Source: Synergistaceae bacterium
GTDB taxonomy: Bacteria > Synergistota > Synergistia > Synergistales > Aminobacteriaceae
Direction: 5' to 3'
Length of the DNA stretch: 37,770 nt
NCBI GenBank assembly: GCA_018436595.1
Contig: JAHDLC010000017.1
Location: 1 to 37,770 of the forward strand
The translations under genes and the position numbers were made by a program. Of the stretch, positions 1 through 37,770 are shown in pieces (position 1 is the first letter of the stretch; every line of letters starts with the position of its first letter). The notes under the pieces are model-generated. The model saw only the letters and a program-made list of their open reading frames with translations, was not told the DNA's origin and did no database searches.

Positions 1-15
1 AAAATGGGAGTCACG

Positions 16-79
16 GGAAGGCCTCCTTTTTGTAGTTTTGTTATCTCGCGACTACAATTTTACAAAACAGGGGCCTTCC
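16..79. repeat. Large imperfect inverted repeat with nested dyad
   Basis: Outer arms GGAAGGCC (16-23) and GGCCTTCC (72-79) are perfect complements, and partial pairing continues inward. A second dyad, TTGTAGT (30-36) with ACTACAA (51-57), is nested inside. The flanking DNA is A/T-rich and unlike the genes to the right. It could be a terminator for a gene left of the window, or the end of a mobile element. No transposase is visible inside the window. Confidence 0.55.
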
Positions 80-145
80 TGTCATTTTTATCCAGTCATT
101 TCAACGGTTTTTAGGCTGTCAAGGTCCTGCGAAAGTTGAGTGAAT

Positions 146-176
146 AAAAAAGCTCCTCCCCTGATGGGGAGGAGCT
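146..176 (-). terminator. Rho-independent terminator of the 54-residue ORF
   Basis: A perfect 11-bp stem (151-161 with 166-176, loop TGAT) is followed on the minus strand by a run of six T (151-146). It lies about 30 nt after the stop codon of the small minus-strand gene at 207-371. This supports that gene being a real transcription unit. Confidence 0.9.
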
Positions 177-206
177 TGCGCTTTCACAGGGGCGAAAGGG
201 AAATTC

Positions 207-371
207 TTAGTTTCCCTGTTCGCTGGTGACTTCGCTGTTCCACCGGTCGTTCGACTTGCGGAAAAGCACCGGGTCGACAATCCTGCCGTTCTTCTGTTCC
301 ACGGCGAGGAAATCGCCCTCCGGGAGAAGCCAGAAGGGCTTTCCCGACATAAACACAAGTTTTTTGAACAT
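207..371 (-). CDS. Small hypothetical protein, 54 aa
   Basis: This short minus-strand reading frame encodes 54 residues, starting MFKKLVFMSGKPFWLLPEG and ending SEVTSEQGN. The ATG at 371 follows an AAGAGGT ribosome-binding site by a few bases, and the TAA at 207-209 is followed by a strong terminator. These flanking signals are the main reason for calling it a gene. The sequence has no signal peptide, membrane segment or cysteine. It reads like a small soluble domain of beta strands (KLVFMSG, FWLLPEG, FLAVEQKNGRIVDP) with a charged C-terminus. I do not recognise the family. It sits just beyond the tRNA operon terminator, and no good promoter was seen in the 105-nt gap, so it may depend partly on readthrough from the tRNA operon. 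Confidence 0.7.
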   Translation of the reverse strand: MFKKLVFMSGKPFWLLPEGDFLAVEQKNGRIVDPVLFRKSNDRWNSEVTSEQGN

Positions 372-476
372 GGTTGTACCTCTTTCTCTTTCTGAATTCC
401 GAATAAACGGCGCCTCAAAGGGGATGTCTCGGTTCCAGCCGCTTCAGGTTGTGTGGACGCCGCAAATACAAAGAAT

Positions 477-511
477 CAGGCCACTCCGGATATATTCTCC
501 AGAATGGCCTG
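477..511 (-). terminator. Hairpin terminator of the tRNA operon
   Basis: Arms 477-490 and 498-511 form a 14-bp stem with two G-T pairs and a 7-nt loop. The minus-strand continuation, ATTCTTTGTATTT, is T-rich but interrupted. It starts 10 nt after the CCA end of tRNA-Asn, where an operon terminator is expected. Confidence 0.75.
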
Positions 512-520
512 GAAACTATC

Positions 521-596
521 TGGCTCCTCGGCGAGGACTCGAACCTCGAACCTAGTGGTTAACAGCCACCCGCTCTGCCGATTGAGCTACCGAGGA
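521..596 (-). tRNA. tRNA-Asn (GTT)
   Basis: A complete cloverleaf of 76 nt with the CCA encoded. The acceptor starts TCCTCGG, the anticodon loop CTGTTAA gives anticodon GTT, and the T-loop TTCGAGT is present. It is the last gene of the six-tRNA operon. Confidence 0.97.
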
Positions 597-612
597 ATGA
601 TCTCTGGTGTAG

Positions 613-686
613 TGGAGGCGGCACCCAGATTCGAACTGGGGATAAAGGATTTGCAGTCCTCTGCCTTACCACTTGGCTATGCCGCC
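613..686 (-). tRNA. tRNA-Cys (GCA)
   Basis: A 74-nt cloverleaf with encoded CCA, a GGCGGCA acceptor strand, anticodon loop CTGCAAA (anticodon GCA) and T-loop TTCGAAT. Confidence 0.97.
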
Positions 687-696
687 GTACAACAAA

Positions 697-771
697 TGGA
701 GCGGAAGACGGGATTTGAACCCGCGACCCCAACCTTGGCAAGGTTGTGCTCTACCCCTGAGCTACTTCCGC
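697..771 (-). tRNA. tRNA-Gly (GCC)
   Basis: A 75-nt cloverleaf with encoded CCA. The acceptor starts GCGGAAG, the anticodon is GCC within CTTGCCAAG, and the T-loop is TTCAAAT. It is separated from tRNA-Cys by 10 nt. Confidence 0.97.
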
Positions 772-794
772 ATCCTTTTTCAATAATGCGAAGA

Positions 795-870
<76 letters not shown>

Positions 871-887
871 TCACGTGGAGTTTTAAA

Positions 888-964
888 TGGCGGGGCCGAC
901 GAGACTCGAACTCGCGACCTTCGGCGTGACAGGCCGACGCTCTAACCGACTGAGCTACGACCCC
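888..964 (-). tRNA. tRNA-Asp (GTC)
   Basis: A 77-nt cloverleaf with encoded CCA. The 5' end is set at 964 because GGGGTCG pairs with the 3' strand CGGCCCC, leaving discriminator G before CCA. The anticodon loop CTGTCAC gives GTC. Confidence 0.96.
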
Positions 965-983
965 GCATTCTCCAATGAAGCCT

Positions 984-1058
984 TGGTGGGCGAAACAGGG
1001 TTCGAACCTGTGACCCCCTGCGTGTAAGGCAGGTGTTCTACCGCTGAACTATCCGCCC
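984..1058 (-). tRNA. tRNA-Val (TAC)
   Basis: A 75-nt cloverleaf with encoded CCA. The acceptor GGGCGGA pairs with TTCGCCC, and the anticodon loop CTTACAC gives TAC. It is the first gene of the operon, about 26 nt downstream of the promoter -10 box. Confidence 0.97.
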
Positions 1059-1084
1059 GTGGGTGTTCCGGCAACGCGAGAGAG

Positions 1085-1113
1085 AGTATATAGGAATTTC
1101 CGCTGATGGTCAA
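1085..1113 (-). promoter_or_regulatory. Sigma-70-type promoter of the tRNA operon
   Basis: On the minus strand, TTGACC (1113-1108) and TATACT (1090-1085) are separated by 17 nt. Transcription should start near 1078, about 20 nt before tRNA-Val. This near-consensus pair is one of the strongest promoters in the window, as expected for stable RNA. Confidence 0.9.
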
Positions 1114-1326
1114 CTCTCTCTAGCAAAGAAAGAATATTATACATCTTTCAGACAAATCATCTGCCTTCTCTTTTCCTTGGAGAATCTTCTTCTGTGAACA
1201 ACTGGATATCCATCTGCCGACCGGGTACAGGAATCATTAGCGGCACGACCGGCACAGCCAAGCTATCTCCCGGAAAGGGGTCTCCAAAGGAGCGCCGTGA
1301 GGACTCACGGATTCCCGGCGGCAATC
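1114..1326. other. Intergenic stretch with a small hairpin and possible gene remnant
   Basis: The stretch lies between the racemase stop codon and the tRNA promoter. A perfect 6-bp dyad, CCGTGA (1295-1300) with TCACGG (1305-1310), lacks a T run on either strand, so it is not a classical terminator. In one minus-strand frame the residues before a stop at 1157 read plausibly like a protein C-terminus (PVPGRQMDIQLFTEEDSPRK). No start codon or ribosome-binding site supports a gene, so a decayed remnant is only a possibility. Confidence 0.3.
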
Positions 1327-2019
1327 TCAGGCAAGAGCAAGATCCACAGCCGCCAGTGAATGCAGCAGGGTGGAATCGAAAACGGGAATTGACACGTGTT
1401 CCTGTTGTATCAGCAAGGGAATCTCTGTACAGGCAAGGGCTGCGCATTCCGCCCCCTTCGCGGCGAGATCCTCGATGATCTTCACATATTTTTGCCTGGA
1501 TTCATCCTTTATGATGCCTAAACAGAGTTCCTGCCAGATAATTCCGTCCACTATCTTTCTGGCGTCATCATCAGGGATCATGGGTTCAAGGCCATAGCGT
1601 TCGGTAAGCACATTCCTGTAAAAAGACTCCTCCATGGTGAACCTGGTACCAAGGAGAGCGACTCTCTTCATTCCCTTGTCCTTTATGGCCTTTCCGACTG
1701 CATCGGCTATGAAAATGCCTTTCATTCCCGTGGCTTTTTCAACATCCGGAGTGAACATTCCCATGGTATTGGAACAGATGATGAAAAAATCGGCCCCGGC
1801 ACTTTGTATGCTTTTTCCCGCCTCCACAATTGTCGCGGCCGCCTGATCTCTGCGCCCGGCGCTCAGGGGACCTTCCACATTTTCAAAATCCACGGAATAC
1901 ATGGCGATCCTGGCGGAGTGCAATCCACCCAGGCGCCTGCTGACTTCCTCATTCAATATCCTGTAATAGTCTATGGAAGATTCCCAGCTAACGCCTGCAA
2001 TGACACCGATTGTCTTCAT
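1327..2019 (-). CDS. Aspartate/glutamate racemase family protein
   Basis: The 230-residue product belongs to the cofactor-independent Asp/Glu racemase superfamily. It begins MKTIGVIAGVSWESS, the usual first strand and G-rich loop. Both catalytic cysteines are present, in IICSNTMG (Cys82) and ALACTEIPLL (Cys197), so a two-base racemase is expected. The length fits the family (about 230). Substrate is uncertain: aspartate, glutamate or a broad-specificity amino-acid racemase are possible. A GTG at 2040 would add seven residues. The ATG at 2019 is preferred because AAGGGAGAG lies 7-8 nt upstream. A TATAAT hexamer (2065-2060) lies about 40 nt before the start with no convincing -35 box. The enzyme acts in the cytosol and fits an organism that ferments amino acids. 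Confidence 0.88.
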   Translation of the reverse strand: MKTIGVIAGVSWESSIDYYRILNEEVSRRLGGLHSARIAMYSVDFENVEGPLSAGRRDQAAATIVEAGKSIQSAGADFFIICSNTMGMFTPDVEKATGMKGIFIADAVGKAIKDKGMKRVALLGTRFTMEESFYRNVLTERYGLEPMIPDDDARKIVDGIIWQELCLGIIKDESRQKYVKIIEDLAAKGAECAALACTEIPLLIQQEHVSIPVFDSTLLHSLAAVDLALA

Positions 2020-2175
2020 TATGAACTCTCCCTTCTTCACATGACGGAGTACCCGGTTAATTATACCCGGAAAGGGTCTTTATGCCCGGCACCCCCGGCC
2101 CATCTAATTTTCGGCAAGGGATCCACTCCCGGCGTCAGCTTCCGTGAGACCGTGAATCCCTCCCCTTTCACCGGA

Positions 2176-3369
2176 TTAAGGGTTTTCAATCGCTTTCCCG
2201 GCCATCTTTTCGAGAAGAATCAGGATATGGAGCAGGTAGAGGAGAACCCCGCCGTTGGCCGCAAGGATCAGCCCGGTCAAGAGGGCGGGAAGCAGTCCGG
2301 GGAAAAGCATGGAGGTTCCGAACATGATGGAGAGCAGATTCAGGACGACCTGGGAGATGTTCAGACGTACCAGGACAGGCAAAACTGGATTTCTTCCCTG
2401 TTTCCGGAGCCCCGAAAGGGTTCCCCGGAGTCCGATGATCCCGCCGAATATGTTCAGCAGACCGATGAGAAGAGTCAGAAGGGAAACGAGAATTCCGGGC
2501 ACTATGCAGGAAACGATGCCCAGGCCAGCGAAAAGGACTCCGCATATGACCACCAGCCGGGTGCGGCGGAAGGCACCTATGGGGGTGTTGCCCGTTGATA
2601 TCATTTTAAGGGCCATTATCACCATGAGGAGGCCGAGCTGGGCACTCCCGGCGAAAGGAAGCATGCCGAGGCTTACGGGAACGAGAAAGAAGCCGAGAAG
2701 GATCATGAAGATGCCCGTAAGGAGAATGACGGAATGCTCGGAGGATAAGATTTCACTCTCGCTCTCTTTTCCTTCGGGGGCGGGATATTTCCTGTAAATC
2801 TTTGACATTGCCGCCGCCAGAAAAAGGATGGCCGCACCGAAAACAAGAACGGTGACGGCAGTTTCATCCCCGGAAAACAGTCCCTGATTCAGCACGAGCA
2901 CCCCTATAAGCATGGAAAGAAGATAGACGGCCGCGCACCCCGTCCACAGGAGATGAAACGTTCCTCCCATGCGGGCCCAGGTACGGAATCTGCCGGGGGC
3001 AAGAAAAAGGTGGGCCAAAAGGGCTGCCCCTCCGGGAGTGAAGCAGAGAAAGAGCAATACAGCAGGAAGGCGGCTGAAAATGCCTGGAATGAAACAGGTC
3101 ACTATTCCGGCTGACGCCACCGCGAGACCGGTGCAGAAGAGAGGTTTTGACCGTTTCATCTCCCCGAAGGGCGTTTGCCCCAGGAGAATGATCTGCAGGG
3201 CAAAGAGGAAGAGTACAAGACCGTAGACCCCGTTTTCATAGTATGGAATTGCTCCCCTCGTCACGGGAAAAAGCAGGATGCCGGTCAGGACCATCATCAC
3301 CCCGGCAATGAGAAGAATCACCACGTCCAGCGCAAGGTCCGTCTCTTCAAGGAAAAAGCTCCTGTTCAT
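2176..3369 (-). CDS. Polytopic membrane protein with internal tandem duplication
   Basis: The 397-residue protein is almost entirely hydrophobic, with roughly ten membrane segments and no signal peptide. It is made of two homologous halves. Residues 16-105 and 213-303 line up at a constant offset of 196: QTPFGEMKRS (65-74) matches NTPIGAFRRT (261-270), and GIVTCFIPGI (88-97) matches GIVSCIVPGI (284-293). A charged linker (about 190-212) joins the halves. The repeat, with paired helices, a TP-x-G loop and a C-x-x-PGI turn, loosely recalls small HdeD/DUF308-like membrane proteins, but I cannot name the family. Nothing indicates a catalytic site. AGGAGC lies before the ATG. It is followed by the racemase gene 157 nt downstream and is divergent from the protease operon at 3617. 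Confidence 0.85.
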   Translation of the reverse strand: MNRSFFLEETDLALDVVILLIAGVMMVLTGILLFPVTRGAIPYYENGVYGLVLFLFALQIILLGQTPFGEMKRSKPLFCTGLAVASAGIVTCFIPGIFSRLPAVLLFLCFTPGGAALLAHLFLAPGRFRTWARMGGTFHLLWTGCAAVYLLSMLIGVLVLNQGLFSGDETAVTVLVFGAAILFLAAAMSKIYRKYPAPEGKESESEILSSEHSVILLTGIFMILLGFFLVPVSLGMLPFAGSAQLGLLMVIMALKMISTGNTPIGAFRRTRLVVICGVLFAGLGIVSCIVPGILVSLLTLLIGLLNIFGGIIGLRGTLSGLRKQGRNPVLPVLVRLNISQVVLNLLSIMFGTSMLFPGLLPALLTGLILAANGGVLLYLLHILILLEKMAGKAIENP

Positions 3370-3525
3370 CGAACCCGCTCCTTTCTTTCTCCCTGAACCA
3401 GCCGTTCCTGAAGGGAGGCGTTTCGGGCGGCTGAGGTAATTTTCTCTATCTTACGCTCCATTCTCTTTTTTTTCACCTCTCTGACGGGAAAGATTTCTGT
3501 CTGCCGCTCAGGCCGGGGAGAGAAA

Positions 3526-3534
3526 TGATACAAT
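3526..3534 (+). promoter_or_regulatory. Extended -10 promoter of the protease operon
   Basis: The plus strand reads TGATACAAT: an extended TG motif and a TACAAT -10 box, 83 nt before the ATG at 3617. No good -35 box is present at 17 nt, which is common for extended -10 promoters. Confidence 0.55.
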
Positions 3535-3616
3535 GGCCGGAAGAAAGCCTGCTGCGGGCGGTCGTTGTCCGTCAATGCCCATCCGGACCCGGTTGCCGAG
3601 ATAAAAGGAGATACTC

Positions 3617-3880
3617 ATGAACCTGGATGCTCTAACCGATTTTTCCTTTCTGCGGCCTCTTGCCCCCTTGCTGTTTCTGCTGTTTTTTCTTGCGGCAGCC
3701 CTTCCTTTTCTGCGCCGCCCCGGAAAGGAACGGCTCTTTTATGCCGCTCTCGGGCTTTTCTTTTTCGGGGCATCGGCTGTTTTTCTTCTGATGGGGCAGC
3801 CCCTTGCCGCTTTTTCCGTGTTTTTTGTTCCGGCCCTTCTCTACAGCGTCTTCAGGAAAGCGGGACGGAAGAACAAATGA
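3617..3880 (+). CDS. Small membrane protein, 87 aa, first gene of protease operon
   Basis: The product has about three hydrophobic segments (residues 12-32, 39-58 and 61-77) and short basic loops (RRPGKER, RKAGRKNK), suggesting an integral membrane protein with a cytosolic C-terminus. AAGGAGAT lies 7 nt before the ATG. Its stop codon overlaps the start of the CPBP protease gene (ATGA), so the two are translationally coupled and probably made in similar amounts. I do not recognise the family. The tight coupling suggests a partner subunit or chaperone of the protease, but this is inference. Phenylalanine content is unusually high even for a membrane protein. Confidence 0.8.
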   Translation: MNLDALTDFSFLRPLAPLLFLLFFLAAALPFLRRPGKERLFYAALGLFFFGASAVFLLMGQPLAAFSVFFVPALLYSVFRKAGRKNK

Positions 3881-4389
3881 AGGAATTGCTGGTCTTCGCT
3901 TTTTTTCTCTATTTCCCTTACGGCTGGTGCGCCCTGTCCGGAAACAGCAGGGAATCCTTCGGGTTGATCTGGAAAGCAGACCGCCATGCCCTTCGGGACG
4001 TTGCAGCAGTTTCTCTTCTGACCCTGCTGCCCCTGACGGCCGTCTCCCTTTTCTTTTTTGGGGACCGTCTTTTCCCCCCTGCCCTGCGGTCGGTTCCGGC
4101 ATCTGTCCTCTCCGGGCTTGCGGCGGCAGTGGCTGAGGAAACATTCTTCAGGGGATGGGTTCAGACCATGCTTGGATACCGTTTTTACCGGGGGTGGAGC
4201 ATTATCCTGGCCTCCGCCCTGTTCGGGATTGCCCACCTGGCCTCACCTCACGCTCCCTTTGCGGTGCTGGCTTTCTTTCCGGGGCTGGCCATGGGATACC
4301 TCCGGGACCGCCACGGGTCGGTGCTGCCGGCAATTCTCTACCACTGGATAGGCAATATCTGGTCTATCTGGCTGTATCCTCGTTTCTGA
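3877..4389 (+). CDS. CPBP family glutamic intramembrane endopeptidase
   Basis: The 170-residue protein carries the three CPBP (Abi/CAAX-like) motifs: EETFFRG (residues 87-93, catalytic Glu pair plus Arg), FGIAH (116-120) and HWIGN (156-160). It is an integral membrane protease with about five helices that would cut substrates in or near the membrane. It is at the short end of the family, which suggests a single-purpose enzyme. In some bacteria, glutamic intramembrane proteases of this family (the Mrt group, including MrtS of Synergistota) process proteins with C-terminal sorting tails. That role is possible here but rests on the inferred taxon and compact size. No candidate tail protein is recognised in this window. 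The ATG overlaps the TGA of the preceding gene, so the longer upstream frame is not used. Confidence 0.9.
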   Translation: MKELLVFAFFLYFPYGWCALSGNSRESFGLIWKADRHALRDVAAVSLLTLLPLTAVSLFFFGDRLFPPALRSVPASVLSGLAAAVAEETFFRGWVQTMLGYRFYRGWSIILASALFGIAHLASPHAPFAVLAFFPGLAMGYLRDRHGSVLPAILYHWIGNIWSIWLYPRF

Positions 4390-4415
4390 GGAATACGAAG
4401 AAAGGAGTTTTTCCC

Positions 4416-5483
4416 ATGAAATCCATTCGTTCCATTATTCTCCCGGCTGTTGTGTCCGTTATCGCGGCCTTTCTCTTCTCTTCTCCCGTGTACGCAGGGC
4501 CCGTCTACAGGATCGTGATGCCCCTCGTCCGGGGAGAGGAGGCGCGGGCGGAACTCCCCGGCGGACGCATTTTTCCCCTGGGGAAAGTGACTGGGCTGCC
4601 TACGGCAACCCGGTGGCCGGGGTATACGGCATCGAAATGGGCCGCACCGGGAACGGTGGCTGCTTCGGCGGTGAATGCCGTTCATCTCACCCTGTCGGTG
4701 GAGAAGGACGCCGGAAGGACCATGAGCATCCTGCCGCTCCACACGGTGGCTCCGGCGGCCGGAGAGAAAGCTTTCATCACCCTCGACGTTCCGGCGGGCA
4801 CCGGTTTCTTCGGAGGCTGGGCTCCTCCCGTGGGGACAAGGGTCCTGGTGCGGAAGGCAGATGGACTGCTGGTTCCCCTGGAGGTCAGCGGTCTTCCCTC
4901 TCCCGGAGACGAACTGATTTTTGACGTGGAGGAAGAAGAACGGCCCTACATCATCGACGTGGAGAACCGCCCCGGAGGGCGGGTTCTGGGATGGTATCCG
5001 GCGGGACCGAAAGTCCTTGCCCGGGTTATCCGCCCGGTGAGGGGCGTCGGGAGGTTCGGGGGGACGGAGTTTCAGGGCAGGGGAAGGATCAGGGCGAATC
5101 ATTCGGGAGTCATCGACGTGAGCACTGCCGGCCGGGGGGTGACCGGAGGATTCCAGATACTTCCCTTCCTCCACTCGAAGTCAAAGGAGATGGGAGGAGC
5201 CTGGCAGTTGACCCAGTGGCTCATCATCGCCTCCGAAACGGAGCGGGCATTGCCCGGAACGGCGCCTCTTTTCCTGGGAAACCTCGTTCCGGGAAGCCAG
5301 ATGTCGGACGTTCTCTGGGACATCTGGTCCACCTACGGAAGAAAGCCCCTGGTGCTCTGCAGGCTTGACGGCGGCCCGTGGGAAAAGCTTCCCGAGGAGG
5401 GCGGGAAGCAGGATTTCGCACTGGAACGGGTAACCCACCTCCGCATCTACAGCCCCTTCACCGGGGAGCCCCAGAAACAGTGA
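4416..5483 (+). CDS. Secreted protein of unknown function, 355 aa
   Basis: The product has a clear Sec signal peptide (basic MKSIR, hydrophobic core to about residue 22, likely cleavage after SSPVYA at 27). The mature part is about 328 residues, rich in Gly, Pro and beta-prone stretches. It has a conserved-looking block around GVIDVSTAGRGVTGGFQI and GAWQLTQWLII, then a C-terminal region with one cysteine (LVLCRLDGG). No membrane anchor, lipobox or C-terminal sorting tail is present, so it should be periplasmic or exported. AAAGGAG precedes the ATG, 26 nt after the protease gene, so the three genes form one operon. The family is not recognised. It could be a substrate or partner of the protease, but nothing in its sequence proves that. 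Confidence 0.82.
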   Translation: MKSIRSIILPAVVSVIAAFLFSSPVYAGPVYRIVMPLVRGEEARAELPGGRIFPLGKVTGLPTATRWPGYTASKWAAPGTVAASAVNAVHLTLSVEKDAGRTMSILPLHTVAPAAGEKAFITLDVPAGTGFFGGWAPPVGTRVLVRKADGLLVPLEVSGLPSPGDELIFDVEEEERPYIIDVENRPGGRVLGWYPAGPKVLARVIRPVRGVGRFGGTEFQGRGRIRANHSGVIDVSTAGRGVTGGFQILPFLHSKSKEMGGAWQLTQWLIIASETERALPGTAPLFLGNLVPGSQMSDVLWDIWSTYGRKPLVLCRLDGGPWEKLPEEGGKQDFALERVTHLRIYSPFTGEPQKQ

Positions 5484-5508
5484 TATCAAAAGGCTTCGCT
5501 GATATGCA

Positions 5509-5545
5509 AAGGGCGCGGGATTCCTCCCGCGCCCTTAATTTTTAT
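5509..5545 (+). terminator. Rho-independent terminator between convergent genes
   Basis: A 12-bp perfect stem (5509-5520 with 5525-5536, loop TTCC) is followed on the plus strand by AATTTTTATT. It lies 25 nt after the secreted-protein stop and overlaps the end of glmS on the other strand. It may also end the minus-strand glmS transcript, although the T run on that side is poor. Confidence 0.92.
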
Positions 5546-7380
5546 TCCACCGTGACGCTCTTTGCGAGGTTTCGCGGCTGGTCGATGTGACAGCCCAGGA
5601 ACCTGGCGAAGAAGTAGGAAAAGAGCTGCAGGGGAGCCACGGTGAGGAACGGGGTGAACTGGTCAAGGGTCTCAGGGACGAAGAAAATGTGGTCAGCAGT
5701 CCCGTCAAGGGAATCGTCACCCTCCGTCGCGATGGCGATGACCGGAGACTTCCTCGCCTTGGCCTCCAGGATGTTGGAGAAGGTCTTTTCGTGAAGCCCG
5801 TCCTTCGGGGAGATCACCACCACCGGAACCCTGGGATCGAGAAGGGCTATGGGGCCGTGCTTCATCTCCCCCGCCGCGTAGGCTTCAGCGTGGACGTAGG
5901 AGATCTCTTTCAGCTTCAGGGCTCCCTCAAGGGCCACGGGGTAGGAGATACCCCTTCCAAGGAAGAGGAAATCCCGGGCCTCGTTGTAGAGCATGGCCGT
6001 CTCCTGGAGGCTTTCCTGCCTCTGGAGCACGGATTCAAGCTTGTAGGGAAGCGCGGTGAGCTCGTCGCAGTATTTTCTTTCCTGCTCCGGGCTCAGCTTG
6101 CCCTGCATCTTGGCAAGGTGGATGGCCAGGAGATAGAGCACGGCCATCTGCCCCATGAAGGTCTTGGTCGCTGCGACTCCAATTTCGGGTCCCGCCTTGA
6201 GCTGGAGCACGTCATGAACCTCTCTGGCGATGGTGGATCCTATGACGTTCGTGACTGCCAGGCATCGTGCCCCCTTCTCCCGGGCGATCCGCTCAGCCGC
6301 GAGTGTGTCCGCCGTCTCTCCCGACTGGGAGACAAAAACGGCAAGAGTGTCCGGCCCCAGAGGGATGTTCCTGTAACGGTATTCGGACGCCACGTCCACC
6401 CTGATGTCGAAGTCCGTTATGGTTTCGAGGAAACGCTCCGCCACGAGGGCGGCGTAATAGGAGGTTCCGCAGGCAATGATATGGAGCCTCTTCCACGATG
6501 CCACGTCTTCCTTTGTCCAGGGAAGCTCGGCGGAAAGGTCCACCGTCCCCTCCGTCAGCCTTTTTGCCATGGAGTTCCGGAGCACCGCCCCCTGCTCGTT
6601 GATCTCCTTGAGCATGAAATGGGGGTAGCCTCCCTTGTCGACCATAGTGACGTCCCAGTCGATGTGGGTCGGGATTTTTTCCAGCGTCTCACCCGATGCG
6701 TTCCAGAAGAGAATGCCTCCGGAGGAAAGCTCGGCGATGTCACCGTCGTCCAGGTAAACCACGTCCTGGGTGTAGGGGAGGATGGCCGGCACGTCGGACG
6801 CACAGAGGGTTTCCCCCTTCGGGGAGGCTCCAACCACGAGGGGAGAACCTTTCCTGAGGCAGTAAATCTTTCCCGGGGCTTCCCTGGCCATGATTACGAG
6901 GGCAAAAGATCCGCTCAGCCGGGCATAGAGATCCACTAGGGCCTCCACCATGCTGCCCCTGGCGCTGTAGAGCCTCGACAGAAGCTCGGCCACCACTTCG
7001 GTATCCGTCTCGGACTTGTAGTCGCCGCAGGCTCCTTCCGCCAGTTCCCTGCGGATTTCCCGGTAGTTTTCCACTATGCCGTTGTGGACGAGCACGAGGC
7101 TCGAGGAGAGGTCGGAATGGGGATGGGCGTTCACTTCCGTGACTCCGCCGTGGGTGGCCCACCGGGTGTGCCCGATGCCCTGGCTCCCCGAAACGGGGTG
7201 GTCCTCCAGGATTTTCTCGAGATCTGCCACCTTTCCCACGCCCTTGACTATATGAAGCTCCGGGGCATCCATGAGTGCAACCCCCGCTGAATCGTATCCC
7301 CTGTATTCAAGACTCCGCATTCCATTTATCAGAACGTCCTTGACGTTCCTTTCGCCGATATACCCGACTATTCCGCACAT
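5542..7380 (-). CDS. glmS: Glucosamine-6-phosphate synthase (glutamine-fructose-6-P transaminase, isomerizing)
   Basis: The 612-residue cytosolic enzyme makes glucosamine-6-phosphate from fructose-6-P and glutamine, the first committed step to UDP-GlcNAc, peptidoglycan and LPS. The mature N-terminus begins with the catalytic cysteine (MCGIVGYIG). The glutaminase domain (about 1-240) includes HTRWATHG and HNGIVENY. Two SIS domains follow, with CGTSYYAA and SQSGETADT, and the C-terminus ends in the family-typical AKSVTVE. The length is standard. It is the last gene of the cdaA-cdaR-glmM-galU-glmS run. The 193-nt gap upstream is filled by a glmS ribozyme, so the product should repress its own synthesis. 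The ribosome-binding site before the ATG is modest (AAGGCGG, 10 nt away). Confidence 0.98.
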   Translation of the reverse strand: MCGIVGYIGERNVKDVLINGMRSLEYRGYDSAGVALMDAPELHIVKGVGKVADLEKILEDHPVSGSQGIGHTRWATHGGVTEVNAHPHSDLSSSLVLVHNGIVENYREIRRELAEGACGDYKSETDTEVVAELLSRLYSARGSMVEALVDLYARLSGSFALVIMAREAPGKIYCLRKGSPLVVGASPKGETLCASDVPAILPYTQDVVYLDDGDIAELSSGGILFWNASGETLEKIPTHIDWDVTMVDKGGYPHFMLKEINEQGAVLRNSMAKRLTEGTVDLSAELPWTKEDVASWKRLHIIACGTSYYAALVAERFLETITDFDIRVDVASEYRYRNIPLGPDTLAVFVSQSGETADTLAAERIAREKGARCLAVTNVIGSTIAREVHDVLQLKAGPEIGVAATKTFMGQMAVLYLLAIHLAKMQGKLSPEQERKYCDELTALPYKLESVLQRQESLQETAMLYNEARDFLFLGRGISYPVALEGALKLKEISYVHAEAYAAGEMKHGPIALLDPRVPVVVISPKDGLHEKTFSNILEAKARKSPVIAIATEGDDSLDGTADHIFFVPETLDQFTPFLTVAPLQLFSYFFARFLGCHIDQPRNLAKSVTVE

Positions 7381-7399
7381 ATTCCAAACACCGCCTTTT

Positions 7400-7557
7400 T
7401 CCGCTCAAAGAAAACCGCCTTCATTTTTGTGGCGGAAATTGCTTCCCGCTTTTGTATAAAGGCTTTACGGGCCTGTTTTCGCGGCCCCGGAGGCATCCGC
7501 CGAATCTTCGATACTCCTCCGTCCTCGTCAGCCGGGAGATCTCCCGGCGCAGGCGCT
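7400..7557 (-). ncRNA. glmS self-cleaving ribozyme/riboswitch (glucosamine-6-P responsive)
   Basis: The minus-strand gap before glmS matches the glmS ribozyme core. Read in order it has AGCGCC (7557-7552), then a P1 hairpin from a palindromic stretch (7548-7531), then TGACGAGG. CGGAGG (7521-7516) pairs with CCTCCG (7493-7488). Between them lies TATCGAAGATTCGGCGGATG (7513-7494), almost identical to the conserved catalytic core. Cleavage is expected between A at 7557 and G at 7556. A second AGCGCC at 7571-7566 is a less likely site because P1 should follow closely. In this class glucosamine-6-P acts as a cofactor for cleavage, and the cleaved downstream mRNA is then degraded. The 3' boundary, covering the P3-P4 domain, is approximate. 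Confidence 0.95.
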
Positions 7558-7573
7558 TCACCCTGGGCGCTTG

Positions 7574-8446
7574 TTACCGCTGCTCCATTTGCGCTACAGC
7601 CCGGAGCACCACCTCCCTGAGATCCGGATGATCCATGGCAAGCTGGATGTTGGCTGAGAGCCACCCCGGCTGGGTGCCGCAGTCAAAGCGCCTGCCATGA
7701 AAAACTACGCCCCAGACCGGTTCCCTGGATAGAAGGGTCCGTATGGCGTCGGTCAGCTGTATCTCTCCCCCGGCTCCTGCCTGCTGGCCGGTCAGGATAG
7801 GGAAAATCGACGGCGAGAGAACGTAACGTCCCATAATGGCGAGGTTGCTCGGCGCCGTTCCGGAAGCCGGCTTCTCCACCATATCCCGTACGGCGAAAAT
7901 GCCGGGGGCCGCTTCTTCCGCCCTGACCACCCCGTACCGGGACGTTTCTTCAGGAGACACTTCCTCCAGGGCGATGACGCTGCCCCCCCGTTCTTCATGG
8001 ACAGCGATGAGCTGGGCGAGGACCGAAGGACGGGCGATCATGACATCATCGGGAAGAATGACGCCGAAATACTCGTTCCGGCACACCGGCTCTCCGCAGA
8101 GCACTGCATGCCCCAGTCCCAGGGGACGGTGCTGCCTGAGGTAGATGAAATCGGCCAGTTCCGAGAGAGAGATCACCTCGTCGTAGAGGGTTCTCTTGTT
8201 TCTGGCCTTAAGCATTTCCTCGAGTTCGAAGGATCGGTCAAAGTAGTCTTCTATGGCCTTCTTGGCTCTGCCGGTAATCATGACCATTTCACGGCATCCT
8301 GCGGCAAGAGCCTCCTCGACGCCGTAGGCGATGATGGGCCGGTCCACCAGGGGAAGCATTTCCTTGGCGATCTCCTTGGTTGCCGGCAGGAAGCGGGTTC
8401 CAAGACCGGCAACAGGGAAAAGACATTTTTTAATGGACGAGGGCAT
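7574..8446 (-). CDS. galU: UTP-glucose-1-phosphate uridylyltransferase
   Basis: This 290-residue nucleotidyltransferase makes UDP-glucose from UTP and glucose-1-P for envelope polysaccharides. Visible signatures are the N-terminal FPVAGLGTRFLPATK and KEMLPLVDRP (nucleotide and Mg binding), PLGLGHAVLC, the Asp pair in VILPDDVM, MVEKP, and GGEIQLTDAI near the C-terminus. The length is normal. A GTG at 8458 is in frame, but AAGGA sits just before the ATG at 8446, which is preferred. It lies 33 nt after glmM and is followed at once by the glmS ribozyme. Ribozyme cleavage would leave a galU mRNA with a defined 3' end a few bases after the stop codon. Confidence 0.94.
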   Translation of the reverse strand: MPSSIKKCLFPVAGLGTRFLPATKEIAKEMLPLVDRPIIAYGVEEALAAGCREMVMITGRAKKAIEDYFDRSFELEEMLKARNKRTLYDEVISLSELADFIYLRQHRPLGLGHAVLCGEPVCRNEYFGVILPDDVMIARPSVLAQLIAVHEERGGSVIALEEVSPEETSRYGVVRAEEAAPGIFAVRDMVEKPASGTAPSNLAIMGRYVLSPSIFPILTGQQAGAGGEIQLTDAIRTLLSREPVWGVVFHGRRFDCGTQPGWLSANIQLAMDHPDLREVVLRAVAQMEQR

Positions 8447-8479
8447 GGAATCCTTCACCTTTCCTGTAGGCAGAAATAT

Positions 8480-9844
8480 TTACATGCATTTCTCGCGAAT
8501 GGCGTTCACAAGCATGTTTGAGACTTCTTCCATGAGCTTTCTGTCCCTGGCTTCCACGAGAACTCTCATAAGGGGTTCGGTGCCGGACGGCCGGATGAGA
8601 ATACGGCCGGTTCCCCCAAGAAGCGATTCCACGTCGGAAGAAAGTTCTTTTATAAAATCGCCGTTCACTCGCTTCTCCCTCGAAATTTCCACGTTCCGGA
8701 GAATCTGGGGGTAGGGAGAAAACCTGTCGGCAAGGGTGTCCATATCTTCGCCCAGAGCAAGGCACGCCTTCAGGAAATAGAGGCCCGTGCAGATGCCGTC
8801 TCCGGTGTTGACCACCGAGGAGATGATCACGTGGCCCGACTGCTCTCCTCCCAGGCGGGATCCCGCCGCATTCATGGTCTCCATGACGTATCTGTCCCCA
8901 ACCTGGCACCGGTGAACCCGTATGTTCTCCCTTCCCAGATGTTCTTCCAGGGCCATGTTGCTCATCACCGTGGCCACGACCCCCGAGCCGAGACATCCCG
9001 CCGAGGCGAGCCAGCGGCCGAGAATCCACAGCATAATGTCTCCGTCAAGGGGCCTGCCTCTTCCGTCGGACAGGAGAACCCGGTCGGCGTCTCCGTCATA
9101 GGCGATCCCCACAGGCAGCCCTTTTTCCTGAACGAGGCCGCAGATATGGGACATTTTCATCACGCCCACGCCTTCGTTTATGTTCAGGCCGTCCGGTTCG
9201 TTTCCCACCACGGTCCACATGCCGCCGAGCTTCTCGAAAAGAGGAGGAGCCACGAAGGATGCGGCGCCGTGGGCGCAGTCCACCGCGCCTTTGACAGGGA
9301 AAGGCAGCTCCCTGCCCCAGAGTGAGGCAAGCCAGTCGCCGTATTCCCAGGCAAGTTCAGGAGTCTGACGTATTACGCCGACCGACGCGCCTGTGGGACG
9401 CCAGTCGTCTGTGAGGTTATCTCCCATGTATTCCTCGATGGCGGCCTCCATCTCATCGGAGAGCTTGTAGCCCTCACCGTCGAGGAACTTGATTCCGTTG
9501 TACTCCGCTGGATTGTGGGAGGCGCTGATCACCGCTCCGCCGTGCATGCCGGTCTTCTTGACAGCAAAACTGACGCCGGGTGTCGGAATCACTCCGAGCA
9601 GGAACACTTCCGCCCCGGCGGAGGTCATACCGGCGGCAAGGGCGGCCTCCAGCATCTGTCCCGATCTCCTCGTATCCCTTCCCACGGCGATTCGGGGCCT
9701 CGGAACTCCCCTTTCCGTGAGGAAGAGAATATAGGAACGCCCGAGGCGCAGGGCCATTTCCGGAGTCATGTCTCCCCTGTTGGCGACATCCCGGACGCCG
9801 TCAGTTCCGAAAAGGCAGCGCACTCTTTCGGGGTTGCTCGTCAT
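8480..9844 (-). CDS. glmM: Phosphoglucosamine mutase
   Basis: The 454-residue enzyme converts glucosamine-6-P to glucosamine-1-P, the step after GlmS. It has the N-terminal LFGTDGVRD, the phosphoserine loop ISASHNP (catalytic Ser109), the metal-binding DGDADR, the substrate loop GGEQSGH, and the phosphate-binding RPSGTEP near the C-terminus. All four sites are intact and the length is typical. It follows cdaR by 31 nt in the classic cdaA-cdaR-glmM order. In Firmicutes the products of these three genes interact, and GlmM modulates CdaA. The same link is likely here but is not shown by the sequence. Confidence 0.98.
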   Translation of the reverse strand: MTSNPERVRCLFGTDGVRDVANRGDMTPEMALRLGRSYILFLTERGVPRPRIAVGRDTRRSGQMLEAALAAGMTSAGAEVFLLGVIPTPGVSFAVKKTGMHGGAVISASHNPAEYNGIKFLDGEGYKLSDEMEAAIEEYMGDNLTDDWRPTGASVGVIRQTPELAWEYGDWLASLWGRELPFPVKGAVDCAHGAASFVAPPLFEKLGGMWTVVGNEPDGLNINEGVGVMKMSHICGLVQEKGLPVGIAYDGDADRVLLSDGRGRPLDGDIMLWILGRWLASAGCLGSGVVATVMSNMALEEHLGRENIRVHRCQVGDRYVMETMNAAGSRLGGEQSGHVIISSVVNTGDGICTGLYFLKACLALGEDMDTLADRFSPYPQILRNVEISREKRVNGDFIKELSSDVESLLGGTGRILIRPSGTEPLMRVLVEARDRKLMEEVSNMLVNAIREKCM

Positions 9845-9875
9845 GTTGCCTCACCATCCCAGCGGTTAGAAATAT

Positions 9876-11102
9876 TCACTGTACGTCTGCAATGACCGTA
9901 ATATTAGAGGGTTCAACCCTGACCACCTTCAGTTTCCCTTCAGTCCTGTTCCGGATCTGAACCGGAACGGTCAAACGGCGGGAAACGACGTTGGTCACGT
10001 TGACAAAGGGCTGGATGAGGAGTTCCTTTTCATCCAGGGAATTGACTTCTGAGGGAACTCCTTCCACGGTGACATTCACCGAGGGAGGTTCCACCTTCCA
10101 CCCGGGGTAGACGCTCTTTCCCTCCACCTCGACAGCCACCCTGGACAGGAGCCGGGTCACCGTAAAGGGCGTCAGAAGGACGTTCACCCTCACGGACTGG
10201 GCCCCGACGATCTTCACCAGCGGGTCGTCAGGTTCCCTGAGAGGGACGACCATATTCTGCTCTTTGGTGATGTCGGTGATGTCAATGGTTTCGGTATCAA
10301 GCTTCGTCACCCGGTCGAGCTTCGCCAGAGGACCTTCGACGGTGACCACCGCCGGCTCCACCACCACGGCTTTCAGACGGAAATCATCCACCGGCTTGCC
10401 GATAATCCTCGCGTTCACCGGAACGTTTTTCTTCGGCACTCCTTCCGCGAGAACGGCTCTGAATTTCACCCGCTTCGGCTCGAAGGTCACGTCGTCCTCA
10501 AATTCCTCGGACCTGACGATCTCCACGGGCAGGGTAAGCTCACCCCCCGCCTTGAGCTCTTCAAGAGAGGGAGCGATCCGAGCGGTGCCTATCTTCGCGA
10601 GGTCTTTCTCGCTTCCTTTCACGCTTATGTCCTTGGGAACGATTTCCACCATGTCCAGATACAGCCCCGGGGGAAGGCCCTTGTCAACGGCCACCTCTAC
10701 GGGGATGAGCCTGTCGATGTACCGGAGAAGCTCGATGTCGACATGGGTCGGAACCACATCCACCAGTTTCACATCCTTGGGGGCGATGGCCCTCACGGCA
10801 AGCCTGTATTTTCCCACGCCGAGCCCCCTGGCGTCCACCTCGCAGACCACCGCTTCCGGCGAAAGGGACGAGAGAACGCCCGGAGTGCCGGAAAGCACCA
10901 CCTCCACTTCCTTCACCGGCCCCTTAAGAGTCGTCTGGGGAGGAACGTTGAGGTATTCCAGTGGAACGGACAGGCTTCTCGTCGTCTCCGTGGTCCTGCT
11001 TCCGGAAGCATAAAACCAGAAAGCGAAGGCAATGACCACGGCCATTACACGAAGGAACATGGGAGAGGATATTATATCATCGGTTTTTGGTGTTTCGGCC
11101 AT
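9876..11102 (-). CDS. cdaR: YbbR-domain regulator of diadenylate cyclase
   Basis: The 408-residue protein has one N-terminal membrane helix (about residues 16-34, FLRVMAVVIAFAFWFYASG). An all-beta extracytoplasmic region of about four YbbR repeats follows, rich in V-P-V and P-x-x-V-x-V-x-G patterns. In Firmicutes CdaR binds the membrane cyclase CdaA and adjusts c-di-AMP synthesis. Position directly after cdaA supports that role. The ATG at 11102 is chosen because the helix follows at normal distance. The best ribosome-binding site (GAGGAGG) is 12 nt away, rather far, so the start is moderately certain. In-frame upstream sequence belongs to the cdaA overlap and is not translated. Confidence 0.92.
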   Translation of the reverse strand: MAETPKTDDIISSPMFLRVMAVVIAFAFWFYASGSRTTETTRSLSVPLEYLNVPPQTTLKGPVKEVEVVLSGTPGVLSSLSPEAVVCEVDARGLGVGKYRLAVRAIAPKDVKLVDVVPTHVDIELLRYIDRLIPVEVAVDKGLPPGLYLDMVEIVPKDISVKGSEKDLAKIGTARIAPSLEELKAGGELTLPVEIVRSEEFEDDVTFEPKRVKFRAVLAEGVPKKNVPVNARIIGKPVDDFRLKAVVVEPAVVTVEGPLAKLDRVTKLDTETIDITDITKEQNMVVPLREPDDPLVKIVGAQSVRVNVLLTPFTVTRLLSRVAVEVEGKSVYPGWKVEPPSVNVTVEGVPSEVNSLDEKELLIQPFVNVTNVVSRRLTVPVQIRNRTEGKLKVVRVEPSNITVIADVQ

Positions 11103-11136
11103 ATTGAACCGCAGCCTCCTCAGCGAAAAGAAAAAC

Positions 11137-11949
11137 TCAGGTCCAGAGGGTCCGGATGTCTTCCTGCAATCTGTCGAGCAGCGATTTGTTTTCCTCGTCT
11201 TCGCCGGCGAAATAATGGAGCAGCAGCTTCTGCACCTGGGCCTCCTTGAGATTTTTGGACAGATGGCCATTAATCGCCAGGGAGACTTCCCCTCGCTCCT
11301 CGGACACAACCAGGGCTATGGCGTCGGAAACCTCGGTAACTCCAAGGGCGGCCCTGTGGCGGGTGCCTATCCACCGTGAGAGGTCGGAATTCTCTGTAAG
11401 AGGCAGGTAGCAGCTCGCGGCGACAATGTTGTCCCTGTCTATGATGACGGCTCCGTCGTGAAGAGGCGTTCCCTCCCAGAATATGGAGATCAGAAGCTCC
11501 TGGGTAATGTCGGCGTTCAGCTTGATGGCCGTTCTCCAGAAATCCTTCAGGCCTGTGTTCCGTTCAAGCACGATGAGAGCGCCGATCTTCTGTCCCTTGA
11601 GATAGCTGAGGGCCCGGGCGACTTCGTGGCTGAGGAGTTCGGCTTTCTTGCCTGTTTTTTTCCTCTGCCACAGGCTCCCGCCCCTTCCGAGCTCCTCGAG
11701 CATTTTCCGCAGCTCGGGCTGGAAGACGATAGGAATGGCGATGACCAGAACTCCCAGAACCTTTCCCAGAAACCATGAAAGGGTCCTCAGGTCGAATATC
11801 CGGGCAGCGGCGGCAAGGGCTCCCATGATGAGAAGCCCTTTCACGAGCTGCATCGCCCTGGTGCCGACGATCAGCAGGAGCAGCCTGTGGACGATTATGG
11901 AAATGACTATTATGTCGATGGCGTCCTGCCACCGGAAAAAATCAAGCAT
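11137..11949 (-). CDS. cdaA: Membrane diadenylate cyclase (c-di-AMP synthase)
   Basis: This 270-residue enzyme joins two ATP into c-di-AMP, a second messenger for osmotic and cell-wall homeostasis. Three N-terminal membrane helices (about 10-80) precede the DAC domain. The DAC motifs DGA (165-167, in PLHDGAVII) and RHR (197-199, in GTRHRAALG) are intact. The length is typical of CdaA/DacA. It heads the cdaA-cdaR-glmM-galU-glmS run. GGAG lies 8 nt before the ATG. The 42-nt gap to the racemase gene upstream contains AT-rich -10-like sequence (TATTATAA) but no clear -35 box, so readthrough from upstream genes is likely. Confidence 0.97.
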   Translation of the reverse strand: MLDFFRWQDAIDIIVISIIVHRLLLLIVGTRAMQLVKGLLIMGALAAAARIFDLRTLSWFLGKVLGVLVIAIPIVFQPELRKMLEELGRGGSLWQRKKTGKKAELLSHEVARALSYLKGQKIGALIVLERNTGLKDFWRTAIKLNADITQELLISIFWEGTPLHDGAVIIDRDNIVAASCYLPLTENSDLSRWIGTRHRAALGVTEVSDAIALVVSEERGEVSLAINGHLSKNLKEAQVQKLLLHYFAGEDEENKSLLDRLQEDIRTLWT

Positions 11950-11991
11950 GGGTTCGCTCCGGGTTATAATATGGAACCATTCCGCACTATA

Positions 11992-13065
11992 CTATACCAC
12001 TTCAAAAGGAACATAGGGTGACGTCGCCAGGGCGAGCATGGCCCCGTAATCGGGGAAAAACTTCAGTTTGTCTCCCTGGGCGAGGGAGCTAGCGGAGTCT
12101 TCCACGTCCAGGATCAGGTGATCGCTGGACGCACCGAGTATGGAAACACCCTCGAGCTCAGGAACAAGCCCTTCGACCCGAACGTCCTGCCTCCCCACAG
12201 CGGCAATGGCCCTCGTGCGGGGTCCCCGGTCCTCGAAAACCGGCCGGCCTCCGAAGGCATCGGCACCTACCGGCCCCACTGGAACCGACGGCTTCTTTCT
12301 CACCTCAACCAGTTCAGCCTCGAGCCACATGGTTCTCCGGATGAGCCAGGGAATGGATCTCATGGACGTAACGTCCTCGCCGAGAAGGATGCCCTCTCCG
12401 ATCCTCAGGTTGTTGATGCCCGGTGGGATCTCCCCCCGTTCAAGGAGCAGAAGGGAAGATGTGGATCCCCCGGAAAAGACTGAAAGATGGCAGCCGAGCT
12501 CCCGTTCCAGTTCTTTTCCGATGTCTGTCAGCTGAAGGAGTTTTTCCCTTGTCGGGAGGGTGCCTCCGTAACATCCGAAATTGACGCCCACTCCCCTGCA
12601 GCGGACTCTCCGTGAACGCGTCAGGGCTTCAGCGATTCTGCCGGTGTCGTCCATCCATACGCCTTCCCTCAGATCGCCCAGGTCCACCATGATGATCACT
12701 TCGTGAACCAGTCCCGAGGCGGCGCAGGCTTTCTCCAGGCCGTCCACCGTTTCGGCGGTGCTGACGAGGGAACAGTCAGCCCGGGAGACCACCAGGGGCA
12801 GTTCGCTGAGCATGGGGATGCGGAGAAGAAGAAGGGGCAGGCCGGTGTTCATGGCCTTCAGGGCTGCCAGGTTTCCCACCCGGCTGTCGGCAAGCTCGGA
12901 ACACCCGCCCGCCACCATGGCCCGGACGATGTCCGGATGGGCACACATTCCCTTGGTGACGCCGGAGACGGATATTCCCGCCGCGGAGCATTTCTGCACG
13001 ACCCTGCGGGCGTTTTCCTCTATTGCTTTCGCGTTTACGACGAGACGGGGCCAGCATTCGGTCAT
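11992..13065 (-). CDS. orr: Alanine/ornithine racemase family PLP enzyme
   Basis: The 357-residue protein is a fold-type III PLP racemase closest in pattern to ornithine racemase (Orr). The PLP lysine is Lys38 in VSGVTKGMCAHP. Family blocks include MVDLGDLREGVW, GVNFGCYGGTLPT, SGGSTSSLLLL, INNLRIGEGILLGE, AIAAVGRQDV and ILGASSDHLILDV. Orr makes D-ornithine from L-ornithine in clostridial ornithine fermentation. Whether this one uses ornithine, alanine or another amino acid cannot be read from sequence. GAGGAGG lies 6 nt before the ATG, and the gene starts one base after the nfo stop, so they are cotranscribed. It is placed just upstream of the c-di-AMP and wall-precursor operon, where a D-amino-acid supply would also make sense. 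Confidence 0.87.
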   Translation of the reverse strand: MTECWPRLVVNAKAIEENARRVVQKCSAAGISVSGVTKGMCAHPDIVRAMVAGGCSELADSRVGNLAALKAMNTGLPLLLLRIPMLSELPLVVSRADCSLVSTAETVDGLEKACAASGLVHEVIIMVDLGDLREGVWMDDTGRIAEALTRSRRVRCRGVGVNFGCYGGTLPTREKLLQLTDIGKELERELGCHLSVFSGGSTSSLLLLERGEIPPGINNLRIGEGILLGEDVTSMRSIPWLIRRTMWLEAELVEVRKKPSVPVGPVGADAFGGRPVFEDRGPRTRAIAAVGRQDVRVEGLVPELEGVSILGASSDHLILDVEDSASSLAQGDKLKFFPDYGAMLALATSPYVPFEVV

Positions 13066-13066
13066 G

Positions 13067-13909
13067 TTATCCTCCTCTCAGTTTTCGAAGAAGGGCAATG
13101 TCTCCACCGTACCCGGCACCGGTCTGGGGAGTTTCGAGAATGCAGGGCACCTGCTCCCACAGGGGATCCCCGAGAATCAGGGAAAAAGGAGTATACCCGA
13201 GTTCACCTTCGCCGATGTGGGCATGGCGGTCAAGTCTTCTGCCGAGAGGATGAACGCTGTCATTGAAATGCCAGCATCGGACCCTGTCAACCCCCACCGC
13301 CGAATCGATCTGTCCGACCAGCCGGCGGTAGGCGGGCTCGGTCCGGAAATCGTGGCCCGCGGCGAACATGTGGCAGGTGTCGAGACATATGCCAAGCCTT
13401 GGATCCCAGTCCAGCGCCTCGAATATGCGGCGGAACTCACGGAAATCGGCTCCGAGATTATTTCCCTGGCCCGACATGGTTTCCAGCAGGATGTTCACTC
13501 TCTTGTGGGATGTCCTTCCAAGCACTGTTCCCAGCCGGCCGGCCACGAGGTCGAGGGACTCTTCCGGGGGATTTCCCCTGGAAGAGCCGGGATGAAGCAC
13601 CAGGTCCCCGATGCCGAGGATGTCGCACCGCTCGATTTCATCCTCCAGGGCGGAGGTGCTTTTCTCGCCTGTAGCGTCGGTGGCGGCAAGATTGATGAGA
13701 TAGGAGGCATGGACCACCACCTCCCTGATAGCACTGTCACGCCACGCCCGGAGGAACCGCTCGGCCCTCCCCTGGGATATGGGACCGCTCCTCCACTGGA
13801 GCTGGTTTTTCGTAAAAATCTGCACAGCTTCGCAGGAGAGTTCCTCTCCCCTCGCAAAGGCCTGTTCCAGCCCACCGGCAATGGAAACATGGGCTCCAAT
13901 GAGGGCCAT
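13067..13909 (-). CDS. nfo: Deoxyribonuclease IV (AP endonuclease)
   Basis: The 280-residue zinc enzyme of the EndoIV TIM-barrel family cuts DNA 5' to abasic sites in base-excision repair. All family signatures are present: IGAHVSIAGG at the N-terminus, VHASYLINLA, LETMSGQG, the metal-binding GICLDTCHMFAAGHD and HFNDS, RLDRHAHIGEGELG, and a final ILETP. The start at 13909 overlaps the stop of the upstream Nudix gene (TGATG), so translation is coupled. Confidence 0.97.
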   Translation of the reverse strand: MALIGAHVSIAGGLEQAFARGEELSCEAVQIFTKNQLQWRSGPISQGRAERFLRAWRDSAIREVVVHASYLINLAATDATGEKSTSALEDEIERCDILGIGDLVLHPGSSRGNPPEESLDLVAGRLGTVLGRTSHKRVNILLETMSGQGNNLGADFREFRRIFEALDWDPRLGICLDTCHMFAAGHDFRTEPAYRRLVGQIDSAVGVDRVRCWHFNDSVHPLGRRLDRHAHIGEGELGYTPFSLILGDPLWEQVPCILETPQTGAGYGGDIALLRKLRGG

Positions 13910-14517
13910 CAGCACATCCCGCCTTTCAGACTCCCGAGCACGCGGCGGAGTATCCGGGCGGTAACGCCCCAAATAATCCAGCCGTTTTCGAGGCGGTATT
14001 CCGGGTATTCATGCAGTGTTCCCCGGACTTCGACGGTCTTCGTCACGGGAACGTCCGAAAAGCGGTCAACGCCTGCGAAGCAGGCGCCCTCGGTCTCTCC
14101 TGAGGAGAGGTCGAGATCGGCGGGCTTGAACCGGGAAACCAGGCCTACCACGGGAAACACTGCCACACCTGAAACGACGGCATATTCCGGTTCCAGGATG
14201 CCGAGGGTTTCCACACACTCCGGCCGGATGCCCGTTTCCTCCGCAGTTTCCCTGAGAGCCGTGGAAACCGGGCCGAAATCACCCAGCTCTCTCATGCCCC
14301 CGGGAAAACAGATCTCCCCCGCATGATGCCTGAGTGTGGCAGACCGGCGGAGAAAAAGGAGCTCCGGCCCGTCGGGTCCCGGAAAGAACGGGACAAGCAC
14401 AGCGCTCTTTCCCGGGCCGTCAGCAGTCACTTTCTCCCACGGAGGATCCGCGGGAGGTGAGAAAACCCCGGCGATGCGGTCTTTCCATTCCCGGGCACCG
14501 TTCCACGAGGCCTTCAT
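13909..14517 (-). CDS. Nudix hydrolase, CoA pyrophosphatase-like
   Basis: The 202-residue protein has the NudL/CoAse pattern: a preceding RRSATLRHHAGEICFPGG and a Nudix box reading GGMRELGDFGPVSTALRETA then EETGI, with the Glu residues that bind metal intact. Members hydrolyse CoA or related nucleotides to 3',5'-ADP and phosphopantetheine. Exact substrate is an inference from the CFPGG-type signature. The ATG overlaps the pyk TGA (ATGA), and the stop overlaps the nfo start, so pyk, this gene and nfo are one translationally linked set. Confidence 0.88.
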   Translation of the reverse strand: MKASWNGAREWKDRIAGVFSPPADPPWEKVTADGPGKSAVLVPFFPGPDGPELLFLRRSATLRHHAGEICFPGGMRELGDFGPVSTALRETAEETGIRPECVETLGILEPEYAVVSGVAVFPVVGLVSRFKPADLDLSSGETEGACFAGVDRFSDVPVTKTVEVRGTLHEYPEYRLENGWIIWGVTARILRRVLGSLKGGMC

Positions 14518-16265
14518 ACGGTCAGTTTCACCCGGCCGTGGTAGATCATCCCCCGGTAGCCGTCAACAGTAACGATCATGCCGTCAGAAAGCAGGGAAAG
14601 GGCTTTTTCGGCGTTCACCACGCAGGGTATGCCGAGCTCCAGGGAAACGATGGCGGCGTGGGACGTGAGCCCTCCCTCCTCCGCCACGATGGCCGAAGCC
14701 AGCTTCATGGCCGGAACATATTCTCTGTCTGTCGCCCCCACGACGAGAACGGCTCCCCTGGTCATTTTTTCATTGGCCTCTGCGGCACTCCCGGCGATGC
14801 ACACGGGCCCCCTAGCCTCCCGCTTCAGGAGGGAAAGGCCCTTGAGAAGAATTGTGCCCGCAATGTGGACCTGGAGCATGTTCGTGGTGCCTGCGGCACC
14901 CAGGGGCACTCCCGCCGTCACCACAACGAGGTCGCCCTCCCTGATCAGTCCGGCGCTGATGCAGGAGGCGATTGCTGAGTCCACTGCCGTGTTCTGGTCG
15001 GTCATCTCCTCTTTCATGAGAGGGATGACACCCCAGTACAGGGCAAGTTCCCGCCAGGTCCTAACGGATGGAGTCGCCCCGAGGATGGGGCACGGAGGCC
15101 TGTGCTTGCTCACCATCTGGGCGGTGCTGCCGCTCTGGGTCATGGAGATGATGGCGGCAGCCTTCATCTGGCGGGCCACCAGGACGGAGGCGCTGCTCAC
15201 GGCATCCGGGACACCCATGGTTTTTGATGCGCTGTGCAGCGGGCGCTCCCAGAGCTCTATTTCGCTTTCCGCCCGGGCCACGATGCGCTTCATGGTCTCC
15301 ACCGACCGGAGAGGATAGGCCCCCTTTGCAGTCTCGCCGGAGAGCATGACGGCATCGGCGCCGTCAAGAACGGCGTTCGCCACATCGCTTGCCTCGGCCC
15401 GGGTAGGACGGGGATTGCGGATCATGGAGTCCAGCATCTGGGTGGCCACGATGACCGCCTTGCCCTTCACCCGGCAGATGTCGATGATGCGCTTCTGCTG
15501 GAGGGGCACCTCCTCGGTGGGAATCTCCACGCCGAGGTCGCCCCGGGCGATCATCACGCCGTCTACCACGTCGGTGATCTCGTCGATGTTCAGGACAGCC
15601 TGCCGGGTTTCGATCTTGGCGATGACCTTCATGGAACCGCCGAACTCCTCCATGATCCTGCGGACTTCCATGATGTCACGCCTGTTCTTCACGAAGGAAA
15701 CGGCGATATACTCCATCTGGTGTTCAAGGCCCCAGCGGATGTCCTCCACGTCTTTCTCCGAAAGGGCCGGGAGGGATATTTCCGCCCCGGGGATGTTGAT
15801 GCCCTTCGTGTCCCCCAGAAGGCCTCCGACGATAACCCTGCAGACCACCTCCGTGCCCGAGATTTCCTCCACCTTCAAATGGAGGGTTCCGTCGTCGATG
15901 AAAATCTCCTGCCCCGGAACCACTTCCCTGGGCAGGGCTTCGTAGTGCACCGTCACCAGGGAAGCGTTCCCCAAGAGTGACCTGGTGGTAAGAGTCAGGG
16001 TGCTGCCCTGCTCGAGGCTCACCGTTCCCCCCTCCACCTTCCCGGTCCGGATTTCCGGTCCCTTGGTGTCGAGAAGGCACGCGATGGGGACCTTCAGGTC
16101 CCGTTCCACCGTCCGCACGAGATTCAGCATCCCAAGATGCCCTTCGTACTCTCCATGGCTGAAATTGAAACGGGCCACGTTCATTCCTGCCTTCGCCATA
16201 TCCACAAGGGTTTCGTACCTCGAACAGGCGGGGCCGATAGTGCAGACAATCTTTACCTTGGTCAT
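14514..16265 (-). CDS. pyk: Pyruvate kinase with C-terminal PEP-utilizing domain
   Basis: This 583-residue enzyme transfers phosphate from PEP to ADP, the last ATP-yielding step of glycolysis. The kinase part (about 1-470) has KIVCTIGPA, ARFNFSHG, the active-site IAKIE, MIARGDLGVEIP, TQMLDSM and VMLSGETAKG. The last 100 or so residues form an extra domain like the phosphohistidine domain of PPDK/PEP synthase, with GGLTSHAAIV and the His retained, and end DGYRGMIYHGRV. The same extension occurs in Bacillus-type pyruvate kinases, so it is a known variant. The start is the ATG at 16265, preceded by a G-rich stretch. It lies 63 nt after dnaE. Confidence 0.97.
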   Translation of the reverse strand: MTKVKIVCTIGPACSRYETLVDMAKAGMNVARFNFSHGEYEGHLGMLNLVRTVERDLKVPIACLLDTKGPEIRTGKVEGGTVSLEQGSTLTLTTRSLLGNASLVTVHYEALPREVVPGQEIFIDDGTLHLKVEEISGTEVVCRVIVGGLLGDTKGINIPGAEISLPALSEKDVEDIRWGLEHQMEYIAVSFVKNRRDIMEVRRIMEEFGGSMKVIAKIETRQAVLNIDEITDVVDGVMIARGDLGVEIPTEEVPLQQKRIIDICRVKGKAVIVATQMLDSMIRNPRPTRAEASDVANAVLDGADAVMLSGETAKGAYPLRSVETMKRIVARAESEIELWERPLHSASKTMGVPDAVSSASVLVARQMKAAAIISMTQSGSTAQMVSKHRPPCPILGATPSVRTWRELALYWGVIPLMKEEMTDQNTAVDSAIASCISAGLIREGDLVVVTAGVPLGAAGTTNMLQVHIAGTILLKGLSLLKREARGPVCIAGSAAEANEKMTRGAVLVVGATDREYVPAMKLASAIVAEEGGLTSHAAIVSLELGIPCVVNAEKALSLLSDGMIVTVDGYRGMIYHGRVKLTV

Positions 16266-16328
16266 TCCCCAAAACCCCCTTCTCCCCCGAAGTTCCCGAC
16301 GGGTGATTCCCCGATTCCCGGTACGATT

Positions 16329-19300
16329 CTACCCTATCTGGAACATTTCTCCCGGAAGAACCTCCTCGACGACCGAGGCTATGGGAGCCCCCGGATCGAC
16401 CCGGACATCCTGGAGAAGCATGGTCACTGAATAATCGTCATTGCGGATCTCGAAGAGCACCGGAGATTTTCCGGGGTAGGTCTTGAGGGCCCTGAAAAGG
16501 TCCTTCACGGAAACGTTCTTCAGCGAATCCTCGAAGACCGACACTCTGACGTAGGGAGGGCTTCCCCGTTCGCCCGCCTCTTCAACGGGAAACACCGACC
16601 TTGCTATGACGCTCGTTTCCCCCCGTTCCTCGGGAAAACCAGAGACGAAGCAGACCTGTCCGGCGGAAATTTTCCCCCTGAGGGATGCCCATGTCTTCGG
16701 AAAACAGACCGCCTCCACCCGGGATTCTCCGTCCTCCAGTTCGATTATCCCCATGGGATCCCCGTTTTTCGTCGTCCGCTCTCTTACGGCAAGGACCATA
16801 CCACCCACGAGAGGAGGATTCTTTTTCCCCTTCCACTTTTTCAGGTCTCCAATAGCGCAGTTGCTGAAGGAACGGACCTTCGCCTCGTGCTGCTCGAAGG
16901 GGTGCCCCGAGATATAGAGGCCAGTGGCATCTTTTTCCAGCTCCAGCCGTTCGTGGATAGAAAAATCCTCCACCTCGGGCAGGTCCGGTCCGCCTTCATC
17001 CGTCTCTTCGGGCAGCAGCTCGAAAAGGGAACACTGGTTGCCGTCGGCGCATTTCTTCGAAGCCGCCGAAACGAGATCGGGCAGTCCCTCGAGGAGCTGT
17101 CTGCGGTTATCGTTGAGACTGTCGAAGGCCCCGGCCCTGATGAGGTTTTCCACCACGGACTTGTTCACCACCCGGAGATCCACCCTGCAGAGAAAGTCCC
17201 AGAGGGACGCGAAGGGACCTCCCTCGTTCCGCGCCGCCAGGATGGCCTCCACCGCCGTATGCCCTGACTTGGAGACAGCGCCGAGACCGAAGCGGATCAC
17301 GTCCCCGACGGCTGTGAAGCTGGCCATGGAGGTATTCACGTCGGGAGGAAGCACCTTTATTCCCGAGTTCCTTACTTCCCTGACATAAGCCGCAAGATCC
17401 TCTTTCTTGGACCCTATCTGGCTCGACAGGTAGGCGGCCATGAACTCCGGCCTGTAGTTGGCCTTCAGCCATGCCGTCTGGTAGGTGATCAGGGCGTAGG
17501 CGGCGCTGTGGGACTTGTTGAAGCCGTACCCGGCGAACTCCTGGATGATGTTGAAAATGTTCTCCGCCGTTTTTCCGTCGATGCCCCGCTCTTTGGCACC
17601 CTCCACGAATTTGGCCCTCTGCTGCTCCATCACGTCGGCCTTTTTTTTGCCCATGGCCCTCCGGAGGAGATCCGCCTCTCCCAGGGAGTATCCCGCGAGA
17701 ATGGCGGCGCACTGCATGACCTGCTCCTGGTAGAGCACCACGCCGTAGGTTTCCTTCAGGACATCCTCGAGAAGGGGATGGAGGTACTCCACCTTCGCCC
17801 TTCCGTGCTTGCACTGGATGTACTGGTCCACCATGCCGCTGCCGAGAGGGCCGGGACGGTACATGGCGAGGACTGCGATGAGATCCTCGAAACAGTCCAC
17901 CCTGAGTTTCTTGAGGAGCTGCCGCATCCCGGACGATTCAAGCTGGAACACGCCGAGGGTGTCCGCCTTCTGGAGCATTTCGTAGGAGGCCTCATCGTCC
18001 AGGGGGATATGCTCCATGTCTGGGACCGGTTTTCCGCTGAGCGAGATGTTCTGCAGCGCCTCCTCGATGACGGAAAGCGTCCTGAGGCCGAGGAAGTCCA
18101 TCTTTACAAGACCGAGCTTCTCGATGGGCTCCATGGGGTACTGGGTAACAATCTGCCCGTCGCCGATCCTCCTCACAGGAACGAGATCCGTAACCGGCAT
18201 GGGGGTAATGACCACTCCGGCGGCGTGCTGGGAGCAGTGCCGGGCAAGGCCCTCGATGTTGGAGGCAATGTCGAGAACCCTGGCCACCATGGGATTGTTC
18301 TTTTTCAAATCGGCGAGTTCGGGAACCTGTTCCACCGCCTCGCCGATGGAATGGACTCCCATGGGGGGAATGAGCCGGGTGATGGCGTTCACATCCCGGA
18401 CAGCCATTCCCAGGACCCTTCCCACGTCCGTCACTGCGGCCCTGCTTTTCATCCGGCCGAAGGTGACGATCTGGGAAACCCTGTCGGAGCCATAGTGTTC
18501 CGAGATGTAGTGGAGCAGTTCATCCCGCCCCTTGTCCGATACGTCGGTGTCGATATCGGGCATGCTGATCCGCTCGGGGTTCAGGAACCGTTCGAAGAGA
18601 AGATTGTACCGTATGGGGTCCAGCTCGGTGATCTTGAGACTCCACGCCACGACTGACCCCGCCGCCGAGCCTCTGCCCGGTCCTATAGGTATTCCCCGCT
18701 TTTTCGCGGCTCCGATGATTCCGGCAACGATGAGGAAGTATCCGGCAAACCCCATGGAGTTGATGACGCCGAGCTCATATTCCAGCCGTTGTGCGTATTC
18801 TTCCGGGACATTGCCTTTCATGCGCTCCGCAAGGCCCTGCCGGGCCTCCTTTTCAAGATTGCTCTCCAGCGTTTCCCCTTCGGGAAGCTTGAGATTCGGG
18901 AGCTTGTAATCCCTCTCTCCAAGCGGAAGACGGACATTGCACCGTTCGGCGATGGCCACGGTGTTATCCAGCGCGTCGGGCAGCTCCGCTCCGAATAACA
19001 TGTCCATTTCCTCCGGAGAGCGGAAGTAGAAATCGTTGCTTGAGAAGGACATCCTGTTCTCGTCCTCAAGACTGCTCTTCGTCTGGACGCAGAGGAGGAT
19101 TTCATGCCAGTCGTAATCGTCTTTCGAGAGATAATGAGCGTCGTTTGTTGCTATGAGGGGAAAGCCGTGTTCCCTTGCCATGCGGACGATAGCCCTGTTC
19201 ACGACGGCCTGCTCGGGAATGGCGTTGTACATGATCTCGAGGAAGAAATTCTCTTTCCCCATAATGTCCCTGTAGAGTACCGCCCGGTCGAGAGCTTCCT

Positions 19301-19754
19301 TCTCCCTGCCCTCGAGGATGAGAGAGGGAATCTCACCCGCAAGACATGCGGAAGAGGCGATGAGCCCCGACTTGTACCTTGCGAGGAGAGAATGGTCTAT
19401 CCTCGGTTTTCCGTAGAATCCGTCGGTATTGGCGATGGACGTGAGCTTCACCAGGTTGTGGTACCCCTCGTCGTTCTCGGCAAGGAGGATGAGATGATGG
19501 TTCCTGTTTCTTTTGTCCCTGGTGGTATGCCCTTCGGGATCCACGTAGACCTCGCAGCCTATGATGGGCTTGATGCCCGCGGAAAGGCATTTATCGTAAA
19601 ATTCCACGGCCCCGTACATGGCTCCGTGGTCGGTCATGGCAACGGCGGGCATTCCATACTCGACGGCCCTGGCGGCGAGGCGGTCGCACCGGATGGCGCC
19701 GTCGAGAAGGCTGTATTCAGTATGGACGTGAAGATGAACAAATTCTCGGGCCAT
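16329..19754 (-). CDS. dnaE: DNA polymerase III alpha subunit
   Basis: This is the 1141-residue DnaE-type replicative polymerase. The N-terminal PHP domain starts FVHLHVHTEYSLLDG. The catalytic core includes GPGRGSAAGSVVAW, MPDIDTDVSDKGR (catalytic Asp400/Asp402) and KMDFLGLRTL (third Asp near 554). The C-terminal part contains the thumb/fingers and HhH region (FNKSHSAAYA) and an OB-fold. It is the DnaE1 class, not PolC, since no exonuclease domain is inserted. AAGGAG lies 9 nt before the ATG. It follows dnaX by 63 nt and precedes pyk, so replicase and clamp-loader genes are adjacent here. Confidence 0.98.
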   Translation of the reverse strand: MAREFVHLHVHTEYSLLDGAIRCDRLAARAVEYGMPAVAMTDHGAMYGAVEFYDKCLSAGIKPIIGCEVYVDPEGHTTRDKRNRNHHLILLAENDEGYHNLVKLTSIANTDGFYGKPRIDHSLLARYKSGLIASSACLAGEIPSLILEGREKEALDRAVLYRDIMGKENFFLEIMYNAIPEQAVVNRAIVRMAREHGFPLIATNDAHYLSKDDYDWHEILLCVQTKSSLEDENRMSFSSNDFYFRSPEEMDMLFGAELPDALDNTVAIAERCNVRLPLGERDYKLPNLKLPEGETLESNLEKEARQGLAERMKGNVPEEYAQRLEYELGVINSMGFAGYFLIVAGIIGAAKKRGIPIGPGRGSAAGSVVAWSLKITELDPIRYNLLFERFLNPERISMPDIDTDVSDKGRDELLHYISEHYGSDRVSQIVTFGRMKSRAAVTDVGRVLGMAVRDVNAITRLIPPMGVHSIGEAVEQVPELADLKKNNPMVARVLDIASNIEGLARHCSQHAAGVVITPMPVTDLVPVRRIGDGQIVTQYPMEPIEKLGLVKMDFLGLRTLSVIEEALQNISLSGKPVPDMEHIPLDDEASYEMLQKADTLGVFQLESSGMRQLLKKLRVDCFEDLIAVLAMYRPGPLGSGMVDQYIQCKHGRAKVEYLHPLLEDVLKETYGVVLYQEQVMQCAAILAGYSLGEADLLRRAMGKKKADVMEQQRAKFVEGAKERGIDGKTAENIFNIIQEFAGYGFNKSHSAAYALITYQTAWLKANYRPEFMAAYLSSQIGSKKEDLAAYVREVRNSGIKVLPPDVNTSMASFTAVGDVIRFGLGAVSKSGHTAVEAILAARNEGGPFASLWDFLCRVDLRVVNKSVVENLIRAGAFDSLNDNRRQLLEGLPDLVSAASKKCADGNQCSLFELLPEETDEGGPDLPEVEDFSIHERLELEKDATGLYISGHPFEQHEAKVRSFSNCAIGDLKKWKGKKNPPLVGGMVLAVRERTTKNGDPMGIIELEDGESRVEAVCFPKTWASLRGKISAGQVCFVSGFPEERGETSVIARSVFPVEEAGERGSPPYVRVSVFEDSLKNVSVKDLFRALKTYPGKSPVLFEIRNDDYSVTMLLQDVRVDPGAPIASVVEEVLPGEMFQIG

Positions 19755-19817
19755 TGTTGACGCTCCTTGTGGGAAGATCGGTAAGAAGAACGGGTTCTGC
19801 GGCGCCTCGGAGAGAGG

Positions 19818-21695
19818 TCACTCTCCCGGAGGAACGATTTCGTCGGGAAGGTCCCCTTCCCTGTCCTCTCTCTTCACGAGGACGACTTCTCCGCCTCCCC
19901 ATTTCAGGACTTCATTCACCAGCCCTTCAAAGGGAACAGCCGGGTCATCCGGTTCACCTCCCGTTGATACCGGAGGAAGGGGTCTGCCCGGAGACAAGGC
20001 TGCCGGTGCCGTTCCGCTCTCCTCCCGGGGAGATTCATCTTCATCCCGGGGAATTCGAAAAAGGGGGATTGTCGGGCCGGGATTCTGCCATTCAGTATCG
20101 TCACCGGCTCCGTTTCCTCCTCCCGCACATTTTTTCTCGCGGCTGCCCATCTTCAGAATGACGGAAACATCCTCGCCGAAGTATTCAGAAGCTCTTGATG
20201 CGAGGGAAAAGGCGTTGCGCTCTATGGAGAGCACCTCAAAGCAATAGGGCGAATCCTCCGGAAAATGAATGGAAATGGTGCGGTTTTCCAGGGAAACGGA
20301 GGTTCCGGCCAGGGAGGAGTACAACAGCAGGTCTCTGGCGAAGAGCACTTTCTCAAACCCCGGCCAGTTTTCCGGAAGCAGGGGAACAGGTTCATGAGAC
20401 CGTGATGGGGCTTCGGCCACAGGATTCTCCTTTTCTGAGGCTGTTTCCGGATTTTTTCTCCGAAACCGCTCGGAGGGAGCGGTATTGATGGATGGATCCC
20501 CCACGGGCGCCGAAGGCACAGGAACAGTCTTTTTGGCCGGCTCCGGATGACGGGAGCGATGTTCTCCTTCCCCTCCGGAAGGGACTGCCTTTTCTTCATC
20601 ATGGGGCTGCAGGGATTCAAGAATCCGTGCGGCGAGAAGACCGGAGAGGACGTCGGACCGGAGTCCGGTCCTGACCTGGGGGATGAGCCTGGAGCAGAAG
20701 AGCATCATCCCGGAAAGCTCCCCGGTGGGCCACTTTGGCCCTTCCTCTTCGAGAAAGGAGGCTTCAGCCGCCGAAAGAGACAGGGAGGACAGAACGTCCT
20801 TTCCCCATTTCCTGAAAACCCACAGGTTCCGGAAGAGGAGAAAAAGCCCTTCCACCACTCTCTGCGGAGATGCTCCCTTGAGGAACATCTCTTCCAGCAG
20901 AAGAAAGGGCTGCACCGAGTCATTTCTCGCCGAGGCAACCCATCGTTCAAGATCGGACATGGTGCCACCCCCGAGAAGCCTGTCCACCGCCGATGCGGAT
21001 AGTTCACCGCCTCCGAGGGAGAGGGCCTGCTCCATCATGGAGAGAGCGTCCCTGAGGGCTCCGTCTGACTGGCGAGCAATCTCCCGTACTGCGTCCTCTT
21101 CCCAGGGAACATTCTCCCTTTCAGCGACCTCGACGAGGCGTGTACCTATAACCTGGGGGGTTATCCTCCGGAAGGGAATGTGCTGGCACCGTGAACGGAT
21201 GGTCACCGGCACCTTCGACGGTTCCGTGGTGGCCAGGATGAAAGACACGAAGGAAGGAGGCTCCTCCAGGGTCTTGAGCAGAGCATTGAAGGCCGATATG
21301 GAGAGCATGTGCACTTCATCAATTATGTACACTTTCCATTTGGAGGAAAAGGGCGAAAGGGAGACGTGACTTTTCAGTTCCCGGATTTCCTCGACCCCGT
21401 TGTTCGAAGCGCCGTCGATTTCGACAACGTCAAGGCTTTCTCCAGCGGTAATGGAGACACAGCCCGGGCACTCGCCGCAGGGCTCGTAGCCGTCCTTCAG
21501 GTTTTCACAGTTCAGGGCCTTGGCGAGCAGCCTCGCAAGAGAAGTCTTGCCGCATCCCCTGGGACCGGAAAAAAGATAGGCGTGCCCCACCTGGTTTCGC
21601 TGGAGGGCCTTTTTCAGGACGTCCACGGCCATGTCCTGCCCGGCAACCTCCTCAAAGGTCCGGGGCCTGTACCGTCTGTAAAGCGAAATCGTCAT
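19818..21695 (-). CDS. dnaX: DNA polymerase III gamma/tau subunit
   Basis: The 625-residue clamp-loader ATPase has the AAA+ Walker A GPRGCGKT (44-51), four zinc-binding cysteines (63, 73, 76, 79 within CGECPGC context), the Walker B IDEVHML, and SRC sensor in IRSRCQHIPF. Residues up to about 370 form the ATPase and collar. The rest is a low-complexity tail rich in Pro, Glu and Ser, with a conserved-looking tau-like block. The ATG at 21695 follows GAGGAGG by 8 nt. The longer in-frame start at 21725 has no site. A slippery heptamer at codons 413-415 could produce a short gamma-like form of about 434 residues. Confidence 0.96.
   Translation of the reverse strand: MTISLYRRYRPRTFEEVAGQDMAVDVLKKALQRNQVGHAYLFSGPRGCGKTSLARLLAKALNCENLKDGYEPCGECPGCVSITAGESLDVVEIDGASNNGVEEIRELKSHVSLSPFSSKWKVYIIDEVHMLSISAFNALLKTLEEPPSFVSFILATTEPSKVPVTIRSRCQHIPFRRITPQVIGTRLVEVAERENVPWEEDAVREIARQSDGALRDALSMMEQALSLGGGELSASAVDRLLGGGTMSDLERWVASARNDSVQPFLLLEEMFLKGASPQRVVEGLFLLFRNLWVFRKWGKDVLSSLSLSAAEASFLEEEGPKWPTGELSGMMLFCSRLIPQVRTGLRSDVLSGLLAARILESLQPHDEEKAVPSGGEGEHRSRHPEPAKKTVPVPSAPVGDPSINTAPSERFRRKNPETASEKENPVAEAPSRSHEPVPLLPENWPGFEKVLFARDLLLYSSLAGTSVSLENRTISIHFPEDSPYCFEVLSIERNAFSLASRASEYFGEDVSVILKMGSREKKCAGGGNGAGDDTEWQNPGPTIPLFRIPRDEDESPREESGTAPAALSPGRPLPPVSTGGEPDDPAVPFEGLVNEVLKWGGGEVVLVKREDREGDLPDEIVPPGE
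20451..20457 (-). promoter_or_regulatory. Possible -1 frameshift heptamer in dnaX
   Basis: On the minus strand the sequence A-AAA-AAT lies in the right phase over codons 413-415 (Arg-Lys-Asn). A -1 slip would add about 19 residues before a TGA, giving a product close in size to E. coli gamma (431 aa). There is no well-placed upstream Shine-Dalgarno stimulator and only a weak local stem, so function is uncertain. Confidence 0.3.
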
Positions 21696-21807
21696 CGGGC
21701 GTCCTCCTCTATCCGGGAAAATCATGGGGCTGCAGCCGAAGCAGAAACATTGCCGACCGGGGAAAACGCCGGGCGGCTACGGAAACCCATGCTATTCTAC
21801 ATCAAAA

Positions 21808-22890
21808 TCAGTGGAGATATTTCGCTCCGGGGTGTTTGTTTCGGGCTTCCCCAAGGGACTGCACCAGGGATTCCCGGAAGGATTCGAGAGTCCCGGCGCC
21901 TTTGGGCAAAGGTTCCCTGGCGATAATCGAAGGCCCCACGCGGAGAGCATTCTTCCCGTCTAAGGAAATGATCTGGATTTCGTATGGTGCGGTTTCCATC
22001 TGGAGCAGGTCGTCGATTTTTTCCGCGGCGTTTACAGCGGCGGCGCGGCTTTCGCCGCTTTCCGGGAGCGACCAGACAGGATCGCCGTCCAGAAGCAAAA
22101 CCGTTTTCCCCTCTCTGGATTCCACTGACGGACGGAGAAGATTGAGGGCTTTTTTTCTCCGGATGGGAACGTTTTTCTCCCTGGCTGTCTGGAGGATGTA
22201 AGCCACCCGTTCAGATAATTCGGGATGGGTCATGAAGACGCCCGGGTCCACGTAGGGACGCTTGAGCTGGTCATAGATCATGGCTTCAAGGGAGGTTACC
22301 ATCGCCGCAGGAGGGAAGCCGGCCTCCAGGAGGATGCGGAAGCCTTCCTTGTCGGCCTCCCGTTCAAGATCCCTGCCGTAGGAATTGGTCACCGCTACCT
22401 GGGCGAGGTTTGTGAGAATCATGGGCCCTGCGCTTCCCTGGGAAGCTATCATCAGCACGAGGGCGGCCAGATTGATCTTCGATGCCCGGGCTGTCTGGAT
22501 CATGACATGACGCCTGTCTGCATGAATGAGCTCATGGGCGAGAATGGCCGCCACCTCCGCATCGGTACGGAGGAAATCAAGCATGCCCGTGGTGAAGTAA
22601 ACGATACCCCCCGGAAGGCTGAAGGCGTTGACCATCTTCTCCCGTACGATCCTGACTTCGTAGGGGAGAGGGCGCGAAAGGTGGGGAAGAAAGCGGCCGA
22701 GAAGCATGGAAAGCCGTGCGCTCAGGGCGGGATCGGCTACCCGTTCCCACTGCTTTTCCACATCGGCTGCGACCTTCTCGCCGAGAGCGATTTCCTTTTT
22801 CATGGTGTCCTGGGAAGCGCGGAGGGGAAGAGCGGTCAGAAAGAACATGCAAAAAAAAAGAACACCGGCGGTTCTCCTGCAAAATTTCAT
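21808..22890 (-). CDS. Exported M48 family zinc metalloprotease
   Basis: The 360-residue protein has an N-terminal signal sequence (hydrophobic to about residue 25, ALPLRAS) and a zinc-protease core. HELIH is at 119-123, where His119 and His123 bind zinc and Glu120 is catalytic. LEREAD, near 175-180, provides the third ligand. The pattern (SLPGGIVYFTTGML, then AAILAHELIHADRRHVM) is that of the BepA/YfgC or LoiP group of periplasmic M48 proteases, which handle outer-membrane protein quality control. A C-terminal region of about 110 residues has no named domain. GAGG lies 8 nt before the ATG at 22890, inside the gap after flgN. It is likely periplasmic. Confidence 0.9.
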   Translation of the reverse strand: MKFCRRTAGVLFFCMFFLTALPLRASQDTMKKEIALGEKVAADVEKQWERVADPALSARLSMLLGRFLPHLSRPLPYEVRIVREKMVNAFSLPGGIVYFTTGMLDFLRTDAEVAAILAHELIHADRRHVMIQTARASKINLAALVLMIASQGSAGPMILTNLAQVAVTNSYGRDLEREADKEGFRILLEAGFPPAAMVTSLEAMIYDQLKRPYVDPGVFMTHPELSERVAYILQTAREKNVPIRRKKALNLLRPSVESREGKTVLLLDGDPVWSLPESGESRAAAVNAAEKIDDLLQMETAPYEIQIISLDGKNALRVGPSIIAREPLPKGAGTLESFRESLVQSLGEARNKHPGAKYLH

Positions 22891-22901
22891 GGGCAATTCC
22901 T

Positions 22902-23363
22902 CTAGAACGACCCTCCTGACTTGTAATAGCCGTGGACGGCCTTCTTTCCCCGGTTCAGCCTGAGCATTTCCTTTCTCAGGTCTGCCACGTGCTCTTCAAG
23001 AAGGGTCTGAACTTCCTGCTCCTCTTCGAGCACACTGCCCGCCACATCACGGATGACCACCAGGGAGGCCTTCAGGTCATCCGTCCCGTCGGGACCCAGA
23101 AGGGAAGCGACTTTTTCCCAGAAGACCGGACCGTCCCTGCCCTCGGAAAGGCCAAGGCCGCTGCAGATGGTGTTCCATCCCTCCTGCACCAGTTCCTGCC
23201 GGGAAATCACATCCTGCTTTTCGACAAGGATTGAAAGAAGACAGTCGAGATTCCCCGACCTGACACACTCGCCCTCTTTCTGAACAAGGAGGGCGAGTTC
23301 GTTGTACAGGGCAAGTTCTGTAGATGCCAGGCTCGAAAGGTTCTCACGGAAATCATCCTGCAA
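22902..23363 (-). CDS. flgN: FlgN-like flagellar export chaperone
   Basis: The 153-residue protein is predicted to be almost all alpha-helical, with long amphipathic heptad stretches (ELALLVQKEGECV, VLEEEQEVQTLLEEHVADLR). This matches the FlgN family, the chaperone of hook-filament junction proteins FlgK and FlgL. The C-terminal LRLNRGKKAVHGYYKSGG resembles the tail of FlgN proteins. Position directly after fliS supports the call. No ATG is available at the right place. The TTG at 23363 lies in the 3' end of fliS with a G-rich site before it, so the start is tentative. Confidence 0.75.
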   Translation of the reverse strand: MQDDFRENLSSLASTELALYNELALLVQKEGECVRSGNLDCLLSILVEKQDVISRQELVQEGWNTICSGLGLSEGRDGPVFWEKVASLLGPDGTDDLKASLVVIRDVAGSVLEEEQEVQTLLEEHVADLRKEMLRLNRGKKAVHGYYKSGGSF

Positions 23364-23835
23364 TGTTGAGCCCCCCCGCGGGCACTGCCTGGCGCTCCCT
23401 GGATACATCGGCCGAAGGGACGCCCGGAAGATGATGTTCCTGCTGTTCCGCGGCCAGCTTGATGACAGCTTCCTCCCATGTCCCCTTGAGTTCCTCGAGC
23501 ATCCCTCTCACGACGGAGACTTTTTCCGGCTCTTTGCGGACGTTGGCTTCCACGAGGAGGAGGTACATGAAGTCGTACAGCTTCATCAGTCCTTCGGCCA
23601 CTTCTCCGCCGGTCTCCATGTTGAGGGTGACCATAAGCTCACGGAGAACATCCTGGGCTTTCTGAATGTTCCTGTTTGCTTCCTCCGTGCTACCGGAGAC
23701 AAGGGCTGTTTCGGCGTTTCTGCAGGCCTTCACACCTATTTCGTATGTAATGAGGAGAAGCTGCTCCCTCGAAGCGGTGTTCACTCTGTTTGCAATGTAT
23801 ACTGCCTGGGCATTCTGGGCGTTCCTGGAGTCCAT
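23353..23835 (-). CDS. fliS: Flagellin export chaperone FliS
   Basis: The 160-residue protein has the FliS N-terminal pattern AVYIANRVNTASREQLLLIT and YEIGVKAC, a four-helix bundle that binds flagellin and prevents early polymerisation. Length is a little above the usual 120-140 because of a polar C-terminal tail (from about 135). AAGGAGG lies 7 nt before the ATG. Its 3' end overlaps the flgN start. The pair implies the organism is flagellated, although no other flagellar gene lies in the window. Confidence 0.9.
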   Translation of the reverse strand: MDSRNAQNAQAVYIANRVNTASREQLLLITYEIGVKACRNAETALVSGSTEEANRNIQKAQDVLRELMVTLNMETGGEVAEGLMKLYDFMYLLLVEANVRKEPEKVSVVRGMLEELKGTWEEAVIKLAAEQQEHHLPGVPSADVSRERQAVPAGGLNIAG

Positions 23836-23911
23836 AAAAAATTCCTCCTTCCTCTCCCTCTGTTTCGGCCGGCGGGGGGGAAAACATTACCCCGCCCGCA
23901 AAAAAGAGATT

Positions 23912-24844
23912 TCAGGAGAGGTGCTCAAGCTCCACAAGGGGAATATAATCTTCCACCGCTTTTCTGTTCTGAATGCCCTTTCCCACATGGGCAGCGCACT
24001 CCCAGGCCGATGCCATAGCAAACCGGATCGTATCCTCCGTTGTCATTCCTTCTTCCCTCGCGACAACAAGCCCGGCGAGAAGGGCGTCACTGGCCGAAAA
24101 AATCGACCGGACGCTTTTTCTGTCCGCCAGGGCAAGGTAGATACCGTCAGGGGAGAAAAAAACGTTGCCGTAGGTTCTGTAGGATACGACCGCCCACTCC
24201 ACGCCTTTCTCATGAAATCCCGAGACCACGTCAATCAGGTTGTCCAGAGAGGTGAGAGAACGCCCCATAACTTTTGACATGAAGCGGTGGTCAGCTTTCA
24301 CCACGGTGGGGCCGGCCTCAAGGGCAGCCATGAGAGGGGGCCCGGCCGCATCGACCACGGTGGGTATTCCTTTTTCCCTGGCAAGAAGGACGAGTTCCGC
24401 GAAAATGTCCTCGGGAGCGCCCGGAGGCAGGGAACCGCCCAGGATGACCATCTTCGTCCTCTGCAGAATCCTCCGGTAGACCTTCCGCAGGCGCTCCATG
24501 ACTTCCGGAGTGACCGACGGCCCTGCCTCTGAAATTCCTGTTTCCACGTGCCCTGTATCATCGATGATATACACGTTGGTTCGGGTCTCGCCGGGAATGT
24601 GGACAAAATTCGTGGTTATTCGGGAAGCCCGGAGGGCATGACGGATATATTCCCCGTTGAACCCCGCGAGAAACCCCATTGCAGTTGAGGTATAGCCGAA
24701 TTGGGCCAGGAGGGTCGAAACATTGATTCCTTTGCCGCCGGGGGAACGGCTGCTTTTCGTTGCCCGAATCCATCCTCCGGGCCTGAATTCAGGCACTACG
24801 TACTCTTCGTCCACTGCAGGATTGAGGGTAACCGTCAGAATCAT
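23912..24844 (-). CDS. PfkB-family sugar kinase, divergent 1-phosphofructokinase-like
   Basis: The 310-residue protein has the 1-phosphofructokinase/tagatose-6-P kinase fold: ILTVTLNPAVDEEY at the N-terminus and SPGGKGINVSTLLAQFG, which binds the sugar. VILGGSLPPGAP is also present. It departs from the family at two catalytic places. The ATP/anion-hole motif normally G-x-G-D is SASD (250-253), so the catalytic Asp253 remains but both glycines are lost. The usual VKPN-x-x-E is VKADHRF (182-188). It may therefore have altered substrate or reduced activity. GGAGGAA lies 7 nt before the ATG at 24844. A strong hairpin lies in the 67-nt gap after trxB. Confidence 0.85.
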   Translation of the reverse strand: MILTVTLNPAVDEEYVVPEFRPGGWIRATKSSRSPGGKGINVSTLLAQFGYTSTAMGFLAGFNGEYIRHALRASRITTNFVHIPGETRTNVYIIDDTGHVETGISEAGPSVTPEVMERLRKVYRRILQRTKMVILGGSLPPGAPEDIFAELVLLAREKGIPTVVDAAGPPLMAALEAGPTVVKADHRFMSKVMGRSLTSLDNLIDVVSGFHEKGVEWAVVSYRTYGNVFFSPDGIYLALADRKSVRSIFSASDALLAGLVVAREEGMTTEDTIRFAMASAWECAAHVGKGIQNRKAVEDYIPLVELEHLS

Positions 24845-24864
24845 GACCTGTTCCTCCCCGGGCA

Positions 24865-24899
24865 CAGGATGTTCCCGGAGCGCCCCGGGAACATCCCTG
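24865..24899 (-). repeat. Strong hairpin in the leader of the PfkB-like gene
   Basis: GGATGTTCCCGG (24867-24878) and CCGGGAACATCC (24885-24896) are a perfect 12-bp inverted repeat with a 6-nt loop, extended by CAG/CTG around one bulge. No T run follows on the minus strand, so it is not a normal terminator. It ends some 20 nt before the start codon, leaving the ribosome-binding site free. A processing or stability element, or a protein-binding dyad, is possible. Confidence 0.75.
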
Positions 24900-24911
24900 A
24901 AATGTTTTGAT

Positions 24912-26099
24912 CTACTGCAGAAACGCCTCGGCCGCCGAGGCGTCCGCAACGGGAGCCATTTTCACCGTTTTTCCCGAGGCAAGCTCCACCATGGCGGGAA
25001 GGGAGGGAAGACCAAGTTTCTCAACCATGCGGGCGTTCTTGTAGCCGTCCACGAGGGCGACCTTTTTCCCGGCGTTTCTCGCCAGGGACTCAACCTCATC
25101 GGAGAGCTTCACCTGCTCCCTGTCGATGCTGGAGTAAAAAAGGGCGGTCACATGCTCCGGTTCCATGAGGACGGACCGGAGATGGACCTGCTCGTTAATG
25201 TAGGCTGACGCGCTCATGGCGGCAATCGCACCGTCGGATGCGGCGGTGACCACCTGGCGGAGCCCCTTGTCGCGGACATCTCCCGCTGCGAAGATTCCTT
25301 CCACTGAAGTTTCCATGGCGTCGTTGGTCCTGATCCATCCGCCCTTGGCGGCTTCCACGAGGCCCCTCACGGGTTCGTCATGGGGGGACTGACCGACGAA
25401 CATGAACACTCCCGCCACCGGGAGGTTGGAAACCTCGCCGGTCTTGATGTTCTTCAGGACGAGGTTCTCCACCATACCGTCCCCTTCGATCTTTTCAACC
25501 ACCGAGTTCCATACGGGAACGATCTTCGGGTTTGAGAGGGCCCGCTCTATGGCTGCGCGGTCGGCACGGAACTCGTCCCTCCGGTGGATGATGTAGACCT
25601 TCGAAGCGAATGTGGTGAGATACTCGCCCTCCTCCACGGCGGTATTGCCCCCTCCGACGACGGCAATCTCCTCGCCCTCGAAAAAAGCCCCGTCACAGAC
25701 GGCGCAGTAGCTCACGCCCTGACCGATATGCTCGGCCTCCCCTTCGCACCCGAGGCGGCGGAAATAGGCTCCCGTGGCGATGATGACAGCCTCTGCCTCT
25801 ATCTCACCTTTATTTGTCACGACAATTTTCGCTCCGTCCCGGACTTCCACGGCGGACACGTCGACATCACGAAACTCTGTCTTGAACTTTTCAGCATGGC
25901 TCCTGAACATGGCGCCAAGTTCAGGACCGGTGGCATGTTCCACTCCGGGCCAGTTTTCTATTTCCTCGGTAATATTGATCTGTCCCCCGGGAACACCCTT
26001 TTCAAGAAGAAGCACATCAAGGCCGGCTCTTCTGCCGTAAATCGCCGCAGAAAGGCCGGCGGGCCCTGCGCCGATGATGACAAGCTCCCTTTTTTCCAT
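24912..26099 (-). CDS. trxB: Thioredoxin reductase with cysteine-less thioredoxin-like tail
   Basis: Residues 1 to about 308 form a normal low-molecular-weight thioredoxin reductase. FAD binding is at IIGAGPAGLSAAIYGRRAG, the redox-active pair is CAVC (132-135), NADPH binding is at VVGGGNTAVEE and HRRDEFRA, and the flavin-binding FAAGDVRDKGLRQVVTAASD is near 270-289. The remaining 85 residues are an extra domain with a thioredoxin-like beta-alpha-beta plan (VTALFYSS, KKVALVDGY, then LPSLPAMVEL with a cis-Pro-like site). The CxxC is replaced by YSSIDREQ (322-329). TAA-adjacent TATAAT (26149-26144) lies just inside the prmC end, and GGAGGGG precedes the ATG. The enzyme reduces thioredoxin with NADPH in the cytosol. 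Confidence 0.95.
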   Translation of the reverse strand: MEKRELVIIGAGPAGLSAAIYGRRAGLDVLLLEKGVPGGQINITEEIENWPGVEHATGPELGAMFRSHAEKFKTEFRDVDVSAVEVRDGAKIVVTNKGEIEAEAVIIATGAYFRRLGCEGEAEHIGQGVSYCAVCDGAFFEGEEIAVVGGGNTAVEEGEYLTTFASKVYIIHRRDEFRADRAAIERALSNPKIVPVWNSVVEKIEGDGMVENLVLKNIKTGEVSNLPVAGVFMFVGQSPHDEPVRGLVEAAKGGWIRTNDAMETSVEGIFAAGDVRDKGLRQVVTAASDGAIAAMSASAYINEQVHLRSVLMEPEHVTALFYSSIDREQVKLSDEVESLARNAGKKVALVDGYKNARMVEKLGLPSLPAMVELASGKTVKMAPVADASAAEAFLQ

Positions 26100-26144
26100 C
26101 AGAAATCCACCCCTCCAGTTGAAAAACGATAGTAACCACGGGAA

Positions 26145-26987
26145 TTATACACGAAGCCACGAAACTGCGCGAGGTTTGCGAGACATATCATGGAATATTC
26201 CGGTAAATATAAGACATGATGGAGCAATTTCAGCCAGATGTCCGCCCTGTTCTCCGTCCCCTATCTCGAAGAGGAGCCGCCCTCCGTGCCTGAGCTTCGA
26301 CGGAGCCCAGCGGAAAAGCTCCCGGTACCAGCAGAAACCGTCCTCTCCTCCGTCGAGGGCGGAGAGAGGCTCTTTCCTCACTTCACCGGGAAGGCTGGAA
26401 AGCCTGGAGGAGGGGATATAGGGAGGATTGCTGACCACCAGGTCGAGTTCTTCGTCCCGGACGGGGATGTCCTCCGGATTCCTGGAATGCCAGAGGAGGC
26501 AGCGGGAAAGAAGGCCGTACTTTTTCAGATTTCTCCAGGAGAGGCCGAGAGCACGGGGGTTGGCGTCGACTGCCACCGCGGACAGGTCCGGACGTTCCGC
26601 CAGGAGGGCCAGAGGGATGCACCCGGAGCCGGTTCCCCAATCCAGAAACCGTCCTTCGTGCGGTAGGGAGGAAAGAGCCTGTTCCACGAGAACCTCCGTG
26701 TCGGACCGGGGGATGAGGACCCCCGGGGCAACGTGGAGAGGGCGGCCGTAAAACTCCCATGATCCGAGGATATACTGCAGGGGTTCCCCGGCGCATCGCC
26801 GCGCCGTCATCTCCGAGAGCTTCCGGACGACTGCGTCTTCCAGCGAAAAGAACGGGTGGGCAACAAGAAAGGAGCGGGATATTCCGGCTGCGTCCAAAAG
26901 AAGGAGTTCCGCTTCCCTCGCCGGGGATTCCAGGCCGGAGGCGCGCAGTCTTTCCGCTGTCCTCCTCCGTGCTTCGGAAAGGGTCAT
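26145..26987 (-). CDS. prmC: Release factor glutamine methyltransferase
   Basis: The 280-residue SAM-dependent enzyme methylates the Gln of the GGQ motif in release factors. It has an N-terminal helical domain, the PrmC linker GEPLQYILGSWEFYG, the SAM-binding DWGTGSGCIPLAL, and the diagnostic NPPYIP. Its ATG overlaps the prfA stop (TGATG), and its substrate is encoded immediately upstream. Confidence 0.97.
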   Translation of the reverse strand: MTLSEARRRTAERLRASGLESPAREAELLLLDAAGISRSFLVAHPFFSLEDAVVRKLSEMTARRCAGEPLQYILGSWEFYGRPLHVAPGVLIPRSDTEVLVEQALSSLPHEGRFLDWGTGSGCIPLALLAERPDLSAVAVDANPRALGLSWRNLKKYGLLSRCLLWHSRNPEDIPVRDEELDLVVSNPPYIPSSRLSSLPGEVRKEPLSALDGGEDGFCWYRELFRWAPSKLRHGGRLLFEIGDGEQGGHLAEIAPSCLIFTGIFHDMSRKPRAVSWLRV

Positions 26988-28063
26988 CAGTTCGCCTCTA
27001 TGGTATGCAGCCTTTCCGTCTGGTCCGCAACGGTCATTGCCTCGATAAGGTCATAAAGATCGCCGTCAAGATATTGGTCAAGCTTGTAGAGAGTCACGCC
27101 GATCCTGTGGTCGGTGATTCTGTTCTGGGAAAAATTGTAGGTCCGTATACGTTCGGAACGGTCCCCCGTACCGATCTGGCCCCGCCGCTCCGAAGCGAGT
27201 TCTTCGTTCTGTTTCCGGAGTTCGGCGTCATACAGCTTCGCCCTGAGATAAGCCATGGCCTTCACCCTGTTTTTGAGCTGGGAGCGCTCATCCTGACAGG
27301 TTACCACTATTCCCGTGGGGACGTGGGTTATCCGGACGGCTGAGTCTGTCATGTTCACGTACTGGCCGCCCGCACCGCTGGACCGGTAGGTGTCGATCTT
27401 TAGATCCTCCGTATTGATCTCCACGTCAACGTCCTCAGCCTCGGGAAGAACAGCCACCGTGGCGGTGGATGTATGGACCCTCCCTCCGGCCTCCGTGGCG
27501 GGAACCCGCTGGACCCTGTGGACTCCGCTGTCGAACTTGAGCTTGCTGAACACGCCGTTTCCGTCGATCCGGAATATGATTTCCTTGTACCCGCCGATCC
27601 CCGTTTCGTTGTAATCGAGAACCTCGGTTTTCCAGCCTTCCCGCTCCGCGAAGCGGGTATACATGCGGAAAAGGTCCGCTGCGAAAAGGGCAGCTTCCTC
27701 TCCTCCCGCCCCTCCGCGGATCTCCATGATAACGCTTTTCTCATCGTTGGGGTCCTTCGGGAGCAGGAGGATCCGTATCTCCTGCTCCAGCCTTTCAAGG
27801 AGAGGCTCTTTTTCGGCGAGCTCCTCTCTGGCGAGTTCTGCCATGTCCTGATCGGACCCGTAGACGAGGCTCCGTGCCTCCTCTATGTCGGCGGATATCT
27901 TCCGGTACTCCCGGTACTTCGCCACAACCGGTTCAAGGTGCGAATGGCGCCTGGCAAGGGACTGGAGTTCCTTCAGGTTGCCGTGGGTCGACGGGTCGGC
28001 CATTTTCGCTTCGATGGTCTCGAAGTCCTTTTCAAAAGCCTCGAGTTTTCCCAGGTAGTTCAT
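26987..28063 (-). CDS. prfA: Peptide chain release factor 1
   Basis: The 358-residue factor recognises UAA/UAG stop codons. The PAT tripeptide (188-190 in RVPATEAGG) that marks RF1 rather than RF2 is present. The catalytic GGQ (232-234 in SGAGGQYVNM) is intact. It starts with an ATG that overlaps the stop of the DUF1385 gene and is coupled to prmC downstream. Many genes in the window end in TAG as well as TGA and TAA. Confidence 0.98.
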   Translation of the reverse strand: MNYLGKLEAFEKDFETIEAKMADPSTHGNLKELQSLARRHSHLEPVVAKYREYRKISADIEEARSLVYGSDQDMAELAREELAEKEPLLERLEQEIRILLLPKDPNDEKSVIMEIRGGAGGEEAALFAADLFRMYTRFAEREGWKTEVLDYNETGIGGYKEIIFRIDGNGVFSKLKFDSGVHRVQRVPATEAGGRVHTSTATVAVLPEAEDVDVEINTEDLKIDTYRSSGAGGQYVNMTDSAVRITHVPTGIVVTCQDERSQLKNRVKAMAYLRAKLYDAELRKQNEELASERRGQIGTGDRSERIRTYNFSQNRITDHRIGVTLYKLDQYLDGDLYDLIEAMTVADQTERLHTIEAN

Positions 28064-28992
28064 TCAGACTCCTCCGCGGACATAACCAGCTTTCGCCCGA
28101 GGGCCGTCTCGAGGGAGGCAAGGGCAACCTCGATCTGCCGCTCGTCAGGCTCCCTCGTGGTGAGGTACTGAAAGGACAGCGCGGGAGCCATGAGAACCCT
28201 GCCCGCCAGGCCGGCACATGACGCCCCCTTGATGATCTCGTAGGAAAGGCCCATGACCAGGGGCAGCAGGACAATTCTGCTTCCGATGCGCCAGAGTATG
28301 GAACCTGATCCGGCAAGGGAGAACACCACGATGCTCACAGCAACAACGATGAGAAGAAAGGATGTTCCGCATCGCGGGTGGATCCTGGAGAAATTCCGGA
28401 TGTTTTCCGGCGTCATCACCGCTCCGGATTCGTAGGCATTGATGGTCTTGTGCTCGGCGCCATGGTACCGGAACACCTGTCGTATTTCGCTCCACAGTCC
28501 GATCCCGGCAACATAGGCGATGAACACCACGCCCCTGAGGCAGCCTTCCAGCACATTCTTTCCGAGGGGAGCAAGCCCCCAGGCCTTTACCGCCAGGTCG
28601 GAAAGCCATAGGGGAAGCGCGATGAAGAGTCCCACTACGGCAAATATAGCCACGGCGACGGTGATGAACATCTCTTTCGCGGTGATCTTTTCTTCTTCAC
28701 CGACGGCTATCTGGGCAGATTTGTCCAGGGCCCGGAAACCCACGGTCATCATCTCCACCATGGTGACCACCCCCCTGATGACGGGAAGCTTCCACGGCAT
28801 GGATGACGTCCAGGAACGGTTGTTCCAGCTTTCGCTCTCGATCATTCCGTCAGGCTTCCTCACCGAAAGCCCCCAACGGGCAGGGCCCTTCATCAGGACA
28901 CCTTCGATCACCGCCTGTCCGCCTACGGGTATCCTTCTGTCCTCGGATCCTTCCGCAAGCAGCAGCATGAGAAATGCAAGCAGTCTTTTCAT
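28060..28992 (-). CDS. DUF1385 family membrane protein (YqhQ-like)
   Basis: The 310-residue protein has the DUF1385 signature: GGQAVIEGVLMKGP near the N-terminus, then RGVVTMVEMM, then FRYHGAEHKTINAYE and HPRCGTSFLLIVV. About four to five membrane helices lie between them. The His/Glu/Cys residues in GAEHKTI and HPRCG are conserved and could bind a metal. Function is unknown, though the gene is very often next to prfA/prmC in Gram-positive and related genomes. A GTG at 28998 is in frame. The ATG at 28992 sits 5 nt after GAGG and is preferred. Confidence 0.92.
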   Translation of the reverse strand: MKRLLAFLMLLLAEGSEDRRIPVGGQAVIEGVLMKGPARWGLSVRKPDGMIESESWNNRSWTSSMPWKLPVIRGVVTMVEMMTVGFRALDKSAQIAVGEEEKITAKEMFITVAVAIFAVVGLFIALPLWLSDLAVKAWGLAPLGKNVLEGCLRGVVFIAYVAGIGLWSEIRQVFRYHGAEHKTINAYESGAVMTPENIRNFSRIHPRCGTSFLLIVVAVSIVVFSLAGSGSILWRIGSRIVLLPLVMGLSYEIIKGASCAGLAGRVLMAPALSFQYLTTREPDERQIEVALASLETALGRKLVMSAEESE

Positions 28993-28999
28993 TTTCACC

Positions 29000-29701
29000 T
29001 CAGGAATTTTCTTCGTCTAAAAGCGCTTCAATGGAAGCGTAGGGTTTCCCGCAGGGGTTCATCTCCCTGCATTCTCCGGAAATGACGCATGACGGACCTG
29101 CTTTTTCGAAAAGAAGGGGGGCTGCCCGCCTGACCAGCCGGAGCATCTTCCTTGCCAGATCACGGATCTCCCACTGGGCCCGCCTGCACAGGCGAAGGGT
29201 GAAAAAATGGTGAAGCTCCCTGGCATTCATGGTCATGACGAGCCGGGTGCTCCATCCGTGGGGGAGAATGAAGCGGGCGTCCTCCCTGGGAATGCCAGCC
29301 TCAACCATTTCGGCGTAAAAGCGATGAGCCTCCTCAGCCATTGCCCGGAACCGGGCCGAAAAGTCCGGGTTCGACGCGACGGAAGGGGGAAGAATGACAT
29401 CGGGCTCGCCCATCTCAACGTATCTCTGGCTCTGCTGGCTGAAGGACGCGATCCTGTGCCGAACGAGCTGATGGGATGCCACCCTGCTGAGCCCGTCCAT
29501 GGCAAAGGTAAAGGAGGCGTGTTCAAAGGGTGAATAGTGGCCGCTTTTCCAGAGGTGGTGCAGCAGTTTCCCGCTTTTTTCGGGCGATTCGGCCTCGAGA
29601 AGGTCGGCGGCTGAGGCGTCGCTGTAGCATATCCTTGCCGCAGCGGCTACCACGGCGTCCGGAGACGGCGTTGAAGCAATCAAAAGAACACGGCATGCCA
29701 T
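29000..29701 (-). CDS. thyX: Flavin-dependent thymidylate synthase
   Basis: The 233-residue protein carries the ThyX signature RHRIASFSQQSQR (81-93), preceded by GHYSPFEHASFTF. Conserved NARELHHFF and RAQWEIRDLA follow. It methylates dUMP to dTMP with methylene-THF, FAD and NADPH, in place of ThyA. Its presence fits anaerobic or folate-poor lineages. GGGGAG lies 8 nt before the ATG. Its stop is followed 7 nt later by the DUF1385 start. It lies after two tandem hairpin terminators and no clear promoter was found between them and the start. Confidence 0.97.
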   Translation of the reverse strand: MACRVLLIASTPSPDAVVAAAARICYSDASAADLLEAESPEKSGKLLHHLWKSGHYSPFEHASFTFAMDGLSRVASHQLVRHRIASFSQQSQRYVEMGEPDVILPPSVASNPDFSARFRAMAEEAHRFYAEMVEAGIPREDARFILPHGWSTRLVMTMNARELHHFFTLRLCRRAQWEIRDLARKMLRLVRRAAPLLFEKAGPSCVISGECREMNPCGKPYASIEALLDEENS

Positions 29702-29756
29702 GAAATCGTTCTCCCCTTTCCGCTTCGAATCCGGCGGCGAAGGCCGACCCGAAATG

Positions 29757-29796
29757 AAAAAACAGCCAGCGTCGCATCACGATGCGGCTCCGGCTG
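29757..29796 (-). terminator. Second hairpin terminator downstream of rpmE
   Basis: The stem CAGCC...GGCTG encloses a second paired block CGCATC/GATGCG separated by an internal loop (29763-29796). Six T follow on the minus strand (29762-29757). It lies about 55 nt before the thyX start codon and could instead act as an attenuator in the thyX leader. Confidence 0.75.
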
Positions 29797-29806
29797 AAAG
29801 CGGACT

Positions 29807-29836
29807 CTCAAAAAAAGGGGACCGCAGCCCCCTTTC
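29807..29836 (-). terminator. First hairpin terminator downstream of rpmE
   Basis: On the minus strand AAAGGGG pairs with CCCCTTT around a short loop and runs into seven T. It begins a few bases after the rpmE TAG at 29839-29841, the expected place for its terminator. Confidence 0.85.
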
Positions 29837-29838
29837 CC

Positions 29839-30075
29839 CTACTGATCGGAAGTCTCTCTCTGGCCGTAGTTGATGCCCTGATACTTCCTCTGGAACTTCT
29901 CGAGCCGTCCCGCCTCCGTCAGCACACGGCTGCCTTTCTTGCCGGTGTAGAAAGGATGGCAGGAAGAACAGACGCCCACCCTGATCTCCTTGTCGGTGGA
30001 GCGGGTTTCAAACGTATTGCCGCAGGCGCACGTCACCGTGCATTTCTCGTAGCGAGGGTGGATATCCTTTTTCAT
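29839..30075 (-). CDS. rpmE: 50S ribosomal protein L31 (zinc-binding type)
   Basis: The 78-residue protein starts [20 protein letters not shown] and has the zinc ligands Cys16, Cys18, Cys36 and Cys39 (CxC ... CxxC). It is the C+ form of L31, which joins the 50S and 30S subunits. GGAGG lies 9 nt before the ATG. It is a single-gene transcription unit with a strong promoter upstream and two hairpins downstream. Confidence 0.98.
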
Positions 30076-30132
30076 CTATGAGACACCTCCGAAGAAAATC
30101 GTGACCCGTAAATTGTCACCAAACAAACAGAA

Positions 30133-30161
30133 ACTCTATCACAGGACGCTTCCCTGTGCAA
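30133..30161 (-). promoter_or_regulatory. rpmE promoter with internal dyad
   Basis: TTGCAC (30161-30156) and TAGAGT (30138-30133) are 17 nt apart, with a TG-type extension before the -10 box. A perfect dyad, CACAGG (30140-30145) and CCTGTG (30153-30158), spans the spacer and touches the -35 box. This arrangement suits a repressor site, though the factor is unknown. Confidence 0.75.
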
Positions 30162-30214
30162 GAGTCATTTTTCTTCTTCCGTTATATGAAAACAGCGTCG
30201 AAACAGGCTTACCG

Positions 30215-30850
30215 TCAAATATGCATGACCCCGAGGCCGCACCGTTCGTGATGTGCCACGGCATGATAGGCTGTATCCCCCATGACGGCCACGGAAATCC
30301 ACTTGCTGTTCCTGACGATGGCGATTTTTGCGCCGACGCTTGCTTCGAGCATTCCCACCACAAGGAAACCATCGAGAGCTTCAAGAGCCGCATGCATGAG
30401 AGCATGCATTTCGTTCCGCTTCTTTTCCACCACACCGGCGTTCAGTGATGCCCCCACAAGGGCCCTGGTAATTTTCTGGGGAAGATCTCCCGCAAGCCCT
30501 CCCACCTCCGTGGCGACCGATCTCCAGCCAATGGATGACAGCTCTTTCTTGAAAACGCACTCAGTCTCGTTGCTGGTCGTCGCGGCGAGAAGAAGGGCCG
30601 CCCTTCCCACCTGGCTTTCGTCGTCGATCCGAATCTTGAGGTTCAGCTCAATTCCCGGCTGATCCCTCTCCCCTCCCCTGGAATTGATATCCAGCGACAG
30701 CGGCTCCCTTTCCCGGCCGTGATGTTGATGAGAAGCCCTGGGTATATCGTCTTCAGGACATTGTGCTCCTGCTCCCGCTTCCATTTCCACAGGTTCGTCC
30801 TCCAACTCTTCCTGGGGGGTGTTGAAAATTTTCTTCCAGATCACGAACAT
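30215..30850 (-). CDS. HutP family RNA-binding protein with N-terminal extension
   Basis: Residues from about 78 to 211 match HutP, the L-histidine- and Mg-dependent antiterminator of the Bacillus hut operon: VGRAALLLAATTSNET, MHALMHAALEALDGFL, WISVAVMGD and the final HHERCGLGVMHI. The metal-binding histidines of MHALMH (149, 153) and the HH pair (200-201) are kept. The first 77 residues are an extra polar, acidic and low-complexity region not found in the short Bacillus protein. No hut gene or HutP-type RNA target is seen in this window, so its ligand and target are unknown. GAGAGGAG precedes the ATG by a few nt. It has its own promoter, divergent from the TAXI receptor gene. Confidence 0.85.
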   Translation of the reverse strand: MFVIWKKIFNTPQEELEDEPVEMEAGAGAQCPEDDIPRASHQHHGREREPLSLDINSRGGERDQPGIELNLKIRIDDESQVGRAALLLAATTSNETECVFKKELSSIGWRSVATEVGGLAGDLPQKITRALVGASLNAGVVEKKRNEMHALMHAALEALDGFLVVGMLEASVGAKIAIVRNSKWISVAVMGDTAYHAVAHHERCGLGVMHI

Positions 30851-30880
30851 GCAGCTCCTCTCTGGTGAATTCTAGTACGC

Positions 30881-30909
30881 ATTATAAAGGAACAGGAGAA
30901 AAGAGTCAC
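30881..30909 (-). promoter_or_regulatory. Promoter of the HutP-family gene
   Basis: A consensus TATAAT (30886-30881) lies 17 nt after GTGACT (30909-30904), about 30 nt before the ATG. Confidence 0.75.
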
Positions 30910-30979
30910 TTCCCGGACCGTTTTTCCTGCAATGGAGGATCCAGGGTAAGGAAAATTGCTGAAAAGGGAGATAGATTCC

Positions 30980-31008
30980 TTGTCCCCCGGCACCTTCCGG
31001 TTTATACT
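30980..31008 (+). promoter_or_regulatory. Promoter of the TAXI receptor gene
   Basis: TTGTCC (30980-30985) and TATACT (31003-31008) are 17 nt apart on the plus strand, 90 nt before the ATG at 31099. The leader of about 80 nt has no obvious terminator hairpin. Confidence 0.65.
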
Positions 31009-31098
31009 TGTCTGGGGAAAAACTCTGGGGATGTCGTTTCCTATGGCTGTTCCGGACATGAACCTCAGATCTTTCATTTACGCAAGGGGGCGTTTTAG

Positions 31099-32061
31099 AT
31101 GAAGAAACTGCTTTTCGCGGTCTTCACTGCTTTTGTTTTTTTTGCTGTTCCTGTCGGAGCAGCTTCCGCCAGGGTCTTCCTTTCAATCGCCACCGGGAGC
31201 ACGGGGGGAACCTATTATCCCCTCGGCGGAGGGATCGCGGAAATCATCAGCAAAAATGTCCCTGAATTTCAGGTTACATCCGAAACAGGCAATGCTTCCG
31301 CTGCAAACCTCAACCTCATCGGGACCCGCCAGATCGAAATGGCTTTCGCCCAAAACGATATCGCCTACTGGGCCTCGAAGGGAATGCCCCCCTTCAAGGA
31401 GAGATACGAGAACATACGCGTCGTGGCGTCTCTTTACCCGGAGCATGTTCACGGAATTACCCTGAAGGGAAGCGGCGTCAATGACATAACGGACATAAGG
31501 GGCAAGAGAGTGTCCGTCGGCGCCCCCGGATCGGGTGTCCTGGGGGATGTATCCGCTATCCTGAAGATAGCCGAACTTCACTACGGGGACATGAGTCCCG
31601 ACTTTCTTGACTTCAACAACACCACCCAGCGGTTCAAGGACGGGCAGCTCGACGTAGGCTTCGTCGTCGCAGGATATCCCACGTCCTCCATCATCGACCT
31701 TGCAGCCACGAACGATATTGATCTTATCAGCTTCAATGACGATTTCATGACAAAGCTCACCGAGGAATATCCCTACTTCATCAAGGATGTCATACCCGCC
31801 GGAACATACAGGGGAATAGATAGCGACATTGTGACGCCTGCAGTGATGGCAATGCTTGTCTGTGAGGCAAGCCTTTCCGACGATGCGGTCTACAGGTTCA
31901 CGAAGGCCTTGTGGGAAAACATCGCAGACCTTCACAAGGTTCACCCAAAAGCGGGGCTCATCACCCTTGTCACGGCTCTCGACGGTGTTTCCGTGCCCGT
32001 CCACCCCGGAGCGGCCAGATTTTACACTGAAAGAGGAATGACCGTTCCCACGGTAAAATAG
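31099..32061 (+). CDS. TRAP transporter solute receptor, TAXI family
   Basis: The 320-residue protein has a signal peptide (MKKLLFAVFTAFVFFAVPVGAASA). A TAXI-type binding fold follows, with SIATGSTGGTYYPLGGGIAEII, then ETGNASAANLNLI, IEMAFAQND, RVSVGAPGSGV and FVVAGYPTSSI. Members bind organic acids or amino acids such as glutamate and hand them to a fused TRAP permease. No permease gene is next to it, so it is an orphan receptor here and must use a permease encoded elsewhere, or act alone. AAGGGGG precedes the ATG. It is a single-gene unit with its own promoter and terminator, divergent from the HutP-family gene. Confidence 0.95.
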   Translation: MKKLLFAVFTAFVFFAVPVGAASARVFLSIATGSTGGTYYPLGGGIAEIISKNVPEFQVTSETGNASAANLNLIGTRQIEMAFAQNDIAYWASKGMPPFKERYENIRVVASLYPEHVHGITLKGSGVNDITDIRGKRVSVGAPGSGVLGDVSAILKIAELHYGDMSPDFLDFNNTTQRFKDGQLDVGFVVAGYPTSSIIDLAATNDIDLISFNDDFMTKLTEEYPYFIKDVIPAGTYRGIDSDIVTPAVMAMLVCEASLSDDAVYRFTKALWENIADLHKVHPKAGLITLVTALDGVSVPVHPGAARFYTERGMTVPTVK

Positions 32062-32084
32062 CTCGTTCCCGAAACCCGCAGAAA

Positions 32085-32114
32085 AAAGGCGGCCCGTCAG
32101 GGCCGCCTTTTCTC
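32085..32114. terminator. Bidirectional terminator between convergent genes
   Basis: An 11-bp stem (32085-32095 with 32100-32110) is followed by T-rich sequence on the plus strand and by a run of T on the minus strand. It serves the TAXI gene, and it also contains the stop codon of the AlaX gene (32097-32099) in its loop and stem. Confidence 0.92.
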
Positions 32115-33293
32115 TGCAAAGGTTTTCAGCGCATCCAGCCAGAGCTCAGTCTCCATCACCGGAGAAAGGCCGTTGAGCCAGTCGTTCCTCCCCCCGCCCC
32201 TGGCTCTGAGCGAGGGGCTTTCCTTTAGGAAGGCAGAAAAATCGACGGGTATCTCTTTTCCACCATAGATGAGGAAAGAGCCCTCATTTTTTTCCGGCTC
32301 CGGCATCAGCAGCAGCAGCACCCTCCCGGGATGGGCATCGGACCATTTCCGCGCCGCGGGGGCTGCGAGTTCCCTTGAAAAACCGGGAAGGACTGCGGCG
32401 GAGACCGGCAGCCATCCGGCCGAAGAATCCTCCGCAGGAAGGGAGACATATTGAGAGGCTCTCTCCAGCAGCTTCTTCAGAGCTCCGTTTTCTTCCTGGA
32501 GCCCGACGACGACCTGGCCGAGCTGGGGAAGTCTGCAGCCTATTCCCCTGACAAGCCTGCGGGCCGCTTCGCTGTACTCCTGGCGGAGTGCCACCCCGTC
32601 CACTGAAAACTTGAATTCCCAGTCCGGCGCGGTTCCCCGGAAAGCCGTTATGAAGAGGTTTCCTACCTCACCGGTGGACGAAGCATGGCTCCCCGAACAG
32701 GCGATGGTGTCATACCCTGGAATGCGGACCACCCTGATGGTTTCGTCGGCGATCCTGTCCCAGTTGCCTTTGATTCCGGGCAGGTGCTCCGCCTCTTTCT
32801 TGGAAAGCATGACGGTTTCAACGGGAAGATTTTGCGAAACGATCCGGTTGCCTTCCTTTTCCGCCTCGAAGAGCATATCCCAGCCCAAGTCCCCGTCCCA
32901 GGTCAGGTATACCGAGGTTTCGGCGCTATTCACGGCAACCTTGAAAACCCGGAGCCCCGGATGTGCTTTCTCGAGAGCCCTTGAAAGGATATGCTCCCCT
33001 GTGTGCATTCTCGAGAGGAGACGATGGCGTTCAAGGTCCGCTTCTCCTTCCACTTCCATTCCTGCGGCAGGGGAACCTTTTTCCGCCTTTCCCGAGACGG
33101 CCACTCCTCCATCCCTTTTTTCCGTGTCGTCGATGCGGAACCGGAAATTCTCCGCCCAGAGAACCCCAGAGTCTCCGGGCTGCCCTCCGCCGGAAGGATG
33201 AAGCTCTCCGCCGGAGAGAAGAAGGGTGAATTTCTTCTTTTTTTCGTCCGATGCAAGAACATCCAGAATGGTCACCCTGAAGCTCACTGTCAC
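32097..33293 (-). CDS. Alanyl-tRNA editing protein (AlaX type with C-terminal extension)
   Basis: The 398-residue protein has the AlaX/AlaRS editing domain: LHPSGGGQPGDSG, the zinc motif HTGEH (97-101) and CSGSHASSTGEVG with Cys199/His203. This part hydrolyses mischarged Ser-tRNA(Ala) or Gly-tRNA(Ala). The motif usually written CGGTH is CSGSH here, a mild variation. The C-terminal 150 residues are a DHHA1-like domain with the glycine-rich RARGGGRNDW. There is no aminoacylation domain, so it is a free-standing trans-editing factor. The GTG at 33293 is used as the start, and GTG at 33287 is equally possible. No promoter lies between the tRNA-Arg terminator and the start, so expression may come by readthrough. 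Confidence 0.9.
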   Translation of the reverse strand: MTVSFRVTILDVLASDEKKKKFTLLLSGGELHPSGGGQPGDSGVLWAENFRFRIDDTEKRDGGVAVSGKAEKGSPAAGMEVEGEADLERHRLLSRMHTGEHILSRALEKAHPGLRVFKVAVNSAETSVYLTWDGDLGWDMLFEAEKEGNRIVSQNLPVETVMLSKKEAEHLPGIKGNWDRIADETIRVVRIPGYDTIACSGSHASSTGEVGNLFITAFRGTAPDWEFKFSVDGVALRQEYSEAARRLVRGIGCRLPQLGQVVVGLQEENGALKKLLERASQYVSLPAEDSSAGWLPVSAAVLPGFSRELAAPAARKWSDAHPGRVLLLLMPEPEKNEGSFLIYGGKEIPVDFSAFLKESPSLRARGGGRNDWLNGLSPVMETELWLDALKTFAEKRRP

Positions 33294-33313
33294 CGCCCCT
33301 TTCCTGCCGATGG

Positions 33314-33349
33314 AAAAAATAGCACAAAGCCGGGATTACTCCCGGCTTT
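33314..33349 (-). terminator. Terminator after tRNA-Arg
   Basis: A perfect 10-bp stem, AAAGCCGGGA (33326-33335) with its complement at 33340-33349, is followed on the minus strand by GTGCTATTTTTT. It begins 12 nt after the tRNA CCA end. Confidence 0.88.
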
Positions 33350-33360
33350 CGATTTTTCTA

Positions 33361-33436
33361 TGGCGCGCCTGTGGCGATTCGAACGCCAGACCCTCGGCTC
33401 CGGAGGCCGATACTCTATCCGCTGAGCTACAGGCGC
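33361..33436 (-). tRNA. tRNA-Arg (CCG)
   Basis: A 76-nt cloverleaf with encoded CCA. The acceptor GCGCCTG pairs with CAGGCGC, the anticodon loop CTCCGGA gives anticodon CCG, and the T-loop is TTCGAAT. It reads CGG codons, which suits a GC-rich genome. It forms its own transcription unit. Confidence 0.97.
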
Positions 33437-33462
33437 ATTGGATGCCCCGAAAGGCGAAGATT

Positions 33463-33491
33463 ATTCTACCCTCGAACGGAGGAACCGTCAA
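33463..33491 (-). promoter_or_regulatory. Promoter of tRNA-Arg
   Basis: TTGACG (33491-33486) and TAGAAT (33468-33463) with a 17-nt spacer, about 27 nt before the tRNA 5' end. It lies in the 178-nt gap after mutS2; the rest of that gap shows no other clear element. Confidence 0.88.
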
Positions 33492-33614
33492 GGCAAGGGG
33501 AATAGTCTATCAATATGGCGGCGGGAACTGCACAGGGAAAAACACGGCGCACAATGGCCGAAACCATTTTCTTCCACAGAACACCTCATTCCGGCCATGA
33601 TCTGGAGACGTGCC

Positions 33615-35966
33615 CTATTTCCGGAACTCCACCACGGTGACGCCGAAGCCGCCTTCCGACGGACCTCCGAGCCTATAGGACGCCACGTACTTCAGGGAGG
33701 CGCAGAGGGAGTGGACCTCTCTCCTGAGTATTCCTTCCCCCCGCCCATGGATGACAGTGACCTGGTCGTAACCCATCCGCATGGCCTGGTCGAGATAGCG
33801 TTCGACAACGGGGAGAGCCTCATCCACGTTCATTCCCCTGACCATGACCGAAGGGGGAACCCGGTCCGGGGACATGGAAAAAGATTCGGGCGGGGTGACT
33901 GTTCCCTTTGGTTTCTTTTTGGTGGGAACAAGCTTCCTGACCTCCACTTCCATCTTCATGACGCCGGCCCTGAGAAGGACCCGGTTTCCCCTGAGAGACT
34001 CGATGGTTCCGACGATTTCCGTTCCCGCGACCTGGACAGCCATTCCGACGGAAGGAGAAAACTCTCCCTTGGTGCCAATGCCGCTGCTAAGAAGCCTTTT
34101 TTCCTGGTTCTGCTCCAGGTGTTTTCTTTCGGAACGGACTTTTTCGCTCGTATCGCGGATCTGGCGGTGGACTGCCGATTTAGCCGAGTCTTCAAGCTGC
34201 TTCAGCAGCTTTTTGCTTGATTCTTCCGCCTTTTCCAGGATAGAGGCAGCCTTCCGCTCCGCCTCGGAGAGAATCCTGTCCTTGCGGAATTCGATTTCTC
34301 TCTGCCGGTCATCGTATTTTTCCTTTTCTTCCGAAAGGCTTTTTCGCAAGGCCGCTATCTCTCCCTCCGCCCTGTCGAGCCAGGCTTTCCTCTCGTTGAG
34401 CTCCCCTATCAGGTCCTCCACGGGAGCTTCCCTTTCACTGAGGGTCTTCCGGGCCTTTTCGAGCACCTTTTCCGGAAGGCCGTACCTTCCGGCTATGAGC
34501 AGGGCGTTGCTCTTGCCCGGCACCCCGAGAAGCATCCTGTAGGTAGGGGAAAGGGATTCAATGTCAAATTCCATGCTGGCCGTTTCCACTCCCGGTGCCG
34601 TGAGGGCGTACTGCTTCACCGGATTGTGGTGGGTTGTGGCCAGGGTGAGTCCCTTCTCTTTGGTCAGGGTATCGAGGATGGCGACCCCCAGGGCTGCCCC
34701 CTCCTGGGGGTCCGTCCCGGCCCCAAGCTCGTCGAGGAGAACCAGGGATGTACGGTCCGCCTGTTCGAGAATGGAAATGATGTTCTTCACGTGGGCGCTG
34801 AAGGTGGAAAGGTTCTGCTCGATGCTCTGCTCATCGCCGATGTCTGCGAAAATGGAGCCGATGTTTCCCACCACGGAATCCTCCCCCGCCGGTATGGGCA
34901 GGCCGCACCATGCAAGGTAGACACAGACTCCGGCCGTTTTCAGGACAACCGTCTTTCCGCCGGTATTCGGTCCTGTGATGACAAGGCTGCGAAAACGGTC
35001 CCCGCACTTGATGGTTACGGGCACGGCTGCATCACCAAGAAGGGGGTGTCTGGCCTCCTGGAGGATGAACATGGTTTTTTCGGCGTACTGGGGAAGCTTC
35101 CACCGTTTTTTTGCCATGACTTCCGCTGCGCCGTAAAAAAGATCGAGGTCGGAGAGAACGTTCTCACATTCGAAAAGAGGCCGTTCGCGGGAAAGGATCA
35201 CTTTCGTCAGACTCCGGAAGATGGCCCGCTCTTCCTCTTTTTCATCCCGTATTCTCAGAGCAAGCCTGTTGTTCAGTGGAACGAGGGCGGAGGGCTCCAT
35301 GTAGACGGAGCTGCCGGAGCCTGACCGGTCCACCACTGTTCCGGGGAAGCGGTTGACAAACTCCTGCCGGACGAGGAAAACGAAATGGCCGTTTCTGAAG
35401 GCCGTCACCCTTTCCTGCAGCATATGGGAAAGAGCGGGGTTGTCGAGGATGTTCTGGGCTGACCGGCGTATCTGCCGGCGAAGGCTCTCCAGTTCATGCC
35501 GTATATCCGCGAGCTCGGGTGATGCGGAATCGTATAGGTTGCCCTTGTCGTCCACCACTCCGAGGGCATCCGACTCTTCCGAAAAGTCCCGTATCTGCCG
35601 GCTGAGGCTGTCGAAGAGAGGATAGGTCTCCCTGTGCTTCGCCAAATGCTCCCTGGTCATCTTCGCCAGGGAGAGAAAGCGGGCCACGGAAGCGAGTTCT
35701 TCTCCTGTAAGCATGCCGGACTTCCGCGCTTCAGAGAGCAGGCCGGAAATGCAGCCCGAGGAATTCCACGGCCATTCGCCGAAGGAGTCCCTGCATGACA
35801 TGCAGCTTTTCAAAAGGGCCACTCTCTCCTCAAGGGCTTTGACATCTCCCCGGGGCCTCAGCCTTCCGAGGGCCGACAAACCGAGTTCGCCCCTGACACA
35901 GGAGGCGAACTCGGCAAGAACCTTCGGTATTTCGAGGATTCTGAGAATGTCCTCCCTAACCTCCAT
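33615..35966 (-). CDS. mutS2: MutS2 family ATPase with Smr domain
   Basis: The 783-residue protein has the MutS-type core and lever helices, the Walker A GPNTGGKT (near residue 332), and the Walker B VLLDELGAGTDPQEG. A long coiled-coil clamp follows (roughly 500-620, strongly Glu/Lys/Arg). The C-terminal Smr nuclease domain has VIHGRGEGILR. MutS2 lacks the mismatch-binding domain of MutS. It limits recombination and, in Firmicutes, also acts in ribosome rescue by splitting collided ribosomes. The ATG at 35966 has GGAGG six bases upstream and overlaps the cvpA 3' end by 11 nt. Order cvpA-mutS2 is common in Firmicutes-like genomes. Confidence 0.97.
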   Translation of the reverse strand: MEVREDILRILEIPKVLAEFASCVRGELGLSALGRLRPRGDVKALEERVALLKSCMSCRDSFGEWPWNSSGCISGLLSEARKSGMLTGEELASVARFLSLAKMTREHLAKHRETYPLFDSLSRQIRDFSEESDALGVVDDKGNLYDSASPELADIRHELESLRRQIRRSAQNILDNPALSHMLQERVTAFRNGHFVFLVRQEFVNRFPGTVVDRSGSGSSVYMEPSALVPLNNRLALRIRDEKEEERAIFRSLTKVILSRERPLFECENVLSDLDLFYGAAEVMAKKRWKLPQYAEKTMFILQEARHPLLGDAAVPVTIKCGDRFRSLVITGPNTGGKTVVLKTAGVCVYLAWCGLPIPAGEDSVVGNIGSIFADIGDEQSIEQNLSTFSAHVKNIISILEQADRTSLVLLDELGAGTDPQEGAALGVAILDTLTKEKGLTLATTHHNPVKQYALTAPGVETASMEFDIESLSPTYRMLLGVPGKSNALLIAGRYGLPEKVLEKARKTLSEREAPVEDLIGELNERKAWLDRAEGEIAALRKSLSEEKEKYDDRQREIEFRKDRILSEAERKAASILEKAEESSKKLLKQLEDSAKSAVHRQIRDTSEKVRSERKHLEQNQEKRLLSSGIGTKGEFSPSVGMAVQVAGTEIVGTIESLRGNRVLLRAGVMKMEVEVRKLVPTKKKPKGTVTPPESFSMSPDRVPPSVMVRGMNVDEALPVVERYLDQAMRMGYDQVTVIHGRGEGILRREVHSLCASLKYVASYRLGGPSEGGFGVTVVEFRK

Positions 35967-36525
35967 TGGCGCCTCCGGCTTTTTCAGGAAAGATGCCCGG
36001 GAGGTTCAGGTCAGGCAGGGTAAAATTCTCCGGGAAGAGATTATGCTTTTTGAGAAAGGACTGTATGCCCGGCCATGCGGCATCGGCTCCCCTCATTACG
36101 TAGCTCGCCCCCATCCAATCGGTGGGAAGAAAGGGAGAGTAGGTGGTGACGCCCACGTAGAGGAAGAGGATGAGGACGGCCCCCTTGAGAACTCCGGCAA
36201 CCGCTCCGAAAAACCTGTCGGCGAAAGTGAGGGAGGCGAACTTGAGGAAGGCCTTGACAATACGGCAGATCGAGGCTGCGAGTACCACGACGCCGATGTA
36301 TATGGCCACCATGAACCCCACCGACACCATGGAGGGGTTTGCCTCCGGAAACATGGAGACTACCCAGGCCGCAGGCACGGCCGAGTATTTCCATGCGACC
36401 ATGACGCCTCCCACCGTTCCGAGAAGAGAAAAGAACTCCCCGGACAATCCGCGGAACAGTCCCCTGACGGCAAAGGATGCCACAATCAGGGCAACGGCAA
36501 TGTCAAAAATGGACGAAAAAGTCAT
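35956..36525 (-). CDS. cvpA: CvpA family membrane protein
   Basis: The 189-residue protein has four membrane helices with the CvpA pattern: FDIAVALIVASFAVRGLFRGLSGE, a GFMVAIYIGVVV helix, and DRFFGAVAGVLKGAVLI. A soluble C-terminal tail follows from about 140. In enterobacteria CvpA is needed for colicin V export and envelope stress tolerance. The molecular role is not settled. AAGGAGG precedes the ATG, which overlaps the zapA stop by four bases. Confidence 0.93.
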   Translation of the reverse strand: MTFSSIFDIAVALIVASFAVRGLFRGLSGEFFSLLGTVGGVMVAWKYSAVPAAWVVSMFPEANPSMVSVGFMVAIYIGVVVLAASICRIVKAFLKFASLTFADRFFGAVAGVLKGAVLILFLYVGVTTYSPFLPTDWMGASYVMRGADAAWPGIQSFLKKHNLFPENFTLPDLNLPGIFPEKAGGANGG

Positions 36526-36773
36526 AGCCCCTCCTTTTCCCGAATATCATCAAGCGATCGTTCGAGTTTTCTTCCGAGTTTCTCCAACAGCCACGCAAGC
36601 TGCAGACAGGACAGGAGCAGAAGGTTCTCCTGGTCGAGGGAACCTTCAAACTCCCGGGTAATATCGGCAGACAGGTCGGTTATAGCCTTGATGCTTTCGT
36701 CATCGAGAGTGGTTTTCAGAAAGTATGATTTTTTCCCTATCCGGATGGTCACTTCACGAAGGGAGGCATCCAC
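36522..36773 (-). CDS. zapA: Cell division protein ZapA
   Basis: The 83-residue protein has the ZapA N-terminal pattern (VTIRIGKKSYFLKTTLDDES) and a C-terminal coiled coil (LQLAWLLEKLGRKLERSLDD). ZapA crosslinks FtsZ filaments at midcell. The start is a GTG, with AAGGAG about 9 nt away, and it lies right after the stop of the coiled-coil gene. It is followed by cvpA. Confidence 0.9.
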   Translation of the reverse strand: MDASLREVTIRIGKKSYFLKTTLDDESIKAITDLSADITREFEGSLDQENLLLLSCLQLAWLLEKLGRKLERSLDDIREKEGL

Positions 36774-36775
36774 TC

Positions 36776-37102
36776 CTAGGGTCTCCTTTCACCTCTGGCG
36801 TCCTGGCCGTTTGCCTGGGGCTGCCTCGCCTCGGGCATGAGGGAACTCAGTTTTTCGTACAGGGCTTTCATCTGCCCTTCAATCTGGCTCTTTTCCCTCT
36901 GGAACGCAAGTTTTTCCCGTTCCATGATCTCAAGGTTGCGCTGGTTTTCCTTCGACATGCGAATGCACTCGAGCTCTTTTTCCGCAAATTTGTTCTTCAG
37001 TTCGCTGTACTGGGAGCGAAGCTGGTCCCTTTCGTTTCTCAGCGACGCCACCATCTCAACGAGCTTGTCGGCAAGCTGTTCAATATGACTGATCGTGACC
37101 AT
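36776..37102 (-). CDS. Small coiled-coil protein, ZapB-like context
   Basis: The 108-residue protein is one long heptad coiled coil from about 5 to 90 (IEQLADKLVEMVASLRNERD, then RSQYSELKNKFAEKELECIR) with a short polar tail. It lies between pheT and zapA, and similar small coiled-coil genes occur at this place in related genomes. A role with ZapA at the division ring is plausible but is inferred from position only. No family was recognised by motif. AGGAGG lies before the ATG, and the stop is followed two bases later by the zapA GTG. Confidence 0.8.
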   Translation of the reverse strand: MVTISHIEQLADKLVEMVASLRNERDQLRSQYSELKNKFAEKELECIRMSKENQRNLEIMEREKLAFQREKSQIEGQMKALYEKLSSLMPEARQPQANGQDARGERRP

Positions 37103-37113
37103 GGCACTTCCTC

Positions 37114-37770
37114 CTATCGAAGAATATATCCCCTGGTTTCCATTTTAGTCCGGACACCGGCGTGAACGGCATCGACTTCCGTATCGGTGAGTGTCTTATC
37201 GTTCCGCTGGTATGCGAGGGAGAAAGCGAGACTCCTGCAGCCGTCGGGTATTCCCTTTCCTGAGTAGATATCGAAGAGGCGGATGCTCCTGAGCATTTCG
37301 CCGCCTTCGCTGCGGATCGCGGTCGAAACTTCCTCCATGGGACTGTCCACCGGAACGATAAGGGAAATATCCCGGTACACCGGCGGGAACGGGGAGTTTT
37401 CCCTGAAGACCGGAAGGGACTCCTTCACCAGGGGTTCCAGGTCAAGCTCGAAGGCGTAGACGGGAGAGCACTCGATATCCTTCTCGATGGCAGGCTTCAG
37501 CCGCAGGAGGTACCCCGCAGCACGGCCGGCATTCATGATGACGGCAGTCTGTCCCTTGTGCCCGAAGGGTTCTTCGCCCTGTTCAAAGTCGAGTGAAACG
37601 CCCCTGCTCTCAGCGAGGGCGAGAATATCCCCTTTCAGGGAAAAAAGATCGTCCGCTCCGGCGGGACCGAAAGGAAGGCGGGGGTCCCGGCCGCCGTAGA
37701 CGAGGCCGGAGATGCGCTCCACTTCTTCATGCCCGCCTTCGTCCAGGGGGAGGAAAACCCTGCCGAGCTC
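37114..37770 (-). CDS. pheT: Phenylalanyl-tRNA synthetase beta subunit, C-terminal part
   Basis: The frame is open to the window edge, so only the last 218 residues are seen. The C-terminal FDX-ACB domain is clear: PFPPVYRDISLIVP, then SIRLFDIYSGKGIPDGCRSL and AFSLAYQRNDKTLTD, ending METRGYILR. Before it lies the end of the catalytic-like B6-B7 core (LFSLKGDILALAES and ISGLVYGG). PheT with PheS charges tRNA-Phe, whose gene is at 795-870. The stop is 11 nt before the coiled-coil gene start, consistent with one operon pheT-coiled coil-zapA-cvpA-mutS2. Confidence 0.97.
   Translation of the reverse strand, partial: ELGRVFLPLDEGGHEEVERISGLVYGGRDPRLPFGPAGADDLFSLKGDILALAESRGVSLDFEQGEEPFGHKGQTAVIMNAGRAAGYLLRLKPAIEKDIECSPVYAFELDLEPLVKESLPVFRENSPFPPVYRDISLIVPVDSPMEEVSTAIRSEGGEMLRSIRLFDIYSGKGIPDGCRSLAFSLAYQRNDKTLTDTEVDAVHAGVRTKMETRGYILR

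Follow-up and report, generated by a model that had tools for sequence, protein, structure and literature searches.

An MrtS sorting protease locus in a Synergistaceae genome, and the pairing of MrtS with Lgt-like transferases and type II secretion across Synergistota

The window analysed here, a stretch of 37,770 nucleotides from a Synergistaceae bacterium, contains a run of three genes whose middle member, judged by its profile match and catalytic motifs, is MrtS, the sorting protease of Synerg-CTERM tails. The distribution and gene order of mrtS across Synergistota suggest that the missing partners of this enzyme are an Lgt-like transferase and a type II secretion system (T2SS), and not the 87-residue membrane protein encoded directly upstream of it. 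We consider it probable that Lgt lipidates the cysteine of the substrate tail, that MrtS then cuts, and that the T2SS exports the product. The identity of the enzyme is not new, since the MrtS / Synerg-CTERM system has already been described, reportedly by Haft. The features of the locus are the following (window coordinates):

3617-3880, plus strand: 87-aa gene, small three-helix membrane protein (from the sequence)
3877-3880, plus strand: ATGA stop/start overlap of the 87-aa gene and mrtS (from the sequence)
3877-4389, plus strand: mrtS, 170-aa CPBP glutamic intramembrane protease (NF040589, PF02517)
4135-4152, plus strand: EExxxR catalytic motif, E87, E88 and R92 of MrtS (from the sequence)
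4234-4236, plus strand: second catalytic His, H120 of MrtS (from the sequence)
4342-4356, plus strand: HxxxN motif, H156 and N160 of MrtS (from the sequence)
4400-4407, plus strand: Shine-Dalgarno-like GAAAGGAG 5' of the secreted-protein gene (from the sequence)
4416-5483, plus strand: gene for the 355-aa secreted protein, unnamed Synergistota-wide family (from the sequence)
4416-4496, plus strand: predicted signal peptide, residues 1-27 (...SSPVYA|GPVY) of the 355-aa protein (sequence reading)
5509-5536, plus strand: strong intrinsic-terminator-like hairpin of 12 pairs, between the secreted-protein gene and a convergent glmS (glmS read from the sequence)

The three open reading frames of the original prediction (87, 170 and 355 residues, all on the plus strand) were confirmed, and their spacing fits the translational coupling and cotranscription that had been predicted for them. 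They are not chance reading frames, because mrtS and the secreted-protein gene have orthologues throughout the phylum and the 87-aa gene recurs in three more genomes of the genus. The order of the wider neighbourhood is glmU, fur, small gene, mrtS, secreted-protein gene, glmS. Elsewhere in the window, six consecutive tRNA genes (Asn, Cys, Gly, Phe, Asp, Val) lie on the minus strand at 521-1058, and a 397-aa multi-helix membrane protein with a weak DUF308 match is encoded at 2176-3369 (minus strand), divergent from the operon; among the loci searched, relatives of the latter were found only in L048 and L050.

The protease had been guessed from its sequence to be a sorting enzyme of the Mrt type, and this guess was right: against the MrtS model NF040589 it scores 220.6 bits with a cut-off of 130, residues 3-169 aligning with positions 2-169 of the 170-position profile, and it also matches PF02517 (CPBP) with an E value of 2e-19. 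The pattern of EExxxR, second His and HxxxN was found in all 91 mrtS loci examined. Of 188 Synergistota genomes, 126 encode an MrtS that scores above the cut-off, absence in a given genome meaning that no HMM match was obtained in what are draft assemblies. The deep family f11 has MrtS-like proteins that fall below the cut-off, at 94-100 bits. The predicted substrates lie elsewhere in the genome, as had been proposed, the 355-aa neighbour itself having no Synerg-CTERM tail. The Synerg-CTERM model gave 17 matches in the window's own genome at E 10, six of them above the cut-off, and about 15 of the 17 look genuine when read through to the stop codon, most of them with a [GS]GGC[ST]AG-type motif ahead of a helix rich in leucine and a basic terminus. 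Two matches (L012 and L016) were discounted as they do not contain the GGC motif. Tails of this type were found in 139 of the 188 genomes, and in 87 of the 91 MrtS-positive genomes that are at least 90% complete. MrtS is predicted to cleave these Synerg-CTERM substrates.

The original prediction had proposed the 87-residue protein as a partner of the protease. Its description as a three-helix membrane protein is borne out by three hydrophobic segments and by a low-confidence structural model (pLDDT 71) with helices at residues 9-31, 37-58 and 62-85, and close relatives were found solely in its own genus (L048, L049 and L050). By profile comparison it joins a family of three-helix proteins of about 80-120 aa that share the motif W..A.AP..P (82% probability, P 1e-5), a moderate link in which the 87-aa side was a four-sequence profile; the protein is thus probably a divergent member of this small family. 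Three things would suit a dedicated subunit of MrtS, or a partner presenting substrates to it: the ATGA by which the gene overlaps mrtS in the window, a spacing that is unchanged in L048 and L049, and the presence in many genera of a small hydrophobic gene, from either of two unrelated families, just 5' of mrtS. Such a role is nonetheless very improbable. A profile made without the window's own copy and its group places the three-helix family in 41 genomes, including members of f3, f9, f10, g2 and g29, groups in which no MrtS was detected, and the family is thus not confined to genomes with MrtS. In f3 and f9 the three-helix gene is located 3' of fur, and in f10 and g2 it is adjacent to the secreted-protein gene or one gene away from it. 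None of the loci that we examined from f8 and g8 showed a homologue adjoining mrtS, and in most other genera of f1 the slot before mrtS is occupied by an unrelated 91-aa hydrophobic protein with the motif NT..LGLSIW..GFA.M..GWLV (38 genomes; loci L018-L047, L051, L052, L054, L060-L064, L066 and L107). Homology between the 87-aa family and this 91-aa protein was rejected by profile comparison. The proposal of a partner is therefore not upheld, and most likely the protein is a bystander that belongs to an older neighbourhood at the fur locus. As for the expectation that the three genes would be conserved together, it stands for mrtS and the secreted-protein gene, which are associated across the phylum, but not for the 87-aa gene, whose occurrence is patchy.

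The conserved neighbour of mrtS is the secreted protein. Homologues with 44-97% identity, encoded 3' of mrtS in the same orientation, were found in 65 of 89 mrtS genomes from several families (67 loci, two genomes being counted twice). It had been described as a signal-peptide protein of an unrecognised family, and indeed it has a signal-peptide-like N-terminus and no match in Pfam, NCBIfam or PHROG. The family is present in 159 of the 188 Synergistota genomes with 48 invariant positions, and the best 80 matches in the genome collection are all from Synergistota. A profile search of the PDB gave no match, and a weak phmmer match to the solute-binding protein 4p56 (E 0.038) was not reproduced by it. 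AlphaFold2 gave a confident model (pLDDT 94.6, pTM 0.89), and Foldseek comparison of this model with the PDB and BFVD returned nothing below E 0.001. As a family spread through the phylum, confidently modelled and with no match to a solved structure in the PDB, the protein deserves attention. Its position downstream of mrtS, its 48 invariant residues and its occurrence with lgt in a single gene run in genome G079 would all suit an accessory of sorting, for example a periplasmic carrier passing trimmed proteins to the T2SS. We find such a function decidedly unlikely, as the protein is also encoded by 22 of the 30 MrtS-negative genomes that are at least 90% complete, and is therefore not obligate to sorting, and as its gene lies away from mrtS in f2 and g36. 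The best explanation is an independent envelope protein that shares an operon with mrtS. Four genomes (G123 and G173-G175) have three or four copies of the family each, which suggests paralogues with separate roles.

Support for the proposed partners of MrtS comes from co-occurrence. Among the 188 Synergistota genomes, Lgt-like proteins (PF01790) were found in 142 and LspA in 110, and combinations were counted in the 121 genomes that are at least 90% complete. In this set 91 genomes have both MrtS and Lgt, 7 have Lgt without MrtS, 23 have neither and none has MrtS without Lgt, so that an Lgt-like protein accompanies MrtS in 91/91 positive genomes versus 7/30 negative ones. The GspG pseudopilin of the T2SS follows the same pattern, scoring above the cut-off in 84/91 versus 1/30 genomes; the copy in the window's own genome (G000:C36) reaches 185.9 bits with a cut-off of 88.85. 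LspA was never found without MrtS, while 15 of the 121 genomes have MrtS without detected LspA. MrtS, Lgt, LspA and tails are all present in 73 genomes from 28 genera and all absent in 22 genomes from 12 genera; MrtS, Lgt and tails occur with LspA undetected in 14 genomes from 10 genera, and one genome (G028) has MrtS and Lgt with LspA undetected and no tail above the cut-off. Fisher values for these associations are about 1e-18 to 1e-20, but genomes within one genus are not independent, so we give these values little weight and place it on the recurrence of the pattern across genera.

The window's genome is among the fifteen MrtS-positive genomes that kept Lgt with LspA undetected. No LspA was found in it by PF01252 (E 1e-4) or by a Synergistota LspA profile (E 0.1), and LspA was not detected elsewhere in its genus, absence here being a result of HMM searches of draft genomes. 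The Synergistota LspA profile was tried on 31 genomes, nearly all of them without a PF01252 match, and recovered three positive controls; it gave one clear but partial match (G040, scored as LspA-positive) and, at E 0.055, a borderline match in G116. Since LspA is undetected in the genus, the C-terminal route may be the sole use of Lgt there. Few lipoboxes were counted in 20-kb samples taken from five genomes, even where the genome was LspA-positive.

The Lgt of the window's genome matches PF01790 with 129.3 bits over residues 3-246 (gathering score 24.9). Against TIGR00544, the equivalog model of the canonical prolipoprotein transferase, with a cut-off of 118.9, this copy scores 85.5, that of f2 107.7 and that of g41 46.5, all of them below the cut-off, while the Lgt of the deep family f11 passes with 219.9; most Synergistales Lgt proteins have EGGL or EGGM in place of the canonical HGGL motif of f11. 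The Synergistales proteins are divergent, and their activity as putative transferases is not assured because of the sub-cut-off TIGR00544 scores of the three copies tested and the altered motif. At loci L108-L112, f11 and f12 have a canonical Lgt (HGGL, GNF.N.E) and a higher-scoring LspA, unlike Synergistales.

Gene order points in the same direction as co-occurrence. In the f2 genomes G007 and G010 the lgt and mrtS genes share 4 bases, and they are arranged in the same way in G009, where the reading frame of lgt is interrupted close to the 3' end. In g41 (G143 and G152) the two genes lie next to each other in divergent orientation, gspG adjoins lgt, and gspE and gspF are also close by in G143 (L313). 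Genome G079 (L315) has an apparent run in which mrtS and the secreted-protein gene are followed by a gene for a thiol-redox membrane protein resembling DsbD, then by lgt, and last by a gene that by sequence reading is serine-protease-like; the DsbD-like protein could hold the tail cysteine reduced. In g36, gspG lies directly 3' of mrtS, with gspD, gspE and gspF near. Altogether, lgt is found beside mrtS in three lineages and mrtS within a T2SS cluster in two. By a rough calculation, chance alone would put lgt within 3 kb of mrtS in about 0.12 genera, compared with the three lineages observed (P for three or more about 3e-4).

From these data we infer the following order of events. Sec would move the substrate across the inner membrane, where its C-terminal tail (GGGC[ST]AG, helix, RR) would hold it; the Lgt-like transferase would add a lipid to the tail cysteine; MrtS would cut off the tail, after which the lipid would anchor the protein; and the T2SS would deliver it to the surface. 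A different account of the same distribution is that MrtS cuts without prior lipidation, and that Lgt, LspA, MrtS and the T2SS were lost jointly by lineages that simplified their envelopes. The 22 genomes from 12 genera in which MrtS, Lgt, LspA and tails are jointly missing would agree with this, as would the loss of GspG in the lineages that lost MrtS and Lgt. It also has on its side the near-complete genomes of genus g2 (G029-G031; loci L136-L138, L121 and L122), which kept Lgt and in which MrtS, LspA, tails and GspG were not detected. We regard it as unlikely, as MrtS and Lgt have stayed together in the 15 LspA-negative genomes, lgt adjoins mrtS in three lineages, and cleavage by MrtX in Myxococcus needs the tail cysteine (PMC11980579). 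Carrying the preferred pathway of lipidation by Lgt, cleavage by MrtS and export further, it is quite possible, and we put it forward tentatively, that in the window's genus and several other lineages, which have Lgt-like proteins, MrtS and the T2SS without LspA, Lgt acts on C-terminal cysteines only, and that the missing acyltransferase of myxosortase pathways is a divergent Lgt.

Synergistota may be seen as a natural experiment, with lineages that have kept the pair of Lgt and MrtS although no LspA was detected in them and with clusters of lgt, mrtS and T2SS genes, and in which the open question of the enzyme that lipidates the tail is reduced to a two-gene test. The protease shows no differences from the known MrtS system (NF040589 / TIGR04564), having a score far above the cut-off of its model, the same catalytic motifs and matching tails; new relative to that system are the co-occurrence and clustering with Lgt-like proteins and the T2SS, and the MrtS lineages without detectable LspA. 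Like Rce1-like CAAX proteases (PF02517), MrtS has EExxxR and HxxxN, but in the proposed pathway, unlike in theirs, the substrate would be exported and the lipid would come from an Lgt-like enzyme and not from a prenyltransferase. The logic would be that of the Lgt-LspA pathway in mirror image, a cysteine being lipidated before the chain is cut next to it within the membrane. Unlike in N-terminal lipoproteins, the cysteine is here near the C-terminus, and, unlike in the Lgt-LspA pathway, LspA was not detected in the window's genus and the Lgt of Synergistales is divergent (EGGL, GCFLNGCC). The closest parallel is MrtX / MYXO-CTERM of Myxococcus xanthus, which likewise combines a glutamic intramembrane protease with a cysteine-containing tripartite tail (PMC11980579). 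The order proposed there is lipidation, cleavage and T2SS, and the lipidating acyltransferase was reported as unidentified, with Lgt as the leading, unproven candidate (PMC11980579). MrtS differs from MrtX in being short (170 aa), and, unlike the MrtX system, some Synergistota have an lgt-mrtS overlap or a common cluster with the T2SS. The MYXO-CTERM scheme suits Synergistota well, and these genomes provide natural support for the parts assigned in it to Lgt and the T2SS.
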